Assembly (NCBI RefSeq): GCF_033880585.1
Contig: NZ_CP137624.1
Span: 124,001 to 188,000, forward strand
DNA length: 64,000 bases
Origin: Lysinibacillus louembei
GTDB lineage: Bacteria > Bacillota > Bacilli > Bacillales_A > Planococcaceae
Direction: 5' to 3'
This document shows positions 1 through 64,000 of the stretch, in pieces (the first letter of the stretch is position 1; each line of letters begins with the position of its first letter). Both the position numbers and the translations under genes were made by a program. The notes below the pieces were generated by a model, which ran no database searches, had not been told where the DNA came from, and saw only the letters and a list, made by a program, of their open reading frames with translations.

Positions 1-299
1 GAGCCATCTGGCATCGCACGATTAACAATGAAAGAAAAATCTTTTTGCGAGACTTTTAACTTTTCTAGCTTTTCAAGGTAGTGTGTTGCAGGCTGGAAAC
101 CGTTCGGATAAACAGCAAACGGATATTGCGTATTGGGTAGTAACACCTCAAACTCAATATCCGTTAAACCCGGCATTTTTAAAATATTCACTTCACCCTC
201 GTTCATGAGGACGATAGTGTCATTCTTATTATTAAATTTTGTGCTCATGGACGATGGCGCAACAGGAAACTGCAAGTCATCAAGTAAAAAGTTATACAT
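1..299 (-). CDS. Phage baseplate/tail protein, XkdP-like, N-terminal part only
   Basis: The gene starts with ATG at 299 and runs off the left edge of the window, so only about 99 residues are visible. The N-terminus (MYNFLLDDLQFPVAPSSM, then a VNILKMPGLTDIEFEVLLP stretch) resembles the N-terminal domain of PBSX XkdP-type proteins. In those proteins this domain precedes a LysM domain, and the gene follows the tape measure. Its start overlaps the tape-measure stop by 8 nt, which implies translational coupling. The LysM part cannot be seen, so the call rests on the N-terminal pattern and gene order. Confidence 0.6.
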   Translation of the reverse strand, partial: MYNFLLDDLQFPVAPSSMSTKFNNKNDTIVLMNEGEVNILKMPGLTDIEFEVLLPNTQYPFAVYPNGFQPATHYLEKLEKLKVSQKDFSFIVNRAMPDG

Positions 300-2502
300 C
301 GTATACAGTCCCCTCCGCTAGTTTCTCGGCAACCTCTTCAACTTTTTCACCGAAACGATCAACGATACCGTCGATGTCTAGCTCGCTGTTAATGTGATTT
401 TCGCTGCGATTGTCGATGTGAATTTCGGCTGTTGTATAGCGGTTTATAGCCTCACGCTCGGCTAAGTCACGCAAATATTTCAGCTCGTCATTTAAAAATT
501 TAACTCCATCTGCCATCTTGCCTGTGTTTTTAGCTGTTTTCTTTGCTGCGTCGTTGCCTTCCTTCACTTTGTCGCCAAGAGCTAGGGCATCGTTGATGGC
601 GTCTTCAACAGGACTTCCATTCTCTTTTTCCTTTTCAGGTTTTAGAAGGTTTTTGCCCCAGTCATAGGCTGATTTAGCTGCATCTGCCAAAGCAATAGGC
701 TCCATTTTTGGCGCTTCCCAATAATCATCTGGCGGATCTCCTACGCCTTTCCCTAGTAAATCCTTAACATTTAATAAGTCGCTAGTGATAGACTCTCGGT
801 AATCAAATGTTCCTCCTTTACCTAAGCCAACTTCTGCCGCAAAACCTTCAGGCAATAGGTCAATAAACCAATTCCACGCTTCTATAGCTAGGTTGACGGC
901 TTTTATAATCGCATTGACAAAGCTTGTTGCAAATCCGTCCCAACCTTTGGTCATAGCAATCACTTGATTTAGTACATTTTCCGCAAGATTATAAAATAAT
1001 TTTTTTACTGAGTACATTGGATGTTTCCACACATTAACAAAGAACTCGACTAATGCAGCTATGATATTCCAAATAAATGCGATTTGGTTGTAAATATAAG
1101 CTCCTAATACTGCAAACGCTGCGGCTATTAATCCTGTTGCACTTATTGATGTACCTGCAAATTTATTGACTGCGGCTACAGCAAGGTAAAATAACATAAT
1201 TAATACTACTATAGCTCCAATTAGCCACCCAATAGGATTCGCTGAAATTGCGATGCTGAGAGCTGCCATTGCAGCTGTGAACCCGTATGTAGCCCATGTA
1301 GATAAAACTGTCGTTGCCACATACCACAGATTGCGTAATGACGCTGTCATCATCATGAAAATATTAATTACTATTTCGCGATTCGCCCACGCCCACGCAG
1401 CTGCATTGATTATTAATGCTGCTGTAACAGCTCCAATGACAGGAGCTATAAATGACCAATTATCGTATACAAGTGAGCCAATAAACACTATTGAGTTAAA
1501 AACTGCTTCCACAGCCCCCGCTACGATGTGCAAAGCTTGCGTTGCACTTGCACTAAATCGTTTAAACCTTTCACTATTAGCAATATCATTTATTATTTGT
1601 AAAATTGGAGCAAACGCCCATAAAGCTTCATTTTTAAATGTTTTCCATGTTTGCGCCCACGTTATAGGCATACTTTCAAATTTTTGATTTATATCATTAG
1701 CAGCTGTAAACATTGCATTCTTCACAATATCAGCAGTAATTTCGCCATCTGATGCCATTTTTCTTATCTTTCCAATACCTACACCTAAATAATCTGCAAT
1801 ACTTTGAATGATGGTTGGAGCCGCTTCGAATACTGCATTTAATTCCTCTCCTCGGAGTACACCCGAACCCAGAGCTTGCGTTAACTGTAAGGTAGCTGAT
1901 GAAATACCTTCTGTATTTGTTCCTGCAATTACAAACTGCTTGTTCAGTAGTTCACCAAATGCTACTGCTTCCATTGTTGTTCCAAATGCATCGCCAGCAT
2001 TCATCGCCAATTTTGCTATAGTATCTGCGGTTTCTGAGTAGGATGCTCGAGAGCGTTGAGCACTATCCAAAATCACTTGTTGTAATTCTGCTGTTGTTTG
2101 CATTCCATCGTTTATTAAGTCCAATCTAGCTGTAGTATTAGCCATCTGGTCAGAAATAGCAAGTACGTTACCTAATCCTTGTAATGACAAATAAGCACCT
2201 ATTAAGGCACCTACTTTATTTACTAACCCATCTACAGCAGTTGTACCATCTCTAATTTTATTGTTAAATTTTCCTTGTGCATTCTCAGCATCACGAATTT
2301 CGTTTTCGATTTGATTAAACATTTTATCTACTCGTGCTAGTTCACGCTGCGCTTGTTGTAAGCGCGAAACGTCTACAGCATTTCCCGAAGCACCTTCAAG
2401 ATTTTGAAATCCACTAACCGTAAGTTGCAATGCACTATTTATCGAGCGAAAAACAGGACTTAAATTATCTGTCATATTAATTGCTGTACGTATCGTTGCC
2501 AT
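292..2502 (-). CDS. Phage tail tape measure protein
   Basis: A protein of about 736 aa that sets tail length and is threaded inside the tail tube. Residues about 150-320 match the tape-measure N-terminal domain (SGVLRGEELNAVFEAAP followed by a KIRKMASDGEIT stretch). Residues about 340-560 hold a long run of hydrophobic segments typical of the membrane-active part. An ATG at 2523 is in frame, but the AGGAGAGG ribosome binding site lies between it and the ATG at 2502, so I chose 2502. It is downstream of the chaperone genes as expected, although an unrelated gene is inserted between them. The length is modest, consistent with a short contractile tail. Confidence 0.92.
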   Translation of the reverse strand: MATIRTAINMTDNLSPVFRSINSALQLTVSGFQNLEGASGNAVDVSRLQQAQRELARVDKMFNQIENEIRDAENAQGKFNNKIRDGTTAVDGLVNKVGALIGAYLSLQGLGNVLAISDQMANTTARLDLINDGMQTTAELQQVILDSAQRSRASYSETADTIAKLAMNAGDAFGTTMEAVAFGELLNKQFVIAGTNTEGISSATLQLTQALGSGVLRGEELNAVFEAAPTIIQSIADYLGVGIGKIRKMASDGEITADIVKNAMFTAANDINQKFESMPITWAQTWKTFKNEALWAFAPILQIINDIANSERFKRFSASATQALHIVAGAVEAVFNSIVFIGSLVYDNWSFIAPVIGAVTAALIINAAAWAWANREIVINIFMMMTASLRNLWYVATTVLSTWATYGFTAAMAALSIAISANPIGWLIGAIVVLIMLFYLAVAAVNKFAGTSISATGLIAAAFAVLGAYIYNQIAFIWNIIAALVEFFVNVWKHPMYSVKKLFYNLAENVLNQVIAMTKGWDGFATSFVNAIIKAVNLAIEAWNWFIDLLPEGFAAEVGLGKGGTFDYRESITSDLLNVKDLLGKGVGDPPDDYWEAPKMEPIALADAAKSAYDWGKNLLKPEKEKENGSPVEDAINDALALGDKVKEGNDAAKKTAKNTGKMADGVKFLNDELKYLRDLAEREAINRYTTAEIHIDNRSENHINSELDIDGIVDRFGEKVEEVAEKLAEGTVYDV

Positions 2503-2526
2503 GTTCCCTCTCCTTTTTGCCATAAC

Positions 2527-2553
2527 AAAAAGCTACCCATAAGAGTAGCTTTT
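2527..2553 (-). terminator. Rho-independent terminator after the 327-aa gene
   Basis: A 9-bp perfect stem (AAAAGCTAC with GTAGCTTTT, loop of 8) is followed on the minus strand by five T. It lies between the 2560-3543 gene and the tape measure. It therefore ends the inserted gene's transcript and would partly insulate the tail operon. Confidence 0.75.
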
Positions 2554-2559
2554 GAAAAT

Positions 2560-3543
2560 CTATCTAAAATATTTTGAATCATACGTAAATTTCGCCATAC
2601 CAAATTCCCCATTTTCAATGTCAAATATCCGCACGCTTTCTACAGTGTCAGAAACATTTTCATAACGTAATGCGTAGTTCGTATCAGCTTCTTTTTTCAT
2701 TTTTGAAGAAGGTGTAATACCAAATAGTTTGAAAATATCATCCTTATTCTCAAAACTACCTATAATATCAGTTGTATCTCCTTTAGATTGCCCAGAATAC
2801 ATATCTAATTGCATAACAATATCATCGAATAAAATGAATTCGTATTTACTGTCTTCATATACATATAACTTCCCAACTATTTCTTGATTAGTTTTAGGTA
2901 CTCGCCATTCATAATCTTCGATTCTTTGTGGTTCTCCCATGATTTCAATTAATTTTGCGCTATTTATTTTACTAAATTGAGTAACATCAATAATTGTTTC
3001 TACTGAGCTTTTTTCAGTGTTTTGCAAGTTCCCTATTACAATAGCAAAAATGACAGCGAATGCTATAATTGCTAAGCAACCAATAGGTAAACAACCTTTC
3101 TTTTTTTGTTGTGTATTATAATTGTTGTTATTAATACCACTATTACTTGTATTGTTGTCTACCGGTGGATTGTTATCAAAGATAGAGGCATTGGATGCAT
3201 TAAACATTTTTTGGATTAATATTTTATATATTTTATCATCTATCTCCACTAAACTCTTTTTACCATCCCTAAATTCAATAGCAACATGATGTGTTCCTTT
3301 ATTTTTGGCACTTAGCCCAGCGAGTAACCCTACTGGTCCCAATAAAACTCCTCCAACTAAACCTCGTGAAACGCCAGAAACAGCACTTTTTCTATGCTCT
3401 TCTGTAATCAATTCATAATTTGCTATAGTTGATTGATCTAATTGCAAAATTTGTTTAAATCCTGAGTTTAAACTAATAAGCCCTAATGTTCTCACCACAG
3501 AGCAATTAAGATAATCGCCAGCAACCACCTTATTTTTTGCCAT
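2560..3543 (-). CDS. Membrane-anchored protein of unknown function, probable moron
   Basis: A 327-aa protein inserted between the tail chaperones and the tape measure, where structural genes are normally adjacent. Residues 1-115 form a soluble domain with a glycine-rich stretch (SRGLVGGVLLGPVGLLAGL). An Asn-rich linker and one membrane segment follow at about residues 148-172 (after KKKGCLPIG), then a C-terminal domain of about 155 aa with alternating polar and aromatic residues. It has its own ribosome binding site (AGGAGGTGC), a terminator behind it, and an AT-rich upstream region carrying an inverted repeat. Its base composition is more AT-rich than neighbouring tail genes. I do not recognise the family. 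Superinfection exclusion or a host-fitness role is speculation from topology and location. Confidence 0.6.
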   Translation of the reverse strand: MAKNKVVAGDYLNCSVVRTLGLISLNSGFKQILQLDQSTIANYELITEEHRKSAVSGVSRGLVGGVLLGPVGLLAGLSAKNKGTHHVAIEFRDGKKSLVEIDDKIYKILIQKMFNASNASIFDNNPPVDNNTSNSGINNNNYNTQQKKKGCLPIGCLAIIAFAVIFAIVIGNLQNTEKSSVETIIDVTQFSKINSAKLIEIMGEPQRIEDYEWRVPKTNQEIVGKLYVYEDSKYEFILFDDIVMQLDMYSGQSKGDTTDIIGSFENKDDIFKLFGITPSSKMKKEADTNYALRYENVSDTVESVRIFDIENGEFGMAKFTYDSKYFR

Positions 3544-3555
3544 ATAGCACCTCCT

Positions 3556-3580
3556 ATGTATATCTATAACTAATATACAT
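3556..3580. promoter_or_regulatory. Inverted repeat upstream of the 327-aa gene
   Basis: Perfect 8-bp arms (ATGTATAT and ATATACAT) are separated by 9 nt, directly upstream of the ribosome binding site of the gene at 2560-3543. This could be an operator or part of the promoter. No convincing -35/-10 pair could be assigned. Confidence 0.35.
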
Positions 3581-3624
3581 GGAAGATAAGGTGATTTCTA
3601 TGCCTATTTTCATATTTGGATAAA

Positions 3625-4253
3625 TTAACGCTTCCGCCCCTTCTTAGACCCACGCTTAGCCTCACGCTCCTGCTTCTTATCCTCGTCAATCTTAACCTGT
3701 AAAGACGCTATTAGACACGCTTTATCTACTAAAGACAGCGCTAAATACTCGGACGGCAGGCGACGCATTTTGTGCACCCACCAGTGCATGACGTTTGCGT
3801 CACCATCACCGTCCTCGATTAGTTTTTTACTTCTTCTACGAGTTCGTCAAGCTCAACCTCATAGCCATTTGCCGCTTGTGCTGCCGCTGCCGCTTCTGCA
3901 ATTTCACCGATTGTTAGCATTTTACCAAGCAATTCATCAGCTCCTAAAACGCCATACGAATCTTGCAGCTCTTTGTCATTTAGGTTAGGGAATACAATAG
4001 ATTCAACTGTTAAAAGACGCTGGTATTTAAAGTGGTCAAAATCAGTGTTGTACTGCCCTTTGCGCTTACCTTGTGTAATCAAAGAGCGCTTTGTAGATTC
4101 CGATTTAAGCTCAGCATCACGTTCTGGTGAGATTGGCGCAAACTCCCATTCAACGGCATTTCCGTTTTCGTCAACGAAACTTTTTGAAATCGCTCGCTTA
4201 ATATTGTCCTGTTTCTTTTTGTTATGCGCGAAAAACGCTTGTAAGTTACTCAT
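3625..4253 (-). CDS. Tail assembly chaperone long form, made by -1 frameshift
   Basis: The 144-aa chaperone frame ends with GTA AAA AAC TAA, which contains the canonical slippery heptamer A AAA AAC at 3828-3822. After a -1 slip, reading continues without a stop for 65 codons to a TAA at 3625-3627. The extension begins LIEDGDGDANVMHWWVHKMR and ends in a basic tail rich in K, R and G. This is the gpG/gpGT arrangement of tailed phages, in which the long form recruits the tape measure. Total length would be about 209 aa. The second frame has no independent start with a ribosome binding site. Confidence 0.85.
3819..4253 (-). CDS. xkdN: Tail assembly chaperone short form, XkdN-like
   Basis: A 144-aa protein upstream of the tape measure in the position of PBSX XkdN. 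It is charged and has an alanine-rich helix near the C-terminus (EIAEAAAAAQAANGYE). The zero-frame product ends at the TAA that overlaps the frameshift site described in the long-form entry. A ribosome binding site (GGAGGAAATGAC) precedes the ATG at 4253. Role: coats the tape measure before tube polymerisation, by family knowledge. Confidence 0.8.
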   Translation of the reverse strand: MSNLQAFFAHNKKKQDNIKRAISKSFVDENGNAVEWEFAPISPERDAELKSESTKRSLITQGKRKGQYNTDFDHFKYQRLLTVESIVFPNLNDKELQDSYGVLGADELLGKMLTIGEIAEAAAAAQAANGYEVELDELVEEVKN

Positions 4254-4328
4254 TTGTCATTTCCTCCAATATAATTAATAGGTATTTTCTCCTCCATGTC
4301 GAATATTGAAATGGAGGAGGTGAATATT

Positions 4329-4655
4329 ATGTCCAAAATCAAAGTTAAAGGCCTTAATAAGTTACAAAAACAATTAAAAAGCATGGAAAGAGCTTCAAAA
4401 AAAGCTAAAAGGGAAAACAGGATTTCCTTTGACGATTTATTCGTTCCATCATTCATGAAACGTCACACAAACTTTAGTTCTTTTAATGATTTTTTAATTG
4501 CTGGTAACTTTAAGGTTGAATCTCAAGAAGATTTTGAAGCCATCCCCGATGTTGATATGGACCATCATGTGAGCCAAAATACGAAATTTAAAAATTGGCA
4601 AACAATGCTTGATACAGCAACTAACGAATATATTAAAAATAAAATGAAATTCTAA
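4329..4655 (+). CDS. Small conserved protein of unknown function on the opposite strand, probable moron
   Basis: A 108-aa protein read against the direction of all surrounding tail genes. An ATG at 4296 is in frame, but the very strong GGAGGAGGTGAATATT lies just before the ATG at 4329, which I chose. A perfect TATAAT at 4270-4275 could serve it; no good -35 was found. The sequence (SFDDLFVPSFMKRHTNFSS, then a QEDFEAIPDVDMD stretch, then FKNWQTMLDTA) follows a pattern I associate with a widespread small protein family of unknown function in phages and bacteria. It is acidic in the middle and basic at the N-terminus. Its stop overlaps the stop of the facing small gene by 3 nt. Confidence 0.7.
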   Translation: MSKIKVKGLNKLQKQLKSMERASKKAKRENRISFDDLFVPSFMKRHTNFSSFNDFLIAGNFKVESQEDFEAIPDVDMDHHVSQNTKFKNWQTMLDTATNEYIKNKMKF

Positions 4656-4792
4656 TTCATTTCGGTTTCAAATTCTAATTCTAGTTCTTTTATTTGCTGA
4701 AGGCTTTCTTCAAGTTCTTTTGCTAGAGTGATGGTCTTTTGTAATAAAACTTGAAGTTCTTCAGCATTCTTAAATGTAATGTTTACGCGCAT
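4652..4792 (-). CDS. Small coiled-coil phage protein, 46 aa
   Basis: A short gene behind the tail tube gene with a good ribosome binding site (AAGGAGTGGGAATA) before ATG. The product (MRVNITFKNAEELQVLLQKT and onward) is largely a charged heptad-like helix rich in E, L and K. It converges with the plus-strand moron and overlaps its stop codon. Function unknown; its place suggests a tail accessory or chaperone-associated role. Confidence 0.6.
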   Translation of the reverse strand: MRVNITFKNAEELQVLLQKTITLAKELEESLQQIKELELEFETEMN

Positions 4793-4838
4793 TATTCCCA
4801 CTCCTTTTCAAAATAAAAGAGCCTGCCGTAGCAAGCTC

Positions 4839-5354
4839 TTATTGCATTTCAGGTAAGGTAGCGAACTCAATCGGCATATCCCAATCCTCGAAAGTAAAGT
4901 CGATTGTGTCCTCTAAATAATCTGCATCTGCATCGAGTGACGCAATAATACCACCATCAAGATTACAGTCAATTAAAATTGTTGTTTGGCTGCCTACAGT
5001 AGAAGATTTATCTTCATTCGTCACTTGAATATCAAAATAAATATCTTGTCCTGTATCTTTATAGCGCTTTAACAGCTGGCGGAAAATTGATGTATTGAAG
5101 TGGAATGTAGCTGAGCCTGTACCTTCCCAACCTGTAGCCTTGTTCCCCTTACCTGTACGGCCCATAATCGGCACCTGCGTTTTTGTTTTCTCCATGTTGG
5201 CTTCTAAATTGATTAGCTGCGCAAATAAATAGCGATTGCCCTCGATTGTGACGAATGCACGTCCTTGAGCACCGCTGACAGCATCACGCGCATGCATTGT
5301 TGTTTCAGCGAAGTATTGTAAATCTAACGGCAACAATAATCCGATTTTATCCAT
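4839..5354 (-). CDS. xkdM: Tail tube protein, XkdM-like
   Basis: A 171-aa inner tail tube protein; hexamers stack inside the sheath. The region from HARDAVSGAQGRAFVTIEG onward matches the XkdM family start. It is preceded here by about 20 extra residues (MDKIGLLLPLDLQYFAETT) that resemble the LPLDLQFFAE leader often found at the start of head or capsid proteins in Firmicute phages. A ribosome binding site (AAGGAGGGAAATAG) supports the ATG at 5354. It directly follows the sheath gene, as in PBSX. Confidence 0.85.
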   Translation of the reverse strand: MDKIGLLLPLDLQYFAETTMHARDAVSGAQGRAFVTIEGNRYLFAQLINLEANMEKTKTQVPIMGRTGKGNKATGWEGTGSATFHFNTSIFRQLLKRYKDTGQDIYFDIQVTNEDKSSTVGSQTTILIDCNLDGGIIASLDADADYLEDTIDFTFEDWDMPIEFATLPEMQ

Positions 5355-5369
5355 ATACTATTTCCCTCC

Positions 5370-6686
5370 TTAAGCTACCACAGTAGTAATGTATAGTTGC
5401 GACATGGCAACAGTCGGAATGACAACCTCATTTACTACAACAGATTTTTTAGAGTTCCCTTGTTCTACAGTAAGCTCATCCTTATTGTAATTTTGAACAG
5501 CTCGAATACGCTGTAGCTCCATGCGATGAGCGCCAATATCATTCCAAAGTGAAATACGGCCATCTTGGTCGTTCGGTACTTTGCCGAGATAGCGATTGTT
5601 AAATAAAGCTGCCGTGTCAATGGCAATTTGATCAAGCACACGAATGACTTGATTCATGCTGAAATTCTCATTTTTATCTACTGTGAAGGATGTGAATGTA
5701 TTGATATCCTCAAGTACACGCACTTCATCACCAACGCGATGGAACACATATTTACCATTTTTGATTAATGCGATAAGTTGTTGCTGTGTCTTTGTTTCGG
5801 ACATATCTAGCTCAAATTCGCCGTCATAGCGTTTGTTTGTATTTGAACGATTTACCGGCACGCCTGCTTGTGCTCCTGTTGCCCAATAGACAGCAGCAAA
5901 TACTTCATCACCCATCGCGTCGTTTTGTACATCGATAACACCCTCGTGGTCTGTCGTGCCGAGTTTGTGACCTACAAGTTGGAATTTACCTCCCACTTGG
6001 TCACGAATACGCTTCGTATACTCTACGTACAGCGATTTAATTGTTGGCTCTGAAGATAAGCAACCTAGTGTATTAAAGCCGTAAGCCTCTAGTGCATCTA
6101 ATGCCTCTTGATGGGCACCACCTGTAATAGCTGTGCCATTTGAGCCATCGGCTAATGGTGTACCTGCTGTAACCGCAAGTGTTGCACCACTTTTAAACGT
6201 TACATAATCATTTGCTACTAAATCAGCAGCAGTTGTTACTGCCACCTGTTCATCAACCGTAACGCCATCTAATAGCGTTTTTACATCAAACTTCGTTGGC
6301 TCGTCTACATTTGCTTGAATCACAATGGTAATATCATTACCTCGCACACCTTTGTATTTAGCTGTAGCAAAATCATTTTGAGCTGCTACTGCATCTACAG
6401 CAAGCTTATAAAAGTACACCGTAATCGCATTTTTGAATACATCACGAATACCCTTTAGCTTATCGTGCGTGTAATCGTAGCCAAATATTTTACGACTGTC
6501 CTTTTGTAAATCCTCTTGTGTTACAGCGAATACTTCGCTATCTACGCCCCAATCAAGAACGATTGGTAGCCCAACATATCCGCGATCGGATAAGTTCACG
6601 AATGCACGTGCTGCACTAATAAAATTATGATACGTGCCTGGTAACACTTTATTTTGTGTTAAGAAGAAACCTCCACCTAATGCCAC
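5370..6686 (-). CDS. xkdK: Contractile tail sheath protein, XkdK-like
   Basis: A 438-aa sheath subunit with the family's N-terminal MALGGGFFLTQNKVLPGTYHNF start. The central domain (about residues 90-200) is an insertion rich in T, V and A. The C-terminal sheath domain contains NKNENFSMNQVIRVLDQIA. Its presence with a tube gene shows a contractile (myovirus-type or PBSX-type) tail. It lies 15 nt upstream of the tube gene in the same transcript. Confidence 0.92.
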   Translation of the reverse strand: MALGGGFFLTQNKVLPGTYHNFISAARAFVNLSDRGYVGLPIVLDWGVDSEVFAVTQEDLQKDSRKIFGYDYTHDKLKGIRDVFKNAITVYFYKLAVDAVAAQNDFATAKYKGVRGNDITIVIQANVDEPTKFDVKTLLDGVTVDEQVAVTTAADLVANDYVTFKSGATLAVTAGTPLADGSNGTAITGGAHQEALDALEAYGFNTLGCLSSEPTIKSLYVEYTKRIRDQVGGKFQLVGHKLGTTDHEGVIDVQNDAMGDEVFAAVYWATGAQAGVPVNRSNTNKRYDGEFELDMSETKTQQQLIALIKNGKYVFHRVGDEVRVLEDINTFTSFTVDKNENFSMNQVIRVLDQIAIDTAALFNNRYLGKVPNDQDGRISLWNDIGAHRMELQRIRAVQNYNKDELTVEQGNSKKSVVVNEVVIPTVAMSQLYITTVVA

Positions 6687-6687
6687 T

Positions 6688-6912
6688 CTACCTCACTCCT
6701 TTATCGAATTTATTAAGAATTTCATCGACCTGAGCATAAGAATACGCCTTGCCATCTTGTAGCAAAGCGTTCAATGCATCTCGTCGATGTTCGTATTTTT
6801 TACTTTTAACCAGTTGCTCTTTTGTAAATGTCGGCATGGCTGATTTAATCATTTCTCCAACCATTTCGCCTGTCACATTCGCTTTTTCTTTAATAGCTTC
6901 ATTCTTCGCCAA
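6688..6912 (-). CDS. Small phage protein before the sheath gene
   Basis: A 74-aa basic protein (MAKNEAIKEKANVTGEMVGE at the N-terminus, with EQLVKSKKYEHRRDALNALL in the middle). It lies 1 nt upstream of the sheath gene and overlaps the tail terminator gene by 14 nt. Small proteins here are common in PBSX-type modules; function unknown. Confidence 0.65.
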   Translation of the reverse strand: MAKNEAIKEKANVTGEMVGEMIKSAMPTFTKEQLVKSKKYEHRRDALNALLQDGKAYSYAQVDEILNKFDKGVR

Positions 6913-7342
6913 CTATACCCCACCTCTCTCCGTTTTCGTAGTGTCTTAGCGATTCCATAAATGTTTTTTGTTCCACAACTTGCAAGAAAAAATCAAACCG
7001 CATGAAGTTATGACCAATACCGTCCACAACCTCGCTGTTAGCCCCTCTAGCAAGCATTATAGAGCCGTTTAATAGCTCAATATCCTTTAGGGCTTGTTGC
7101 ACCTTTAAGCTCATATTAGCGCTCTCTGACGCTCCCTTAAGCGGGAAATACTGCACATTAAACAACGGTGTAATCTTCCATCGCTTACCTATCTGCTGAA
7201 CGTGCTCCAAGTTTAAAAACTGAATAAAAAATGAAGGTGTTTCAAAGTTTTGGGGCACTTGGTCAATGTACTTTTTGCAATCCTCACCAAATTCCGCATC
7301 TAATTTGCGAGAAATGGCGATGATAATATCCATAATTTCCAC
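6899..7342 (-). CDS. Tail terminator family protein
   Basis: A 147-aa protein whose pattern (short N-terminal helix, KKYIDQVPQNFETPSFFIQF, then RWKITPLFNVQYFP) matches phage tail terminator proteins (XkdJ-like/DUF6838). These cap the tail at the head end. Gene order, before the sheath and after the HK97 gp10-like gene, agrees. The start is at 7342 and the gene overlaps its upstream neighbour by 1 nt, so expression is coupled. Confidence 0.7.
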   Translation of the reverse strand: MEIMDIIIAISRKLDAEFGEDCKKYIDQVPQNFETPSFFIQFLNLEHVQQIGKRWKITPLFNVQYFPLKGASESANMSLKVQQALKDIELLNGSIMLARGANSEVVDGIGHNFMRFDFFLQVVEQKTFMESLRHYENGERWGIVGEE

Positions 7343-7836
7343 TATTTGAACACCTCCATGAGTTTTGCCTTTAGCTTTCGTTCGATAATTGCTGGGGCTT
7401 GTTGCTCTAGTTCATCCGCCGAAATAGTCATCATGAATCTCCCTGGTACCCAGCCCTTTAAGTTTCGTGTGCGGTGCCCATATTCAACGTAACTCGCGTA
7501 ACTTACAGGATTTGTAATTTCGATTTCGTAATTATTACCTGATTTCTTCACAGTCAAGGACTGAGCAAATTTGCTAGCTCCTGTACCTCCGCCAAAAGTA
7601 GCTGAGAGTTCAGCCTCTCTCTCGCTACTAGCAGTCCATCCTCGTCTTAAATTTCCACCAACACGCCCATCCGTATACTCACCAACAGGAGTACGCTTGA
7701 TTACTTTTGCAAGCATTCGAGCTGCTAACTCCTTCGCCATAGCCTCACAAAAGGCGTCTAAATCCACTTGGGCAAACTTACTAATGCGCCGTTGCAATCG
7801 CTCCAACTGTTTGTAATTTACCTTTACTTTTGCCAT
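7342..7836 (-). CDS. xkdI: HK97 gp10-like tail component, XkdI-like
   Basis: A 164-aa protein with the gp10-type signature: an N-terminal helix, ELAARMLAKVIKRTPVGEYT, and then a C-terminal NPVSYASYVEYGHRTR stretch. These proteins sit at the head-tail joining region. It overlaps both neighbours by 1 nt and belongs to the connector cluster. Confidence 0.8.
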   Translation of the reverse strand: MAKVKVNYKQLERLQRRISKFAQVDLDAFCEAMAKELAARMLAKVIKRTPVGEYTDGRVGGNLRRGWTASSEREAELSATFGGGTGASKFAQSLTVKKSGNNYEIEITNPVSYASYVEYGHRTRNLKGWVPGRFMMTISADELEQQAPAIIERKLKAKLMEVFK

Positions 7837-8198
7837 TATGCGTACCTCTGAAAATCCTCTAACATAATGTGTTGATGGTCCATGTGTACATCAGGCTTGC
7901 CGCTGCGGGTGTACTCATTAGTTACTCCATCTTGAGTAACAATGATTTTGCTACCTGCAGGTACATCAAGTTCAGGAGCTAATGACAATTTGGTGGTCTT
8001 AGTGATAATGGCAGGACCACCAGTATCGGAAGTGGTAGTTTGCTTTTCTTGAGATAATTTACATGGCTCATTTACGAATTTTATTACTTCTTGCTGGGTA
8101 GTTATTTTGGTAACAGGGTTTGTTATGCTTTCCCATGCTATTACTGTACATACCCCTCTATACAAGCTTTGGATTGCTTTCCTACGAGCATTTACCAT
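7836..8198 (-). CDS. xkdH: Head closure/head-tail adaptor protein, XkdH-like
   Basis: A protein of about 120 aa. A TTG at 8222 is in frame, but the ATG at 8198 has AGGGTG just upstream and gives the usual family length. The sequence MVNARRKAIQSLYRGVCTVI, with a C-terminal HMDHQHIMLEDFQRY, resembles head-closure proteins. It overlaps the preceding connector gene by 7 nt. Confidence 0.7.
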   Translation of the reverse strand: MVNARRKAIQSLYRGVCTVIAWESITNPVTKITTQQEVIKFVNEPCKLSQEKQTTTSDTGGPAIITKTTKLSLAPELDVPAGSKIIVTQDGVTNEYTRSGKPDVHMDHQHIMLEDFQRYA

Positions 8199-8608
8199 AT
8201 AAGCACCCTGTACTTGGACCAATTAAGTTCACCATGCCTTAAATACGCAAGAAAGGCATTAAATTGACCCTCAGGCGTATTAGTAGCATCTGAATTAACT
8301 GCAAACTCCACATTCGTATCGCCATCTTGGACCTTTTTAGCGACCATCGTAAAATCAATCGTTTCCACGTCTAACTGCCCCATCGCTTTTTTGGTAGCAA
8401 GGTACTCACCTACAACCATATCGACAGCATGATTATATGATTCTCTCGGTATGCTTGATAGGTTGGTTTGATTGTTGATATAGTTCATTACCTTATCAAT
8501 TGCAAAACCGATTAAATAATCGTCCGAGCTTGCAGGGGCACTCGATAAAGTAACCCCTAAAGCTTCAATCCGATTTTTTACATCAATAACTTTTATCTTG
8601 ACTGACAT
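8192..8608 (-). CDS. Head-tail connector, gp6-like
   Basis: A protein of about 138 aa with mostly helical character in the first half and a FNAFLAYLRHGELNWSKYR C-terminus. This suits the gp6-like connector family that binds beneath the portal. A GTG at 8617 is in frame; the ATG at 8608 has better ribosome binding site spacing. Gene order (capsid, YqbF-like gene, this, head closure) supports the call. Confidence 0.65.
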   Translation of the reverse strand: MSVKIKVIDVKNRIEALGVTLSSAPASSDDYLIGFAIDKVMNYINNQTNLSSIPRESYNHAVDMVVGEYLATKKAMGQLDVETIDFTMVAKKVQDGDTNVEFAVNSDATNTPEGQFNAFLAYLRHGELNWSKYRVLIW

Positions 8609-8613
8609 GGCTA

Positions 8614-8814
8614 TCACTCACTTTCAGTCGTTTTCTTTGTCCGTGCAGCAGGCTTTTTTGGTTCTTCCGTTACCGCCAACCGCTCCATGATTGCACCGTT
8701 AAAATGTGGTTCATCAACCGTCAATTCTTGACCAACTAAAAAGCGCTCTCCTTTGTATCTCACAGGAAAAGCGCCTTCTTTAATTTTTACTTTAATGTTT
8801 GCCAATGTAATCAC
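8614..8814 (-). CDS. Small YqbF-like phage protein
   Basis: A protein of up to 66 aa. The start may be TTG at 8805, which has GGTGAT upstream, rather than GTG at 8814. The first 45 residues (KEGAFPVRYKGERFLVGQEL) resemble the YqbF N-terminal domain, a small beta domain found between capsid and connector genes. The C-terminus is a basic KKPAARTKKTTESE tail. Confidence 0.55.
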   Translation of the reverse strand: MITLANIKVKIKEGAFPVRYKGERFLVGQELTVDEPHFNGAIMERLAVTEEPKKPAARTKKTTESE

Positions 8815-8822
8815 CAGCCTAT

Positions 8823-9866
8823 TTAGTTTACTTGCGCGATGAAAATGTTATCGATTGTTTCAAAGCTTGGCATTACGATTTCAGACACAATCGTTTCAAC
8901 GTTTACTGGATGTGGCTCCTTAACTGTTGTAATTGCAACACCTGTGTTAACAATGGAAACCTCGGCATTTGACTGACCTGTTAGTAAATCTGATTCCTCT
9001 GGCGTTGTACCGTAGTAAGTATTGCCTAACGTACCATCCGGAATAAGCGTAAAGAAGTCATCTGGATAGAAGTTGTTTGAAGTGCCATCCTCAGCAAGAT
9101 ACTTTTTGTTATATACTGCAACTGAAATACCTAGTTTGTCTTGTAGGTACTGCTTCAAAATTGCATCGGTTAAGATGATATTTTGCCCACCTAACGGGTT
9201 CATATCCAAACGAATGCTCGGGTGCTTTAATAAATAACCAAACGTTTTACGCGTTAAAATAGCTTTTGTTGGGCGAACACCTGTATTATCCTCTACAGTG
9301 TCCTGCCAACGGATAATGTCCTCAATTGGTGTAGCATCAGCATTGCTCCATACAGCATTTCCTGCAAGGGCCTCTTTATGATCAGTTTTCATTTTATAGT
9401 CATAATCAAAATCTTGGCGATTTGCTGTGATTTTAATTTTACCTGTGGAAAGTAGCTGCATAATCATTCGCTCAGGCTGTACATTGGCACCGTTCACTAG
9501 ATTCGTAATGTCATCATAAATATTAGCGATTAAAGTTCGTGTCATGCTATCTAAATTAGATGATAACAAACGATTCAACTCTTGACGGTCTTTCTCTCCT
9601 ACTCGCATCGCTTCACGGAAGAATGGCATTTCTGTTTCTACTTTTTTAAAGCCAATACGGTCACGTAGCGTTGCTTTCGCATCGAATTCAGACGGCATCA
9701 AGGCTACAGGTAAACCCTTCGAGCCTTTAATCCAACTCAAATCTAAACCTAATTGTTTTTTAGGTGGGAACAGTGTCGCTCCTAAATACGGAATATTATT
9801 CGATGGGTTGTTTTCATAATAATCCGCAATTTCTTTCGCTTTTACTAAATCAAAAATTGTTGGCAT
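8823..9866 (-). CDS. Major capsid protein, lambda gpE-type
   Basis: A 347-aa protein that starts MPTIFDLVKAKEIADYYEN, followed by YLGATLFPPKKQLGLDLSWI, the hallmark of the Phage_cap_E family. It follows a separate scaffold gene and a decoration gene, as this family usually does. The ribosome binding site lies in the 16 nt after the decoration gene. Confidence 0.92.
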   Translation of the reverse strand: MPTIFDLVKAKEIADYYENNPSNNIPYLGATLFPPKKQLGLDLSWIKGSKGLPVALMPSEFDAKATLRDRIGFKKVETEMPFFREAMRVGEKDRQELNRLLSSNLDSMTRTLIANIYDDITNLVNGANVQPERMIMQLLSTGKIKITANRQDFDYDYKMKTDHKEALAGNAVWSNADATPIEDIIRWQDTVEDNTGVRPTKAILTRKTFGYLLKHPSIRLDMNPLGGQNIILTDAILKQYLQDKLGISVAVYNKKYLAEDGTSNNFYPDDFFTLIPDGTLGNTYYGTTPEESDLLTGQSNAEVSIVNTGVAITTVKEPHPVNVETIVSEIVMPSFETIDNIFIAQVN

Positions 9867-9882
9867 TAACTTTCATCCTCTC

Positions 9883-10254
9883 TTATTTTAAAAATGTAAT
9901 TTGTTTTAATGCTGCTTTTTCTTCATTTGTTGGTGCTGTAGGCAACTTATCTAAAGCAACAAAACCATGAATCAGTAACGCACCGGAAGCAGGGCCATGT
10001 GTTACATCGGTATCATTAAACAGAATCCCTTCAGCATTTGACACGCCTTCGTCAGTCGTTGCTTTTACCGCCTCGATAGTATCATCCTCTAACACGCCAC
10101 CACCCAAAATAGTCCCAGCTGGTACGATTTTTTTACCTTCACTATTGGCAGTAACCCCTACATCAGAAACAGTAATTGCTAAATTTACATAGTGGTCTGG
10201 AAACTTTAAAATTTCCTTTTTGTTTGTATAAGTTGTTTCTACAAATTTACTCAT
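9883..10254 (-). CDS. Head decoration protein, lambda gpD-like
   Basis: A 123-aa beta-rich protein with KKIVPAGTILGGGVLEDDT and a C-terminal SGALLIHGFVALDKLP stretch. This is the pattern of HDPD/gpD-type decoration proteins that stabilise expanded capsids. It is located between scaffold and capsid genes, where this family sits. Confidence 0.8.
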   Translation of the reverse strand: MSKFVETTYTNKKEILKFPDHYVNLAITVSDVGVTANSEGKKIVPAGTILGGGVLEDDTIEAVKATTDEGVSNAEGILFNDTDVTHGPASGALLIHGFVALDKLPTAPTNEEKAALKQITFLK

Positions 10255-10273
10255 TTATTTTCATCTCCCTTAT

Positions 10274-10879
10274 TTATTCGAAATATTTTTCGCGAGCAGT
10301 ATCTAATTGCTCGGTGCCTTTTGAACGTTCTTCCGCTATTAGTTTGCCTAAGCTAAACTCTGCACCACCGCCACCTCCTGTACGAGCTTCTGCAGGGGTG
10401 AAACCTTTAAACTGCGTTGTTTCGGCCTTTTCAGGCACAAACAAAAAGGACTTTGATTCTTGCAGTGTTTTAAGCTGCTCATCTAGTCCTTTAGTGACGT
10501 TTCCGTCCTTATCCAATTCAATTGCATTTCGGTCAATCAAGGCCGCTACTAAGTCTACGTCATGCACTTTACCGTTTAGCGATAGTTTTAAAGCGGCGCT
10601 CATGCGTTCGTTAGTAAGTTGCTGCTCGTACTCTGTTTTGGCTGTTTCGTTAGCCTGTTGTAGTTCTGTGATTGTCGCTAGGAGTTGCTCATTGCCTTTA
10701 GCCTTTTCCTGCAAATCCTTCAACTGTGTTTCATGCGTTTTCACCTGTTCTTCAAGTGCCTTTTTTGCATTATTCACTTCGTCAAAACGCTCTTTTGGAA
10801 TCATGTTTCCGTATTTCTCAACAATGGCAGTTGCCTGTTCCTCGCTCAATCCCATTGCTAGTAAATCTTCTTTTTTCAT
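10274..10879 (-). CDS. Phage capsid scaffold protein, GP20 family
   Basis: A 201-aa protein with an N-terminal MKKEDLLAMGLSEEQATAIV, a long coiled coil at about residues 35-100, and a C-terminal capsid-binding part (SLGKLIAEERSK). This is the Phage_GP20 minor structural/scaffold family. It begins the capsid assembly block. Two short stem-loops lie between this gene and the upstream gene. Confidence 0.85.
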   Translation of the reverse strand: MKKEDLLAMGLSEEQATAIVEKYGNMIPKERFDEVNNAKKALEEQVKTHETQLKDLQEKAKGNEQLLATITELQQANETAKTEYEQQLTNERMSAALKLSLNGKVHDVDLVAALIDRNAIELDKDGNVTKGLDEQLKTLQESKSFLFVPEKAETTQFKGFTPAEARTGGGGGAEFSLGKLIAEERSKGTEQLDTAREKYFE

Positions 10880-10896
10880 TTGTATTGCCTCCTAAT

Positions 10897-10990
10897 TCGT
10901 TTTTTACAGGTAACGGCCTGTTAGGTTAAACACTTTCAGTTTAACGTCATAAAGCGCTAAAAAGACGAATAATTATTCGTTGCGTGCAAT
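10897..10990. other. Cluster of short inverted repeats between scaffold gene and acb2-like gene
   Basis: Three palindromic elements lie within about 90 nt: ACAGG-6-CCTGT (about 10908), GTTAAAC-7-GTTTAAC (about 10925) and a perfect 14-bp CGAATAATTATTCG over the end of the upstream gene, followed on the minus strand by CTTTTT. The last may be a weak terminator after the Acb2-like gene. The others could be RNA processing sites or regulator sites for the capsid block. Confidence 0.4.
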
Positions 10991-11185
10991 AGCTGCGTTT
11001 GCCCACATCACAGCAGTTTCAAGGTTTGTCATAGCTACTGACTTTTCACGTGAATTAGGACATGTTTCATCAATTAAATAAGCAAGCTCTTTTGCCTTTT
11101 CGCGAATAGCTTCATATTTTTCCTGTTGCCCTTCTTTCGGACTGTGATACATAAAATTATTTTCAATTTGTTGGTTTAACGGCAT
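10973..11185 (-). CDS. Acb2/Tad1-hairpin family protein, candidate anti-CBASS sponge
   Basis: A 70-aa protein. An ATG at 11191 is too close to AGGAGG, so I chose the ATG at 11185. The motif order is MYHSPKEGQQEKYEAIREKA, then LAYLIDETCPNSREKSVAMT, then LETAVMWANAAIARNE. It is the pattern I know from the small all-helical Acb2 family (DUF7681). Members bind and sequester cyclic di- and trinucleotides made by CBASS cyclases and so block abortive-infection effectors. It sits between minor head and scaffold genes, outside any obvious regulatory module. Family membership is from memory of the motif; binding activity of this protein is inferred. Confidence 0.75.
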   Translation of the reverse strand: MPLNQQIENNFMYHSPKEGQQEKYEAIREKAKELAYLIDETCPNSREKSVAMTNLETAVMWANAAIARNE

Positions 11186-11296
11186 TTTCATGTCCTCCTA
11201 AAATTATAATTTGCTATTTAACGCATAGTTGCGAGATTCATAGACCACCAAACCTCTCCGCTATATCAGCAGTTTGACGCTACTTTACGCCATAAT

Positions 11297-11333
11297 AAAA
11301 ACCATTCTGCCGATACTAGCAAAATGGTTTTTA
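11297..11333 (-). terminator. Terminator overlapping the stop of the 74-aa gene
   Basis: The minus strand reads AAAACCATT, a 15-nt loop, then AATGGTTTTT. The hairpin begins at the stop codon of the gene at 11331-11555. It separates the minor head block from the Acb2/scaffold/capsid block. Confidence 0.7.
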
Positions 11334-11555
11334 CTCATACATATCTTCAACGATATCGAATTTCGCCACTTCCAACATTCCTAAAGCTTCCAAAGCACTA
11401 CCATCAGAAGCAGATACCTTAATGGTGCCATCTTTTAATTTTACTACACTAAACACACGTTCTATTTGTTCGACATTTTGAAGTAGGTGCTCTAACGTTG
11501 CTTTTACGGTGATAATTCCGTCACGTTCAGCCCTTTTTTCATTAAAATCAATCAT
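11331..11555 (-). CDS. Small acidic phage protein, function unknown
   Basis: A 74-aa protein (EKRAERDGIITVKATLEHLL, then VFSVVKLKDGTIKVSASD). It has mixed alpha/beta character, no cysteines and no membrane segment. It directly abuts the upstream 148-aa gene and ends at a terminator, so the pair closes the portal-minor head operon. Confidence 0.6.
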   Translation of the reverse strand: MIDFNEKRAERDGIITVKATLEHLLQNVEQIERVFSVVKLKDGTIKVSASDGSALEALGMLEVAKFDIVEDMYE

Positions 11556-12002
11556 TCAATCACCAACTTTTTCATAAATAACCTTGAAAGTATCGGGCTT
11601 GCATAGATGCAATTCGCCTTTTTCGTTCTTAATGATGTAGTCCCCAAACTGCGCTTTCTGAGTACCATCCCATGCGTGGATATAAAGCTCTCCATAATCT
11701 CCTATACTCCAACCTGTGTTTCCTCCCACAAAGTTTTGGAATTCACTTACCGTGCTTCCAACTACATAATGAAAGACTTCATTCACTACCGACGGAAACG
11801 ACTTTGCGCGATATTTCACAGGAGCAACCACTTGTTCTTTTTCATTGGAAATGGAATAGAAAAGAAGATTATCATACGGAATGAATAACTCTCCTTCACT
11901 CGCATGAACTCGTACTCCTTTTTCTTCTTCTATTACAGATTTTATTTCTTCAATTTTATAGTCTTCGTGGCTCTTTAAATGTATTTTTATGAATTTCGTC
12001 AT
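11556..12002 (-). CDS. Phage protein with C-terminal GDYII-CKP-YE domain
   Basis: A 148-aa protein; the ATG at 12002 has GAGAGG upstream and overlaps the minor head stop as ATGA. The C-terminus (QFGDYIIKNEKGELHLCKPD, then FKVIYEKVG) is a small domain seen at the end of many phage proteins of unknown role. The N-terminal part (IHLKSHEDYKIEEIKSVIEE) looks like a short alpha/beta unit. Confidence 0.65.
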   Translation of the reverse strand: MTKFIKIHLKSHEDYKIEEIKSVIEEEKGVRVHASEGELFIPYDNLLFYSISNEKEQVVAPVKYRAKSFPSVVNEVFHYVVGSTVSEFQNFVGGNTGWSIGDYGELYIHAWDGTQKAQFGDYIIKNEKGELHLCKPDTFKVIYEKVGD

Positions 12003-13033
12003 TTTACAAACCTCTCTTTCCATTGTGGGTATTTAATATCGCTCGGAATGTAATACACCTTACCGTCTCTATCTCTAGCTACTCTTTGACTGTAATCATC
12101 AGGAAACCATGGTGCTGTAGTAGTACGACAAAAAGGGTGAAATGGATTGGCTGTGACACCAGGCTCATAATCACTCATCTTGAATACTTTCCCGTCCATC
12201 GACTGGCAAATATCACTTGTTTTACCGTCAAGTGTTGCTACAATCTCGTATTTATCTACATCTAATTCGTTAAACACCTCTTTTTGTGCTGCCGCATTAA
12301 AAAAAGCCGATTCGGTCATGACTAAGCGGCTGATTTGATACCTAGAATTAGTTGAGTTGAATTTTTGATGCAAAACTTTAATAATTGATTCTGGATGTTT
12401 ACCTGTCGAAATATTGTGTACAAGTTGCGTATACAGCGTATCAATCAACACATTTTTATCACGCCATAAGCGCCTGCTAAACGTCATACCATCGGCTGTC
12501 CATGGCTTGCTGATAACCTTATCTAACAATCTGTCATTAAGTACTTGCATGGTAAAACCAACGTTAAAACCTTTTTGCACCTCGTAAGCTGTATGGTAAT
12601 ACTGCGATTGGTACTGCTCTTTAATAAAGCGCTCAAAGCCCTCTATTTGACCGTCATACAGCTTTTCGATATGCTGTTGCATTTGTATTCGTAAACTCTC
12701 TAATCGGCTTATATGGACACGAGAGGACGCATTTTCGAGTTCTTTCATCCACTTTTGATTGACGGCATTCTTTTTTCCATATTTGATATATTCCTCAACC
12801 GTCCAACGGAACTCTTTTAATTCATCGCTTTTTAGCAGCATTTTAGCTTCATCTAGTGTGATTTCGTTGTTTTCGGCGAATCTGCTGTACCATTTGAGGA
12901 TGTCTTTTTCCAAGTCGTCCATCGTGTGAATATACGCCTTAACTAAGTCGTCGTAGTAAAAAAGAGAACGCCTGTGTTGCGCGTCCTCTAATAACTCAAA
13001 ACGTTTACGCCAATACTCTCTACTCTTGGTCAA
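11999..13033 (-). CDS. Minor head protein, SPP1 gp7/Mu gpF-like
   Basis: A 344-aa protein started by TTG at 13033 with AGGTGAGG upstream. The C-terminal half carries the gpF/gp7 signature (RLVMTESAFFNAAAQKEVFN, then CQSMDGKVFKMSDYEPGV, then NPFHPFCRTTTAPWFPDD). These proteins bind the portal and act at DNA ejection. It follows the portal gene with a tiny membrane-protein ORF in between. Confidence 0.88.
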   Translation of the reverse strand: MTKSREYWRKRFELLEDAQHRRSLFYYDDLVKAYIHTMDDLEKDILKWYSRFAENNEITLDEAKMLLKSDELKEFRWTVEEYIKYGKKNAVNQKWMKELENASSRVHISRLESLRIQMQQHIEKLYDGQIEGFERFIKEQYQSQYYHTAYEVQKGFNVGFTMQVLNDRLLDKVISKPWTADGMTFSRRLWRDKNVLIDTLYTQLVHNISTGKHPESIIKVLHQKFNSTNSRYQISRLVMTESAFFNAAAQKEVFNELDVDKYEIVATLDGKTSDICQSMDGKVFKMSDYEPGVTANPFHPFCRTTTAPWFPDDYSQRVARDRDGKVYYIPSDIKYPQWKERFVK

Positions 13034-13039
13034 TATACC

Positions 13040-13150
13040 TCACCTCAATCGCCACGTGAGCATAGCCCATAGTAATATCAACGGTGACATCAATAGAACT
13101 ACTGGGAGCAACACTATAAGTAATAAGGAACTAGTGATATTTCTAATCAC
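13040..13150 (-). CDS. Tiny hydrophobic membrane protein, 36 aa
   Basis: GTG start at 13150 inside the portal stop region (8-nt overlap), with GAGGTGATAACA upstream. The product (IRNITSSLLLIVLLPVVLLM, then SPLILLWAMLTWRLR) is one or two membrane helices ending in arginines. Its stop lies within the ribosome binding site of the minor head gene. Too short to assign, but the overlaps on both sides suggest it is translated. Confidence 0.5.
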   Translation of the reverse strand: MIRNITSSLLLIVLLPVVLLMSPLILLWAMLTWRLR

Positions 13151-14636
13151 TGTTATCACCTCGCCTTTGTTGGAAGGTCGTTTCGTAGTTGTCCATTTCG
13201 TTGAAATACTGCTGTCGTTCCTTTTCTAATCGCTTCAATTCAAGTTCCACATCTTTGGTGTACGGATGTTGCGCTATTTTCGTTTCTATGGATAGATACG
13301 GCGATTTCTCTAATATCTCAACAACCTCTTTTTCGTTTATTAGCATGTCACGGTTGAAAATGATATTAACATGCTCGTCCTCGAAATCGCCTTGTTTGGT
13401 GTTGGCTAAATGCATATCAATAAACCAAAGTAATTCTTCAAATGACGCTTGTAGCTCCACCTCGAAGCCGTTTGCGTCCAATTCGATGTCAGCGTACATG
13501 CTTTGGATATTCATTTGATTCGGGTTGTTGCTCATGCGTTCGTCTTTCGCATCATATCCACGTCCGTTTTCGATGAGAGCCTTTTTAAATAAGGCTAGGA
13601 TTGACTTATAGTTTTCGGCGTTTACTTCGATGTATAAGCTTTCCACGCCTCCGTTGGCTCCATCACCCGAACGTACTTTAACAACGCCGAACTGCGCTAA
13701 ATTGCGTCTGAACTCTCCTAAGTCTTGGCCGTCATAATTATGCAATATCAGGATTGTATTGCGTGAATCTTCCTCCATGTTGTTTTCAAACGTGCTAAGC
13801 ATTTTGTTGATGCCGTCCTGTAGTGATTTCACACGCTTAATTAACGGTATCTCGACACTATTAAATTTAACAGGAATAAGGGGCACTCTCCGCCAGTTAG
13901 CACCTTTCATTTCCTCTCCATCACTAATAATGATATATGGAGATACATCAGGCTTAGTCACGTCTTTATACAGCTTGCCGTTAATAAACTCATAATGTTC
14001 AACACCGTGTGTGGTGAATACGTCTACCTTTTCCTGCACTTCTTCTTTATCACCTGTATAAACTAATTCCTCATACAATCTGATAGCAAAGTTTAAAACA
14101 GTGCGGTCACTATCATGCCAGTACGGTATGATTTCCCACGGCCTGAAACGTTTGATGTTAAAATTGCCATATTCATCATAATGGGGGTATAGCCAGCCAA
14201 TGCCACCGTTAAACACATCGAGCCCCACGTTACGTAAAGTACGGTGAAAACGCTTGTTGAGTATCGTTTGTAGCTTTTTAACATAATCATCTTTTTCACT
14301 TTCAATCGTTAGCGGCTTGCCGAGTTGGAAGTTAACCTTTTGGTCTACTAACTTAGCGTATTGATTGTCGATGCGCTTATTGTTCGGTAAATTTTCATTT
14401 ACGATTAAACGTCCACCCTCACCGATAACCTTGCGTTTATGGTGCAAGATGTCGTGTTCGCCCTCATAGTATGCCTCACCTGTCAGCATCCACTTTCGTC
14501 TTTCTGATTTCTTAAATTTGTTGATTTCATTTTCAAGCCATTTAACATCGCTTATCTGCTTATTTGCATTCGCAACGATGTTGGCGTTGATAATTTCGGT
14601 GTCTGTCACGACACCTTGAAACGGAAAATATGTCAC
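13143..14636 (-). CDS. Phage portal protein, SPP1 gp6-like
   Basis: A 497-aa portal subunit; the dodecameric ring is the DNA entry port and docks terminase and connector. It has the SPP1-type layout: an N-terminal arm, then NENLPNNKRIDNQYAKLVDQ, the stem region, and a Q/R-rich C-terminus. It lies 15 nt downstream of the large terminase. Confidence 0.92.
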   Translation of the reverse strand: MTYFPFQGVVTDTEIINANIVANANKQISDVKWLENEINKFKKSERRKWMLTGEAYYEGEHDILHHKRKVIGEGGRLIVNENLPNNKRIDNQYAKLVDQKVNFQLGKPLTIESEKDDYVKKLQTILNKRFHRTLRNVGLDVFNGGIGWLYPHYDEYGNFNIKRFRPWEIIPYWHDSDRTVLNFAIRLYEELVYTGDKEEVQEKVDVFTTHGVEHYEFINGKLYKDVTKPDVSPYIIISDGEEMKGANWRRVPLIPVKFNSVEIPLIKRVKSLQDGINKMLSTFENNMEEDSRNTILILHNYDGQDLGEFRRNLAQFGVVKVRSGDGANGGVESLYIEVNAENYKSILALFKKALIENGRGYDAKDERMSNNPNQMNIQSMYADIELDANGFEVELQASFEELLWFIDMHLANTKQGDFEDEHVNIIFNRDMLINEKEVVEILEKSPYLSIETKIAQHPYTKDVELELKRLEKERQQYFNEMDNYETTFQQRRGDNSD

Positions 14637-14651
14637 TTTATCACCTCTTGT

Positions 14652-16049
14652 CTATTCAAAACTGTATAGGCTACCAGCGCCGATTTTTTCAGCGATACCT
14701 GTTGTAGCGTCCGGTGCATCATCATGCTTGTTCTTACCTTCTTTTTGGTATTCCGTCATTGCTTTATAATATTCTGGCCATCTATAACGCCAGTCGCTCG
14801 GGAAATAAATATGGTCCATTACCCAAGTAGCATTGGATAAAATACGCGCTTTTTTGTTTTTCGATTGGTGAAACGGATTAATGCGCGTTTTATTCGAATT
14901 ATGATTCGATTTAAGCAAACGTTCAACTGACCTCGCAAAACCTCGACCGCCACCGTTAGATTCAATATCAGCAACATTAACTTTATCCTCATAGAGCATT
15001 TTTGCTGTTGCTGGTTCCGTTACCTCCATACCGTCTTTCGTATAAAGCACATCTAGTACATATGCTTCATCGTTAAACGTCACACCATAATTAATGGTAC
15101 ATAAGTAGTCGCTACCTTCGTCTGCTGTATCAGTATAATTCTTGATTTGTTTAAACTGAGGCAGTTCGCCGTCATACGTTTTAAAGGATGTGTACAAACG
15201 GCCTTTTTGGTCAATAGGCTCTTGCTGATAGTTAGCTGCTGCTATTTCAGGGCGCATTGCTCTAGTTTTGCTCTCATATGACTTGTGGCTTAATACCTCG
15301 TCACAAAGCATTGTTCCATCGTCTTGTAGAGCTTTCATGTTTACATGACGGACTTTCTTACCTTCTTCTTTAAAGTGAATAAGCGCTCGCCCTGCTAAAT
15401 CTTTTGAGGACCAACGCGTCATAATGATGATGATTTTCCCACCTTCTTCAAGTCGGGAGAGCATGGTATTCGTGAACCATTCCCAATGCTTATCCAAGGT
15501 ATTTTCATTAAAAGCTTCTTCGGCATTTTTTATTAAATCGTCAATGATAAGTAAAGAAGCCCCAAACCCTGTCGCTGTACCTGTTGGAGAAGTAGCGAGA
15601 TAGTTGTTGTAACCACCTTCAAGGCTCCATAAATTCATAGCAGCATCACCTTGTTTAATCGTTGTGCTAGGGAATATATCACTATACACAACTGCGTCGG
15701 CATCAGCCTTAACTTCCGATATGCCATTTCGAACAGCTTTTGAAAATGTCGTTGAAAGCATTTCGTTGTATGAACCTGTCATTATCTTTTCTTCTTGATT
15801 TTGACCAAATACCCATTGAGCAAACATGGAAGCGGAACGTGATTTACCATGACGAGGAGGAACATTAATAATTAATACCTCATCGTCAGATTCATAAAAA
15901 TCTTGCATTTCGTTACACAGTTCAACTAAGTATTTTCGATTTTCTTTGTAAAACTTAGGTGCTAACAAATGGCAAAAATAAAAGAACTCACGTCTTGCGA
16001 GTTCTAATTGGGCTTGTTTTTTCAGCTCTTTTAATTGTTCATCTGTCAT
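14652..16049 (-). CDS. terL: Terminase large subunit
   Basis: A 465-aa packaging ATPase-nuclease. The Walker A-type motif is NVPPRHGKS at about residue 62. Walker B is SLLIIDD at about residue 165, a coupling motif (IIIIMTRWSS) follows, and the C-terminal nuclease half contains VADIESNGGGRGFARSVE. It overlaps the small subunit by 4 nt, so the two are translationally coupled. Confidence 0.94.
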   Translation of the reverse strand: MTDEQLKELKKQAQLELARREFFYFCHLLAPKFYKENRKYLVELCNEMQDFYESDDEVLIINVPPRHGKSRSASMFAQWVFGQNQEEKIMTGSYNEMLSTTFSKAVRNGISEVKADADAVVYSDIFPSTTIKQGDAAMNLWSLEGGYNNYLATSPTGTATGFGASLLIIDDLIKNAEEAFNENTLDKHWEWFTNTMLSRLEEGGKIIIIMTRWSSKDLAGRALIHFKEEGKKVRHVNMKALQDDGTMLCDEVLSHKSYESKTRAMRPEIAAANYQQEPIDQKGRLYTSFKTYDGELPQFKQIKNYTDTADEGSDYLCTINYGVTFNDEAYVLDVLYTKDGMEVTEPATAKMLYEDKVNVADIESNGGGRGFARSVERLLKSNHNSNKTRINPFHQSKNKKARILSNATWVMDHIYFPSDWRYRWPEYYKAMTEYQKEGKNKHDDAPDATTGIAEKIGAGSLYSFE

Positions 16050-16537
16050 TTGTTAATCAACTTCCTTAGTTCCTCTGTTGTGAGGTCTTTCATAGGATTG
16101 TTAATATTCATAATGCCACTATGTTCAACCTGTTGCTTATCGCGCCATTCCACAGGTTTACGGTTCTTTAACCAAAAGATTTGAGCAGTTACATCTGGTT
16201 GCACCTCTTTTGTGACAACCTTAGTAACTTCTAATCGACCAGAACCATCTTCGACCATCTCTTTTGTTACTTCATCATATTTGTAGCCTAGCGCACGTTT
16301 TAATAAGGCATTTTCGACTTGACGGTCAATAACCTCTTTCCCTCTTTTTAAGGCATCACAAATCTCACTATACTTATTTTGCCACTCGTACAAGGTCTTA
16401 GCTGTCACGCCTATATTTTGTGCTATTTGCTCATTCGTAAGTCCATCCCTAGCCCATCCTTCAATCTTTATTAATCCTTCTTCTGCGAGCCATTCAGCAT
16501 ATTTACCTTTAGCTCCACCTTTATTTACTTTCCCAAT
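16046..16537 (-). CDS. terS: Terminase small subunit, with probable ATT start
   Basis: A DNA-binding packaging-initiation subunit. The helix-turn-helix (GLTNEQIAQNIGVTAKTLYE) and conserved lead-in (GGAKGKYAEWLAEEGLIKIE) are encoded upstream of the first conventional start (GTG at 16408), so the gene must begin earlier. In that frame, between the stop at 16544-16546 and 16408, there is no ATG, GTG or TTG. An ATT at 16537 follows GAGGTGATGCC at the right distance and gives a 163-aa protein beginning (M)GKVNKGGAKGKY. The alternative is a one-base indel in the sequence. The C-terminus ends VEWRDKQQVEHSG plus 20 residues. Confidence 0.8.
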   Translation of the reverse strand: MGKVNKGGAKGKYAEWLAEEGLIKIEGWARDGLTNEQIAQNIGVTAKTLYEWQNKYSEICDALKRGKEVIDRQVENALLKRALGYKYDEVTKEMVEDGSGRLEVTKVVTKEVQPDVTAQIFWLKNRKPVEWRDKQQVEHSGIMNINNPMKDLTTEELRKLINK

Positions 16538-16576
16538 GGCATCACCTCATTGTGCTAATTGCTTGTTTTAGTCATA

Positions 16577-16604
16577 AGAAAAAGCATCTACAAAGAGATG
16601 CTTA
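16577..16604 (-). terminator. Terminator after the zinc-ribbon gene
   Basis: An 8-bp perfect stem (AAGCATCT with AGATGCTT) is followed by five T on the minus strand. It ends the gene at 16611-16931 just before the terminase genes, so terminase is probably transcribed by readthrough or its own promoter. Confidence 0.75.
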
Positions 16605-16610
16605 TAAAAA

Positions 16611-16931
16611 TTAATCAAATTCAGTTAAAACTATATAATTACCACAACCTCTACAGTCTATTCGTAAACTTTCCAGTTTTGAATCGATATTTACATTGTC
16701 TTCGATTTCACGATTCAACAAATCTTCAACTTGCTTTTTGTTATCTGCTACTACTAATTTCTCGATGAAATCATCATACAGGCTGGAACTAACATCATGA
16801 GATATTTCATTTTCGAACATCCGGAAGTTCCCATCTCTTAATTTTCGTTGTACATAACTTAATTTACCAACTGTTTCTGGTATTAATTCTGTTTCACTAT
16901 TACAATTCTCACAAATTATTTTAATTTTCAT
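16611..16931 (-). CDS. Zinc-ribbon protein of unknown function
   Basis: A 106-aa protein. The ATG at 16931 follows AAAGGAGGAATGAAG; the ATG at 16964 has no such site. It has a split zinc ribbon: CENC near the N-terminus and CRGC near the C-terminus flank a helical middle part. It is monocistronic, with a terminator behind it, between the late regulator and terminase. The function is not recognisable. Confidence 0.6.
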   Translation of the reverse strand: MKIKIICENCNSETELIPETVGKLSYVQRKLRDGNFRMFENEISHDVSSSLYDDFIEKLVVADNKKQVEDLLNREIEDNVNIDSKLESLRIDCRGCGNYIVLTEFD

Positions 16932-17057
16932 CTTCATTCCTCCTTTAATGACTCTATTCGCCATAGAAGATGAAAATCCTTCATACTTTCAAAACCACAC
17001 CAAAATTCCGCCCCTAGCCCTCAGCTACTCCATGGCTGTTTGATGCAGTTTTCAAAG

Positions 17058-17085
17058 CAAAAAGACGCCACCGAAGGTGACGCCT
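17058..17085 (-). terminator. Terminator after the late regulator gene
   Basis: The minus strand reads GGCGTCACC-TTC-GGTGGCGTC followed by TTTTT: a nine-pair stem with two G-U pairs. It lies downstream of the regulator at 17191-17661. The rest of the 17086-17190 gap holds an 8-bp inverted repeat near 17105-17126 and nothing else I can assign. Confidence 0.7.
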
Positions 17086-17190
17086 CACGAATTATGTTGT
17101 AACAGTATTTTTTGTGGTAAAAATACATTACTTATTATGAAGGACGAAGTTCTTCACAAAAGATAAAGCCGCTCCGTCCTCCCTCCCATT

Positions 17191-17661
17191 TTAACCTGCG
17201 TTTTTTGAGTAAGTCAAAATCGTACGTATTTGTCCGTTTTGTCCGATTTGTCGCAAGATTTCTTTTTTTGATTGGCATACATAATCTTTGGAAGTGGCTA
17301 GATGCTCCGCTATCTGTCGATATGTCATGCCATCCAATAAGCAATCATATATCGTTTTTAATCGCTCGTCCTTTAACAGGTCGTAAGCAACCTCTAACGC
17401 ATATACATAAGATTCTAAGCGCTCTAGCCGCTTTAATTGGCTACGTTCCCTTACATCCATTCGTTCCATTTCTGCCGCTGAACGAATACTGCTGCCCTTT
17501 GGCATCGTAGCCTCTAATCCATATTGAGCCACGCCCCATGAACTCATATTACGACTACCACCATACAAAGCTCGCTCTAATCTAGCAATCTCTTTTTTCC
17601 ACAGCCGATAGTTGTTAATCATATACCCAATATCCATTTGAGTTGTTTGCCCTTTGCCCAT
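17191..17661 (-). CDS. Late-gene transcriptional regulator, sigma-70 region 4-like (ArpU/RinA type)
   Basis: A 156-aa protein. The C-terminal HTH (LLDGMTYRQIAEHLATSKDY then VCQSKKEILRQI) resembles sigma region 4, as in ArpU/RinA/DUF722 phage regulators. The N-terminal half is helical and basic. It lies between the early genes and terminase, where late activators are found. The start at 17661 has GGGGGCTAGCGC upstream. A likely target is the terminase-structural operon. Confidence 0.75.
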   Translation of the reverse strand: MGKGQTTQMDIGYMINNYRLWKKEIARLERALYGGSRNMSSWGVAQYGLEATMPKGSSIRSAAEMERMDVRERSQLKRLERLESYVYALEVAYDLLKDERLKTIYDCLLDGMTYRQIAEHLATSKDYVCQSKKEILRQIGQNGQIRTILTYSKNAG

Positions 17662-17683
17662 GCGCTAGCCCCCATTTATATGT

Positions 17684-17743
17684 TATAATAGAGTGTGTAT
17701 AATTTTGCTGAGGTGGCTGGGCGTGTGCTTGGCTGCTTTTTTT
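17684..17743 (+). ncRNA. Short plus-strand promoter-terminator unit, candidate sRNA 1
   Basis: An extended -10 (TGTTATAAT; TATAAT at 17684-17689) on the plus strand is followed about 25 nt later by a wobble-rich hairpin (GGCTGGGC-GTGT-GCTTGGCT) and GC plus seven T ending at 17743. The predicted transcript is about 48 nt and is antisense to the leader of the late regulator operon. No clear -35 is visible. A GTG-initiated mini-ORF overlaps the hairpin. Confidence 0.45.
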
Positions 17744-17793
17744 ATTTACAAAACCGCTTTAATTAGTGCTCCTTCCTTTGGTCATTGTGTTTA

Positions 17794-18177
17794 TTAAGTA
17801 AGACTTCCATCTATCAAAACGACGCCTTTCTTGATACCTTCAAATTCCTCAATCAGCTCGCCTACTATGTCATTTTTAGTATCATTTGCAAGCAAGAATT
17901 TAAGTAAAGCCTCTGATTTCGAAATTTCGTTAGGCTCACCCTCATTTGTGACACTTTCTATCGAATCGCCTGCAACAGCTTCATAATAGATTTCAAACGC
18001 TTGGTCTCTATGACTTTTAGCACTAACTTTTATTTCGCTTGTTTCTCGATGTGTCGCCACCAAACCGTAGTATTCTTGCTTATTAAATTCGAAATATCTT
18101 ACTGGGCATCCAGCTTCAATGTAATCTTTATTAAAAGTAAACTTAGGTACTTCAAAATTAACTTCTTTTATTTTCAT
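17794..18177 (-). CDS. Phage protein of unknown function, 127 aa
   Basis: An acidic protein (VNFEVPKFTFNKDYIEAGCP, then RYFEFNKQEYYGLVATHRET) with a beta-rich N-terminal half and helical C-terminus (LIEEFEGIKKG). The ribosome binding site AAGGAGC belongs to the linker repeat. It is one of the cargo genes in the linker-bounded cluster. No family recognised. Confidence 0.6.
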   Translation of the reverse strand: MKIKEVNFEVPKFTFNKDYIEAGCPVRYFEFNKQEYYGLVATHRETSEIKVSAKSHRDQAFEIYYEAVAGDSIESVTNEGEPNEISKSEALLKFLLANDTKNDIVGELIEEFEGIKKGVVLIDGSLT

Positions 18178-18208
18178 TTTACCTAGCTCCTTCCTTTGGT
18201 CATTGTGC

Positions 18209-18388
18209 TCACTCGTTCAACATTTTTTCGACACGTTTAGCTGCATTTTCCGATATACCAAGTACAGTTGCTCCGAAATTTTTGTTATCATATTTCACTG
18301 TTAATTCATGTAAAAAATCACCTAATTCCTCTTCCAATTCTTCTTGCGTTAATCCATTTACAGAAAAATAAAAGTACTGTCTTTTCAA
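18209..18388 (-). CDS. Small phage protein, 59 aa
   Basis: A GTG at 18397 overlaps the ribosome binding site; a TTG at 18388 has AAGGAGTG at the right distance and is my choice. The product (TQEELEEELGDFLHELTVKY) is an acidic helical peptide with a short beta end. Flanked on both sides by linker repeats; function unknown. Confidence 0.5.
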   Translation of the reverse strand: MKRQYFYFSVNGLTQEELEEELGDFLHELTVKYDNKNFGATVLGISENAAKRVEKMLNE

Positions 18389-18419
18389 TGTTTTCACTCC
18401 TTCATAATTGTCATTGTGC

Positions 18420-18650
18420 TTAATATCTACTGATTCGATTCCCTCGAAAAATTCTTTCTTTTGAATCTATTATTAATTCATAATTTTTGTCACACACTCT
18501 ACACCACAAACGAACACCATCATCGGTTGGTGATATATAAGGATCGTATCTACTTATTCGACCATCTCTTTTTACGTCCAATATTACGTATGCTTTACCA
18601 GCATATTGCAAGTCCTTACCACAAGTGCATTTCGGTTTCATGTAAGCCAT
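18420..18650 (-). CDS. Small zinc-finger-like phage protein
   Basis: A 76-aa protein with KPKCTCGKDLQYAGKAY and WCRVCDKNYEL: four cysteines arranged CxC and CxxC, likely one zinc site. AGGAGG lies 12 nt before ATG. Bounded by linker repeats. The likely role is nucleic-acid or protein binding, by analogy. Confidence 0.6.
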   Translation of the reverse strand: MAYMKPKCTCGKDLQYAGKAYVILDVKRDGRISRYDPYISPTDDGVRLWCRVCDKNYELIIDSKERIFRGNRISRY

Positions 18651-18689
18651 AACATACCTATTGCCTCCTTCTCAAAATTGTCATTATAC

Positions 18690-19394
18690 TTAGGCACGAT
18701 TTCTCGCTCGTATTTCCGCCCTACGTTCCATATTTTTCTTCCAATAATCATTTCTATAGGATTCTTTCATTCTATAGACAAGCTTTCCGCCTTCATCTAC
18801 AATCTCTATCCATTCCTTATTCCAATCCGCCCTCAAAGTAGCCATTGTAGACGGTTTGGGGTTGGAATAATGTGTTTGTACCTTTTCCAACAATTCATCA
18901 ATCGTTAAGCCTTTGCTATTAAAATATAAACATTCTTTGATTTTTTCAATTGTGAGCTTATACTCCGTAATAGTTTCCCCACCTTTAGAACCACCAACAT
19001 TCACAAAATGAATTTCCTTATTTACCCTGTCTAGGATGTTAATATATTCTGAACGACGATGGCGTTTCCCCCATTGGTGAATTGTTGTAACATTTCTTTT
19101 CTCGTCATGATACATCAATCCAATTCCTAATTCTTTTAACCAATCTAAGATGAAGAAACGATGATAATGTTTAGGTTGTGGTACTAAAATGAAAATATAA
19201 TCAACTAATCCTATACGACTAATGGCTTGTTCAATCACTTTAAAATTTAGCGCCGTTTTCATTTCTACTCCGATATAAACATTGCCATGTTTAGCTACAG
19301 CATCTATATCATGTAACTCTGCATATACTTGTTCGCATCCCATTTCTTCGAGTAGGAATTGTTTAAGTGGCTCAAATAATTCAGATTCTTTCAC
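18690..19394 (-). CDS. PD-(D/E)XK nuclease-like protein with C-terminal helical domain
   Basis: A 234-aa protein started by GTG with AAGGGGGT upstream. Residues 1-75 show the PD-(D/E)XK pattern: an N-terminal helix with Glu, then LHDIDAVAKHGNVYIGVEMK, with D, E and K correctly spaced, then an amphipathic helix. This resembles DUF2161-type nuclease-fold proteins. The C-terminal part (LTIDELLEKVQTHYSNPKPS and following) looks like a winged helix and basic tail. It may be a sequence-specific nuclease or an inactive DNA-binding relative. It lies just downstream of two methyltransferase genes, with small genes between. Confidence 0.6.
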   Translation of the reverse strand: MKESELFEPLKQFLLEEMGCEQVYAELHDIDAVAKHGNVYIGVEMKTALNFKVIEQAISRIGLVDYIFILVPQPKHYHRFFILDWLKELGIGLMYHDEKRNVTTIHQWGKRHRRSEYINILDRVNKEIHFVNVGGSKGGETITEYKLTIEKIKECLYFNSKGLTIDELLEKVQTHYSNPKPSTMATLRADWNKEWIEIVDEGGKLVYRMKESYRNDYWKKNMERRAEIRARNRA

Positions 19395-19427
19395 AGGTGT
19401 ACCCCCTTCATATTTTTGACAATTTAT

Positions 19428-19586
19428 CTAGTAACCTTCATTTTTCATTATGATATGCAGCGTGTTTTCTGGTATTGGAAAAATGCCTTTTTCTACTGAT
19501 TCAAAAAACACAAACCCTCCATCATAACCTTTGAGTCTATACCCTTTATATTCAGCCCATTTTTTTACCCTTTGTTCAAAAGTCAT
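19428..19586 (-). CDS. Small phage protein, 52 aa
   Basis: ATG at 19586 with GAGGTGAGAA. The product (MTFEQRVKKWAEYKGYRLKG, then FVFFESVEKGIFPIPENT) is a compact basic protein rich in aromatics. It begins right after linker copy 19603-19611. No family recognised. Confidence 0.55.
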   Translation of the reverse strand: MTFEQRVKKWAEYKGYRLKGYDGGFVFFESVEKGIFPIPENTLHIIMKNEGY

Positions 19587-19616
19587 TTCTCACCTCAAAA
19601 TGGTCATTGTGTTCGG

Positions 19617-19811
19617 TTATTCTTCATCAAATAGTCGGAAATTTAGGACTGTAACGGAGCCTTTTTCGTGACTGAAATAACCTTCAATATCCCTTGCAAT
19701 TGCTCGAATATCATCTATACCACGAACCTTCAATCCTCTACTTATTTCTGTATGTCCAAAGCCCAGAGAACTGCCATGGGCATAATTATATGAGACAAAA
19801 TATTTATACAA
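19617..19811 (-). CDS. Small phage protein, 64 aa
   Basis: TTG start at 19811 with AGGTGATTAT. The product (MYKYFVSYNYAHGSSLGFGH, then ISRGLKVRGIDDIRAIARDI) looks like a one-domain alpha/beta protein seen in Firmicute phages. Flanked by linker copies on both sides. Function unknown. Confidence 0.55.
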   Translation of the reverse strand: MYKYFVSYNYAHGSSLGFGHTEISRGLKVRGIDDIRAIARDIEGYFSHEKGSVTVLNFRLFDEE

Positions 19812-19845
19812 ATAATCACCTACTTATTCAAAATTGTCATTGTGC

Positions 19846-20136
19846 TTAGTCATTCCAGACATCCAATTCGCCTGTCATGTATTTACGCGTTGTCTTTAAA
19901 CGCTCTATTAACACGTCTAAACTTTCTGTATTTTTAAAGACTAGATATATAGGGAAATTGGTTAAATCAACCTCTTTTTCTTCATGCTTGACATAGTGTC
20001 CGATTGGTTTTGGCTCTTGTCCAACAAAGGTGATTAACCCCCTCTCTTCATCGCCCATCATTCCTGAACCTATATTGACATCACCTGTGCCAAATTCAAT
20101 TGATACTGTTCCATCTTCATTTTTTACAATTGGCAT
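19846..20136 (-). CDS. Phage protein of unknown function, 96 aa
   Basis: Acidic, beta-rich (MPIVKNEDGTVSIEFGTGDV, then EEKEVDLTNFPIYLVFKNTE). It lies 15 nt downstream of the cytosine methyltransferase gene and has its own ribosome binding site (AAAGGAGGAG). The first linker copy follows its stop directly, so it is the upstream edge of the linker cluster. Confidence 0.6.
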   Translation of the reverse strand: MPIVKNEDGTVSIEFGTGDVNIGSGMMGDEERGLITFVGQEPKPIGHYVKHEEKEVDLTNFPIYLVFKNTESLDVLIERLKTTRKYMTGELDVWND

Positions 20137-20151
20137 GTGTATACTCCTCCT

Positions 20152-21393
20152 TTAATAAAGCTCTTTGGCAATGGCTGCTATCACATTGACAGTCACCGAA
20201 TTGCCAGCTTGCTTGTACAACTGACTATCACTATTAACCTCTCTCGCTCGGTCAAACGCCCAATCGGGGAAACCTTGTAGTCGCCAGCACTCTCTAGGCG
20301 TTAATTTGCGTATGCGCATGTCGCCTGTTAGAGTTGTTTTTGGTGCTTTATAGTCAGATGCTAACAAGCAAGGTGCTATATCCCCTTTGTATCCATCAAA
20401 CTCAAATTTTTTACCGATAGGATGATGCCCTATAGTACCTGGTATTTTTTTATCTGCTGGCAAAGTATCTAAAACACCTTGATTGCATGATGTATCAAGT
20501 GTATTGGCAATACCTTTACCCACTCGCCCTCTACGAGTTTGTGAGCTTGGCACAGCGAGATTAATAGAATCGCCCTCATGCGCGACATCATAACCCTGTT
20601 TGGTTGCTTCTTTTATCATTACACCACGCCCAGGAATAACTACAGCCGCCATATCTTGATTACCTATGCCTTTATAATCCCTAGCCATTAAGCTATGACT
20701 TGTGTCAGTAATACCTTTTATTTCATTGCGATTCATTGTGACAGTGTAATGACCGCCACCGCCACCAGTGTCTAGTGTTTCTGTTATGCCACTATGATGC
20801 GCTAGGATTTCGATATTGTTAGTCGTTGTACTTGTTCCTCCGACAGGAAATATTTTTCGGGTACTTGCGTTTCGAGAATGTCCGATAATGAACACCCGTT
20901 CTCTATTTTGTGGGACCCCGAAATTCTTAGAGTTAAGCACTTGCCATTCCGCATCATACCCAAGTTCATCCAACGTTCGGAGGATAACCTCGAACGTATC
21001 CCCCCCGTTATGGTTGAGCAATCCAACGACGTTTTCAAGGAATAAATAGCGTGGTCTGAGGATATTTGCGAAGCGAGCGATATCAAAGAATAAAGTTCCT
21101 CGTGTGTCCTCGAATCCTTTGCGTTTCCCAGCAATTGAAAAAGCTTGACATGGGAATCCTCCACAAATAATTTCGATTGATCCTCTATCCCGAAGTTTTC
21201 GAATATCGTCATCTGTAACGGTTGTAATGTCATGGGCTGTCCACTCTCCTTTCGTATCATGTATTGCCTCGTATGATTTACGAGCGAATTTATCTATTTC
21301 TACATAGCCTACGCATTCATGACCGGCCGCTTCTAATCCAAGTCGAAAGCCACCGATTCCTGCGAATAAATCGAGAAATTTCACTTTTATCAC
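20152..21393 (-). CDS. DNA cytosine-5 methyltransferase
   Basis: A 413-aa Dcm-type enzyme. Motif I is LFAGIGGFRLGLEAAG, motif IV GGFPCQAFSIAGKRKG with the catalytic Cys, motif VI LENVVGLL, motif VIII QNRERVFIIG and motif X GNSVTVN. The target recognition region lies at about residues 190-345. No cognate restriction gene is adjacent. A solitary phage methyltransferase normally protects phage DNA from host restriction. It abuts a second methyltransferase gene. Confidence 0.93.
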   Translation of the reverse strand: MIKVKFLDLFAGIGGFRLGLEAAGHECVGYVEIDKFARKSYEAIHDTKGEWTAHDITTVTDDDIRKLRDRGSIEIICGGFPCQAFSIAGKRKGFEDTRGTLFFDIARFANILRPRYLFLENVVGLLNHNGGDTFEVILRTLDELGYDAEWQVLNSKNFGVPQNRERVFIIGHSRNASTRKIFPVGGTSTTTNNIEILAHHSGITETLDTGGGGGHYTVTMNRNEIKGITDTSHSLMARDYKGIGNQDMAAVVIPGRGVMIKEATKQGYDVAHEGDSINLAVPSSQTRRGRVGKGIANTLDTSCNQGVLDTLPADKKIPGTIGHHPIGKKFEFDGYKGDIAPCLLASDYKAPKTTLTGDMRIRKLTPRECWRLQGFPDWAFDRAREVNSDSQLYKQAGNSVTVNVIAAIAKELY

Positions 21394-21849
21394 CTACTTC
21401 ATGAACACGAGCCAATGCGTTTTAGCTCGTTTATTTCCAAACAAAGGTTTTATATCAAAGCATTTTAAAACTTCGCGTAAAGGCACCTGGTCCTCATTCC
21501 ATTTGAAAATCAATGTGCCATTTGTTTTCAACACTCTCCAGCACTCTTGGAAACCTTGAGCTATATCTTGTTGCCACATTGATTCATTTAGTCGGCCATA
21601 CTTTTTTGCAAGCCATGAATTTTCGCCAACCTTTACTAAGTGCGGTGGGTCAAAAACGACCAAATAAAATGATTCATCTTCAAATGGCATATTTTTGAAG
21701 TCTCCAATTATGTCTGGCTTGACGATTAACTTACGGCCATCGCACAATTCTGTTTCCAACTCTCGTTCATCCATAAAAATCGTGTCGCCATTTTCTTTGT
21801 CAAACCAAAACATTTTACTGCCACAACAGGCGTCTAATACACGTTGCAT
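21394..21849 (-). CDS. SAM-dependent methyltransferase, probably DNA-modifying
   Basis: A 151-aa class I methyltransferase with the SAM motif VLDACCGSKMFWFDKEN and a FDPPHL motif (DPPx) as in amino-methyltransferases. WRVLKTNGTLIFKWNEDQVP follows. It is short for a full DNA methyltransferase and has no visible target recognition domain. It directly precedes the C5 enzyme, so the two probably act together in DNA protection; the base modified cannot be told. Confidence 0.75.
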   Translation of the reverse strand: MQRVLDACCGSKMFWFDKENGDTIFMDERELETELCDGRKLIVKPDIIGDFKNMPFEDESFYLVVFDPPHLVKVGENSWLAKKYGRLNESMWQQDIAQGFQECWRVLKTNGTLIFKWNEDQVPLREVLKCFDIKPLFGNKRAKTHWLVFMK

Positions 21850-21889
21850 CTTATCGCTCCTTTACTGCACATAATGGTTCAATTGTTGA

Positions 21890-22153
21890 TTATTCAACTC
21901 GAATAAATTCGATTTTACTTACCTTTAAGTCGTCGTATCGCATTGAGTTATAAATACGTTGCCAGTGACTATTAAGATTGGTTAGACTTTCAATTACTTT
22001 CGCATCTTCTATATTGTTCAAAAAGATTAATACACTTGATTCTGAGCGATTACAGTACCATCCGTCTTTAGGTCTTGGCGTAGGCACTGTATCTTCTGAT
22101 TCTCCAGCATAATAACTATCGTTTACTTTGATGATGAAATTCGCTGTTAGCAT
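21890..22153 (-). CDS. Phage protein of unknown function, 87 aa
   Basis: A beta-rich small protein (MLTANFIIKVNDSYYAGESE, then RPKDGWYCNRSESSVLIFLN). ATG at 22153 follows a GGGAGG-type site. It lies between RusA and the methyltransferases; no family recognised. Confidence 0.6.
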   Translation of the reverse strand: MLTANFIIKVNDSYYAGESEDTVPTPRPKDGWYCNRSESSVLIFLNNIEDAKVIESLTNLNSHWQRIYNSMRYDDLKVSKIEFIRVE

Positions 22154-22179
22154 AAATTTTTTACCTCCCTTATTTATCG

Positions 22180-22614
22180 TTACTTAATTTCCATGCAAAT
22201 GCTTATTTGCTGCACCTTAATCTCCGCCCTCGGTTCCATCGAATACCACTTGCGGGCTACCAGCTCTACGATTTGGGCATCATCGCCCCATATAATGCCG
22301 TTCATGCCATCTTTTATTCCCTTAACTAGGTTGTCAGTATCGGGCTTAGTCACAGGACGTAATTCCCCACAATCAATAAGCCGTAATTTTGGCTTTGTGT
22401 GGTACTTTTTCGGTGGCATGACATAGATATCAACCTCTAACCTTAAAGCTCCATGTAGCGGCTCCTGCGGCTTATTTTGCATAGCTATGAGCTTGACAAA
22501 TTCTTTATAGTTTTTGGATTTTGGGGCGTCGTGAGTTTTGACGCCCTTTCCCGCCCTTGAAAATCTCGGTCGCTCCTGTGCTTGCACCTTGCCAGGAATG
22601 ATAAATTGAATCAT
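22180..22614 (-). CDS. rusA: Holliday junction resolvase RusA
   Basis: A 144-aa RusA-type resolvase: FIIPGKVQAQERPRFSRAGK at the N-terminus, and the catalytic stretch RPVTKPDTDNLVKGIKDGMN with GIIWGDDAQIVELV. The conserved Asp residues that bind metal are present. It resolves branched DNA before packaging. It overlaps the upstream gene by 4 nt. Confidence 0.92.
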   Translation of the reverse strand: MIQFIIPGKVQAQERPRFSRAGKGVKTHDAPKSKNYKEFVKLIAMQNKPQEPLHGALRLEVDIYVMPPKKYHTKPKLRLIDCGELRPVTKPDTDNLVKGIKDGMNGIIWGDDAQIVELVARKWYSMEPRAEIKVQQISICMEIK

Positions 22615-22892
22615 GCGATATCCACTTCCTCAACTTCCACCTGTACCCATTCAAAATGCTTCATCATGTGTGTATAACCAGCATTGCAAATTGCACCTTC
22701 ACCAAACTTCGCAAAAATTGCCTCTTCCCATTTTTTCATCCAAGTTTCAGCAACATCCTTGTCATTTATGATATTTGCCTCTCTTAAATCATCCGAAAGC
22801 CCCTCATCTTCATCGTTACCTGTATAGTATTGAGGTACACCACTATCGTTAAATTCATCCTTCAAACGCAAAACCCATGCATCTTTTTTCAT
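22611..22892 (-). CDS. Phage protein of unknown function, 93 aa
   Basis: A strongly acidic protein (KDEFNDSGVPQYYTGNDEDE, C-terminal VQVEVEEVDIA). Its ATG overlaps the stop of the upstream zinc-finger gene (ATGA) and its stop overlaps rusA, so the three are coupled. Confidence 0.6.
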   Translation of the reverse strand: MKKDAWVLRLKDEFNDSGVPQYYTGNDEDEGLSDDLREANIINDKDVAETWMKKWEEAIFAKFGEGAICNAGYTHMMKHFEWVQVEVEEVDIA

Positions 22893-23053
22893 TCAGAAGC
22901 CTCCTCGATAACCTCATCCATATTCACTTGATTCCGCTCGAATTCAGCGTCTGCCAGTTCTTTTTCATGCTTTCGTTTGCATACTGGCCCCATGCCATAG
23001 TCCATTGACTTCTGCGTCTTTAGTGGTCTATTACAGCGGTCGCATAGTTTCAT
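22889..23053 (-). CDS. Small zinc-ribbon protein, DUF6011-like
   Basis: A 54-aa protein with GGGGGTGAATCT before ATG. Four potential ligands are visible: MKLCDRCNRPLKTQ, then YGMGPVCKRKH. This matches the short zinc-binding domain often found in phage early genes. The C-terminal half is an acidic helix. It overlaps both neighbours by 4 nt. Confidence 0.6.
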   Translation of the reverse strand: MKLCDRCNRPLKTQKSMDYGMGPVCKRKHEKELADAEFERNQVNMDEVIEEASE

Positions 23054-23241
23054 AGATTCACCCCCAAAAATCCATTTAATTGCACTTGCTTTACCTCGGT
23101 TGGAATCACTGTTTTAATCGCAGTTTTTATAAGAACTTGAACAGCTTCATACTGCTCTTTATCAAATCCTGTCAAGTACATTTGACCGTCAATATTGATT
23201 AGTATTGTTAGCTGTGCGTTTTGTACGTCAACCTGTTGCAC
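23050..23241 (-). CDS. Small phage protein, 63 aa
   Basis: GTG start with GGAGGGGTATC. The product (MQQVDVQNAQLTILINIDGQ, then KTAIKTVIPTEVKQVQLNG) is a short alpha/beta unit. It overlaps the 53-aa upstream gene by 14 nt and the zinc-ribbon gene by 4 nt. Confidence 0.55.
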   Translation of the reverse strand: MQQVDVQNAQLTILINIDGQMYLTGFDKEQYEAVQVLIKTAIKTVIPTEVKQVQLNGFLGVNL

Positions 23242-23389
23242 GATACCCCTCCACTCTGATTCCGTTTTTGTTAACAGGCACTTTCCTGTAGCCCTCGTGC
23301 TTTAAATACTTAATTTCCTCGGCTGTAAACATTCCCACGGCTAGTAACTTGTCCTTGTCCACACGTTTGTACAGCTCTGTATATGTCAA
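23228..23389 (-). CDS. Small phage protein, 53 aa
   Basis: TTG start at 23389 with AAGGAGTGACAATAA. The product (TYTELYKRVDKDKLLAVGMF, then TAEEIKYLKHEGYRKVPVNK) is basic with two helices, plausibly DNA-binding. It overlaps its downstream neighbour by 14 nt. Confidence 0.55.
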   Translation of the reverse strand: MTYTELYKRVDKDKLLAVGMFTAEEIKYLKHEGYRKVPVNKNGIRVEGYRATG

Positions 23390-23395
23390 TTATTG

Positions 23396-23701
23396 TCACT
23401 CCTTTAGGTCACTAGATTTTACAAATACACCATCAACTATTTTTCCTGTACGTCCTTTAATTTCGTCATAAGCTGTATTTAAACACTCATGTAAGTCCAT
23501 ATCGTTTTGCTGAGCTAGAATAATCATCGTTACGATTACATCGCCGATACCATCACGTAACGCGTCTTTATCATTACGAGCTAATGCCGCCGCAACTTCA
23601 CCAACTTCCTCTACCACTTTCAAAAATTGCTTACTAGATTCCGCATTGTCCAATCCTTTATTGATAGACCATTGTTCTACTTGTGCAATTAATTGATTCA
23701 T
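23396..23701 (-). CDS. MazG-like nucleotide pyrophosphohydrolase
   Basis: A 101-aa protein with the four-helix MazG-like pattern: KVVEEVGEVAAALARND gives the first metal-binding EExxE set and DGIGDVIVTMIILAQQ the second D. Such phage enzymes hydrolyse (d)NTPs or alarmones. Upstream overlap of 4 nt. Confidence 0.85.
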   Translation of the reverse strand: MNQLIAQVEQWSINKGLDNAESSKQFLKVVEEVGEVAAALARNDKDALRDGIGDVIVTMIILAQQNDMDLHECLNTAYDEIKGRTGKIVDGVFVKSSDLKE

Positions 23702-23916
23702 TTCTTTTTCTCCTTTTTATAAAACTTAGATTTTTTGTACGTTACAGATAATGCGTAACGTGTGTCATCCCAGTAATCTGCGTTAACATCTCTAAACTTA
23801 ACTCCCAATGTAGAACTACTACGCTCCATCCAAACTCCAACTATCAAAAATGGATAAGCAGGAACACATAACAGCAAGATTAGCAATTTAACTAGATAAA
23901 ATTTCAGTCGTCCCAT
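23698..23916 (-). CDS. Small membrane protein, 72 aa
   Basis: One N-terminal membrane segment (FYLVKLLILLLCVPAYPFLI) with a basic C-terminal tail (KKSKFYKKEKKK). Coupled to the MazG-like gene by a 4-nt overlap. Common in Firmicute phage early regions; function unknown. Confidence 0.6.
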   Translation of the reverse strand: MGRLKFYLVKLLILLLCVPAYPFLIVGVWMERSSSTLGVKFRDVNADYWDDTRYALSVTYKKSKFYKKEKKK

Positions 23917-24017
23917 AAATCCTCCTTTAGCAGCACTCTATATACTTTGCTAATAATTAACACGTTAGAGAGTGCGCGATTTATTATTTATCCCCGAATA
24001 TGCCGCTTGTTCTATTA

Positions 24018-24209
24018 TCAATAGCACCTGCAACGCTCTGGTCGATTATCAGTAAAGCTAATGTTGTTTTTATTGATTTTTAACTCTTCGCAAATTTTGC
24101 TATGTCCTGCTCCGTCCTTCCACAGCTTACGAAATAATTCTAATTGCTTTGGTGTAAAGTCAAATTTGATAGATTCGTGTTTAGCGCTAGTGAACAAAAT
24201 ATAATTCAT
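24018..24209 (-). CDS. Small phage protein, possible HTH
   Basis: A 63-aa protein; the middle part (FTPKQLELFRKLWKDGAGHS followed by KICEELKINKNNISF) looks like a resolvase-type helix-turn-helix. It ends with a cysteine-rich RPERCRCY. Ribosome binding site AGAGGTGGTG before ATG. Confidence 0.55.
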   Translation of the reverse strand: MNYILFTSAKHESIKFDFTPKQLELFRKLWKDGAGHSKICEELKINKNNISFTDNRPERCRCY

Positions 24210-24231
24210 AACACCACCTCTTTATTCCTAT

Positions 24232-24447
24232 CTAGGAAGCTCGTACAGCCGTTTTAATTTTAGGGGCATTATTGTACTCGACAAGTCGTTCAGCGTGTTC
24301 TATCGTTTCGCTGTGCGTTTTATAGCCCCAATTCTTACGTAGTGCCTCGATGTGTTGGATAAAACCGATTTCATTTTCCTTGTAGCCATATTTATCAAAC
24401 AGGTTGGCATGAAGTATCATCTGGTCGATGTGGTATTGTTCAGTCAT
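24232..24447 (-). CDS. Small phage protein, 71 aa
   Basis: ATG at 24447, overlapping the stop region of the upstream gene, with GAAGGTGAATCG as ribosome binding site. The helical, His-rich sequence contains HIDQMILHANLFDKYGYKEN. No family recognised. Confidence 0.5.
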   Translation of the reverse strand: MTEQYHIDQMILHANLFDKYGYKENEIGFIQHIEALRKNWGYKTHSETIEHAERLVEYNNAPKIKTAVRAS

Positions 24448-24682
24448 TCGATTCACCTTCTAACCCCAATGCTTCGCGTGCTATATCCCCACCATCTTTC
24501 AAAATGACAACCTCATCCCCTTGTTTTAGGCGATACCAGTCAGCATCTGCATAAAATTCAAGGGCTTCACGCAATTTCTTGTTTTCAGCCTTCTCACGCT
24601 CAAGCTCCATAAAATGTGCAGCTTGTAATGTTTCGATAGTTCTTTGTAAGCGGATGTTTTCTGTAACAAGATTTTCATTCAT
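24440..24682 (-). CDS. Small coiled-coil phage protein, 80 aa
   Basis: The first 45 residues form a coiled coil (LVTENIRLQRTIETLQAAHF, then MELEREKAENKKLREALEF). A short C-terminal part follows (VVILKDGGDIAREALG). The start at 24682 lies inside the end of the upstream coiled-coil gene; the two may have arisen together. Confidence 0.55.
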   Translation of the reverse strand: MNENLVTENIRLQRTIETLQAAHFMELEREKAENKKLREALEFYADADWYRLKQGDEVVILKDGGDIAREALGLEGESND

Positions 24683-25097
24683 CTGATTCACCTACCCCTG
24701 AAATGATTTCTAAAATGCTGTCAATTACACTCTCTTCTACATAATTGTCCTTCGCTTCTAAACATTCTTTGTGAATCTTTTCGAGCACTTCATGTAATCG
24801 TTCGTTTTCAAATGCTGTTTCAGCAATGAGATTATGCTGATTGCAATGTTGTTCATCATACCAATCAACAGATTCCTTCAATCGCTCCACTGCCATTCGA
24901 GCCTTGGCTTCTGCAAGCTCCGTCACATCTAGCAATCTTTTAGTTTTAGATAGCTCGTTTTGTAGTCGCTCTACCTCAACTATTAGTTTAGGAGCCTGAA
25001 ATGCCATATCTGTATGTGTTTCGATGTCCATAAAATCAGTGTTGTTAAACTCATTTAGATATTCTTCCCAATGCTTTTTAATCGCCTCTAAATTCAT
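24675..25097 (-). CDS. Coiled-coil phage protein, 140 aa
   Basis: An acidic helical protein: NLEAIKKHWEEYLNEFNNTD, then a coiled coil through about residue 115 (VEVERLQNELSKTKRLLD). Overlaps yopX-like and the 80-aa gene. Function unknown. Confidence 0.6.
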   Translation of the reverse strand: MNLEAIKKHWEEYLNEFNNTDFMDIETHTDMAFQAPKLIVEVERLQNELSKTKRLLDVTELAEAKARMAVERLKESVDWYDEQHCNQHNLIAETAFENERLHEVLEKIHKECLEAKDNYVEESVIDSILEIISGVGESDE

Positions 25098-25555
25098 GCC
25101 TGCACCTCCAGTAAATGACTGTGTTCGTGGATGTTTCCGATAATTTCTATCATTTCGCTCGTACCAAGAGAAACAACACTATTTTTCTTAGGAATATGTG
25201 GAGGATAAGAACCCTCAAATTTAACTGCTTTATAACCGAATTTCGCATTTTCGAATACTACATCGCCTATGAAATACGATTCAAATGTAGTTGCTCCATT
25301 ACGAACTTTTACAATATCCCCCTCATAAATCTCCTTGCCGTTCTTGTCCTTTAAGCCTGAGCATTCCCCGACACTCTCTGGATGCACTTCGTGATAGGTC
25401 ATCGTAGATATTAATGTTGTAGAACTAGCGTTAAATGTAGACACCGATACCACAATAAAGTATGAAAAATTACTAACTATTAAGCTGCCAGATACCCATT
25501 TGCCATTATCAATACGCTTTCCTCTGAACTTAGTTGTCCTATAATTACCTTGCAT
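25094..25555 (-). CDS. YopX family protein
   Basis: A 153-aa protein with the YopX pattern: TTKFRGKRIDNGKWVSGSL at the N-terminus and CSGLKDKNGKEIYEGDIVKV in the middle, ending IIGNIHEHSHLLEV. YopX is a common phage accessory family without established function. Confidence 0.88.
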   Translation of the reverse strand: MQGNYRTTKFRGKRIDNGKWVSGSLIVSNFSYFIVVSVSTFNASSTTLISTMTYHEVHPESVGECSGLKDKNGKEIYEGDIVKVRNGATTFESYFIGDVVFENAKFGYKAVKFEGSYPPHIPKKNSVVSLGTSEMIEIIGNIHEHSHLLEVQA

Positions 25556-25558
25556 TCC

Positions 25559-25762
25559 TTATCGCCCTCCTTGTCTCTTTAATACTCGATAAGCTCCCCC
25601 AAAGAGCTTTTCTACCTCATCTCGCTCCAAATTATGAGCAATCCGACAATGCGCCTTAGTAATCATCGCTCCCATATGTCCACATCCAGTCACTGGACAC
25701 ATGACATACTCACCTTGTATGGACGTCCACCCCTTCGCACGTCTAACCTCCGCCTTCGCCAT
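25559..25762 (-). CDS. Small zinc-finger phage protein
   Basis: A 67-aa basic protein with one C2H2-like site (YVMCPVTGCGHMGAMITKAH, then CRIAHNLERDEV). It lies between yopX-like and the helicase loader gene, so it may belong to the replication group. Confidence 0.6.
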   Translation of the reverse strand: MAKAEVRRAKGWTSIQGEYVMCPVTGCGHMGAMITKAHCRIAHNLERDEVEKLFGGAYRVLKRQGGR

Positions 25763-25773
25763 ACCATCACCCC

Positions 25774-26598
25774 TTAATTGTTTAAAATCGAATCAAATTT
25801 GCTCATTCTCCCTTTCGCAATCTCACGACGATAACTGGTTGCTTCATTTTTTATTGGTTGAGACATTTCAATTAATCTATCAGGAATACGTTTTCCGATT
25901 TGATCTGGCAAGTCTTTAGGATTTAAATTACTTGTTGCCATAAGAGGCTTTTGTCTGCGGCTACGACCATCAAAAATCTGAAAGACTGTTTCTAATACCC
26001 AATCACTAGGCTTTTCAGCTCCTAAATCATCGATGATAAGTAAGTCACAAATCATTAAGGCTTTCATGATTTGATGTTCACTTTCGTTGTTATTTTTGTT
26101 GAACGTAGCCCGTATTTTACCGAGTAATTCGGGCATTGAGATAAACACCACTGTTTTACCTTGAGCTATTAAATAATTGTGGACAGCTGCAGCTAAGTGT
26201 GTTTTGCCATTTCCAACATCACCCCACAGGAGCAATGATTCAGCTCCAAACTCTTCAAAATGCTCTGCATAATACTTGGCTGCCTTGAACGCTTTTTCTG
26301 CTCCCTGTCGCATTGAGAAATTATCAAAACTAGCACTCAGGTATTTGTCCCCAACATTGCTAATAGCAAATAATGACCGTATTTCATTATCCTCTTTTGC
26401 TTTGATCAAACGTTCTACCTCAGCTTTCTTTACATCTTTTTCGCATTGACAAACAGGTTGAACCCAATATTTTTTGTTGAACACCTCAACTTGAATCGCC
26501 TTCACCTCTTGTCCACAGTATGGGCAAATTACGCTAGAGTGAGAGTCCGTCATATTCGTCGTTATTAGATTGTTTACCACGTTCCCGAATGCCTGCAT
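25774..26598 (-). CDS. Replicative helicase loader, DnaC/IstB-like ATPase
   Basis: A 274-aa protein. An N-terminal zinc ribbon (ICPYCGQEV and PVCQCEKDVK) precedes an AAA+ domain with Walker A LLWGDVGNGKTHLAAAV and Walker B MICDLLIIDDLGAEKPSDW; a sensor 1-type ATSN follows. The ATG at 26598 has AAAGGAGAGCC but creates a 65-nt overlap with the DnaD-like gene; an ATG at 26553 is possible but lacks a site. It loads the host DnaB helicase at the phage origin together with the DnaD-like protein. Confidence 0.9.
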   Translation of the reverse strand: MQAFGNVVNNLITTNMTDSHSSVICPYCGQEVKAIQVEVFNKKYWVQPVCQCEKDVKKAEVERLIKAKEDNEIRSLFAISNVGDKYLSASFDNFSMRQGAEKAFKAAKYYAEHFEEFGAESLLLWGDVGNGKTHLAAAVHNYLIAQGKTVVFISMPELLGKIRATFNKNNNESEHQIMKALMICDLLIIDDLGAEKPSDWVLETVFQIFDGRSRRQKPLMATSNLNPKDLPDQIGKRIPDRLIEMSQPIKNEATSYRREIAKGRMSKFDSILNN

Positions 26599-27400
26599 TT
26601 AATTGGCTCTCCTTTCGTATGAAGTCTTCATAAGTGTTAATTCCATGTTCAATCGACCAACGCTTTAAAATGCCATCAATGTAGTTTATAAATGGCTTGC
26701 CCCTATCAAGTGCTATTTTGAAAGCTTCGATAATCAAATCAGCATCCTTGTAATACTCCAGTAGTTTATTAATGTCCTGCGCATCCCTGTAAGTGGTTGG
26801 CCGCATATGCTGCTCAAAGTATGTTTTGATTTTCAAAAATGATTCGTCGATTTGAGATGAGGGAGGAGGAGAGGGAGGCACAGCCTCCTCTTTCTCTTCT
26901 TTTTCTTCTTTTTCTTCTTCTTCTTTTTCTTCTTCTTCTTCTTGTCCACGTGTCGTTGACGTATCGTGTAACGACTCGTACCACGAATCGTAAATCGCTT
27001 TTACAGGTTCATTGAAAATGTTATCTCCCACATAAGGAATTAAGTCTGTATCTTTCACATGCTGCAACTCTGATTTCACACAATCCAGTACAGGTTTTCC
27101 GCCTTTATTGAAGTTGTATTTGCCCCAGTTCTTTACTGCAATTTCACGTGTTTCGGGGTTATAGCGAATTAATTTATGATGATCCATAAACCTTTGCATC
27201 AACGCATTAATACTCTCGATTGAATAGCCTGTATCGAATGCCATTTGTTTTTTTGATATACCATAAATCCCGATTTGTGTTGTGTGCTCATTTGTGAGCA
27301 AGTACAGGAAGAAATATTTATCTTCGGGTGTCATTTCTTCAGATACTGTTGGATCATTCCAAAATGCTGTGTGTACCATTCTGAATTTTGCTTTAGCCAT
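26534..27400 (-). CDS. Phage replication initiator/organiser, DnaD-like
   Basis: A 288-aa protein. The N-terminal winged-helix domain (KFRMVHTAFWNDPTVSEEMT, then YFFLYLLTNEHTTQIGIY) belongs to phage replisome organiser/DnaD N-terminal type. An E/K-rich linker spans residues about 153-173, with Pro after it. The C-terminal DnaD-type helical domain (YFEQHMRPTTYRDAQDINKL) ends the protein. The gene encloses a cluster of four iterons just before the linker-coding tract. It pairs with the DnaC-like loader downstream. Confidence 0.88.
   Translation of the reverse strand: MAKAKFRMVHTAFWNDPTVSEEMTPEDKYFFLYLLTNEHTTQIGIYGISKKQMAFDTGYSIESINALMQRFMDHHKLIRYNPETREIAVKNWGKYNFNKGGKPVLDCVKSELQHVKDTDLIPYVGDNIFNEPVKAIYDSWYESLHDTSTTRGQEEEEEKEEEEKEEKEEKEEAVPPSPPPSSQIDESFLKIKTYFEQHMRPTTYRDAQDINKLLEYYKDADLIIEAFKIALDRGKPFINYIDGILKRWSIEHGINTYEDFIRKESQLNAGIRERGKQSNNDEYDGLSL
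26948..26991. other. Iteron cluster, candidate phage replication origin
   Basis: Four direct repeats with plus-strand consensus ACG(A/T)NTCGT begin at 26948, 26959, 26971 and 26983, so spacing is 11, 12 and 12 nt, about one helical turn. Copies: ACGTGTCGT, ACGTATCGT, ACGACTCGT, ACGAATCGT. They lie inside the DnaD-like gene, next to a 60-nt pyrimidine-rich tract (26882-26944). Many phage origins lie within the initiator gene, so this is the best origin candidate. Confidence 0.6.
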
Positions 27401-27414
27401 TGCCCTAGCCCTCC

Positions 27415-27759
27415 TTACTCAACTACTATGTCTATATCAGCTTTCCATGCCCCTAATTTTTTCTGTTCAAATGCCTTCAATGCTGAACTGTACCTCAAAT
27501 AATCTCGCACAATTGGAATCTCTTTAAACTCATCTGTGGTAGCGCGTAATAAGTCATATTCTGTGATGTTAAAGAGTTCAGTAATCCCCAGTAATGACTG
27601 AATACTTAAAGAAGTACTTTTTACGAATTTTTTGTGATAATACTGTCGTGTAAATCCTAATGTGTCAAAAATTTCACATTGCTTAAGACCATGAATTCTA
27701 CGCAATATTTCAATGCGCTTTTTAGCCCTTAAAATTTGTTGGTCTGTTGTTAGTTGCAT
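27415..27759 (-). CDS. HTH protein of unknown function, 114 aa
   Basis: The N-terminal half resembles a lambda-repressor-type HTH (RIEILRRIHGLKQCEIFDTL then GFTRQYYHKK, LLGITELFNI). The C-terminus is helical. Directly upstream of the DnaD-like gene, it may regulate the replication genes. Confidence 0.6.
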   Translation of the reverse strand: MQLTTDQQILRAKKRIEILRRIHGLKQCEIFDTLGFTRQYYHKKFVKSTSLSIQSLLGITELFNITEYDLLRATTDEFKEIPIVRDYLRYSSALKAFEQKKLGAWKADIDIVVE

Positions 27760-27789
27760 TCCGTCCCCTCCCCTCCTTACTTTTAAGCC

Positions 27790-27975
27790 CTATATCGCTT
27801 CTACCTTCTGTAATTGGTTTTTTCCAACAAACACAAAGCCACTATAGCCTTCAATTGACACTGCATACTTCAAATCAGGCTCCCGAAATTCATTGATATT
27901 TGCAACAGTCCCGATTGCAATTTCTTGACCATCCGAATTTAATATCTTCACTGTATCTCTTGTTTTAATTTCCAT
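27790..27975 (-). CDS. Small beta-rich phage protein, 61 aa
   Basis: Compact, SH3-like sequence (EIKTRDTVKILNSDGQEIAI, then YSGFVFVGKNQLQKVEA). ATG at 27975 with AAGGAGTAG upstream. Common in phage early regions; function unknown. Confidence 0.55.
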   Translation of the reverse strand: MEIKTRDTVKILNSDGQEIAIGTVANINEFREPDLKYAVSIEGYSGFVFVGKNQLQKVEAI

Positions 27976-27988
27976 ATAACTACTCCTT

Positions 27989-28189
27989 CTATGTTTTGAT
28001 TATTAATAAATCATTAGGCGTACATTCCAAGTGAATACACAGCTTATCAAGTGTTTCAAACGTAATTCCCTTCGCTCTTTCATAATAAATATTTGTGAGT
28101 GTTGTTCTTGAAATATCAGCTTCACTAGCTAATTTCGTAATGCTGATACGGCGTTCTGCCATCAATATGCGTAGTCGGTTTTCGTGCAT
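27989..28189 (-). CDS. XRE-family HTH regulator, Cro-like
   Basis: A 66-aa single-domain HTH (ENRLRILMAERRISITKLAS, then EADISRTTLTNIYYERAKGI). The ends match the Cro/CI minimal fold. It lies between the recombination and replication genes. The target is unknown, and the main switch operators are elsewhere. Confidence 0.8.
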   Translation of the reverse strand: MHENRLRILMAERRISITKLASEADISRTTLTNIYYERAKGITFETLDKLCIHLECTPNDLLIIKT

Positions 28190-28200
28190 ACCTAAACCTC

Positions 28201-29010
28201 CTAATCTAGTAAATACTCAATTTCGAATGAGCTTTCTAATTGCTTCGTCGCTCGACAATAAGCACACTTCTCGCAACGATGTCCATTTTTCGTGCCAGCC
28301 TTTGCTTCTAACATGCTCGGAAGGAGCAACTGGATATATTCACTCTCAAAGCTAAAACGCTCGCTATCGAAGTGCAAAACGGCTTTGTCGGGTGGTGATT
28401 CTTTTGTAACGGCCACAATGTAAGGGTTGTAATATCGCCCTGTATTTCGGTAGATGATTTCGCGATATACGTACATTTGCAGCACGTAGTCGTAAGCTTG
28501 TACAAATGACACATAGTTGCTGTACTTCTCGCTCCAATAGCGCTTAGCTAGCTCCTGCGTGCTTTTAAGGTCCGTAAAAAACCCTCGCTGGTGATTGATG
28601 TTATCGACTTTAATTTTCCATTGTGCGCCAAATAACTCACCTGTCATAATGACCTCTTTTTCACCTTCAAGTGCAAACATGCAAAATCGGTCATTTTTGA
28701 TGGTTTCTATCATCTCGTCAGCTTTTTCGTAATCAGCATATTTGCCACCACGCGCTTTAAAAATACTGTCGTGATTTTCTTCGGCATATTGAGCGAAAGC
28801 TTCGTCACTCTCAAATGCGGCATGTAAATATGAACCTACCGATAAAGCTGTAGAGTGAGGACGAGTAAACTCGCCCTTTAACTCCGCAATCATGGCTGCC
28901 TCACATGTCATAGCCTGCTTAAATTGCGACACGCTCATGTAATGTTGGTTTGCTTCTCGCGAATGGTAGTTATCCTTCGTTAGCTGGAACGTTGGCGTTG
29001 GCTGCTGCAT
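28201..29010 (-). CDS. RecE-like PD-(D/E)XK exonuclease, DUF3799 type
   Basis: A 269-aa protein: LTKDNYHSREANQHYMSVSQ at the N-terminus, then a SVGSYLHAAFESDEAFAQYA helix and the nuclease core EVIMTGELFGAQWKIKVDNI with FFTDLKST giving the D and K residues. The C-terminal C-x2-C-x2-C (RCEKCAYCRATK) may bind a metal. This matches the exonuclease VIII-type domain. Its start overlaps the upstream gene by 41 nt, and AGAGGTGAAGG precedes ATG. It is the exonuclease half of a phage recombination pair. Confidence 0.85.
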   Translation of the reverse strand: MQQPTPTFQLTKDNYHSREANQHYMSVSQFKQAMTCEAAMIAELKGEFTRPHSTALSVGSYLHAAFESDEAFAQYAEENHDSIFKARGGKYADYEKADEMIETIKNDRFCMFALEGEKEVIMTGELFGAQWKIKVDNINHQRGFFTDLKSTQELAKRYWSEKYSNYVSFVQAYDYVLQMYVYREIIYRNTGRYYNPYIVAVTKESPPDKAVLHFDSERFSFESEYIQLLLPSMLEAKAGTKNGHRCEKCAYCRATKQLESSFEIEYLLD

Positions 29011-29842
29011 CGTCCTTCACCTCTTTTTTAAACTCTGCTCCTAAGCCGCCATCGGCTTTTTTGGCATCTTCTTTGTTAAACCAGTCCTCTACCTTGCTCA
29101 TGCCATCTTTTAAGCTGTTGGCAATGTTTACAAGCTCTACATAATCAAATTCAGTGAATGAATTGGCGCTATATCCAAATTTTTCTTCAACCATTTCTTG
29201 TGTTACACGATAATGATTTTTAAAACCTTCTAGCATTTTAGCAACACGGTCTTTTAATGGACCTTGGCTATTGCCCGCTAATGTATCAGTGCATTGTTGA
29301 ACAGCTTTATCAATAACGTCACCTGGAATAACACCAAGAATACAGGCACGTAAGCGCCGAGCGCCATCATTAGCTACCTTTTCATATACGTCCCTAGGGT
29401 CAGTGAGTTGCTTAAGTTTTCCACCCTTTAAACCAATAGCATGCTTTACAGTAAATACTTTTTCCTGACGTACATTCGTTTCAAGGTCCCAACAAAACGC
29501 CTTCGCAACAGATTCGCCATTTCGTTGTTCTAGTTCCTGTATACCGTATGATAAGTTGCCCCAATTTTGAGCAATTGCCTCAGCTAAGCGAATAGATGGA
29601 CCAGTAACATTCGTTCCGCCTTTCGGATAGCGATACATCGCAACTGCCGCAAGCGCTGGGCGTTTACAAGTATCTAAAATGCGTTGCTCAGCAGCGAAAA
29701 TGTTCCTAGGAAACTGTTTCGCCATGAAAATCTGCCCTTTGACCTCTTCCATTTCGCGTGAAGCACTAGCCATAGCTAATGCGCCACCTTGGAATTGTTG
29801 AGTTGCTTGTGGGTTGTTAAATTGTTCCGTTAAGTTGTTCAT
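28970..29842 (-). CDS. Candidate single-strand annealing recombinase partner
   Basis: A 290-aa protein with a conserved phage-protein pattern (KRPALAAVAMYRYPKGGTNV, then TGPSIRLAEAIAQNWGNLSY, then ANDGARRLRACILGVIPGDV). It is not an obvious RecT, Erf or Sak. Its place directly upstream of, and overlapping, a RecE-like exonuclease is exactly where annealing proteins are found, so I infer that role. The C-terminus is Ala/Asn-rich and acidic, typical of SSB-tail-like ends. Function is inferred from context. Confidence 0.55.
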   Translation of the reverse strand: MNNLTEQFNNPQATQQFQGGALAMASASREMEEVKGQIFMAKQFPRNIFAAEQRILDTCKRPALAAVAMYRYPKGGTNVTGPSIRLAEAIAQNWGNLSYGIQELEQRNGESVAKAFCWDLETNVRQEKVFTVKHAIGLKGGKLKQLTDPRDVYEKVANDGARRLRACILGVIPGDVIDKAVQQCTDTLAGNSQGPLKDRVAKMLEGFKNHYRVTQEMVEEKFGYSANSFTEFDYVELVNIANSLKDGMSKVEDWFNKEDAKKADGGLGAEFKKEVKDDAAANANVPANEG

Positions 29843-29919
29843 TGAAATTTCCTCCTGTATGCGCTACAATGGCGCTAGAATTTGTTTTACTTGTCCACTG
29901 TTCCAGCAGTGGGCTTTTT
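29842..29919 (+). ncRNA. Short plus-strand promoter-terminator unit, candidate sRNA 2
   Basis: -35 TTGAAA (29842-29847), a 17-nt spacer, -10 TACAAT (29865-29870), then about 25 nt later a terminator hairpin CCACTG-6-CAGTGG followed by GC and five T (29915-29919). Transcript about 43 nt, antisense to the minus operon in the leader of the annealing-protein gene's upstream gap. It has no ORF of note. Confidence 0.55.
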
Positions 29920-30110
29920 CATTTGCTGACATTTGCATAACCTTGTTCCACCATGTACTCTCCTAAACACTTAACGTTGCAAAATTTCACATCATCAAAT
30001 TCAATATGCTTGTCTACTCCATCACCACAATTTTCACAAGTTTCCTCAACTGGATATTTCCCGTCTGGAAAGCCTGTCCGCATCATGTTTTGTACTTCAT
30101 AACATTCCAT
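29919..30110 (-). CDS. Small zinc-binding phage protein
   Basis: A 63-aa protein with VEETCENCGDGVDKH and VKFCNVKCLGEYMVEQGY: CxxC and CxxxC arranged like a short treble-clef finger. ATG at 30110 with AGGAGG upstream. Function unknown. Confidence 0.6.
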   Translation of the reverse strand: MECYEVQNMMRTGFPDGKYPVEETCENCGDGVDKHIEFDDVKFCNVKCLGEYMVEQGYANVSK

Positions 30111-30126
30111 ACTATTAACCTCCTAA

Positions 30127-30297
30127 CTAAGCGATTTTAGGCTCAACAAACGCCCATGTAGCATTTAAATCAACCTTGTCCATACCTTTGATATGATAGC
30201 CATCGAAATAGATTTCTTGCTTCATCTCATTAACAAATGTGTCGCCTGCGATATATGCACCATGAGCGCACGCTTCGATAATTTCCCATAGTTTCAT
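30127..30297 (-). CDS. Small phage protein, 56 aa
   Basis: An ATG at 30372 is in frame, but the ATG at 30297 has GGGAGGGG at the right distance and begins the conserved part (MKLWEIIEACAHGAYIAGDT). The C-terminus (LNATWAFVEPKIA) is typical of a small beta-rich phage family with no known function. It lies 19 nt after a zinc-ribbon gene. Confidence 0.6.
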   Translation of the reverse strand: MKLWEIIEACAHGAYIAGDTFVNEMKQEIYFDGYHIKGMDKVDLNATWAFVEPKIA

Positions 30298-30316
30298 AAG
30301 CCAAGCCCCTCCCTTG

Positions 30317-30493
30317 CTACTTTTTAACAATGCGTTGCTTCCAATCCAAGTATTCGGCTGACACTTTTTCATTAAGCTGAGCCTTGCAATAACTGCAAAA
30401 CGTGTCGTTTTCGTACCACGTGTAATAAACTATCTCGCCAGCCGAAAATCGCTTACGACACTCTCCACAATGCGTGTGTGCTGCTACTTTCAA
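30317..30493 (-). CDS. Small zinc-ribbon phage protein, 58 aa
   Basis: TTG start with AAAGGGGTAGG upstream; the start overlaps the preceding stop (TTGA). The zinc ribbon is HCGECRKRF and TFCSYCKAQL, followed by a basic helix (DWKQRIVKK). Likely DNA-binding or protein-binding. Confidence 0.6.
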   Translation of the reverse strand: MKVAAHTHCGECRKRFSAGEIVYYTWYENDTFCSYCKAQLNEKVSAEYLDWKQRIVKK

Positions 30494-30822
30494 ATTAACC
30501 TACCCCTTTCATCTTCCATCTCTTCCAATACACCATTGCGCCAACAAGGCTCGCAAAGCACATCGACCTTATACATTTCGGGATAAGGAAAAACCTGTCC
30601 ACGTCGCTTAAAATCTCTGCTGACATCACCACAGTTTTTGCATTCTGCATATACGATTTTGCTAGCGCTCCAAGATGGCTCAAACTCCGCTTGCAATTCA
30701 AACTCACCTTCGCAGTTCTCGCATTCCCAATCCGTCGTGTTGTCACTGTTTAAATCTGACAATGCGCCAGTCACAATGTTTTCGTACTCACAATATGGGC
30801 ACTTGACTTTATTACCCTGCAT
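30490..30822 (-). CDS. Phage protein with two zinc ribbons, 110 aa
   Basis: Ribbon 1: VKCPYCEYEN with ECENCEGEF. Ribbon 2: AECKNCGDVS with LCEPCWRNG. The eight cysteines are in four CxxC pairs. It forms a coupled string with the zinc-ribbon gene downstream and a tiny ORF upstream. Confidence 0.65.
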   Translation of the reverse strand: MQGNKVKCPYCEYENIVTGALSDLNSDNTTDWECENCEGEFELQAEFEPSWSASKIVYAECKNCGDVSRDFKRRGQVFPYPEMYKVDVLCEPCWRNGVLEEMEDERGRLI

Positions 30823-30933
30823 TCATTTCACCACCTTCCCGATGGTCTTCCCATCAAGCAGCCTACAAACAGGTAACCAACCTGCGAGGAGGTCTTTATA
30901 GACTGCTTGACGAGAGCGAAATTGCTTTCGCAA
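30823..30933 (-). CDS. Possible tiny basic protein, 36 aa
   Basis: TTG at 30933 opens a frame (RKQFRSRQAVYKDLLAGWLP, then VCRLLDGKTIGKVVK) whose stop TGA is directly followed by the ATG of the next gene. No good ribosome binding site is seen. The frame is continuous with the preceding 48-aa gene across its TAA, so it could also be a readthrough extension. Confidence 0.35.
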   Translation of the reverse strand: MRKQFRSRQAVYKDLLAGWLPVCRLLDGKTIGKVVK

Positions 30934-30945
30934 ACGCCATGCGTA

Positions 30946-31092
30946 TTAAAGTACATCTTCCAATGTAAGTTTTTGATTGCTAATAAAAACATGCACATAC
31001 GCTTCAACGCGCTCTAATTTTGTTTGATTATCAAGTGTTGTGTCCTCCAATACTTGATTGATAGCTACAATAGTTGATTCACACTCAGTCAT
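30946..31092 (-). CDS. Small phage protein, 48 aa
   Basis: ATG at 31092 with AAGGAGAGATTTTT. The product (MTECESTIVAINQVLEDTTL, then NQTKLERVEAYVHVFISNQK) is a short helical acidic protein. No family recognised. Confidence 0.55.
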   Translation of the reverse strand: MTECESTIVAINQVLEDTTLDNQTKLERVEAYVHVFISNQKLTLEDVL

Positions 31093-31123
31093 AAAAATCT
31101 CTCCTTTTTCCCACCCTGTGTGT

Positions 31124-31204
31124 TATAATGAGACTTACATATTAATATCAACTTTCCTTTGTACTGGCTGTTTAATCGTTGGAGCGATTAAGCAGCTTTT
31201 TTAA
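31124..31204 (+). ncRNA. Short plus-strand promoter-terminator unit, candidate sRNA 3
   Basis: An extended -10 TGTTATAAT (TATAAT at 31124-31129) is followed by a strong terminator: GCTG-TTTAATCG, a 6-nt loop, CGATTAA-GCAGC, then TTTTTT ending about 31203. Predicted RNA about 68 nt. Its 3' hairpin is antisense to the last codons of the 29-aa gene at 31188-31277. The same TGTTATAATRGAG start is seen in candidate sRNA 1. Confidence 0.55.
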
Positions 31205-31277
31205 TGCACTCTGACATGCACACAATGCACTGTTCTGTTGTTAAGCTTGTCCACTTCCATGACCTAAACCACTTCAT
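31188..31277 (-). CDS. Tiny phage protein, 29 aa
   Basis: ATG at 31277, overlapping the end of the upstream gene, with TAGGTGAAGCAG. The product (MKWFRSWKWTSLTTEQCIVC, then MSECIKKAA) is Trp/Cys-rich. Its stop is inside the hairpin of the antisense candidate sRNA. I recall similar tiny proteins in Bacillus phages, without a function. Confidence 0.5.
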   Translation of the reverse strand: MKWFRSWKWTSLTTEQCIVCMSECIKKAA

Positions 31278-31614
31278 CTGCTTCACCTACTATCTCCAGT
31301 TTCCTTAAATCAATACGTGCTATTCGTATCCCCTTCATCGTCCCTTTAACCCCGGTATGACCATAAGCCGCCCTATTTCGCACCGTTGGTGTAGCAAGAT
31401 TTAAATACGATGTCACTTCTTTAGCTGATCCTTCAAACACTAGTTGACCGTCACGATAGACTGTATACCTATACATGTCCTTTCTAGGAGCAAAATCGTG
31501 TTTGCCATAGCCAATCAACTCACGTAACTTTTTGACCTCTGCAACCAATGCAGGATTGCTCTGCCAGTTTGGTGTGTCCAACTCTATTTGTGCTAAACGT
31601 ACAGCTGGTTTCAT
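31264..31614 (-). CDS. Phage protein of unknown function, 116 aa
   Basis: ATG at 31614 with AGGTGATGAAACT; an upstream in-frame start at 31632 would overlap its own site. The sequence contains MYRYTVYRDGQLVFEGSAKE and ATPTVRNRAAYGHTGVKGTM, which resembles small phage DNA-binding domains that read one specificity helix. No firm family. Confidence 0.55.
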   Translation of the reverse strand: MKPAVRLAQIELDTPNWQSNPALVAEVKKLRELIGYGKHDFAPRKDMYRYTVYRDGQLVFEGSAKEVTSYLNLATPTVRNRAAYGHTGVKGTMKGIRIARIDLRKLEIVGEADEVV

Positions 31615-31625
31615 AGTTTCATCAC

Positions 31626-31757
31626 CTACCAAAAATTAATTGCGAAAATAATAGTTAATATAATTGCCCCACCTAATAGTGCAAGATAAGTCAAATCGCT
31701 ATCACTAAGCTCTCGCCAGTCATCAATCATAAAAAAGTAATCTAGTAACCATTTCAT
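31626..31757 (-). CDS. Tiny membrane protein, 43 aa
   Basis: ATG at 31757 with TGGTGGTGAAACA. The product starts MKWLLDYFFMIDDWRELSDS and ends with one membrane helix (LALLGGAIILTIIFAINFW). It sits between two early genes and is coupled to the HTH gene upstream. Confidence 0.5.
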   Translation of the reverse strand: MKWLLDYFFMIDDWRELSDSDLTYLALLGGAIILTIIFAINFW

Positions 31758-31761
31758 TGTT

Positions 31762-32022
31762 TCACCACCAAATTATCATCGCTGGAACTAGTGTCAGCAT
31801 GTGCGCTGCTTGTGCGATTACATCTGCACCAAACATGATGATTGCTGCCTGTGCCTCACAACCAGTTACTTGCGTCCAACGGACCAACGAAAATGGATCA
31901 ATTACCTGTTCATCATTCTCAATTTTAGAAATAGCCGAGCGACTTTTATGTATTGCCTCAGCCATTTCAGATTGAGTCATTTTTGCTTTTACTCTAAATT
32001 TTTTCAAATGTACACCTTGCAT
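31762..32022 (-). CDS. XRE-family HTH regulator with hydrophobic C-terminus
   Basis: An 86-aa protein. The ATG at 32022 has AAGGAAG upstream; a start at 32085 lacks a site. The HTH (KKFRVKAKMTQSEMAEAIHK, then SRSAISKIENDEQVI) is followed by a C-terminal hydrophobic part (MLTLVPAMIIWW), which is unusual and could tether it to the membrane. Several palindromes lie directly upstream and may be its operators. Confidence 0.75.
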   Translation of the reverse strand: MQGVHLKKFRVKAKMTQSEMAEAIHKSRSAISKIENDEQVIDPFSLVRWTQVTGCEAQAAIIMFGADVIAQAAHMLTLVPAMIIWW

Positions 32023-32060
32023 ATTTTTCTTCCTTCCAATTTCCTTAGTGTTCGAAATTA

Positions 32061-32151
32061 GAACATGTTCCCACATCGAACACATGTATATTAAATTTTG
32101 TTGTATTATTTAGTTAGCAAGTTAACTTGCATTGAGCTATTGCCCTAGCTC
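32061..32151. promoter_or_regulatory. Palindrome cluster upstream of the HTH gene
   Basis: GAACATGTTC at 32061-32070, CGAACACATGTATA at 32077-32090 (partly like a Bacillus LexA box), a perfect 14-bp GCAAGTTAACTTGC at 32117-32130, and GAGCTA-6-TAGCTC at 32134-32151. Together they occupy the leader of the regulator gene and suggest autoregulation or SOS input. Confidence 0.45.
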
Positions 32152-32152
32152 T

Positions 32153-32176
32153 TCTTAAAACCGATAGCCCTCGGTT
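32153..32176 (-). terminator. Terminator after the DUF771-like gene
   Basis: The minus strand reads AACCGA-GGGCTA-TCGGTT followed by TTAAG. The hairpin begins at the stop codon of the gene at 32175-32450. The tail of U is short, so termination may be partial. Confidence 0.5.
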
Positions 32177-32450
32177 ATGGCTGCTTATCAAGCCAAGTTT
32201 CAAGATAAGCAGCAACCTTTTTTGGCGACATTAACCACTTTCCACCAACTTTCTTTTTTGGGAAGTCAGGTAGCCAAAAAAATGTATTAAACACAAAACT
32301 ACGTGACATACAAGTTTTTTCGCAAAGCTTGTTTACATCCCAAAAGACAAATTCGTTTTCTACTTGATCTAACCTTGCTTTAGCCTCCTTGCGCATTTCT
32401 TCTTGAGCCATGTCAAGAAATTGTGCTTCATCAAATTGAATTAGCCCCAT
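32175..32450 (-). CDS. DUF771-like/excisionase-type DNA-binding protein
   Basis: A 91-aa protein; the ATG at 32450 follows AAGGAGGGAAAGT, whereas 32495 does not. The region WDVNKLCEKTCMSRSFVFNT, then WLPDFPKKKVGGKWLMSPKK, is a winged-helix MerR/excisionase-like DNA-binding domain as in DUF771 phage proteins. It is near the antirepressor. Confidence 0.65.
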   Translation of the reverse strand: MGLIQFDEAQFLDMAQEEMRKEAKARLDQVENEFVFWDVNKLCEKTCMSRSFVFNTFFWLPDFPKKKVGGKWLMSPKKVAAYLETWLDKQP

Positions 32451-32487
32451 ACTTTCCCTCCTTACATATGGCGCTTTTGCGCCTTCC

Positions 32488-32697
32488 TCATTCATTTAAA
32501 CTTTCAGCGAATTTAATAGAATCTTGAAGCACTTCGATAATTTGTTTTGCCTCGTCAACTCCGATATAAACTTCTGCAACATCTCTTTTACCATCTTCAT
32601 AAAATGAAGATAATGAAAACAAAAATCCACAATCCTCACCGATTTGTGTTTTTACCTCAAAATTAGCGTCGCCCATCGAAATATTCTTAATAGTCAT
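32488..32697 (-). CDS. Small phage protein, 69 aa
   Basis: A small alpha/beta protein (MTIKNISMGDANFEVKTQIG, then VAEVYIGVDEAKQIIEVLQD). It follows the antirepressor gene after 2 nt. Function unknown. Confidence 0.55.
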   Translation of the reverse strand: MTIKNISMGDANFEVKTQIGEDCGFLFSLSSFYEDGKRDVAEVYIGVDEAKQIIEVLQDSIKFAESLNE

Positions 32698-32699
32698 TT

Positions 32700-33437
32700 T
32701 TATGCTCCTTCGTTTTTAAATTCTTTGTATAAAATCTCCAATAGAGCAACTTGCCCTTTACCCGTAATGAGAGGCGTTCCTTTTTGGACATCTCCATCTG
32801 TTCTAGCGATGATAGCGGGGCGAACTCTGAACCAACCATTTTCAATATAACGCTGTTTAGGTAGATTCTTTTCAGCGCCTTCTTGACGTATTAAGTAGCC
32901 GTTGTCACGAAGCCATGCCATTAACTTATTACGACCGATGTTTATTCCGTGTTTTTCGTATATCATTTTTGCGAATGTACCTATATTTACTGCTCCATCT
33001 GAAATCGCCACAACTCGTCCGAATTTTGTATATGGCTTGTCTTCTTGAATTTGAGTTTCGAGTTGAATGATTTTCTGTTGTTGAAAGTCCATAGCACGTT
33101 TGATAACCATTTCCGGACTATTCCAAAGACGTTCAAGGTGCAAGAAATACTGTCGCGCTTGTTTACCCTTTTCATTACGTTGAATCATAGAAATTTCTTT
33201 CGCCATATCTAATTTCAATGCGTGGTCAGTGATTTTTCGTATACCGCCGAAAGCCGTTACGTCAGGCTCATTTTTGAGAAACACGGTGAAATCAACATTT
33301 TCAGTGAATCCGTAGTCAAACATCCTTTTAATCCAGTCCATATACTTAGTGCTAATACCTAAAAACTCATGAAGCTCACGACCACTTACAATGATTTCCC
33401 CTTGCTCATTAGTTGCTGTTTGGATTAGTTGATCCAT
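32700..33437 (-). CDS. Phage antirepressor, AntA/AntB plus KilAC domains
   Basis: A 245-aa protein. The N-terminal AntA/AntB domain (VSGRELHEFLGISTKYMDWI, then YGFTENVDFTVFLKNE) and C-terminal KilAC/ANT domain (DGAVNIGTFAKMIYEKHGIN, then RNKLMAWLRDNGYLIR) are clear. Such proteins antagonise the CI repressor during induction. It is second in the rightward-to-left early operon, after the Cro-like gene. Confidence 0.9.
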   Translation of the reverse strand: MDQLIQTATNEQGEIIVSGRELHEFLGISTKYMDWIKRMFDYGFTENVDFTVFLKNEPDVTAFGGIRKITDHALKLDMAKEISMIQRNEKGKQARQYFLHLERLWNSPEMVIKRAMDFQQQKIIQLETQIQEDKPYTKFGRVVAISDGAVNIGTFAKMIYEKHGINIGRNKLMAWLRDNGYLIRQEGAEKNLPKQRYIENGWFRVRPAIIARTDGDVQKGTPLITGKGQVALLEILYKEFKNEGA

Positions 33438-33447
33438 ATAAACCCTC

Positions 33448-33684
33448 CTATGCTAATTTCTTAAGAAACATATCGTGTCTATTTTCCGCAAAAAAAATTG
33501 AATCTACAGTCGTTTGGTAATAATCCGCGATTTTTTTTGCGAGAGGTAAAGACGGTGTTCTATCCCCACGTTCAATAGCTCCTAACATCTGTGGTGTTAT
33601 ACCTAAGTCTGCCGCCACATCAGTTCGCCCTTTATTTCCACGTAATTCAATTAAACGAGCGCGAATGTTATTGGGGTTTTTCAT
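33448..33684 (-). CDS. Cro-like repressor of the lytic/lysogenic switch
   Basis: A 78-aa XRE HTH protein (RARLIELRGNKGRTDVAADL, then GITPQMLGAIERGDRTPSLP), divergent from the CI gene. Strong site AAAGGAGGTGATATC before ATG. Expression comes from the promoter at 33729-33758, which is covered by operator 2. Confidence 0.85.
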   Translation of the reverse strand: MKNPNNIRARLIELRGNKGRTDVAADLGITPQMLGAIERGDRTPSLPLAKKIADYYQTTVDSIFFAENRHDMFLKKLA

Positions 33685-33700
33685 GATATCACCTCCTTTA

Positions 33701-33816
33701 AGAAACGTTTTGTTTCTGAATTAATCCCATCTTATCAGAAACGTTTTGTTTCTGTCAATACTTTTAAGAAACTTTTTGTTTCTTTTTTTACTTTTTAGTA
33801 GAAACGTAGAGTTTCT
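33701..33816. promoter_or_regulatory. Switch region with four 17-bp operators
   Basis: Three near-identical copies of AGAAACGTTTTGTTTCT at 33701-33717, 33737-33753 and 33767-33783 (last with one change) and a diverged fourth (AGAAACGTAGAGTTTCT) at 33800-33816. All are palindromic with AGAAAC/GTTTCT half-sites. Operator 2 fills the spacer of the leftward promoter; operator 4 lies just upstream of the rightward -10 at 33822-33827. Confidence 0.9.
33729..33758 (-). promoter_or_regulatory. Lytic (cro/early) promoter
   Basis: -35 TTGACA (33758-33753, minus), an 18-nt spacer containing operator 2, -10 TAAGAT (33734-33729). Repressor bound to operator 2 would block polymerase directly. Confidence 0.7.
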
Positions 33817-33821
33817 GCTTA

Positions 33822-33827
33822 TATAAT
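33822..33827 (+). promoter_or_regulatory. Repressor-gene promoter -10
   Basis: A perfect TATAAT at 33822-33827, 22 nt before the CI ATG. The -35 region overlaps operator 4 and is poor (TAGAAA at 17-nt spacing), which suits an autoregulated or activated promoter. Confidence 0.6.
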
Positions 33828-33849
33828 CAATTTCGAAGAGGTGAAAAGT

Positions 33850-34263
33850 ATGTTTTCTGAACGGTTGAAAAAACTAAGGAAGTCAAAAAATCTAAGTCAA
33901 TATGAATTGGCAGATAGATTAGGTTTTTCAAGAGGGAAATTAGCAAATTATGAGCAAGGAACACGTGAACCAGATTTCTCTACATTAGAGTTAATCGCTA
34001 AATTCTTTGATGTATCAACTGATTATTTGTTAGGTGTAGGAAGCAGTAAGACCGAATATGACAATAAAGCAGAAAAAGACATCGCCAAACGTTTGAAACA
34101 GTTCGAAGCAGACCTCGAAAATTCGGACGGTCTAGCCTTTGACGGCGAACCTTTAAGCGATGAAGCAAAAGAATCGTTACTGGAATCAATGGAATTACTA
34201 CTTAGACAAACCCAGCGAATCAATAAAAAATATACGCCAAAGAAATACAGAAACGATGAATAA
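33850..34263 (+). CDS. CI-like phage repressor
   Basis: A 137-aa protein. The GTG at 33841 overlaps the ribosome binding site; the ATG at 33850 follows GAAGAGGTG and is preferred. The N-terminal HTH (SERLKKLRKSKNLSQYELAD, then RLGFSRGKLANYEQGTREPD) is followed by a short acidic linker and a helical C-terminus. There is no LexA-type peptidase domain, so induction probably depends on cleavage by the neighbouring ImmA-type protease, as in ICEBs1 and phi105-like phages. Confidence 0.88.
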   Translation: MFSERLKKLRKSKNLSQYELADRLGFSRGKLANYEQGTREPDFSTLELIAKFFDVSTDYLLGVGSSKTEYDNKAEKDIAKRLKQFEADLENSDGLAFDGEPLSDEAKESLLESMELLLRQTQRINKKYTPKKYRNDE

Positions 34264-34294
34264 AAAGTATAAACTATAGTGTAAAGCGAAGTGA

Positions 34295-34741
34295 TTGCGA
34301 TTGTGGATAAAAAACATAGTTAAACAATTACAAGAGAAATATAATACTGGATGCCCTTACTCTCTAGCTACACACTTGAATATTCACGTACTACAACACG
34401 ACTTACATCACGAAATTAACGGATATTACAAATATGACAGGCGCAATCGGTATATTGTGATAAATAACAATTTAGATAAACAGATGCAACGCGTTGTCTG
34501 TGCTCATGAATTAGGACACGCAGTATTGCACAAAAGAGTTAACACACCGTTCATGCGAAATAATACACTTTTATCTGTTGATAAAATCGAGCGTGAAGCT
34601 AATAAATTTGCAGCAGAATTGTTAATAACGGATAGTGATTTATTTGATTTTCATGAACAAAAAACAATATATGATGTAGCTACCTTACATAATGTTCCTA
34701 TTCAACTTGCGGAACTGAAATATAAGGGGCTATTTTTATAA
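34295..34741 (+). CDS. ImmA/IrrE-type metalloprotease
   Basis: A 148-aa protein with the zinc motif CAHELGHAVLHKR and a downstream REANKFAAELLI glutamate helix, as in ImmA. The start may be TTG at 34295 or TTG at 34301; both are weak. ImmA-type proteases cleave the partner ImmR/CI repressor to induce the element. Same strand as, and directly after, the repressor gene. Confidence 0.9.
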   Translation: MRLWIKNIVKQLQEKYNTGCPYSLATHLNIHVLQHDLHHEINGYYKYDRRNRYIVINNNLDKQMQRVVCAHELGHAVLHKRVNTPFMRNNTLLSVDKIEREANKFAAELLITDSDLFDFHEQKTIYDVATLHNVPIQLAELKYKGLFL

Positions 34742-34783
34742 ATATCAAAAGAACAAATGTTCTAAAAAGTATGAGGTGATAAT

Positions 34784-35890
34784 ATGGCGTACTATCGCAA
34801 ACGCGGTAACTCTTGGGAATATAGAATAAAATACAATGAAAGTGGACAACAAAAAACATTATCTAAAAGTGGATTCTCTTCTAAATCCGCTGCACGTGCT
34901 GCTGCAATATTAGTTGAAGAAAAATTGTTTAAAGGTGGCATTGATGAAGTACGTAAGGGAGAAATGTTGTTTGAGGACTGGGTACAACGCTACAAAAAAA
35001 TCCATGATTCCCAGCGCCGTGAATCCAGTAATGTTTCAGCTGAAAATGGACAAAAAAAGTTATTAGCACGATTTAGTGGCTATAAATTAAAGAACATAAA
35101 TCGTGAAGAATACCAAATCTTTATAAATGAATTATTATTTGAACATGATTATAGTAAGAACACCGTTGACAGAATACATGGTGAAATGATGTCTATTATC
35201 AATACTGCTGTGGAACACGAACGACTTGAGAAAAATAAATTACGTTCTATTTCTATCAAAAAAGATGAAGACAACAATAAAATAATATTTTTGACTTTAG
35301 AGGAATCACAAAAGTTGCTAGAAGTTATGGAAACACAAGAAATGTTTAAAAAAGTGATGGTGCATATTTTACTCAAAACAGGTATTCGTAGCGGCGAACT
35401 TTTGGGTTTAATGTGGAAAGATATAAGCTTTGAAAATCAAACTATGACAATTGATCGTCAACGCACTCGAGACGGCTTAGGACCGTTAAAAACTGATGCA
35501 TCATATCGAACAATAGTTATTGACGACGAGTTAAATGACTTATTAAAAGAATTTCAAGCATGGCAAGAAGAAAATAAATCTAATGATGATACTTATATAG
35601 AATCAGAGTATGTCATGGTAGATGAAACAGGCAAGTTATTTTATCATACAAAACCACAAGATATGATGAAAAACTTTTTACGTTATGCTAAAATACCTGA
35701 AAGAAAATCAACACATTTACTACGACACACACATGCTGTTTTATTGTTAGAGGCAGGGGTCGATATTAAAACAGTATCCACTAGGTTGGGGCATAAAAAT
35801 ATAAATATTACAGCAAACACATATTTGCATGTCACTCAAAATCATGAACAAAAATCCATCGAAAAATTTATAAACTACCTCAATTTTTGA
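34784..35890 (+). CDS. int: Tyrosine recombinase integrase
   Basis: A 368-aa integrase with an AP2-like N-terminal arm (YYRKRGNSWEYRIKYNESGQ), SAM-like core-binding domain and catalytic domain: Arg in LKTGIRSGELLGLMW, HLLRHTHA (H-x-x-R), LGHKN and the Tyr nucleophile in ITANTYLHVTQ. It is the last prophage gene; the attachment site should lie between its stop and about 35,970. Confidence 0.95.
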   Translation: MAYYRKRGNSWEYRIKYNESGQQKTLSKSGFSSKSAARAAAILVEEKLFKGGIDEVRKGEMLFEDWVQRYKKIHDSQRRESSNVSAENGQKKLLARFSGYKLKNINREEYQIFINELLFEHDYSKNTVDRIHGEMMSIINTAVEHERLEKNKLRSISIKKDEDNNKIIFLTLEESQKLLEVMETQEMFKKVMVHILLKTGIRSGELLGLMWKDISFENQTMTIDRQRTRDGLGPLKTDASYRTIVIDDELNDLLKEFQAWQEENKSNDDTYIESEYVMVDETGKLFYHTKPQDMMKNFLRYAKIPERKSTHLLRHTHAVLLLEAGVDIKTVSTRLGHKNINITANTYLHVTQNHEQKSIEKFINYLNF

Positions 35891-35974
35891 GCTTCAGGGG
35901 TCAAAAAGGGGACAAATGCTATTATCCCCTTCAATAATCCCTTATAAACCCTGATATAAAGCCACCTATTTTAT
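35891..35974. other. Probable prophage attachment region
   Basis: The 84 nt between the integrase stop and the ktrB stop must contain the right attachment site, since integrase genes usually lie next to it. No tRNA gene is present. The core sequence cannot be defined because the other prophage end is outside the window. Confidence 0.45.
35902..35931 (-). terminator. Terminator downstream of ktrB
   Basis: The minus strand reads AAGGGGA, a 12-nt loop, TCCCCTT followed by TTT. It ends the minus-strand K+ transporter transcript and lies inside the presumed attachment region. Confidence 0.55.
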
Positions 35975-37324
35975 TTACCCAATAATTACCCGTTCCTTTG
36001 GATAATGGTATTTCAATTTTTTCGTATTGCCACCTAGCGTATATAAAAACGAAATAATGCCGACACGCCCGATAAACATTAGCACCATGATGACTAGCTT
36101 ACCAAATGTCGATAAATCGTTTGTAATGCCAAGAGACATACCACATGTTCCGAATGCGGAGGTAATTTCAAAGATTAGCTGTGTCGCTGTTGCATGTGGC
36201 TCTGAAATTAACAGCATAATCGTTGCTAAAAATACCATAAATAATGCTAATGTAATGACAACAAATGAGCGGAACACATCAATCATATGCACTTCACGTC
36301 CGAATATTTGAATCTCCTCACGACCATTTGCATATGAAATTAAAAATAAAATGGCAATTGCAAACGTCGTTGTGCGAATCCCCCCACCAACTGAGCTAGG
36401 CGATGATCCGATAAACATTAAAAAGCTCATAAAGACATCTGTCGCCTCACCGAATGTTTGCACATCATAAGTTGTTAAACCTGCTGAGCGTGTCGAAACG
36501 GAATGGTACATCGCTGAAAAAAATGCCTCATGCCATGACATTCCTTTAAATGAATGAAAGCTTTCGAGTGCTAAAATGCCGAATGTACCAATAATAAACA
36601 AGATGCCATATGTTGCTGTCGTAATTTTCGTAAATAGACTAAAGCGGAATGTTGGATCTTTTTTCATTAAAAACAGCTTCAATTCAATTAATACAGGGAA
36701 GCCGATTGCGCCAAGCACAATTAATAGCATCGTGACAAATTGCACGAAATAATCCAAATGGAATGGCTGTAAGCTCATGCCTGTAATATCAAAGCCGCCG
36801 TTTGTCGTTGCCGAAATGGATGTGAAAATACCATGTGTTAATGCTTCTTGCCATGTATCAAAATAACGCTTAAAATGCAAGGTTAGCACAATTGCTCCAG
36901 CAGCCTCGATGAAAAATAATATTTTCACGATTTCGCGAATTAATTGGACAACGCCTGATAATTTATATTGATTATGGTCAATCATAATTAATTGTCTTTC
37001 ACGCATGCCAATTCGCTTACCTACAAGTAACCAAATAAATGTACCAAGCGACATAATGCCGATTGCCCCTAATTGCAAAACAATTAGCAGCATAACAAGT
37101 CCAAATGTCGTATACGTTTCCGAAATATCAAAAACAGTTAAGCCTGTTACACTGACTGCACTTACTGCTGTAAATAATGTATCTAAATAAGCGACTTCAA
37201 TGCCCTCCTGATGCACCCATGGCAATCGAAGTAAAAAAAATGATGTTGCAATCGCTATAAAATAATAAGATACAAGTAGCTGGAATGGCGTAACTAATCT
37301 TAGTTGCTTCTTTTTCTTTTTCAT
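35975..37324 (-). CDS. KtrB-type potassium transporter subunit
   Basis: A polytopic membrane protein of about 449 aa, of the Trk/Ktr/HKT family. Four pore repeats with selectivity-filter-like sequences are visible (SVTGLTVFD, TTNGGFDIT, STRSAGLTT, GTCGMSLGI), separated by paired helices. It forms the translocating dimer gated by a cytosolic KtrA/KtrC subunit encoded elsewhere. ATG at 37324 with GGAAAGGGC upstream. It resembles KtrB/KtrD; which one cannot be told. Confidence 0.9.
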   Translation of the reverse strand: MKKKKKQLRLVTPFQLLVSYYFIAIATSFFLLRLPWVHQEGIEVAYLDTLFTAVSAVSVTGLTVFDISETYTTFGLVMLLIVLQLGAIGIMSLGTFIWLLVGKRIGMRERQLIMIDHNQYKLSGVVQLIREIVKILFFIEAAGAIVLTLHFKRYFDTWQEALTHGIFTSISATTNGGFDITGMSLQPFHLDYFVQFVTMLLIVLGAIGFPVLIELKLFLMKKDPTFRFSLFTKITTATYGILFIIGTFGILALESFHSFKGMSWHEAFFSAMYHSVSTRSAGLTTYDVQTFGEATDVFMSFLMFIGSSPSSVGGGIRTTTFAIAILFLISYANGREEIQIFGREVHMIDVFRSFVVITLALFMVFLATIMLLISEPHATATQLIFEITSAFGTCGMSLGITNDLSTFGKLVIMVLMFIGRVGIISFLYTLGGNTKKLKYHYPKERVIIG

Positions 37325-37400
37325 CAAAATGCCCTTTCCTTCTCTAAGTAGTCATTAGTATAGACAATGTTAGGAAAAAAGAAAAGGGGTATAACTCACT

Positions 37401-37437
37401 AAAAAAGCAACTATCGAAAAGTTATCCGATAGTTGCC
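37401..37437 (-). terminator. Terminator after terC
   Basis: GCAACTATCG and CGATAGTTGC form a 10-bp perfect stem followed on the minus strand by six T. It directly follows the stop of the TerC gene. Confidence 0.85.
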
Positions 37438-37442
37438 TTCAA

Positions 37443-38204
37443 TTAAGCCTCTTGTTTTTTATTTTTCGCTACGCTGAAGAAGTAACCACCTGCTGCGATT
37501 GCTACTAACACAACCCAGAATGTCACTTTCCATAATGTTGAATGTGGAAAATCGTGTGGAATTAACGCTACTTTTTCATGTGCTAATGTTAAAATAACTA
37601 ATTTAACCCCTACCCAGCCAACAATTAAAAATGCCGCTGTTTCAAGAGATGGTAGCTTGTTCAATATTTTTACAAACCATTGCGCTGCAAAACGCATAAT
37701 GATTAAGCCAATTAAACCACCTAGGAACATTACTGAGAATTGCCCTGCGTTAATGCCGCCAACATGATATTCTGTCAAATGTGGTAATGTCACTGCAATC
37801 GCTACTGCTGCAAGCATTGAGTCGATTGCGAACGCAATATCAGCTAACTCTACCTTCACAACCGTCATCCAGAAGCCAGAGCCTTTCTTTTCCTTCACTT
37901 GCTCTTCACCATCGTCTTTTTTGAACTTTGCATCATAAATATGTTTAGCTGAAATAAATAATAAATAGGCTGCACCTAAAGCTTGAATTTGCCAATAGTT
38001 AACAAGTATCGTGATTAAAAATAAAGCAGCAAATCTAAATATAAATGCCCCGAATAATCCATAAAATAAAGCCTTCTTTTGTTGTTCCTGCGGTAAATGC
38101 TTTACCATAACTGCCATAACGACTGCATTGTCGGCTGCAAGCAAGCCTTCCAATACAACAAGTACAACAAGTACCCATGCGTATTCTAATAATATTGCTT
38201 CCAT
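37443..38204 (-). CDS. TerC family membrane protein, probable Mn2+ exporter
   Basis: A 253-aa protein; the ATG at 38204 follows GAGGAGGAATTGATA. There are seven or so membrane segments. The TerC signatures EGLLAADNAVVMAVMVK and VELADIAFAIDSMLAAVA place conserved acidic residues within the membrane. TerC/YkoY proteins export Mn2+, including for metalation of secreted enzymes. The upstream yybP-ykoY riboswitch supports this strongly. Confidence 0.92.
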   Translation of the reverse strand: MEAILLEYAWVLVVLVVLEGLLAADNAVVMAVMVKHLPQEQQKKALFYGLFGAFIFRFAALFLITILVNYWQIQALGAAYLLFISAKHIYDAKFKKDDGEEQVKEKKGSGFWMTVVKVELADIAFAIDSMLAAVAIAVTLPHLTEYHVGGINAGQFSVMFLGGLIGLIIMRFAAQWFVKILNKLPSLETAAFLIVGWVGVKLVILTLAHEKVALIPHDFPHSTLWKVTFWVVLVAIAAGGYFFSVAKNKKQEA

Positions 38205-38257
38205 TATCAATTCCTCCTCTATCTTTTGTATACCCATTTCCTATACTTTTAAGGCAA

Positions 38258-38414
38258 CAAAAAAGACCTATGCCTAAAAAACAGGCAAAGGTCTTGCTAA
38301 GCAAATTCATTGCTATCACACCCGATGGCAATCACCATGTAATGACGAATGTGAAATAAGTTCATTAAGGCTGCAAGGTGCAGTCCCTCAGTTCTTATAG
38401 CTACTCCCCTTTGA
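38258..38414 (-). ncRNA. yybP-ykoY manganese riboswitch with terminator
   Basis: On the minus strand the leader begins AAAGGGGAGTAGC and ends GCAAGACCTTTGCC, the two conserved arms of the yybP-ykoY class. Between them are a long helper stem and CATCGGGTGTGAT. The second arm is part of a 13-bp hairpin (38263-38275 with 38283-38295) followed by six T, a terminator. Mn2+ binding should prevent termination and turn terC on. Confidence 0.88.
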
Positions 38415-38461
38415 CATAATGTCAATGGATATTCAACTGTAGGAATAGTATACTTGAAACT

Positions 38462-41400
38462 TTATGATTTCGCAACCCATTTCTTTAGATGGCGTGTTTC
38501 CTTATCCATCAAGCTATAAATAATTGGCACAATGAATAACGTAAGCACTGTTGAAGCGAAAAGCCCTCCTATGACAACAATTGCCATTGGCTGATTGAGT
38601 TCAGTTCCTTCACCAATGCCAAGCGCCAATGGAATTAATCCAAGCATCGTTGTTAAGGCGGTCATCAAAATCGGTCGCAAACGATCCTGGCAGGCAATTA
38701 AAATCGCTTCAGCAGATGACTTGCCTTGCTCTTTTTGCTGATTCATATAATCAACGAGTACAATACCATTGTTTACAACAATACCTACTAACACCAATAT
38801 CCCGATGATTGCTGTGATGCTAAGCAATGTATTCGTTATAAACAAAGCAAGTGCCACACCTATAACCATTAAAGGTACACTAAATAACATAATGAACGGA
38901 TATTTAAATGACTCAAACTGTGCTGCCATTACAATATAAACTAAAACAAGTGCCAAGCATATTGCGAGTATCATATCATTTTTCGCACTATCAAATAGCT
39001 CGCGATCTCCACTAAATATCACGCGTGTCGTGTCCTTTAACTGCACTTCCGCAATCGCTTTGTCCACCTTTGCTGAAATGCCGCTTAACGATTCCTTTGT
39101 CGCATATTGAACGAAAAAGGCGACTGCTGAAGCTTGATCTGAGCGTCGAATCGCTGTTGGTCTTTGGGCTAATTCGATTGTAGCCACATCTTCTAGTGCA
39201 ACAAAAAGACCTGCTGGTGTGCGCAATTTCATGCTTTTTAGCGCCTCAATGCTCTTATTAAAAGTATCGCCAAAGCTCGTCATAACAGGTAAAACAACGC
39301 CATCTTCTGCGATAATTTGCGTTGTATAAAGACTACGTGTCATGCTTCCTACCGTTTGTGCAATTTGCGCAGGCAACATGCCGTAATCCTTCGCTGCTTG
39401 TTGCTTGACCTCGATATGAATTTCTTCAACTGTGCTATCTAAATCGGTCGTTACCTCACTTACTGTATCAATTTCCTCTACTGCTTGTTGAATGGCAAAC
39501 ACCGCTTCTTGCAATTGCGTTTCATTTGAATCGGTTACACGAAATGTCAATGTATTTGGTGTCGAGCCAGATGATGAAGTTAAAGAAAATTCGATTTCTG
39601 CACGCTCTTCAACGATTTCGGCTAAATCCTGTTCCATCGTCTCTACAAGCTCAAAAATTGATTTGTTGCGCTCTGCAACTGGTACAAGCTTAATATAAAG
39701 CTCCGCTTCATTTGTTCGACTCGTACCACGTGACATCGATTGTTGGTTTCCGCCAATTACACTGACAACAACATCTACCTCTTGAAATGGCTGTATGTAA
39801 TCCTCAATATCTGCTACAACCTGTTCTGTTGCGTCGATAGATGAGCCAGCCTTCAATTGTACTTGCAATGATACATAGCCCTCATCTGTTGATGGAATAA
39901 ATTCAGTGCCTGTACGGTAAAGCATAAAGCCTGTTACCGCAAATAAAATAGCTGTCGTAATTAAAACAAGGGCGCGATGATGCAATCCCCAGCGAATCAT
40001 TTTGTCATATGCTTGATAAAATTTTGACTCTTTGCGTCGTTGTGCTAAATTGGTCATTTTTGGCTTTAATAAATAGCTTGCAAGCATTGGAACAACCGTT
40101 AATGCAACAACAAGTGAGGCGAATAAACTAAATGCAATCGTTAAGGCGAACTCCGTAAAAATTCGTCCGATTAAGCCTGTAATAAAAACAACTGGTAAAA
40201 ATACAGCAACTGTCGTTAATGTAGATGCAATAATGGCAAGGCTGACTTCCTTTGTACCATTTAAGGCTGCCTCTTTTGGTGATTTACCAAGCGCCATATG
40301 ACGCTCAATATTTTCGATAACAACAATGGCATTATCGACGAGCATCCCAATACCTAATGCAAGCGCACCAAGCGTCATAATATTTAAGGAAAAATCGGCA
40401 AAATAAATAAGCACAAATGTCACAATCACCGAGTAAGGAATCGCAATCCCAACAATTAAAGGACTAATAAAGCTACGTAAAAAAACAAAGAGGACAAGCA
40501 TTGCAAAAAGACCACCAAATAGCAAAGAAGAAGTAATATTATCAATGGCTAAGCGCACATAATCGCCTTGGTCAAACAATACATGTGCTGTCACATCTAC
40601 GTACTGTGGCTGAGCTAACAGTTTTGCTAATGCTTCTTGAAAAGCATCTGATACTTGTGCGGTATTAGCATCCGATTGTTGTAAAACTGAGATTAATAGT
40701 GCAGGATAATCATTTGCCCGTGTAATCGTTGCTTGTGGCTGCTCGGCACGCTCTACAGCAGCAATATCTCGCAACAGCAGCGATTCTCCCGTCAATGGAT
40801 TAACCGAAATAATCAGCTCTGCAATTTGTTCAGGAGATGTAAAGAGACTCACAATGCGTGTCGTTAATTGCTGCCCTTCTATTGACACCGTCTCCCCTGG
40901 CAAGGAAATATTATTTGCCTGTACAAGCTGCATAATATCTGTTTGCGTTAAACCTTTCTCTTGTAATTTGTCCGCATCTAACACTATGCGAATTTCCTCA
41001 ACAATTTTCCCAGAAACGTTCACGCTTGCGACTCCCTCTGTTCGCTTTAGCTCCTGCTCTAACGATTCAGCCAACTGTCGTATGTCTACATTAGCGCTTT
41101 CCGCCTGTAAGCCTAGTTGAATAATTGGAAATTGCGATGGATCAAATTTCATAAATGATGGCTTCCCTACTCCCTCAGGTAACGAAACCATATCTAAACG
41201 CTGCATAATCTCTGTTTGCATCACATTCATATCTGTCGTCCAGCTAAATTCTACAATCGTTAAATTAGCACCTTCCTGTGCGGTAGACTGCAATCGTTTA
41301 ATGCCAGGCAATGTAGCCAAGCTACTTTCCAAAGGCTTCGTCACTTTTTCATTGACTTCAAGCGGGCTTGCCCCTGGATAGCTCGTCACCACAACGCCAA

Positions 41401-41530
41401 TCGGTGGATTTAAATTCGGAATAAGTGTCACCGGTATTTTAAAAAGTGAGACTGCCCCTAAAATAAGGACGAGTGCCATCGTCACAATTGTAAAAACAGG
41501 GCGCCTCACAAAAAATTCAGTTACTTTCAT
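38462..41530 (-). CDS. RND-family efflux pump permease, AcrB/SwrC-like
   Basis: A 1022-aa transporter with the full RND layout: TM1 after MKVTEFFVRRPVFTIV, a large periplasm-side loop, TM2-6 with GIGMLVDNAIVVIENIERHM, then the repeat with a second large loop and VGIVVNNGIVLVDYMNQQ. SwrC of B. subtilis exports surfactin and bile acids. A GAAGGAGTATATAAA site precedes ATG. The 88 nt upstream end in an insertion sequence, so its native promoter or an adaptor gene may have been lost. Confidence 0.9.
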   Translation of the reverse strand: MKVTEFFVRRPVFTIVTMALVLILGAVSLFKIPVTLIPNLNPPIGVVVTSYPGASPLEVNEKVTKPLESSLATLPGIKRLQSTAQEGANLTIVEFSWTTDMNVMQTEIMQRLDMVSLPEGVGKPSFMKFDPSQFPIIQLGLQAESANVDIRQLAESLEQELKRTEGVASVNVSGKIVEEIRIVLDADKLQEKGLTQTDIMQLVQANNISLPGETVSIEGQQLTTRIVSLFTSPEQIAELIISVNPLTGESLLLRDIAAVERAEQPQATITRANDYPALLISVLQQSDANTAQVSDAFQEALAKLLAQPQYVDVTAHVLFDQGDYVRLAIDNITSSLLFGGLFAMLVLFVFLRSFISPLIVGIAIPYSVIVTFVLIYFADFSLNIMTLGALALGIGMLVDNAIVVIENIERHMALGKSPKEAALNGTKEVSLAIIASTLTTVAVFLPVVFITGLIGRIFTEFALTIAFSLFASLVVALTVVPMLASYLLKPKMTNLAQRRKESKFYQAYDKMIRWGLHHRALVLITTAILFAVTGFMLYRTGTEFIPSTDEGYVSLQVQLKAGSSIDATEQVVADIEDYIQPFQEVDVVVSVIGGNQQSMSRGTSRTNEAELYIKLVPVAERNKSIFELVETMEQDLAEIVEERAEIEFSLTSSSGSTPNTLTFRVTDSNETQLQEAVFAIQQAVEEIDTVSEVTTDLDSTVEEIHIEVKQQAAKDYGMLPAQIAQTVGSMTRSLYTTQIIAEDGVVLPVMTSFGDTFNKSIEALKSMKLRTPAGLFVALEDVATIELAQRPTAIRRSDQASAVAFFVQYATKESLSGISAKVDKAIAEVQLKDTTRVIFSGDRELFDSAKNDMILAICLALVLVYIVMAAQFESFKYPFIMLFSVPLMVIGVALALFITNTLLSITAIIGILVLVGIVVNNGIVLVDYMNQQKEQGKSSAEAILIACQDRLRPILMTALTTMLGLIPLALGIGEGTELNQPMAIVVIGGLFASTVLTLFIVPIIYSLMDKETRHLKKWVAKS

Positions 41531-41617
41531 TTTATATACTCCTTCATCTTCATTACTCTAGCTTCACCTTCTTTATTCGACATTATGCACATCATTACCT
41601 GTTGAAGAGCCAAAGAA

Positions 41618-43439
41618 AGAGGCTGGGACAAAACCCATCCCCAAATTCAAAAGCCGGTGAAATTTTACAATCAGTAAAATTTCACCGGCTTTCATTTTTG
41701 GATTAAAAATAAGGATCTCTTCTGATAAAATTAAGTTACCACACAAAATCAATCTAGAAAGAAGGATCCTTATGTTTAAAGATTATAACATGAATCAATT
41801 AGTTTTACCGCTGGATGTTGAAATAAAATTACAAGAACACGATATCGCCTTCTCTATTCATCAATTAGTGGAAAGTATCCCCACAGAAGCTTTCGCTCCT
41901 TTTCTGCAACAAACCGGCTGTCCAGCCTATCACCCACGTATGATGCTCAAGCTCATTTTATGTGGCTATACCCAATCAGCGTTCTCTGGTCGCCGAATTG
42001 AAGACCTGACGAAAGATAGCCTTCGTATGATGTGGCTTGCGCAAGGCTATCAACCAAGTTACCGTACCATCAATCGTTTCCGTGTTCACCCATTGACAAA
42101 GGAATTGCTTCGTCAATGTTTCGTGCAATTCCGTTGTCAACTGGTGAAGGAGGACCTGATTGCGCAAGAAGCCATTTTTATTGACGGCACGAAAATCGAA
42201 GCAAATGCGAACAAATTCACCTTTGTGTGGAAACGTTCGATTGAAAAATATGAAGCGAGTTTGGTGGAAAAATCAAACCAGCTGTATGAGGAATTACTGC
42301 ACCAACAAATTATACCAGCCATCGAACAAGAAGTGGAAACGCAGCTGTCCATCACTGAATTAAAGCAGGTGGCAGAAAAATTAGAAGAAGTCGTAGCCGA
42401 CTATACAGAAAGAATCGAGCAATCCGAAAAGGCACAAGAGCGAAAGCAGCTACGAAGTGAACGAAAAACACCGAAACAACAATGGAAGCAAGTAAACGAG
42501 TGGATCACCCGCAAACAGAAATATGAACGAGATTTTGCGATTTTCGGCAAACGGAATAGCTATGCCAAAACAGACCCTGATGCAACTTTTATGCGCATGA
42601 AGGATGACTACATGCAAAATGGCCAATTAAAAGCGGGCTACAATTTACAAATTGCGACAGAGGGACAGTACACATTGGCTTATGGCATTTATGCGAATCC
42701 AACGGATACGAAAACGTTGATTCCCTTCTTGGATGAAATCGAGAGACGCTATTTTCAATTGCCACAACATATCGTAGCCGATGCCGGCTATGGTAGTGAG
42801 CCAAACTATGAAGATGTACGAAACAACCGAAAGTGTGAACCTGTGATTCCCTATACGCATTATCGAAAAGAGCAAAGCAAAAAATACCAACAAGACCCCT
42901 TCCGAACAAGTAACTGGATGTATGATGAAGAGTTGGATACCTATATCTGTCCATACCAGCAAAAAGTAACGTTCCGCTATGAGTCAACACAAGAAGACAA
43001 AGAAGGATTCCAACGAACGTTTCGTATCTATGAATGCGAAGACTGTACCGGTTGTCCATTTCGAGAGAAATGTACGAAAGCCCAAGAAGGCAAGTCACGG
43101 AAAATCAAGGTAAATGAAAACTGGGAACAACAAAAAGCATATGTACGTACAAAGCTTTCAGAAGCCAAAGCAGGAACTCTCTACCGTCAACGAAAAGTAG
43201 ATGTAGAACCAGTTTTTGGCTGTCTGAAGGCTAATTTAGGTTTTACTCGCTTTTCGGTTCGTGGTCAATCGAAGGTGGAAAACGAAATCGGCTTCGCTTT
43301 GATGGCCGTGAATCTACGAAAGTATAGGTGGAAGAGGAAATCTTCTTCCAGTTCTTCCTTTCACACATCAAAAAATCGAAATCACCTGATGCGATTTCGA
43401 TTTTTTGTATGGACTAGAACTATTTATGTCCCAGCCTCT
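41618..43439 (+). mobile_element. IS1182-like insertion sequence, about 1.82 kb
   Basis: Bounded by 13-bp perfect inverted repeats (AGAGGCTGGGACA at 41618-41630 and TGTCCCAGCCTCT at 43427-43439) and carrying one transposase. Each end has a hairpin: an 18-bp perfect stem at 41651-41691 and a 14-bp stem at 43370-43406, which probably block transcription into or out of the element. I see no target duplication. It lies between the RND pump gene and prfC. Confidence 0.88.
41651..41691. terminator. Left-end hairpin of the IS
   Basis: Arms 41651-41668 and 41674-41691 are perfectly complementary over 18 bp with a 5-nt loop. On the plus strand it is followed by a T-rich stretch, so it can stop transcription entering from the pump side. 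Confidence 0.7.
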
Positions 43440-43451
43440 ACAGTATTATAA
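41772..43451 (+). CDS. IS1182-family transposase
   Basis: A 559-aa DDE transposase. An N-terminal domain ([20 protein letters not shown], then [20 protein letters not shown]) precedes the catalytic part with [20 protein letters not shown] and [15 protein letters not shown] zinc-like set [13 protein letters not shown] follows, with a C-terminal [16 protein letters not shown]. Ribosome binding site AAAGAAGGATCC before ATG. The frame runs through the right inverted repeat and uses a stop 12 nt outside the element, so its last residues come from host DNA. Confidence 0.92.
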
Positions 43452-45017
43452 TAAGCTATATAATTTAATATTTTCGTTCTTCTCTGAGAACCAGCGCATT
43501 GCGAATTCATTTTCGAATAAAAACACTAAGTTATCGAAGCGATCCTTCACTAGCATTGAACGTGCAGAGGACATCGATTCCTTCACATCGTCCTCATTTT
43601 CAATCCAACGGGCGATTTTGCTGCCAACTGGCTCCATTTTGACTTCCACATTGTATTCATTTTTCATGCGATGCTCGAATACTTCAAATTGTAATTGACC
43701 TACAGCACCTAGCAATACTTCTTCAGTGTGTAGCGTTTTATAATATTGAATTGCGCCTTCCTGTACAAGCTGTAAAATCCCTTTATGGAATTGCTTGGAT
43801 TTCATAACATTTTTGGCGCTAACACGCATAAATAACTCCGGTGTAAATTGCGGTAATTTTTCAAATTGGAATGTTTTTTTACCACCAACAACCGTATCAC
43901 CAATTTGATACGTGCCTGTATCATATAAACCGATAATATCACCTGCAACAGCTTCCTCCACCGTTTCACGGTCATCAGCTAAAAACTGCGTTGACTGCGA
44001 CACTTTAAATGACTTGCCTGTACGCGATAAAGTCATATTCATCCCGCGCTCAAATTTACCAGATACGATACGCACAAAGGCAATACGGTCACGGTGCGCA
44101 GGGTTCATATTTGCTTGGATTTTGAAAATAAAGCCTGAAAATTCCTCATACTCAATTGGGTCAATAAACTGCTCATCCTCTGTTAAGCGAGGCTGTGGTG
44201 TTGGAGCAAATTGTAAATATGTTTCTAAAAATGTTTGCACACCAAAGTTTGTTAGAGCCGAGCCAAAAAATACAGGCGTTAACTCACCACGGCGAATTTT
44301 CTCCTCTGAATACTCATTGCCAGCCTCATCCAATAGTAAAATATCGTCCATTGCCTGTGAATAATAAGAAGTCACTTTCATTGGGTGGTCAACTGCTAAT
44401 CCACCTTCCTCATCAAGCGGTAAAAAGCGCTCTGCTTCCTCTGTACGGAACTGCTCAATACGTTTATTGTAGCGATCATAAATACCTAAAAACTCTTTTC
44501 CCATACCGATTGGCCAGTTCATAGGATATGCGTTAATGCCTAGCACTTCCTCTAGCTCCTCGATTAATTCTAGAGGCTCTTTCCCTTGACGATCCAGTTT
44601 ATTAATAAATGTAAAAATCGGAATACCGCGCATTTTACAAACTTTAAATAGCTTTAATGTTTGTGCCTCAATCCCTTTTGCCGCATCGACAACCATGACT
44701 GCGCTATCTACTGCCATTAATGTACGATACGTATCCTCAGAGAAATCTTGGTGTCCTGGTGTATCTAAAATGTTGACACGATGTCCATTGTAATCAAACT
44801 GCATAACAGAAGATGTCACTGAAATACCACGCTGCTTCTCAATTTCCATCCAGTCAGACGTTGCAAACTTGCCTGATTTTTTTCCTTTTACTGTACCCGC
44901 ATCACGAATCGCGCCACCGAATAATAAAAGCTTTTCGGTAATTGTCGTTTTCCCAGCATCCGGGTGACTAATAATCGCAAATGTGCGACGTGCTAATATA
45001 TCTTGCTCTAAAGTCAT
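43446..45017 (-). CDS. prfC: Peptide chain release factor 3
   Basis: A 523-aa translational GTPase that recycles RF1/RF2. G1 is [14 protein letters not shown]3 [12 protein letters not shown] and G4 [10 protein letters not shown], followed by domain II ([20 protein letters not shown]) and the RF3 C-terminal domain ([20 protein letters not shown]). The length is normal. Its stop overlaps the IS transposase stop by 6 nt on the opposite strand, and the gene appears intact. Confidence 0.96.
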
Positions 45018-45048
45018 AATTTTTTCCGTCTCCTTTTTCTATCCTAAC

Positions 45049-45627
45049 TTATTTTAAAAGAGTTGCCCCTGATGTTACAACCTTTTTTCTTAGAAATTGC
45101 GCAATCTGATACAAAATATAGCCCATCACAATGGCAATCGCATTTAATAAAATATCATCCACATCTGTACTGCGACCGATAAAAAGCTGGGTGCCCTCTA
45201 TAAACAGTGGAATTGCTAACGAAACGAACAGCATTTTCCACATGCTACGCATATTTGTCCATAATAAAGGGATAAAAAAGCCAAATGGAATAAATAAAAT
45301 AATATTGCCTGCTAAATTATAAAAGGCAATCTCGGCTATCGGTCCATGCAGTTGGGTCATATACAAAGAGATTGTTTGAAAAGGGGTGAAATTATGCCGT
45401 AAGAAAGCTGGCTCCAATTGCAAAACGATGCGCCCATTTTCAAACCAATACTCTGGCAAAATCGTTTGCGAAAAAATGCTAATGCAGAAGCAGAAAAATA
45501 ATAGCATCACGGTTTCACGTTGCTTATGCACAATGCGCCGCCTCATCCAAAGAAAGCGCAATAATCCGTAAATCGGAAGTGTCAGCACACAATATAAAAG
45601 CATGCTAACTAAAAAAGACTGAATCAT
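45049..45627 (-). CDS. VanZ-family membrane protein
   Basis: A 192-aa protein. The ATG at 45627 follows AAAGGAGTAACATAT; an upstream ATG at 45708 has no site. Four or five membrane helices are visible, with the VanZ stretch YNLAGNIILFIPFGFFIPLL and a C-terminal QLFIGRSTDVDDILLNAIAI. The VanZ-like family is linked to envelope stress and glycopeptide resistance. Confidence 0.88.
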   Translation of the reverse strand: MIQSFLVSMLLYCVLTLPIYGLLRFLWMRRRIVHKQRETVMLLFFCFCISIFSQTILPEYWFENGRIVLQLEPAFLRHNFTPFQTISLYMTQLHGPIAEIAFYNLAGNIILFIPFGFFIPLLWTNMRSMWKMLFVSLAIPLFIEGTQLFIGRSTDVDDILLNAIAIVMGYILYQIAQFLRKKVVTSGATLLK

Positions 45628-45755
45628 ATATGTTACTCCTTTAAAAGAAGGTGCACTGCTTTCCTGAAAAAACCCCTTGGATACAATGCTTTCACCCTTC
45701 GTTCTCAATCAATTACGCCTCAGTTAACTCTTGTCCAGTTTTGTTCTAACCTAAA

Positions 45756-45855
45756 AGCGTCAAAGCCTTTGCGACAACAGGATGTTGGTCACTCAGTGAG
45801 TGTTTGAACACCCCCTGAGGAAAAAGCAATTGAAGCATTCATTATGCTTGACGCT
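45756..45855. repeat. 100-bp inverted-repeat element in the 45.63-45.95 kb gap
   Basis: Terminal 8-bp perfect inverted repeats (AGCGTCAA and TTGACGCT) bound exactly 100 bp. Inside are AAGCAT-5-ATGCTT and a CTCAG/CTGAG pair, so the whole can fold as a branched hairpin. It looks like a MITE- or bcr-type dispersed repeat. The rest of this 325-nt gap holds AT-rich sequence and no gene. Confidence 0.45.
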
Positions 45856-45952
45856 ATGCCTTTAGTATAGAAAACATTTTGCTCCTGCGGTTACTCGTCG
45901 CAGATTTCTTTTGCTGAATCATAATAAATCTATTTTGAATTTTTATCGTTAG

Positions 45953-46636
45953 TTATTTCATTTGCGATAGTTCGTCCATAATCACTTTCTGTATTTCATC
46001 ATTTCCAACTGCGCCATTATGGAATACATTTGATTCACTCCAATATAGCTGTCTAAACGATACACCATTCTGTAGCTCAATTTCTAAAAATATGCGTAAT
46101 CCTTCTTGCTCGATTAGTTCTACATCCTCTAGTTTCAATGAATAAAATGCGTTTAAAAATCGCTCTTTTGCAGACTGTGTGAATGTATGTAATCTCCTGC
46201 CATCCTCTGTGCTTTCAATATATATATTTTTCACAAGCTGCCGCATCGGATAAAGCTCCTCTACTGTTTTGGCACTTTCATTTAAGCGCGCCACATAAAC
46301 AGCATCATTTGCAGCGACAAGTAAGGTAGTTGGATAGCCTTTTATTTCATAAATTGCTGTATCTTTTTCTAAATAGGTGGCATGCCCATTTTGCATTTGA
46401 TGATGAATCCCTGCGCGGTCCTCCATTTTATACATTACCTGACCAATTTCCTGTCCTCGTTCAATTATGACTGGAGAATCTTCATCCATTGGCTTAGGAT
46501 AGTGACGTTCATATTGTATATCATTAAGCATTAGTATATCTATCCATTCGATTGTTGAATGACTAAGAGGTTCTTGAATATGCTGACAACCAACTATTAG
46601 CAAAATAAGTAATGGCATAATGATAATCTTTTTCAT
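45953..46636 (-). CDS. Lipoprotein of unknown function
   Basis: A 227-aa protein; ATG at 46636 after AGGAGGTTGAGT. The signal peptide MKKIIIMPLLILLIVGC ends in a lipobox Cys. The mature part is alpha/beta and basic-acidic balanced, with the stretch HATYLEKDTAIYEIKGYPTT. No family recognised; probably an extracellular membrane-anchored protein. Confidence 0.75.
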   Translation of the reverse strand: MKKIIIMPLLILLIVGCQHIQEPLSHSTIEWIDILMLNDIQYERHYPKPMDEDSPVIIERGQEIGQVMYKMEDRAGIHHQMQNGHATYLEKDTAIYEIKGYPTTLLVAANDAVYVARLNESAKTVEELYPMRQLVKNIYIESTEDGRRLHTFTQSAKERFLNAFYSLKLEDVELIEQEGLRIFLEIELQNGVSFRQLYWSESNVFHNGAVGNDEIQKVIMDELSQMK

Positions 46637-46698
46637 ACTCAACCTCCTGTAACCATGCTATAGTTTCAATTATAAAACGGATAAGGGTAGGTGTATAG

Positions 46699-47193
46699 AT
46701 GAGGCAGCAGATTAAATTGGCCGTACGTGAAGCCTATACAACGATGTATGAAGCACTAAAGAACGAACAAATATATGCAGTCGTGTTAGTAACAGACGGT
46801 GATTGTGGCAGCCTTTATTTAACGCTAGGCACAGAAAAATCACTTCTTCAAATTGGTGAAAATTATGGAGACAATCCAGAAGATTATCGCTTTTTAAAAG
46901 ACGAATTTTTGCATGAGGATGATACGGAATTATTACAAAAATTAAGTCTTGAGCTTTTAAATAGAGCATTAAATGCGGGTGAACAATTTGCCTCGCATAA
47001 AGCAGAAATCCATACAATGATGAGCGATACGCTATATGAATTAAAGCAAGAGGGCATTATTGACAAAAATATTTTTGCATTTATTTCTGCAACAGACGAT
47101 ACTGACGATGAAGGGTTAGAAATATCATCAGCCAAACGCTGTAATCCAAATCATCCATTACTCCCCGTTTTTTTACACAATTGGCAACAATAA
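46699..47193 (+). CDS. DUF4303-like protein
   Basis: A 164-aa acidic protein whose layout (RQQIKLAVREAYTTMYEALK, then YAVVLVTDGDCGSLYLTLGT, then FAFISATDDTDDEGLEISSA) resembles DUF4303/immunity-type small proteins. Site AGGTG upstream of ATG. No toxin gene is adjacent. The role is unknown. Confidence 0.55.
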   Translation: MRQQIKLAVREAYTTMYEALKNEQIYAVVLVTDGDCGSLYLTLGTEKSLLQIGENYGDNPEDYRFLKDEFLHEDDTELLQKLSLELLNRALNAGEQFASHKAEIHTMMSDTLYELKQEGIIDKNIFAFISATDDTDDEGLEISSAKRCNPNHPLLPVFLHNWQQ

Positions 47194-47196
47194 TCG

Positions 47197-47233
47197 AAAA
47201 GAGTATATAGAAATAAATTTCCATATACTCTTT
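47197..47233. terminator. Bidirectional terminator between DUF4303-like gene and murE
   Basis: AAAGAGTATAT and ATATACTCTTT form an 11-bp stem between two convergent genes. The U tail is better on the minus strand. A GTGCCTGGCAC palindrome lies a little further at about 47256-47266. Confidence 0.6.
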
Positions 47234-47266
47234 AAATTGTGTGTAAATTGTGTGTGTGCCTGGCAC

Positions 47267-48736
47267 CTAAACAAACTTCACTTTTCCCTCTGCAATTGCA
47301 ATGTCTGCGTCGCTATGTGGATATTTTGTATTCTCGATAATTTGGTAATCCTCATGCCCTTTACCCGCAAAAATGATAATATCCCCTGCTTCTGCAATTT
47401 TGATAGCATGGCGTACTGCCTCTGCGCGGTCACCAATACATGCATATTGCTCATGCAACATACCTTTTGCTAAATCGCTTGTGATGCTCTCATATTCCTC
47501 ATAGCGTGGGTCATCTGTCGTTAAAATGACATAATCCGCAACAGAAGCTTTTTCTGCCATCGCAGGGCGCTTCGATTTGTCGCGGTTGCCGCCCGTGCCG
47601 ATAAGAAAAATTAATTTGCTCGTTTCACCTTTATACGGCAGTGCTGCATTAATCGCTTTTTCAATTGCATCTGGTGTATGTGCGTAATCAATAAAAATTT
47701 GGATAGGCAAATCAGTTTGTACTTTTTCCATGCGCCCTTTTACCGGTGGGAGCTGCTCAATTTGCTCAATAATTTCATGCAATGAAAACTGGCGTGCATA
47801 CAAGGCTGCAGTCGCTGCCAATACATTGTAGACATTGAACTCTCCAAGTAAATGCATCGCCACATCGTAGGTACCTTCAGGTGTTTGCATCGTAAAATAC
47901 GTCATGCCATCCTCATAACGGCAATTGGAAGCATAGAAGTCAGCAGCGCTATGTAGCCCATATGTCCACACTGGAAATGGTGTTAACGTTTGATAATGTG
48001 CTGACCATTGATCATCTGCGTTTAACACAACATGCTTATCTTTACGCAAATCTTGACCTAACTGTGAAAACAGCAGCCCCTTTGTATTGCCATATGCCTC
48101 CATCGTGCCATGAAAATCTAAATGATCATGTGTTAAATTCGTAAAAATCGCTACATCATAATCAACGCCTGCTAAACGACCTAAAGCTAAGCCATGTGAT
48201 GACACTTCCATTACCATTGCATCACAGCCCTCTTCTTTGGCACGATAAATCATTTGCTGGGTACTCAAGGCATCGCTTGTCGTATTTGCTGATTCATACA
48301 GCGTACCATTCAAATTAAAGCCGATGGTTCCTGCCAGTGCTGATTTTTTGCCTAAGCCCATTAAAATATTATGGATAATGCCTGTAACGCTCGTTTTGCC
48401 ATTCGTTCCCGTTACCCCAATCATCATTAATCCTTCAGATGGATAACCGAAAAATCGTGCAGATAATAAGCCAAGCGCTCGCTCTGAACTTGGAACGATG
48501 AGCTGTGCAACATTGCCTGTTAGGGTCAATTCTTTCTCCGCTACAATCAAAGTCGCACCTGCATCAACTGCCCTTTGCGCATAATCGTGCCCATCCACCG
48601 TGTAGCCTTTGATACAAATAAATGCACTTTGCGGCTGTACACTTCTTGAATCAACTGCAATGTCCCCAATATAGCTAGGCAATACGCCGAGTATCTTCTT
48701 TTGTGGAATGGCACTTATTAATTCCTCTACGCGCAT
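47267..48736 (-). CDS. murE: UDP-MurNAc-tripeptide synthetase (MurE)
   Basis: A 489-aa Mur ligase that adds the third amino acid of the peptidoglycan stem. The ATP site is GVTGTNGKTSVTGI; the central domain contains EVSSHGLALGRLAGVDYDVA; the C-terminal domain has LTTDDPRYEEYES. The substrate-selecting motif is DDPR, where diaminopimelate enzymes have DNPR. This fits the L-lysine-type walls of Lysinibacillus and relatives. It lies 3 nt after the M42 peptidase gene. Confidence 0.92.
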   Translation of the reverse strand: MRVEELISAIPQKKILGVLPSYIGDIAVDSRSVQPQSAFICIKGYTVDGHDYAQRAVDAGATLIVAEKELTLTGNVAQLIVPSSERALGLLSARFFGYPSEGLMMIGVTGTNGKTSVTGIIHNILMGLGKKSALAGTIGFNLNGTLYESANTTSDALSTQQMIYRAKEEGCDAMVMEVSSHGLALGRLAGVDYDVAIFTNLTHDHLDFHGTMEAYGNTKGLLFSQLGQDLRKDKHVVLNADDQWSAHYQTLTPFPVWTYGLHSAADFYASNCRYEDGMTYFTMQTPEGTYDVAMHLLGEFNVYNVLAATAALYARQFSLHEIIEQIEQLPPVKGRMEKVQTDLPIQIFIDYAHTPDAIEKAINAALPYKGETSKLIFLIGTGGNRDKSKRPAMAEKASVADYVILTTDDPRYEEYESITSDLAKGMLHEQYACIGDRAEAVRHAIKIAEAGDIIIFAGKGHEDYQIIENTKYPHSDADIAIAEGKVKFV

Positions 48737-48739
48737 TCA

Positions 48740-49801
48740 CTATTCCCCCATTTCAACCATTGGCGATGTTACATATGCATATAATAATTCAGCTGTCGCC
48801 TGTAATGAATCAACATGTGTGCGCTCATAGGCATGCGATGCTTCGATGCCTGGTCCGAACAAAGCATGACGAATATCAAAGCCTGCTCGAATTGCTGCTG
48901 AGGCATCTGAGCCGTAATATGGATAAATATCGAGCTTATAAGGAATATTACCTTTCTTCGCCAGCTGTACTAGATGCTGTGTTAACTCATAATGATATGG
49001 CCCTGTTGCATCCTTTGCACAAATTGACACTGTATATTCATCAGATGTTTGACCATCGCCAATTGCCCCCATATCTACTGCAATATATTCAACTACCTGT
49101 GCTGGAATATTGGAATTACCGCCATAGCCGATTTCTTCATTGTTAGAAATATAAAAATGTGTCGTATATGGTAGCTTCACATCGTTTGCTTTTACATATT
49201 TCATTAATTGTAACAGCAATGTTGTACTTGCTTTATCATCCAAATGACGCGATTTCACAAAGCCCGATGCTGTTTCCTCATAACGCACATCAAATGACAC
49301 AAAATCACCTACTTCAATACCTAGAGCACGCGTATCATCTGCATTTAATACCTTTTCATCAATGCGTACTTCAATATGGTTTTCATCACGCTTTAAGCTA
49401 TCTGCTCCACGGTACACGTGCACCGTCGTTTCATGCATTAAAATCGTACCACGTACCGTCTTACCATCTGCTGTATGAATCGTACAGTATTCGCCCTCTA
49501 CTGCATTCCAATTAAAGCCACCGATCATTGCTAGCTTTAAACGACCGCTTGACTTCACTTCCTTCACCATCGCACCCAGCGTATCGGTATGTGCTGTTAA
49601 TAAACGGTGCTGTTCATTATTTTCCCCTTCAAATGTAACGATAATTGCTCCTTTATTCGTTTTTGTATAAGAAATATTATGCTCCTTCAAAAACTCTCCC
49701 ATAAAGCGCATAATATTTGTCGTATAACCAGATGGGCTTGCAATTTTTACTAATTTCTCTAATAATGATAATGTTTCTTGTTGATTAAATAGACTCGTCA
49801 T
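48740..49801 (-). CDS. M42-family metallopeptidase
   Basis: A 353-aa aminopeptidase. The ATG at 49801 follows AGGAGGGTTTTT; the upstream in-frame start lacks a site. Metal-binding pattern: LLTAHTDTLGAMV, SRHLDDKASTTLLL, YISNNEEIGYGGNSN and VDMGAI, with HAYERTHVDSL at the end. These enzymes form large tetrahedral cytosolic complexes that trim peptides. Confidence 0.93.
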   Translation of the reverse strand: MTSLFNQQETLSLLEKLVKIASPSGYTTNIMRFMGEFLKEHNISYTKTNKGAIIVTFEGENNEQHRLLTAHTDTLGAMVKEVKSSGRLKLAMIGGFNWNAVEGEYCTIHTADGKTVRGTILMHETTVHVYRGADSLKRDENHIEVRIDEKVLNADDTRALGIEVGDFVSFDVRYEETASGFVKSRHLDDKASTTLLLQLMKYVKANDVKLPYTTHFYISNNEEIGYGGNSNIPAQVVEYIAVDMGAIGDGQTSDEYTVSICAKDATGPYHYELTQHLVQLAKKGNIPYKLDIYPYYGSDASAAIRAGFDIRHALFGPGIEASHAYERTHVDSLQATAELLYAYVTSPMVEMGE

Positions 49802-49963
49802 AAAAACCCTCCTAATATCTTTTATCGCACATTTCCAAAATGCGCGATACAATCAGCTGAGGAATACTCCCTCAGATACAAAGCTTCACTTTATCATATC
49901 AAAATTTTACGTCTATCAACAATGAGGAGAAACAAATTTTAGGCAATTTGCTAGGAGAACACG

Positions 49964-51544
49964 ATGCGACCACTGACAATCATACATAAACGCAATTTAT
50001 TCATTTATTATTCACTTTTCATTTGTTCTATATTTTTTATTTTGCTCAATTTATTTGATATTGTGCACTATTCCCATAGTTATACACTATTTATCATTAT
50101 GACAATAACAGCTATTGGTCTGTTACTTTATAAAAAAGTGCATGCGCGATTAATTCAAGCTCTATTAATTGTAGCTTGGAATACAGTACTCATCCTTTTA
50201 ACAATTGATAGCGGACAACTATTATTTTTGCTTGGCTTTTTATATTTGCTACTTATCGTCAACGCTTATCAGTCATATATGTTAAATACGATTTTAGCTA
50301 TTATATTTGTGCTAGAAATTGCTTGGATAGTTGTTTTCAAGCATCCCAATATTCAGCTTCATCATTCTGTACAAATCTTTATTTTTTTCACATTATTTTT
50401 ATGTATTGTCGGTCTATTGCAAACGTTATATGTCAAAAGGCTTTGGCTTTATGAGGAAAAAAGAAATATGGATAAGCAGCTAGAGCTTTCTTCAACTGAA
50501 GCTTATTTAAAGCTATTTTTTAACTACGCTGAAGATGCCATGGCCGTATTCGATTTAAATAATAAAATTATTGAAGTCAATGCTGCATTTGAAAAAATGT
50601 ACGGCTGGACGAGAGAGGAATGCATCGGCAAGTCTATTCAGCTTGTGGCACCTGAAAATATTGAAGCTGCTAATGAACGATTTTCGAAGCTGCTACAGGG
50701 CGAACGCTACCGTTTGCTTGAAACAAAGGATATGCGCAAAGATGGGACTGTTTTCGATGCGCAAATTTCGCTAGCACCTATTTATAATTCCTATGGAGAT
50801 ATGCTAGCTGTTTCAGTTATTTCAAGGGATATTTCCTATTTGAAGGAAAATGAAAGGCTCACTTTGCAATCAGAAAAATTAAAATTAGCTGGAGAAATCG
50901 CTGCAGGTGTAGCACATGAAATTCGCAATCCGATGACGGTAATCTCTGGTTTTATTCAAATGATGAATGAAGACCTACAATCGCCATATAGAGCATACAC
51001 TGGTCTTATTCAATCCGAAATTGAGCGCATTGATTTAATTATCTCTGAATTTTTAGTGCTCTCCAAACCATTAGCTGAACAAAAGAACAGATTGAATTTA
51101 TCAGAAATTATAGAGGATGTTTTTCACTTTTTTGAATTTCAACTGGAGCAGCGCCAAATTCAATTAATTCAGCAGCTTAGCAAAGAAGCACTCTTTGTCT
51201 ATGGCAACGCCAATCAAATTAAGCAAGTGTTTATTAATATCGTTAAAAATGCGATTGAAGCCATTGATAACGATGGCACTGTTACATTAATTAGCTGTCA
51301 TGATGAAGGCTTTGCTTTTATTGAAATTGCTGATACTGGTGAAGGTATTCCACAGCATTTACTCGACTATGTTTTCGAGCCATTTTATACAACAAAGGCT
51401 ACTGGCACAGGGTTGGGTATGATGATTTCCAATAAAATTATTCGTGAGCATGGTGGCATCATTCATATTCACAGTGAGGAGAAAGTCGGCACAAAAATTA
51501 CGCTGAAAATCCCGCTACATCAACAAATAAAAGAAGGGGCTTAA
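49964..51544 (+). CDS. Membrane PAS-domain sensor histidine kinase (KinB/KinE-like)
   Basis: A 526-aa protein. Six or so membrane helices occupy residues 10-155, then a PAS domain at about 180-295 (NYAEDAMAVFDLNNKIIEVN), HisKA with His318 in GVAHEIRNPMTVISGFIQMM, and HATPase_c (NIVKNAIEAIDNDGTVTLIS, ADTGEGIPQ, GTGLGMMIS). No response regulator is adjacent. The architecture is that of phosphorelay kinases feeding Spo0F. AGGAGAACACG precedes ATG. Confidence 0.88.
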   Translation: MRPLTIIHKRNLFIYYSLFICSIFFILLNLFDIVHYSHSYTLFIIMTITAIGLLLYKKVHARLIQALLIVAWNTVLILLTIDSGQLLFLLGFLYLLLIVNAYQSYMLNTILAIIFVLEIAWIVVFKHPNIQLHHSVQIFIFFTLFLCIVGLLQTLYVKRLWLYEEKRNMDKQLELSSTEAYLKLFFNYAEDAMAVFDLNNKIIEVNAAFEKMYGWTREECIGKSIQLVAPENIEAANERFSKLLQGERYRLLETKDMRKDGTVFDAQISLAPIYNSYGDMLAVSVISRDISYLKENERLTLQSEKLKLAGEIAAGVAHEIRNPMTVISGFIQMMNEDLQSPYRAYTGLIQSEIERIDLIISEFLVLSKPLAEQKNRLNLSEIIEDVFHFFEFQLEQRQIQLIQQLSKEALFVYGNANQIKQVFINIVKNAIEAIDNDGTVTLISCHDEGFAFIEIADTGEGIPQHLLDYVFEPFYTTKATGTGLGMMISNKIIREHGGIIHIHSEEKVGTKITLKIPLHQQIKEGA

Positions 51545-51565
51545 ATACTGCCCCTTCTACATAAA

Positions 51566-52954
51566 TTACTTCATCACTCTACGAATCAGCTTCACCTTTT
51601 GCTTATAAGGTGGGAACAGTAAGTTTGTTGCAAGCTTTGTTGAACGCTGTAAAATCGATTTCGGATGCGTGAAGCATTCAAAGCTTGCTTCCCCATGATA
51701 AGCACCCATTCCAGATGGTCCCACACCCCCAAATGGTAAATGTGTATTGCCTACATGTGCCATAATATCATTGATACAGCCTCCTCCAAATGGTAGCTCT
51801 TGAAGGAAATATTCACGTGCATTATCGTTTTCTGTAAATAAATAAGCTGCTAAAGGTTTTGGCAAGCGGCGAATCGCATGAATCGCATTCGCTAAATCGT
51901 TATATGCCATAATCGGTAAAATTGGTCCGAAAATTTCATCCTCCATTACCTTGCTATCCCAGCCAGCACCTTCGACAATTGTTGGTGCAATATATAAATC
52001 TTCACGATCCGCCGTGCCACCAAACGTAATACGTTCAGCCTCCGCCTCCAATATCGTATTAAGCTTATCGAAATGACGTACATGAACAATACGACCATAA
52101 TCATCGCTTTGCTGCGGATTTTCTCCATAAAATGCAGTAATCGTTTGCTTTAAAATTTTCATAAATTTTTTATACACTGAGCTATGCACTAAAACATAGT
52201 CAGGTGCTACACATGTTTGCCCGTTATTTGTGAATTTACCCCATACAATGCGTTTTGCTGCAACTTGTAAATTGGCTGTTTGATCGACAATTGCAGGGCT
52301 TTTTCCACCTAGCTCTAAGACGATAGGCGTCAACCTATCAGCAGCAGCACGCATAATTACTTTGCCCGTTGCCACACTACCTGTAAAGAAAATAAAGTCA
52401 AAGGATGCATGAATTAATGCTTCCACTTCGTCCTTTTCGCCTTCTACAACATGTATATAATTCTCTTCAAAAGTTTCAGCAATAATTTGCTTAATTATTT
52501 TTGTCGTATGCACAGTCGCTTCAGATGGCTTAATAATTGCCGTATTCCCACCGATAATTGCACCAAGCAATGGCTCCATCACAAGCTGGAATGGATAATT
52601 AAACGGCCCAATAATTAACACGGTACCGTATGGATCACGTACAATATAGCTTTTGCCTGGCTGAAAGTGAACAGGTGTTTTTACAGCAATAGGCATCGCC
52701 CATTCATCAATATTTTTCACCATATGTGTAATGCTATCTAGAACAATGCCAATTTCTGTTGCGTACGCTTCAAATTCGCTTTTATTTAAATCAAGCTTCA
52801 ATGCGGCAGTAATATCTTTTTCATATTTTTGAATCGTTGCTTTTAATTTAAGCAATTGTGCTTTGCGAAATTCTATATTTTTTGTAGCACCTGAAAAATA
52901 GAAGCTACGTTGCGCCGCTATCATATTTTCTACATCTTGAGCCGTAAAATTCAT
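51566..52954 (-). CDS. Aldehyde dehydrogenase family enzyme
   Basis: A 462-aa NAD(P)+-dependent class 3-like aldehyde dehydrogenase. The ATG at 52954 follows GGAGAGGAAG. Catalytic Glu lies in IVLELGGKSPAIVD and Cys in GKFTNNGQTCVAPDYVL; the cofactor motif FTGSVATGKVIM is present. It is close to YwdH of Bacillus. It probably oxidises long-chain or aromatic aldehydes. Confidence 0.92.
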   Translation of the reverse strand: MNFTAQDVENMIAAQRSFYFSGATKNIEFRKAQLLKLKATIQKYEKDITAALKLDLNKSEFEAYATEIGIVLDSITHMVKNIDEWAMPIAVKTPVHFQPGKSYIVRDPYGTVLIIGPFNYPFQLVMEPLLGAIIGGNTAIIKPSEATVHTTKIIKQIIAETFEENYIHVVEGEKDEVEALIHASFDFIFFTGSVATGKVIMRAAADRLTPIVLELGGKSPAIVDQTANLQVAAKRIVWGKFTNNGQTCVAPDYVLVHSSVYKKFMKILKQTITAFYGENPQQSDDYGRIVHVRHFDKLNTILEAEAERITFGGTADREDLYIAPTIVEGAGWDSKVMEDEIFGPILPIMAYNDLANAIHAIRRLPKPLAAYLFTENDNAREYFLQELPFGGGCINDIMAHVGNTHLPFGGVGPSGMGAYHGEASFECFTHPKSILQRSTKLATNLLFPPYKQKVKLIRRVMK

Positions 52955-53099
52955 AAAAATCTTCCTCTCCATTTTTAATTTTTATGCATAATTTCATCAT
53001 TCCCACACATATTAACTACTATAACGATTGCTCAATATCCTTTCAAATGAGGATAAGCTTTCTCTTATTTATTTTTACATCGACAAGGAGGCAATTTCA

Positions 53100-53246
53100 A
53101 TGATTATGACTGAAACATGGTGGGAAACAATTTTTTCGGGACCTTTATCAATCGGTATTAATGAACAAAAGCTGCTAGAACTTGAAGATGAATCATTTTT
53201 ATATTTCACTATGCCCCCTTTACAAGAAGACCTTCAAACATTATAA
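53100..53246 (+). CDS. Small protein, 48 aa, unknown
   Basis: ATG at 53100 with a strong AAGGAGGCAATTTCA. The product (MIMTETWWETIFSGPLSIGI, then LLELEDESFLYFTMPPLQED) is acidic and Trp/Phe-rich. A terminator-like hairpin (AGGGCTGT/ACAGCCCT, 53267-53293) follows. No family recognised. Confidence 0.6.
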   Translation: MIMTETWWETIFSGPLSIGINEQKLLELEDESFLYFTMPPLQEDLQTL

Positions 53247-53321
53247 AATTTCCCCTCAACATACGAAGGGCTGTTTATTTTTTGGACAGCCCTCACTTCA
53301 TTTTTAAGGCAGTTTCTTTCA

Positions 53322-53350
53322 TTGATTTTTTCTACAAAATCCCTTATAAT
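53322..53350 (+). promoter_or_regulatory. Sigma-A promoter of the structured RNA
   Basis: -35 TTGATT (53322-53327), 17-nt spacer, -10 TATAAT (53345-53350). Transcription would start at about 53357, at the first hairpin of the RNA. Confidence 0.75.
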
Positions 53351-53355
53351 TTGTC

Positions 53356-53446
53356 ATTAGGTGCCAAACCTAATGTATTAGTCGGAACAACTAATACATA
53401 CAAAAGACCCTTTAAACGGCACGGATTGCTGCGGGGTCTTTTTTCA
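53356..53446 (+). ncRNA. Compact structured RNA with intrinsic terminator
   Basis: Three consecutive hairpins: ATTAGGT-GCCAA-ACCTAAT (53356-53374), GTATTAGT-7nt-ACTAATAC (53375-53397) and AAAGACCC-23nt-GGGTCTTT followed by Ts (53403-53444). GTGCC at 53361-53365, partly in loop 1, is complementary to GGCAC (53418-53422) in the terminator loop, so a kissing or pseudoknot contact is possible. About 90 nt, ending 30 nt before the next gene. It is either a standalone sRNA or an attenuator/riboswitch for the 53476 gene. I do not recognise the class. Confidence 0.6.
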
Positions 53447-53475
53447 TATTGCTTTTGAATTAAAGGATGATGACA

Positions 53476-53958
53476 ATGAAAAAATTCGTTAACTTTTACT
53501 TACTATTATTAGTAGTATTTATTATAGTCGGTATTTCAGGATTTTCTTTCTCAAAAAATGAAAACCCTGAGCAAGCCGTTGAAGAGCTCGCCTTAGAAAA
53601 TACCCCAGGCTACGCAACGATGCGTACGATTGAAGAAATGACAAAAGAACAGCAGCTTGAAGATGCTATTCTTGATATTCAAGTAACGCCCAAATTAGAC
53701 GCTGAAACGGTTGTAATGGAAATGCAAAGCTCTGAGTTTATGTCACAGGACACATTGCTAAAGGACAGCTATAATATGCTCGTCAAAATAGCAGATGAAC
53801 CACAGATTACAGAATTCACTTTTATTTGGCATCAGCCTGTAAAAAATAAAAATCAAGTTGTGCTATCAATGTCATTTGACCGTGCTGCACTGAATCAATT
53901 GCCAACAATCACGTACAGCGACTTAGCTTCAATTGCCAAAACGTTTGAACAATATTAA
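53476..53958 (+). CDS. Secreted/membrane-anchored protein of unknown function
   Basis: A 160-aa protein; the ATG at 53476 follows AAAGGATG. One N-terminal membrane anchor or signal (FVNFYLLLLVVFIIVGISGF) precedes an acidic extracellular domain (PEQAVEELALENTPGYATMR). No catalytic motif is visible. It lies just after the structured RNA and may be under its control. Confidence 0.65.
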   Translation: MKKFVNFYLLLLVVFIIVGISGFSFSKNENPEQAVEELALENTPGYATMRTIEEMTKEQQLEDAILDIQVTPKLDAETVVMEMQSSEFMSQDTLLKDSYNMLVKIADEPQITEFTFIWHQPVKNKNQVVLSMSFDRAALNQLPTITYSDLASIAKTFEQY

Positions 53959-53996
53959 AAAAAGCAAGGAATCGCCTGTTGGATTCCTTGCTTTTC
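53959..53996. terminator. Bidirectional terminator between 53476 gene and yceI
   Basis: AAAAGCAAGGAATC and GATTCCTTGCTTTT form a 14-bp perfect stem between two convergent genes, with A and T runs on both sides. Confidence 0.88.
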
Positions 53997-54020
53997 TATA
54001 TTTAATGAACGAATCATTAA

Positions 54021-54545
54021 TTACGCTGGGTTTACTTCTAACTCAACTGAAATTTTAATATCTTTCCCTACAAGTACACCACCTGTTTCAAGTGCTGCGT
54101 TCCATGTTAGACCAAATTCTTCACGATTAATTTTTGCTTCTGCTTCAAAGCCGTATACTTCTTGACCCCATGGGTTTGTGCCTTTACCGTTAAATTCTAC
54201 ATCAAATGTAATAGGCTTTGTTACATCTTTAATCGTTAAATCGCCTGTTAATTTATAATCATCGCCTGATTTTTCGATTGCAGTTGATTTGAATGTAATT
54301 GTTGGGAATTGCTCTGCATCAAAGAAATCTGCTGATTTTAAATGGTTATCGCGATCTTCATTACGTGTATTGATGCTTGCTGTATCAATAGTAAATGAAA
54401 TATTAGCAGTTGATAAATCTGCTAAATCAGTTGCTTCAATTTGCGCTGAATAAGCTTCAAAAGCCCCTTTTACCTTTGATACCATCATGTGTTTTACGCT
54501 AAATCCAATGCTTGAGTGTGATTGATCTACTGTCCAGTTTGCCAT
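54021..54545 (-). CDS. YceI-family lipocalin-like protein
   Basis: A 174-aa protein; the ATG at 54545 follows CAGGAGGG. The family pattern is complete: WTVDQSHSSIGFSVKHMMVS, DRDNHLKSADFFDAEQFPTI, DLTIKDVTKPITFDVEFNG, INREEFGLTWN. YceI proteins bind isoprenoid-quinone-like or amide lipids. There is no signal peptide, so it is cytosolic. The promoter carries MhqR-type boxes, consistent with quinone/thiol stress control. Confidence 0.93.
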   Translation of the reverse strand: MANWTVDQSHSSIGFSVKHMMVSKVKGAFEAYSAQIEATDLADLSTANISFTIDTASINTRNEDRDNHLKSADFFDAEQFPTITFKSTAIEKSGDDYKLTGDLTIKDVTKPITFDVEFNGKGTNPWGQEVYGFEAEAKINREEFGLTWNAALETGGVLVGKDIKISVELEVNPA

Positions 54546-54566
54546 AAATAAAACCCTCCTGTTTTT

Positions 54567-54584
54567 TATCTCGAATTCAAGATA
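54567..54584. promoter_or_regulatory. MhqR-type operator near the yceI start
   Basis: TATCTCGAATTCAAGATA, an 18-bp near-perfect inverted repeat matching the MhqR (MarR family) consensus TATCTCGAATTCGAGATA known from B. subtilis. It lies 22 nt upstream of the ATG, in the mRNA leader. Confidence 0.7.
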
Positions 54585-54705
54585 TGTTGTCAAAATAAAG
54601 CAGCCTACAACTTGCATATTCCCATATCGTTGCAATGTTAAACATCGCACAATAAGTTATATATGTAAAATGGCTGAACTTTATGACTTCCTTATTTATA
54701 AATTT

Positions 54706-54758
54706 AGTATAGTAGATAATTTTCTTTGCGTCAACAAAAATATTTCGAATTCGAGATT
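54706..54758 (-). promoter_or_regulatory. yceI promoter with second MhqR-type operator
   Basis: -35 TTGACG (54734-54729), 17-nt spacer, -10 TATACT (54711-54706) on the minus strand. Just upstream is TATTTCGAATTCGAGATT at 54741-54758, a second MhqR-like box. It touches the sortase stop codon. Confidence 0.75.
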
Positions 54759-55465
54759 TATTTTTCTACTGTTATTTTGGCATGTACAACAAAGCGCTCA
54801 TCATCATTTGGAGATGTCGTACATGTAGACAATGTAATAATGCTGTCATTTGCTGTCACAGTAACAGGCATCATAATTTGCGATTTTTGTTGAATCGTCT
54901 GTAAAAATTCCGCATAGGATGTATCGGTAAATTCTGTTTCAATATAATAAAAATCAGTCGTTGTTTCATAGGCAGCAAATACTTCAAGGCGATAGCGCTC
55001 ACTTGGTGTTTCGTAAATAAAATATGGATGTGCCTCCACATAATTTTGTTCTGCAAATTTCGCGAGCTCTCCAAACATCGTGCCATTGCGCATCACATGT
55101 CCATATAAAATTGTATGGCGTGCATTTATCTCATTGCGGTAATCCATAAAAATACTACCTGCACGACTTTTTTCACCTGCATAATTATGATGCAAATAAA
55201 AATCATTATTATTTGTTTGTAGTACAGGATTATCGAGCTGTGTGCATTCTAAACGAAGCCACCCAACAATCTCTTGGTTAATTTTTTGCAGCTCAATAAA
55301 CTTCATGTCAACCCCAGTTTTCTCAATAGAAGCCTCCTCATACACTTCCTGTACTTGCTCTAGCTCCTGCTCAATTTGCTTATAGCTATAAAAATACCGC
55401 ACAATGCCTGCAGCTGAAATGAAAAAGACAATTATACAAATGGCTTGAATTAGTTTCACCTTCAT
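54758..55465 (-). CDS. srtB: Class B sortase
   Basis: A 235-aa sortase with an N-terminal signal-anchor (LIQAICIIVFFISAAGIVRY) and the class B core: FMDYRNEINARHTILYGHVM with catalytic His, and SIITLSTCTTSPNDDERFVV with catalytic Cys and Arg. Its likely substrate is the NPQTS-tailed NEAT protein in the same operon. It is the last gene of the haem-uptake operon, as in isd loci. Confidence 0.93.
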   Translation of the reverse strand: MKVKLIQAICIIVFFISAAGIVRYFYSYKQIEQELEQVQEVYEEASIEKTGVDMKFIELQKINQEIVGWLRLECTQLDNPVLQTNNNDFYLHHNYAGEKSRAGSIFMDYRNEINARHTILYGHVMRNGTMFGELAKFAEQNYVEAHPYFIYETPSERYRLEVFAAYETTTDFYYIETEFTDTSYAEFLQTIQQKSQIMMPVTVTANDSIITLSTCTTSPNDDERFVVHAKITVEK

Positions 55466-55477
55466 ATAATCGCCTCC

Positions 55478-56248
55478 TTAAATACCGATTGGTACCATAT
55501 ACAAGCCAAGCACTACATCTTCATGAAAAATCGCTTCAACTCCGTATACGTCTTTCACCGTTTCTTTTGTAATAACATCGCGAGGTGCTCCTTCTGCAAC
55601 GATACGCCCTGCACTCATTAAAATAATATGATCGCTATAGCGGATCGCTTGGTTAATATCGTGCAGCACCATGACAATCGTTAAGCCGTGCTTTTCATTC
55701 AGTTCCTTCACTAGCTCCAGTAGCTCTAGCTGATAATAAATATCTAAATAGGTTGTCGGCTCATCTAAACATAGTAGCTCGCTTTGCTGGGCTAATGCCA
55801 TCGCAATCCATACGCGCTGCCTTTCCCCTCCAGACAATGCTGATAAATCATAATGGCGCTTTTCACTTAAACTTGTACATGCTAACGCCCAATCAACTGC
55901 TTGCTGGTCCTTTACCTCATTTTTTTTCAATAAAGAATGATATGGCATACGGCCATATCCGACGAGCCTTTCTACTGATAAATCTTGTGGAATATCATTT
56001 TGCTGATACACAATCGCAAATTTTTGTGCAAATTCCTTTGGCTTATAGTCCACTAAATCTTTATTGTCTAGCGTTGCTTTACCTTGTACCGGAGAATTGT
56101 TGCGTGCCATTACATTCAATAATGTCGATTTACCACAGCCATTTGGTCCAATAATTGTTGTAATTTTGCCGTGCTGAATGGCTGTCGATATATTTTGTAA
56201 ATGCTGCTTTTTACCGTCATGTGAGACAATAATTTTTTGTAATTCCAC
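55478..56248 (-). CDS. ABC transporter ATPase for haem/iron-siderophore uptake
   Basis: A 256-aa FepC/FhuC-type ATPase. Walker A GPNGCGKSTLLN, Q-loop, signature SALSGGERQRVWIAMALAQQ, Walker B LLCLDEPTTYLDI, and the switch His in MVLHDINQAI. GTG start at 56248 after GAGGGTGATGTT. It pairs with the FecCD permease upstream (4-nt gap). Confidence 0.93.
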   Translation of the reverse strand: MELQKIIVSHDGKKQHLQNISTAIQHGKITTIIGPNGCGKSTLLNVMARNNSPVQGKATLDNKDLVDYKPKEFAQKFAIVYQQNDIPQDLSVERLVGYGRMPYHSLLKKNEVKDQQAVDWALACTSLSEKRHYDLSALSGGERQRVWIAMALAQQSELLCLDEPTTYLDIYYQLELLELVKELNEKHGLTIVMVLHDINQAIRYSDHIILMSAGRIVAEGAPRDVITKETVKDVYGVEAIFHEDVVLGLYMVPIGI

Positions 56249-56252
56249 AACA

Positions 56253-57215
56253 TCACCCTCTTCTCAATAAAAATATTAAAAATGGTCCGCCGATAATTGC
56301 CATAATGGTCGAGGCAGGTATTTCTAACGGCGCGATTAGCGTACGACCAATCGTATCTGCTAATAGAATAATAAACGCACCTAACAGCGCTGTAAAAGGT
56401 AATAGCACTTTATGGTCATGCCCGACAATGCGGCGTGCAATATGTGGGACAAGCAAACCGACAAAGGCTATAACACCGGCGACAACGACTGAAATCGCTG
56501 ATAATAATACAGCTACTGCTGCAATGGCTAAACGCGCAACCGTCACATTAAAGCCGATACTTTGTGCCGTTTTGTCAGATAGTGCAAGCACATTGCACCA
56601 TGAATAGGTGATGAAGGCAAGCACTAAACCAACCGAGCCGTAAATCGCCATCATTGTGACATCATCCCATGTTTTAAATGCAAGGCTTGAGCCAAGTACA
56701 CTGCTCGCAGAAGCGTTCAAAGAGCCACCAAAGCTAATAAATGCTTCCGTTAGCCCTGTAAACATCGCATTGATCGCAATGCCGACTAAAATTAAACGCA
56801 ATGGATTTAAACCTGATTTCCAAGCTAACGTAAATACTAAAAAGCACGCAAAAGCCCCACCAATAAATGCAAAAATCGGTGTCATGAAAAACAAAGTAGG
56901 CACAATTGACACGATAAATAGCTTTGTAAATGCCGCACCTGATGAAATACCAATCACACCTGCATCAGCAAGTGGGTTGCGCATAATTGCCTGTAGCAGA
57001 ACACCTGCCACAGATAGTGCAGCTCCCGCAAAAATCGCGATAATAATACGTGGGAAACGCAAATCACGAATCGCTGCCATTGTTTCGTTGTTTGCATCAA
57101 ACAATGCACCTATAAATTCCAAAAACCCCATTTGAATACTGCCTGTTGTCGCAGCAAAAATTGCTGTCACTACTAACAATAGCGCAATGACAACAGTGCT
57201 TATTAGTTTTTTCAT
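56253..57215 (-). CDS. FecCD-family permease for haem/iron uptake
   Basis: A 320-aa BtuC-type permease with nine or ten membrane helices. It contains AGAALSVAGVLLQAIMRNPL, IGISSGAAFTKLF and GVIAFVGLLVPHIARRIVGH, the coupling-helix region. Operon position between the IsdE-like lipoprotein and the ATPase makes it the IsdF counterpart. Confidence 0.93.
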   Translation of the reverse strand: MKKLISTVVIALLLVVTAIFAATTGSIQMGFLEFIGALFDANNETMAAIRDLRFPRIIIAIFAGAALSVAGVLLQAIMRNPLADAGVIGISSGAAFTKLFIVSIVPTLFFMTPIFAFIGGAFACFLVFTLAWKSGLNPLRLILVGIAINAMFTGLTEAFISFGGSLNASASSVLGSSLAFKTWDDVTMMAIYGSVGLVLAFITYSWCNVLALSDKTAQSIGFNVTVARLAIAAVAVLLSAISVVVAGVIAFVGLLVPHIARRIVGHDHKVLLPFTALLGAFIILLADTIGRTLIAPLEIPASTIMAIIGGPFLIFLLRRG

Positions 57216-57229
57216 CCCTTCACAACACC

Positions 57230-58123
57230 CTACTGTTCATAGAAAATTTCAATTAAATGTTGCAATGCCTCTGACACATTTAACGCGGCTGTTGTGCCAA
57301 ATAGCTCTTCCTGTAAATCATAGACATGTCCATTTTTCACCGCATTAAAATGCTTCCATACATCATTTGTTTTAAATTCCTCGTCAAACATTTTGATAAC
57401 CTCATCTGGCATGCCATGTGCCATACGTAAAATAATATCAGGATTGCTATTGTATAAATGCTCTGTATTCGATGCTAAATATTCCGCTTCTTGACCAGCC
57501 ATTACATTAATGCCGCCAGCCCTTTTTACTAAATCCCCCGCATAAGAGTGCTCCGTTGCAACTAAATAGCTGCCTGGTACGCCTAATAATATCAAGACGC
57601 TCGGCTGTTCATGCTCACTTGCCACATTTTCCACTTGTGCAATATCATTTTTTAGCTTGTCCATCAACGCATTCGCTTGCTCTACACGATTATAACGCTT
57701 GCCTAGCTCCTCAATTTCTGCAAGCATCGTGTCGATACTTGTTAAATCAACAAAATCAACAGGTACTTTCAATTGCTCAAATGTTGGTGCTAAATCGTAT
57801 TCCAATGTCGAAACAGATAATACTTCCGTTGGGTTTAATGATTTAATAATTTCCATATCTGGCTGCATCGCATTGCCGATAGACGGTAAACCGTTGAAGC
57901 GTTCAGGTAATTGCTTCACCGTATCAGGTACAGCAATTGCGTCAAGCTCTAGCTGGTCCATAATATCAGCTACAACAACTGTTCCAGCTACAATGCGATA
58001 ATCCTCCTGCGGCTTTTCCTCCGCAACGGTATCTTTTGGTTGCTCTGGTGCTGCTGTGTTACTTCCACAGGCTGCAAGTAACAAAACTGACGCAAGCACT
58101 AAAAATTGCATATATTTTTTCAT
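57230..58123 (-). CDS. isdE: Haem ABC transporter substrate-binding lipoprotein, IsdE-like
   Basis: A 297-aa protein; the ATG at 58123 follows AAAGGAAGCC. The lipobox is VLLLAACGSN. The pattern IVAGTVVVADIMDQLELDAI, LPSIGNAMQPDMEIIKSLNP and VLILLGVPGSYLVATEHSYA is that of IsdE haem receptors. It receives haem from NEAT proteins and delivers it to the permease. Confidence 0.88.
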   Translation of the reverse strand: MKKYMQFLVLASVLLLAACGSNTAAPEQPKDTVAEEKPQEDYRIVAGTVVVADIMDQLELDAIAVPDTVKQLPERFNGLPSIGNAMQPDMEIIKSLNPTEVLSVSTLEYDLAPTFEQLKVPVDFVDLTSIDTMLAEIEELGKRYNRVEQANALMDKLKNDIAQVENVASEHEQPSVLILLGVPGSYLVATEHSYAGDLVKRAGGINVMAGQEAEYLASNTEHLYNSNPDIILRMAHGMPDEVIKMFDEEFKTNDVWKHFNAVKNGHVYDLQEELFGTTAALNVSEALQHLIEIFYEQ

Positions 58124-58204
58124 GTTTGGCTTCCTTTCCTTTGTTTTACTTTGAGTCAATGGGCAGATTTTGACATACACCCGCTGAATCAAAATAACAA
58201 CAGC

Positions 58205-58233
58205 GGCTCCCCCTCATAAATTGAGAGGAAGCC
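58205..58233 (-). other. Intercistronic hairpin before isdE
   Basis: GGCTTCCTC and GAGGGGGAGCC on the minus strand form a stem between the S-layer NEAT gene and isdE. It is not followed by a U run, so it is more likely an RNA stability or processing element that lets surface proteins be made in excess over transporter. Confidence 0.4.
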
Positions 58234-58252
58234 AGCTCTTTACAGGATTCTC

Positions 58253-60010
58253 TTAAGATTCTAACACATAAAGTGTATTTAAAATAACTTTTGCCATTTG
58301 GCTGCGTGTTAAAGTATTTGTTGGGTTGAATTTACCTTCATTACCAGTCATAATGCCTAATGCATTTAACTCAGCGATTGCTGTTGCCACTTCTTTATTT
58401 GATGTTTTCACATCGCTAAATGGTACTTTTGCGCCAGTTGCTTTATAGCCTGCGCCCTCTAATACACGGTAAATAATAACCGCTGCTTGTTGACGTGTAA
58501 TTTCTTGTGTTGGTGCAAATGTTGTAGCAGATGTGCCGTTCATAATGCCAGAAGCGCTTAGTGCAGTTACTGCTTTTTGTGTTTCTGCATCAAAGCTTGT
58601 TACATCTTTAAATGGATTTTTCGCTGTTGTGTCTAGCCCTAAATAACGGTTTAGCATTAAAGCAAATTGAGAACGTTTTACTTTGCCGTTTGGATTAAAT
58701 TTATCTGCTTCTTTGAAAAGTCCAATAGAGTACAATGTTACGATATTACCATAGTCGCCTAATTTTGTAATATCTTTGAATGGATTCTGTTTACCGCCAA
58801 ATTGCAATTGCACAGGGTAAGTAGAATCATATTTTACAGGACCAGCATCTACTGATACATCAACTGTTGCTGTGTAAACCGCATCTAAGTTTGTTGTTTC
58901 AATTGTGTAGATTTTTGTTGTGTTTTCGCCTGCTTCCACTGTTTTTTCATTGGCGATTGTTGCACCTTTAATATCAAATTTGTTTAAGTATTGACCTTGT
59001 ACAAATGTTAAATCAACAAGGAAGCTTTCTTCTGTTTCCGTTACAGTAACAGTCGGTTTTACGTAAGTTGCCATAACAGAAATTTCATTTGTTTTATCTT
59101 TGTAAATGTATAATGGGTACTCTTCTGCCGCTGGCTGTTCAACCTCTGTTACTTCTGGCAAAGTAAGGTCTGCTGTATTGATAGCAAAGCCAAATGGATA
59201 CCATTTATCCATATTCGCTGTTGGTACAACAACATGAATTTCTGCTGCTGCTAAATCGCTAATTGAGTTGATTGAGAAATTGTAAACCTTTTTACCTTCT
59301 GCAGATACTAATGTCGCCTCTGCACCTGCTACTTTTAAGCCCGCAATCATTGGTGCACTTTTTTCAGTGATTGTTAATTGTACTGAATACTTACCATCTT
59401 TAACAATCAACTTTGCATCTTTTTCAAGATGGCTTGAAATGGATGTATAGCCACCTTTATTTGTTTTTGGATCATATGCATCAAATGTAATTGCATATTC
59501 GCCATCTTTTACTTGCTTAAATGTTTTACCTGGTACAAATTCTACTTTTTCTTCTGGTGCTGCTTCAGGTGATTTAATTGTTGTTGGGTCTAATGTGATT
59601 TCAAATGATGTTGGAATCTCTTTATCTCCAACTTTCACTGCGCCTTCACCTTTGACAGTGCCACCTGGACGTTCTACAGGAATGTAGATTACCTTTTGTC
59701 CATTTACTTCTTGAATAACGCTCACGCCATTCACTTCTACTTTTGTTAGCATATTCATAACAGTAGGCTCAGCTGATAATTGAATCGCATATTTACCGCC
59801 TTCAATAATTAATGTAGCTGGTCCTTTTACGTATTTCGCCAATTGCTGTGTCGTATCTGTAATTGTAAAATCAATTGTGTATTTACCATCTGGCATAGAG
59901 CGTGATGGAGTTGTTTCAGCTGCTGAAGCTGCTACTGCTGGTACGATAGCAGATGTTGCTAATACTGAAGCTAAAGCGATTTTTGACGTACGAGATTGAA
60001 ATTTTGACAT
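58253..60010 (-). CDS. S-layer-anchored protein with NEAT domains
   Basis: A 585-aa secreted protein: signal peptide (residues 1-31), NEAT 1 at about 38-150 (DGKYTIDFTITDTTQQLAKY), NEAT 2 at about 165-285 (DGEYAITFDAYDPKTNKGGY), a third beta domain at about 300-410, and three SLH repeats at about 413-585 (NPFKDITKLGDYGNIVTLYS, FKDVTSFDAETQKAVTALSA, FSDVKTSNKEVATAIAELNA). SLH repeats bind pyruvylated wall polymer. It scavenges haem at the surface. Follows the NEAT-NPQTS gene by 20 nt. Confidence 0.9.
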   Translation of the reverse strand: MSKFQSRTSKIALASVLATSAIVPAVAASAAETTPSRSMPDGKYTIDFTITDTTQQLAKYVKGPATLIIEGGKYAIQLSAEPTVMNMLTKVEVNGVSVIQEVNGQKVIYIPVERPGGTVKGEGAVKVGDKEIPTSFEITLDPTTIKSPEAAPEEKVEFVPGKTFKQVKDGEYAITFDAYDPKTNKGGYTSISSHLEKDAKLIVKDGKYSVQLTITEKSAPMIAGLKVAGAEATLVSAEGKKVYNFSINSISDLAAAEIHVVVPTANMDKWYPFGFAINTADLTLPEVTEVEQPAAEEYPLYIYKDKTNEISVMATYVKPTVTVTETEESFLVDLTFVQGQYLNKFDIKGATIANEKTVEAGENTTKIYTIETTNLDAVYTATVDVSVDAGPVKYDSTYPVQLQFGGKQNPFKDITKLGDYGNIVTLYSIGLFKEADKFNPNGKVKRSQFALMLNRYLGLDTTAKNPFKDVTSFDAETQKAVTALSASGIMNGTSATTFAPTQEITRQQAAVIIYRVLEGAGYKATGAKVPFSDVKTSNKEVATAIAELNALGIMTGNEGKFNPTNTLTRSQMAKVILNTLYVLES

Positions 60011-60030
60011 GTCATATTTCCCCCAATAGA

Positions 60031-60684
60031 TTAGTTTGTTGGTCTTACTTTATAAAATACAAGCACTGAAGCAATAAGCATAAAGATGAAAACGTATGGT
60101 AGTGAATCACTTGTTTGTGGGTTCTCTACTTGTTCATTCGCACCTACCACTTCATCAGCCTTATTTCCGCTAACAACAGCATTTGAAGAATTTGGCGTCT
60201 TACTCACATTGTTATTTGATGAGTTGGCATTCGTTTGTGTATTTTTTTCTGTTGTTGCTTGTGGAATGCTAGATGCATCAAATATAAAATCAACACTATA
60301 ACTATGATGATAATTAATATCATCAATATCGATTTTCATTGCTACTGTTACAGGTTTTGATAAATCTGCTATAGAAAATTGCACAACACGCGTATCAGCA
60401 CCTGCATTTTGATTAATAACAGATGCCCCACCTGGCGGGTTAAACTCCGTTACCCATGCACTATTTTTAATTGTTAACTGCACAGTTGCTTTGCCATTTT
60501 TCATCGTTACTTTGGCAGGCTTTAAAAAATAGTCATTCGCCATAGAAGCTGAAATACTACTTGGCTTATTTACCTGATATGGAATATTGTAAGTTCCATC
60601 AGCTAATTGTGCATGAGAATAGTTAGGTGTAACGATAAATACTCCTAATATAAGCACAAAAAGACTTAGAAAAAGCTTTTTCAC
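60031..60684 (-). CDS. isdC: Sortase-anchored NEAT haem-binding protein, IsdC-like
   Basis: A 217-aa protein; GTG start at 60684 after AGGAGGACTAGAGCT. Signal peptide, then one NEAT domain (DGTYNIPYQVNKPSSISASM) with the haem-ligand YxxxY motif in DINYHHSYSVDFIF, a Ser/Asn-rich linker, the sorting motif NPQTS, a membrane helix (LPYVFIFMLIASVLVFY) and a basic tail. NPQT is the class B sortase signal of IsdC. It heads the operon behind a Fur box. Confidence 0.9.
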   Translation of the reverse strand: MKKLFLSLFVLILGVFIVTPNYSHAQLADGTYNIPYQVNKPSSISASMANDYFLKPAKVTMKNGKATVQLTIKNSAWVTEFNPPGGASVINQNAGADTRVVQFSIADLSKPVTVAMKIDIDDINYHHSYSVDFIFDASSIPQATTEKNTQTNANSSNNNVSKTPNSSNAVVSGNKADEVVGANEQVENPQTSDSLPYVFIFMLIASVLVFYKVRPTN

Positions 60685-60734
60685 AGCTCTAGTCCTCCTA
60701 TAGATAATTATTTCCTCCACAATTATGACACAAA

Positions 60735-60769
60735 TGAGGATTATTCTCAATTAGATTTTACAATGTCAA
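60735..60769 (-). promoter_or_regulatory. Fur-regulated promoter of the haem operon
   Basis: -35 TTGACA (60769-60764), 18-nt spacer, -10 AATAAT (60745-60740) on the minus strand. TGAGGATTATTCTCA at 60735-60749 matches the 7-1-7 Fur box TGATAATNATTATCA at 12 of 15 positions and covers the -10. The operon should be repressed by iron. Confidence 0.8.
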
Positions 60770-60825
60770 CGAATTGTCATAATATATTTTACCTTAATTG
60801 TAGCTTTTTAAGACATAAATAGATA

Positions 60826-60865
60826 AAAAGACTATTTAGAAATGACCTGTGTCACCTCTAAATAG
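60826..60865 (-). terminator. Terminator after the thermonuclease gene
   Basis: CTATTTAGA and TCTAAATAG form a 9-bp stem with a 16-nt loop, followed on the minus strand by CTTTTT. Confidence 0.75.
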
Positions 60866-60871
60866 CCTTTA

Positions 60872-61516
60872 CTACTTTACTGCATCCTCATGAAATTGCT
60901 TGCCGTCAAAATAGCCTTCATATGCCCAAATATTCAGCTTTTCTTCTTTTGCCGCTGCTTCAATTTCTTTCAATTCTGCTTCTAGCGTGTTATTTGGCTT
61001 ATTTATATAACGCATTACTGCAAGTCCATTTTTCAATAAAGATTCTTGCAGTAAAACATCGTCTACATAAATGTATGCAAGAAGTCGATCATACTTATCA
61101 GTTTCTGGTCCAACATCAAATAGAAGCTCAATTTTTGCAGCATTTTTCAATAAATTTTCGGTGAATGCTTTTGCATCTTCTGCATAAGGCATTGGCTGTC
61201 CTTTATCATAGTTCATTTCAGGTGTATCCACCATTAATAAGCGAACTTTATGCTTTTCGCCATCCATTTCTATGCTAAATGTATCGCCATCGTTAATCGA
61301 TAAAAATTTTACTTGCTGTAGCTCATTTTCTGTCACTTCCTGCGCATATTGTGCGGAAATAACAGTAGATTGTAAAGAATTTTCCTCTTGCTGTGTTTGT
61401 GGCGTATTGCTGTCTTCTACTTTTTCTTTAGGGTCTGGACTAAAAATTAAATATAGCACAACCGCTATAATAATTGTTCCACTTGTAATAAGGGTTTTAA
61501 TATCTGATGGTTTCAT
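60872..61516 (-). CDS. Thermonuclease-family extracellular/membrane nuclease
   Basis: A 214-aa SNase-type nuclease with an N-terminal membrane anchor (residues about 9-25) and an acidic linker. The nuclease core is FLSINDGDTFSIEMDGEKHK, VRLLMVDTPEMNYDKGQPMP and DVGPETDKYDRLLAYIYV, carrying the catalytic Arg, Asp and Glu positions. It degrades RNA/DNA outside the membrane. Confidence 0.92.
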   Translation of the reverse strand: MKPSDIKTLITSGTIIIAVVLYLIFSPDPKEKVEDSNTPQTQQEENSLQSTVISAQYAQEVTENELQQVKFLSINDGDTFSIEMDGEKHKVRLLMVDTPEMNYDKGQPMPYAEDAKAFTENLLKNAAKIELLFDVGPETDKYDRLLAYIYVDDVLLQESLLKNGLAVMRYINKPNNTLEAELKEIEAAAKEEKLNIWAYEGYFDGKQFHEDAVK

Positions 61517-61573
61517 GATAGTATCCTCTCTTTAATAAGCATTGCTACTATTTTATCAAAATTTCAATACAAT

Positions 61574-61610
61574 AAAAATAGAGACTCCTATTTGGCTTTT
61601 AGGAGTCTCT
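61574..61610 (-). terminator. Terminator after pgpA-like gene
   Basis: AGAGACTCCT and AGGAGTCTCT form a 10-bp stem followed on the minus strand by ATTTTTATTG. It lies between PgpA and the thermonuclease gene. Confidence 0.8.
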
Positions 61611-61626
61611 GTTTAAAATTAATCAA

Positions 61627-62208
61627 TTAAATTTCCGTCTTATCTTTCTGTTGTGGACCTAATACTTTTGGAGGGATCGCTGCAAATGTTTCTCCCTCTT
61701 CCTCTAAGTCGCGCATGCGATGTGCAATGCGGGATGCCGCACTTGCTGCAACGCTCGCCACTAAATCATCTAAAAACGTATTGACTGTTTTTCCTGCCTT
61801 TGTATCAAGCTTATTAATTATGCCGATTTTCTTTTTATCTAAGTGACCGAATGTTGTCACAGCGATACTTCCATAAGTAAACACTGAGCCAAGCGCGATT
61901 GTTTCATCAACGCCAAATAAGCCTTCATCTGAATCAACAATTGATTGTAGTGGCTCTGATAGCATTTTCTTTTCTGCTAATTCATCTAGTTCCACGCCGA
62001 CTAGTATTGCATGCTGTACTTCACGTTTATGTAGCACTCGCTCAACAGATTTCACGCAATGCTCCATTAATAAGCCTTCATTATAAGGGTTTTGCATTTC
62101 ATAAACGATTTCCGCAATATCCTCCACCGTTACCCCTCTACGTTCTAAAGCAGCGAGAGTGGCTGCTGTTACTTGATCAGAATGAACACGAACTGCTCGA
62201 TTATGCAT
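61627..62208 (-). CDS. Phosphatidylglycerophosphatase A-type protein (YutG-like)
   Basis: A 193-aa protein with the PgpA/YutG pattern: VTAATLAALERRGVTVEDIA, NEGLLMEHCVKSVERVLHKR, VDETIALGSVFTYGSIAVTT, INKLDTKAGKTVNTFLDDLV. The latter Asp-rich helices bind metal. It would dephosphorylate phosphatidylglycerol phosphate. The C-terminus is an extra acidic tail. Confidence 0.85.
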   Translation of the reverse strand: MHNRAVRVHSDQVTAATLAALERRGVTVEDIAEIVYEMQNPYNEGLLMEHCVKSVERVLHKREVQHAILVGVELDELAEKKMLSEPLQSIVDSDEGLFGVDETIALGSVFTYGSIAVTTFGHLDKKKIGIINKLDTKAGKTVNTFLDDLVASVAASAASRIAHRMRDLEEEGETFAAIPPKVLGPQQKDKTEI

Positions 62209-62313
62209 AATTTACACCTCTATTAATGTTTTTTTCTTCCTACATCATATTACACCTTTCGAAACGATTATGATACAATTTCGTTACATCTAACTTGAGA
62301 AGGAATGAGTGTT

Positions 62314-63033
62314 TTGGATAAAGGAACTGTAAATGATTTGAAATTTTATAGCGAAGCACTGCAAGAGGAGCTTCAGCTACTTGTTTATATTCCAGCAAAT
62401 TATTCACCTCTTTATAAATATAATTTGCTGATTGCAACAGATGGTAAGGACTATTTCCAACTAGGCGGTATTACACGTCTTGCTGATGAATTAATCGACA
62501 ACTATGAAATGGAAAATACAATTATTGTAGGTGTGCCATACAAAAATGTGGAAGATCGTCGAAAAAAGTATATCCCTTCTGGTGCACAACATGAAGCCTT
62601 TTTGCGCTTTTTAGCACATGAGCTTGTACCTTATTTGGACGAAAATTATGCAACATTTCAGCTTGGTCAAACACGTGGCATGATTGGTGATTCAATGGCT
62701 GCAACTGCCGCTTTAATGGCTGCTTTAAAATACCCAAATGTTTTTGGCAAAGCTATTTTACAGTCACCTTATGTGGATGAGCTCGTACTTGAAGCTGTCG
62801 CAAATGCTGCAAATAATAGTACTATATCTATTTACCATATTATTGGTAGAGAAGAGACAGAAGTCGTTACAACAAATAAAGAAATAAAAGATTTCCTTAC
62901 ACCGAACCGGGCGCTTCATCAATTATTCATTGAAAAAAGCTTCAATACGTTTTACGAGGAATTTGATGGTAACCATACTTGGAAGTATTGGAAACCTGAT
63001 TTAAGACGAGCACTTATAGAAAATTTCGGATAA
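62314..63033 (+). CDS. yjcH: Esterase-like alpha/beta hydrolase, YjcH-like
   Basis: A protein of about 239 aa. The ATG at 62305 touches AAGGA, so the TTG at 62314 is a likelier start. The nucleophile elbow is RGMIGDSMAATAALMAAL (GDSMA), and the catalytic His is in FDGNHTWKYWKPDLR. It matches the Fes/YjcH-type esterase family. yjcH, yjcG and yjcF are neighbours in Bacillus also, here in the order H-G-F. Confidence 0.85.
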   Translation: MDKGTVNDLKFYSEALQEELQLLVYIPANYSPLYKYNLLIATDGKDYFQLGGITRLADELIDNYEMENTIIVGVPYKNVEDRRKKYIPSGAQHEAFLRFLAHELVPYLDENYATFQLGQTRGMIGDSMAATAALMAALKYPNVFGKAILQSPYVDELVLEAVANAANNSTISIYHIIGREETEVVTTNKEIKDFLTPNRALHQLFIEKSFNTFYEEFDGNHTWKYWKPDLRRALIENFG

Positions 63034-63119
63034 AAACGGCGTAATAAATGTAGTAAGGCATGAAATTCTGTTATACTTATATGGATAATAAAATTTAATT
63101 GTTTCGGGAGGTTTTGAAC

Positions 63120-63632
63120 TTGAAGTATGGTATTGTTGCTTTTCCTTCTAAAAATTTACAAGATTTAGCGAATAACTATCGTAAACGTTATGACCCACAT
63201 TATGCACAAATCGCACCACATATTACATTAAAGGATGCGTTTGAAGCAGATGAAAGTGCGGTACAAAACATCATTGCACAATTAACAGAAACAGCTGCTA
63301 ATTTTGCACCGCTAAATATTCATGCATCACGTATTAGCTCGTTTTACCCTACGACGAATGCAATTTATTTCCGCATTGAGCCTACGGAGCAACTTGCTAA
63401 TATTCAAAAAGCGATTCAAGACAGCATTGCTTTTGGTGAGCAAAAACACGTATTTGTACCACATATTACAATTGCGCAAAAGCTAACAGCTTCTGAGCAT
63501 GACGATATTTTAGGTCAATTGCGTATGGAAGGCATTGATGTGCAGGAAGAAATTCAGCAAATCCATTTAGTCAAAGAACAAGACGGAAAATGGGAAGTTG
63601 TCGAATCATTTAGACTTAATGGAGCTGAATAA
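63120..63632 (+). CDS. yjcG: 2'-5' RNA ligase/phosphodiesterase-like protein, YjcG
   Basis: A 170-aa 2H phosphoesterase. The TTG at 63120 follows GGGAGGTTTTGAAC; the ATG at 63099 has no site. The two HxT(I/L) motifs are APHITLKDAF and VPHITIAQKL. Length and ends match YjcG. Its RNA substrate is unknown. Confidence 0.92.
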   Translation: MKYGIVAFPSKNLQDLANNYRKRYDPHYAQIAPHITLKDAFEADESAVQNIIAQLTETAANFAPLNIHASRISSFYPTTNAIYFRIEPTEQLANIQKAIQDSIAFGEQKHVFVPHITIAQKLTASEHDDILGQLRMEGIDVQEEIQQIHLVKEQDGKWEVVESFRLNGAE

Positions 63633-63634
63633 AA

Positions 63635-64000
63635 ATGTTTCAAGTACACTCTGCTTTAACAAAAGAACAATTACAGCGTGCGTTTGATATCCGCACAAAA
63701 GTATTTGTAGAAGAACAAGGCGTGCCAGTCCATCTTGAACTAGACGAATTCGATCAAACAGCAGATCATTTTATCGTGATGGATGGTGAACAAACAATCG
63801 CTGCTGCACGTTTAAGAGAATATGAACCACTCGTTGGTAAAGTTGAACGCGTTTGCGTATTAAATGAATACCGCGGACAACGACTCGGTTTTTTACTAAT
63901 GGAGCATATTGAACAGGTAGCTAAAGAAAAGAGCTGGAAAAAACTAAAGCTCAACGCGCAAAGCTATGCAGTTCCATTTTATGAAAAACTACACTATACA
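63635..64000 (+). CDS. yjcF: GNAT acetyltransferase, YjcF-like, 3' end missing
   Basis: The ATG at 63635 begins 3 nt after the yjcG stop; GGAGCTG provides the site. The 122 visible codons show a GNAT fold: AFDIRTKVFVEEQGVPVHLE, AAARLREYEPLVGKVERVCV, NEYRGQRLGFLLMEHIEQVA (acetyl-CoA loop R-G-Q-R-L-G) and KLNAQSYAVPFYEKLHYT. The gene runs off the right edge a few codons before its expected end. Confidence 0.92.
   Translation, partial: MFQVHSALTKEQLQRAFDIRTKVFVEEQGVPVHLELDEFDQTADHFIVMDGEQTIAAARLREYEPLVGKVERVCVLNEYRGQRLGFLLMEHIEQVAKEKSWKKLKLNAQSYAVPFYEKLHYT

What the first reader, a model, noticed from the sequence alone, without database searches (positions are those of the whole stretch)
10973..11185. 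Acb2-type cyclic-nucleotide sponge inside the capsid module
The 70-aa product has the motif series I associate with the Acb2/Tad1-hairpin family: YHSPK near the start, PNSREKS in the middle, AVMWANAAIARN at the end. Acb2 proteins counter CBASS immunity by sequestering cyclic di- and trinucleotides. Here the gene sits between minor head and scaffold genes and not with early genes. If timing follows the late operon, this would be a late, possibly virion-linked, anti-defence gene. Family by recognised pattern (established); activity and timing inferred.
Basis: partly seen in the sequence, partly recalled or inferred. Interest (0 to 1): 0.75.

Follow-up and report, generated by a model that had tools for sequence, protein, structure and literature searches.

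The report
Acb2 immune-signal sponge in capsid operon
A bacterial-virus gene lying among the virus's shell-building genes encodes a small protein of a known family that soaks up the chemical alarm signals bacteria use against viruses; both the protein and its place among shell genes have precedents, so it is a new member of a known kind.

Summary
It matches Pfam PF24729 Acb2/Tad1 hairpin at 90.6 bits, cut-off 27, without Tad1's beta domain. The AlphaFold2 model has the Acb2 protomer plan (pLDDT 93); T4 Vs.4-cGAMP is the top PDB fold, with weak E-values. T4's ligand Tyr8 is kept; the recalled pocket Lys is an Arg in 57 of 57 sequences. I read it as a cyclic-nucleotide sponge against CBASS-type immunity (0.85); activity is untested. 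The placement has a precedent: JBD67 carries acb2 between major head and head-tail adaptor. What stands out is a bias: in 34 of 46 related viral contigs with a recognised terminase, acb2 lies within 5 kb of it; one contig has a copy before terminase and another before scaffold, beside published immune triggers. Trigger-coupled expression is the boldest reading. I found nothing for a virion link, and an upstream terminator-like hairpin leaves timing open.

The parts
10973..11191 (-). acb2-like gene, 72 aa from ATG 11191 or, better spaced from the ribosome site, 70 aa from ATG 11185
   Evidence: ORF; PF24729 90.6 bits; phrog_1454; AlphaFold2 pLDDT 93.1; dN/dS 0.072-0.100
11194..11199 (-). Shine-Dalgarno AGGAGG, 8 nt before ATG 11185
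   Evidence: sequence
11294..11335 (-). 18-pair hairpin with U-rich end, terminator-like, overlapping the stop codon of ORF74 and upstream of acb2
   Evidence: fold -21.5 kcal/mol, z -6.95, 0 of 200 shuffles as stable; the consensus terminator scan did not list it
11331..11555 (-). ORF74, phrog_7268, function unknown; relatives recur near acb2 or in the minor head-scaffold slot of some loci
11556..12023 (-). ORF155, C-terminal part like phrog_419/1810/4502; function unknown
11999..13033 (-). MuF-type minor head protein
   Evidence: PF04233 E 6.5e-15; phrog_115
10274..10879 (-). capsid scaffold protein, next gene after acb2
   Evidence: PF06810 E 4.2e-43
9883..10254 (-). head protein next to scaffold, probably decoration
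   Evidence: phrog_909 'major head protein' E 2.4e-33; PF02924 decoration protein E 7.5e-4, below its cut-off
8823..9866 (-). major capsid protein E family
   Evidence: PF03864 E 2.4e-47

Best explanation
The gene encodes an Acb2 protein: a three-helix protomer (shown as a model) expected to form a hexamer (inferred) that binds cyclic di- and trinucleotides without cutting them (inferred). When the prophage is induced or the phage infects, the protein is made from the head-gene region together with scaffold and capsid proteins (inferred from strand, spacing and the lack of a terminator found between acb2 and scaffold), and sequesters the signal made by CBASS or related systems so that the suicide effector is not switched on before lysis (inferred from the family). 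The head module is an accessory slot for it: related genes are found before the terminase genes or inside the head genes of many related phages, and other relatives lack it (shown).
For: PF24729 90.6 bits; T4 Vs.4 and PaP2 gp26 hit the same model at 71.4 and 66.1 bits, JBD67 gp34 at 59.6. A profile of 57 sequences finds PDB 'Acb2 homolog 43' (E 2.8e-5) and Tad1 chains (E 0.002-0.022). [quoted passage not shown] Foldseek PDB ranks 1-2 are T4 Vs.4 with cGAMP, probability 0.99, and Acb2 8h2x is rank 5; in BFVD the 11 matches with E <= 0.001 are all named Acb2/Tad1 hairpin proteins, best E 4e-6. Y15 aligns with T4 Y8, whose Y8A mutant loses cyclic-dinucleotide binding; T55 with T4 T68, whose T68M is said to lower affinity; R48 with PaP2 R67. 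Purifying selection. SMODS cyclase domains in 16 of 151 genomes sampled from the host's family, half of them weak matches.
Against: No binding or plaque assay. The host chromosome has no SMODS or AGS_C match, so no cognate CBASS was found in this strain. Links to solved Acb2s are weak one by one: Foldseek has no PDB match at E <= 0.001 (Vs.4 E 0.12-0.23, rmsd 4.9-5.9; 8h2x E 2.0); the profile meets Vs.4 only at E 0.5; single-sequence phmmer finds homolog 43 only at E 0.14; hhalign aligns 20 columns to Vs.4 (68.5% probability) and fails on PaP2 Acb2 (0.2%). The bridge is the curated Pfam model. The pocket Lys is Arg, and T4's stacking F82 is Ala. Terminator-like hairpin upstream and no sigma-70-like site found between it and acb2 leave the transcript unknown.
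Confidence: 0.85

Rival explanations
1. An Acb2-fold protein that has become a head-assembly or virion factor and no longer acts mainly as a sponge.
For: Position between minor head and scaffold; same region in other relatives.
Against: Of 12 contigs with a related scaffold, 10 have no acb2 between minor head and scaffold and 8 have none anywhere in the contig, 6 of these 8 being 33-68 kb long, so it looks dispensable for head assembly (contigs may be fragments). A 77%-identical protein lies in a replication region (Tripp). Pocket residues are kept.
Confidence: 0.04
2. The same sponge fold, but aimed mainly at a Thoeris (gcADPR) or type III CRISPR (cA3) signal rather than CBASS dinucleotides.
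For: Same Pfam family as Tad1; the Tad1 hairpin motif is the part that matches; a staphylococcal Thoeris is triggered by the phage major head protein (PMC12578639 passages).
Against: No Tad1 N-terminal beta domain (72 aa, no strand); the review passages read attribute gcADPR binding to Tad1/Tad2, and cyclic di- and trinucleotides to Acb2 (PMC12043709).
Confidence: 0.15
3. Late placement serves to postpone sponge appearance so that Panoptes-type guards, which fire when Acb2 removes their decoy nucleotide, are not tripped early.
For: Panoptes is triggered by Acb2 (PMC12657218, PMC12657230 passages).
Against: Panoptes was not sought in this host; several phages keep Acb2 in replication or nucleotide-metabolism regions or, in T4, the vs region.
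Confidence: 0.05

Closest known systems
Acb2 of Pseudomonas phage JBD67 (gp34)
   Same: PF24729 gene (59.6 bits) in the structural gene run, between major head and head-tail adaptor; a JBD67 acb2 deletion is discussed in print (PMC13083879 passage).
   Different: After, not before, the capsid gene; about 44% identical to PaP2 Acb2, a type with a longer helix-helix loop.
Acb2/Vs.4 of phage T4
   Same: PF24729; best PDB fold match; Tyr8 = Y15, Thr68 = T55.
   Different: 88 aa with a long loop, in the vs/regB region; F82 not kept.
Acb2 homologues of Paenibacillus larvae phages (Pahemo, Hayley, Tripp)
   Same: 75-86% identical among the 60 records listed; Pahemo and Tripp copies hit PF24729.
   Different: Near the genome end or in the replication region; some are annotated as phosphomannomutase.
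Tad1
   Same: Shares the C-terminal helical hairpin motif SRE...MW.
   Different: Tad1 adds an N-terminal beta sheet (PMC12043709 passage) and its PDB chains are 123-138 aa; absent here.

Membership tests
Acb2 (Acb2/Tad1 hairpin, PF24729) | Match to the family profile above its curated cut-off | tested here: met
   90.6 bits against 27
[quoted passage not shown]
   AlphaFold2 model; description in PMC10419184 passage
Acb2 (Acb2/Tad1 hairpin, PF24729) | Conserved ligand Tyr (T4 Y8) | tested here: met
   Y15; Tyr in 54 of 57 aligned sequences, Phe in 2, His in 1
Acb2 (Acb2/Tad1 hairpin, PF24729) | Pocket Lys (PaP2/PaMx33 K26; recalled, no call) | tested here: inconclusive
   Arg30 in 57 of 57; basic, but not Lys
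Acb2 (Acb2/Tad1 hairpin, PF24729) | Homo-hexamer with pockets between protomers | not testable with these tools
   only single chains can be predicted here
Acb2 (Acb2/Tad1 hairpin, PF24729) | Binds cyclic nucleotides and inhibits CBASS | not testable with these tools
   needs bench work
Tad1 | N-terminal antiparallel beta sheet before the two helices | tested here: not met
   no strand in the model, 72 aa

The most novel reading that the evidence does not exclude
Trigger-coupled counter-defence: in this Acb2 clade the sponge gene is selected to sit on the same late transcripts that make known triggers or escape loci (terS-terL RNA and scaffold for a CBASS, capsid for a Thoeris), so that sponge dose rises with the alarm. 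The contig with one acb2 before terminase and a second before scaffold (L024/L126; Lysinibacillus-like, inferred from L005) would be the clearest case.
Probability: 0.25. Interest if true: 0.6.

Novelty: new member of a known kind. Interest (0 to 1): 0.33.

Why it matters
It adds a compact branch of Acb2 (70-72 aa, Arg in place of the recalled pocket Lys) that is frequent in phage contigs and often unnamed or misnamed in the records seen, and it shows that this branch tends to lie around the packaging and head genes. If the tendency reflects function, it gives a simple test of whether phages tie the dose of a signal sponge to the component that sets off the alarm. The gene itself is an ordinary, well-supported family member.

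Tried and rejected
Rejected: (1) Structural head protein: 10 of 12 contigs with a related scaffold have no acb2 in the slot and 8 of 12 have none at all. (2) Tad1: no beta domain. (3) A structured RNA of a known family in the acb2 leader: the 4 Rfam matches at E up to 5 were all below their gathering scores, and no tRNA was found in the window; only the hairpin stands out. (4) A sigma-70 promoter for acb2: none listed on the minus strand between hairpin and start; a TATAAT box near the ribosome site is not kept in L002. (5) acb2 as a uniquely swapped gene: between window and L002 the identity is 0.99 in ORF74, 0.84 in acb2 (0.80 in its last two thirds), 0.77 in the gap after it, 0.89 in the first 300 nt of scaffold and 1.00 in the capsid gene, but portal and minor head show low patches too, so ordinary mosaicism suffices. 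(6) Repeated independent moves between the two positions: the tree needs 7 changes as drawn (shuffled mean 14.5, 0 of 500 as low, so position is clustered on the tree), and strongly supported branches force only 1; not shown. (7) PADLOC and NCBIfam gave no match. (8) hhalign to PaP2 Acb2 failed.

Literature: searches in the held open library. In their listings and in the passages I read I saw no discussion of Acb2 within head genes as a pattern; this does not show that it is unpublished, since two founding Acb2/Tad1 papers that I tried are not held. Papers seen: passages only of PMC12657218, PMC12657230, PMC12043709, PMC12578639, PMC11722364, PMC10686824, PMC10419184, PMC13083879, PMC10286901 and PMC11953737; one abstract passage of PMC10196667; part 1 of 2 of the text of PMC13348362, which reports a putative Acb2 in a Microbacterium phage.

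Full report
1. What is there. The window is bases 124001-188000 of a 3.96 Mb single-contig chromosome. Host: a same-species genome has a contig of 110,725 bases (G002:C83), the length of a Metasolibacillus record in the named collection (L002), and a same-genus genome has one of 19,930 bases (G003:C252), the length of a M. meyeri record (L004); I infer Metasolibacillus. Minus-strand phage genes run from the window's start to about 33.4 kb, followed by a repressor-like ORF (33841-34263) and an integrase-like ORF (34784-35890), named by eye. A 22-bp direct repeat lies at window 35973 and 9.6 kb before the window, so the prophage is about 45.6 kb; its completeness was not tested.

2. The gene. 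Minus strand 10973-11191, 72 aa, or 70 aa from the better-spaced ATG 11185. dN/dS against L002, L003 and L131 is 0.072, 0.096 and 0.100, with dS 1.08, 1.31 and 0.78. Gene order is portal, MuF, ORF155, ORF74, acb2, scaffold, decoration-like, capsid.

3. Family. PF24729 at 90.6 bits, cut-off 27. T4 Vs.4 and PaP2 gp26 hit the same model (71.4 and 66.1 bits). That PaP2 has an Acb2 of known structure is in PMC11722364 (8H2J, passage); that it is gp26 is my inference from this match. The model (pLDDT 93.1) has the Acb2 protomer plan. Foldseek against PDB gives no match at E <= 0.001, but ranks 1-2 are T4 Vs.4 with cGAMP (TM 0.63-0.66 by query length, rmsd 4.9-5.9) and rank 5 is Acb2 8h2x; against predicted viral proteins there are 11 matches at E <= 0.001, all named Acb2/Tad1 hairpins.

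4. Pocket. On the alignment, Y15 = T4 Y8 = PaP2 Y11; R30 = PaP2 K26; R48 = PaP2 R67. T55 = T4 T68 and A69 = T4 F82. Published (passages): Y8A disrupts dinucleotide binding and F82 stacks on the ligand (PMC12657218); T68M lowers affinity (PMC12657230). The roles of Y11, K26 and R67 are recalled. In 57 aligned sequences, the window's included: Y15 54, R30 57, R48 56, T55 56.

5. Surroundings of relatives. From 80 viral contigs (the best 80 of 168 that encode a relative), 46 have a match to phrog_2 (28 of 40 and 18 of 40), a large-terminase family. In 34 of these 46 acb2 lies within 5 kb of it and in 45 of 46 on the same strand; among the 32 of at least 20 kb, 22 are within 5 kb against 6.6 expected from random placement. 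Caveats: the set is seeded by this protein; contigs are related to each other; 34 of 80 had no phrog_2 match, partly because other terminase types exist (the window's own matches phrog_30251, not phrog_2 at E 1e-10); random placement is a weak null. Linear distance can mislead: L054 counts as 39 kb away, but if its ends join, acb2 is about 3 kb before terminase (coordinates). Inside the head region: window, L002, L003, L004 and others.

6. The slot. Of 12 contigs with a related scaffold, 2 have acb2 between minor head and scaffold and 10 do not. Over the whole contigs, 4 of 12 have acb2: L126 twice, L127 in the slot, L120 and L128 before the head genes; 8 of 12 have none, 6 of them 33-68 kb long (contigs may be fragments). 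Most slots without acb2 hold other small ORFs, one weakly IrrE-like, below its cut-off. L126, the same contig as L024, has one acb2 before terminase and a second in this slot; 2 of 50 records examined have two copies.

7. Named phages. Of the regions opened, acb2 lies in or beside packaging/head genes in Quhwah (capsid protease to major capsid), UBSmoodge (directly after portal), Cheetobro (three genes before terS) and JBD67 (major head to head-tail adaptor), and in a lysis cassette in prophi91-3; these five products match PF24729 above its cut-off. It lies elsewhere in Pahemo, Tripp (61), Inca (58), CHPC971 (66), Yotsuba (67), Rosalind (68), Bantam (100), SecTim467 (102), CRB1 (104) and T4 (69), and at region borders in PaP2 (57) and VP882 (106). 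One opened region had no annotation. These were hand-picked from long lists, so no rate follows; as opened, more lie elsewhere than in the head region. JBD67 makes the placement a known one.

8. Why there. Published passages: a staphylococcal CBASS is set off by an RNA from terS-terL, and escape mutants map to terS and to the scaffold gene (PMC10686824); a Thoeris system is set off by the major head protein (PMC12578639); an acb2-deleted phage escaped CBASS with a major capsid mutation (PMC10419184). [quoted passage not shown] Acb2 is said to act in induction and not in lysogenic maintenance (PMC12043709). Simpler reasons, such as a tolerated insertion slot in a strongly expressed operon, are at least as likely; anti-CRISPR genes are also said to share operons with structural genes (PMC10196667 abstract).

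9. Timing. The scan lists no minus-strand terminator between acb2 and scaffold and that gap folds no better than chance (z -0.47), so they are probably co-transcribed. A hairpin of -21.5 kcal/mol, z -6.95, closes ORF74 just upstream. It may separate terminase-minor head transcription from an acb2-scaffold-capsid unit, or be read through; unknown.

10. Host defence. No SMODS or AGS_C match in the host; SMODS in 16 of 151 genomes sampled from its family, 8 of them above 80 bits and the other 8 at 31.9 to 51.1 bits at best (in one of these 8 genomes two places match). Other signal systems were not sought.

11. Verdict. A sound family call, a position with precedent, and a positional bias worth an unbiased test.

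Noticed in passing
window 11294-11335, minus strand: Very stable 18-pair hairpin right after ORF74 and upstream of acb2, inside the head operon; identical in L002.
   Followed up: partly
L024 / L126 (one contig, IMGVR_UViG_2627853777_000004): Two different acb2 genes in one phage contig, one before large terminase and one between minor head and scaffold.
   Followed up: partly
Paenibacillus larvae and Brevibacillus phage records: Some Acb2 homologues are annotated as (putative) phosphomannomutase, apparently a spread misannotation.
   Followed up: no
window 11556-12023, minus strand: ORF155 shares a C-terminal stretch with several phage families, and relatives lie close after acb2 in L042, L052 and L053; a possible companion gene.
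   Followed up: no
window 35973 and 9.6 kb before the window start (L130): 22-bp direct repeat flanking the prophage, likely attachment cores; prophage about 45.6 kb.
   Followed up: partly
window 2560-3543, minus strand: 327-aa ORF with a membrane-like stretch, next to the tape measure gene; looks like an accessory insertion (by eye).
   Followed up: no
window 41772-43451, plus strand: 559-aa ORF that looks like an insertion-sequence transposase near the prophage (by eye, not searched).
   Followed up: no
PMC11722364 passage; Acb2 is called relatively rare there, yet 340 and 230 phage records (overlap not checked) match two Acb2 queries and 168 viral contig stretches match this one.
   Followed up: partly
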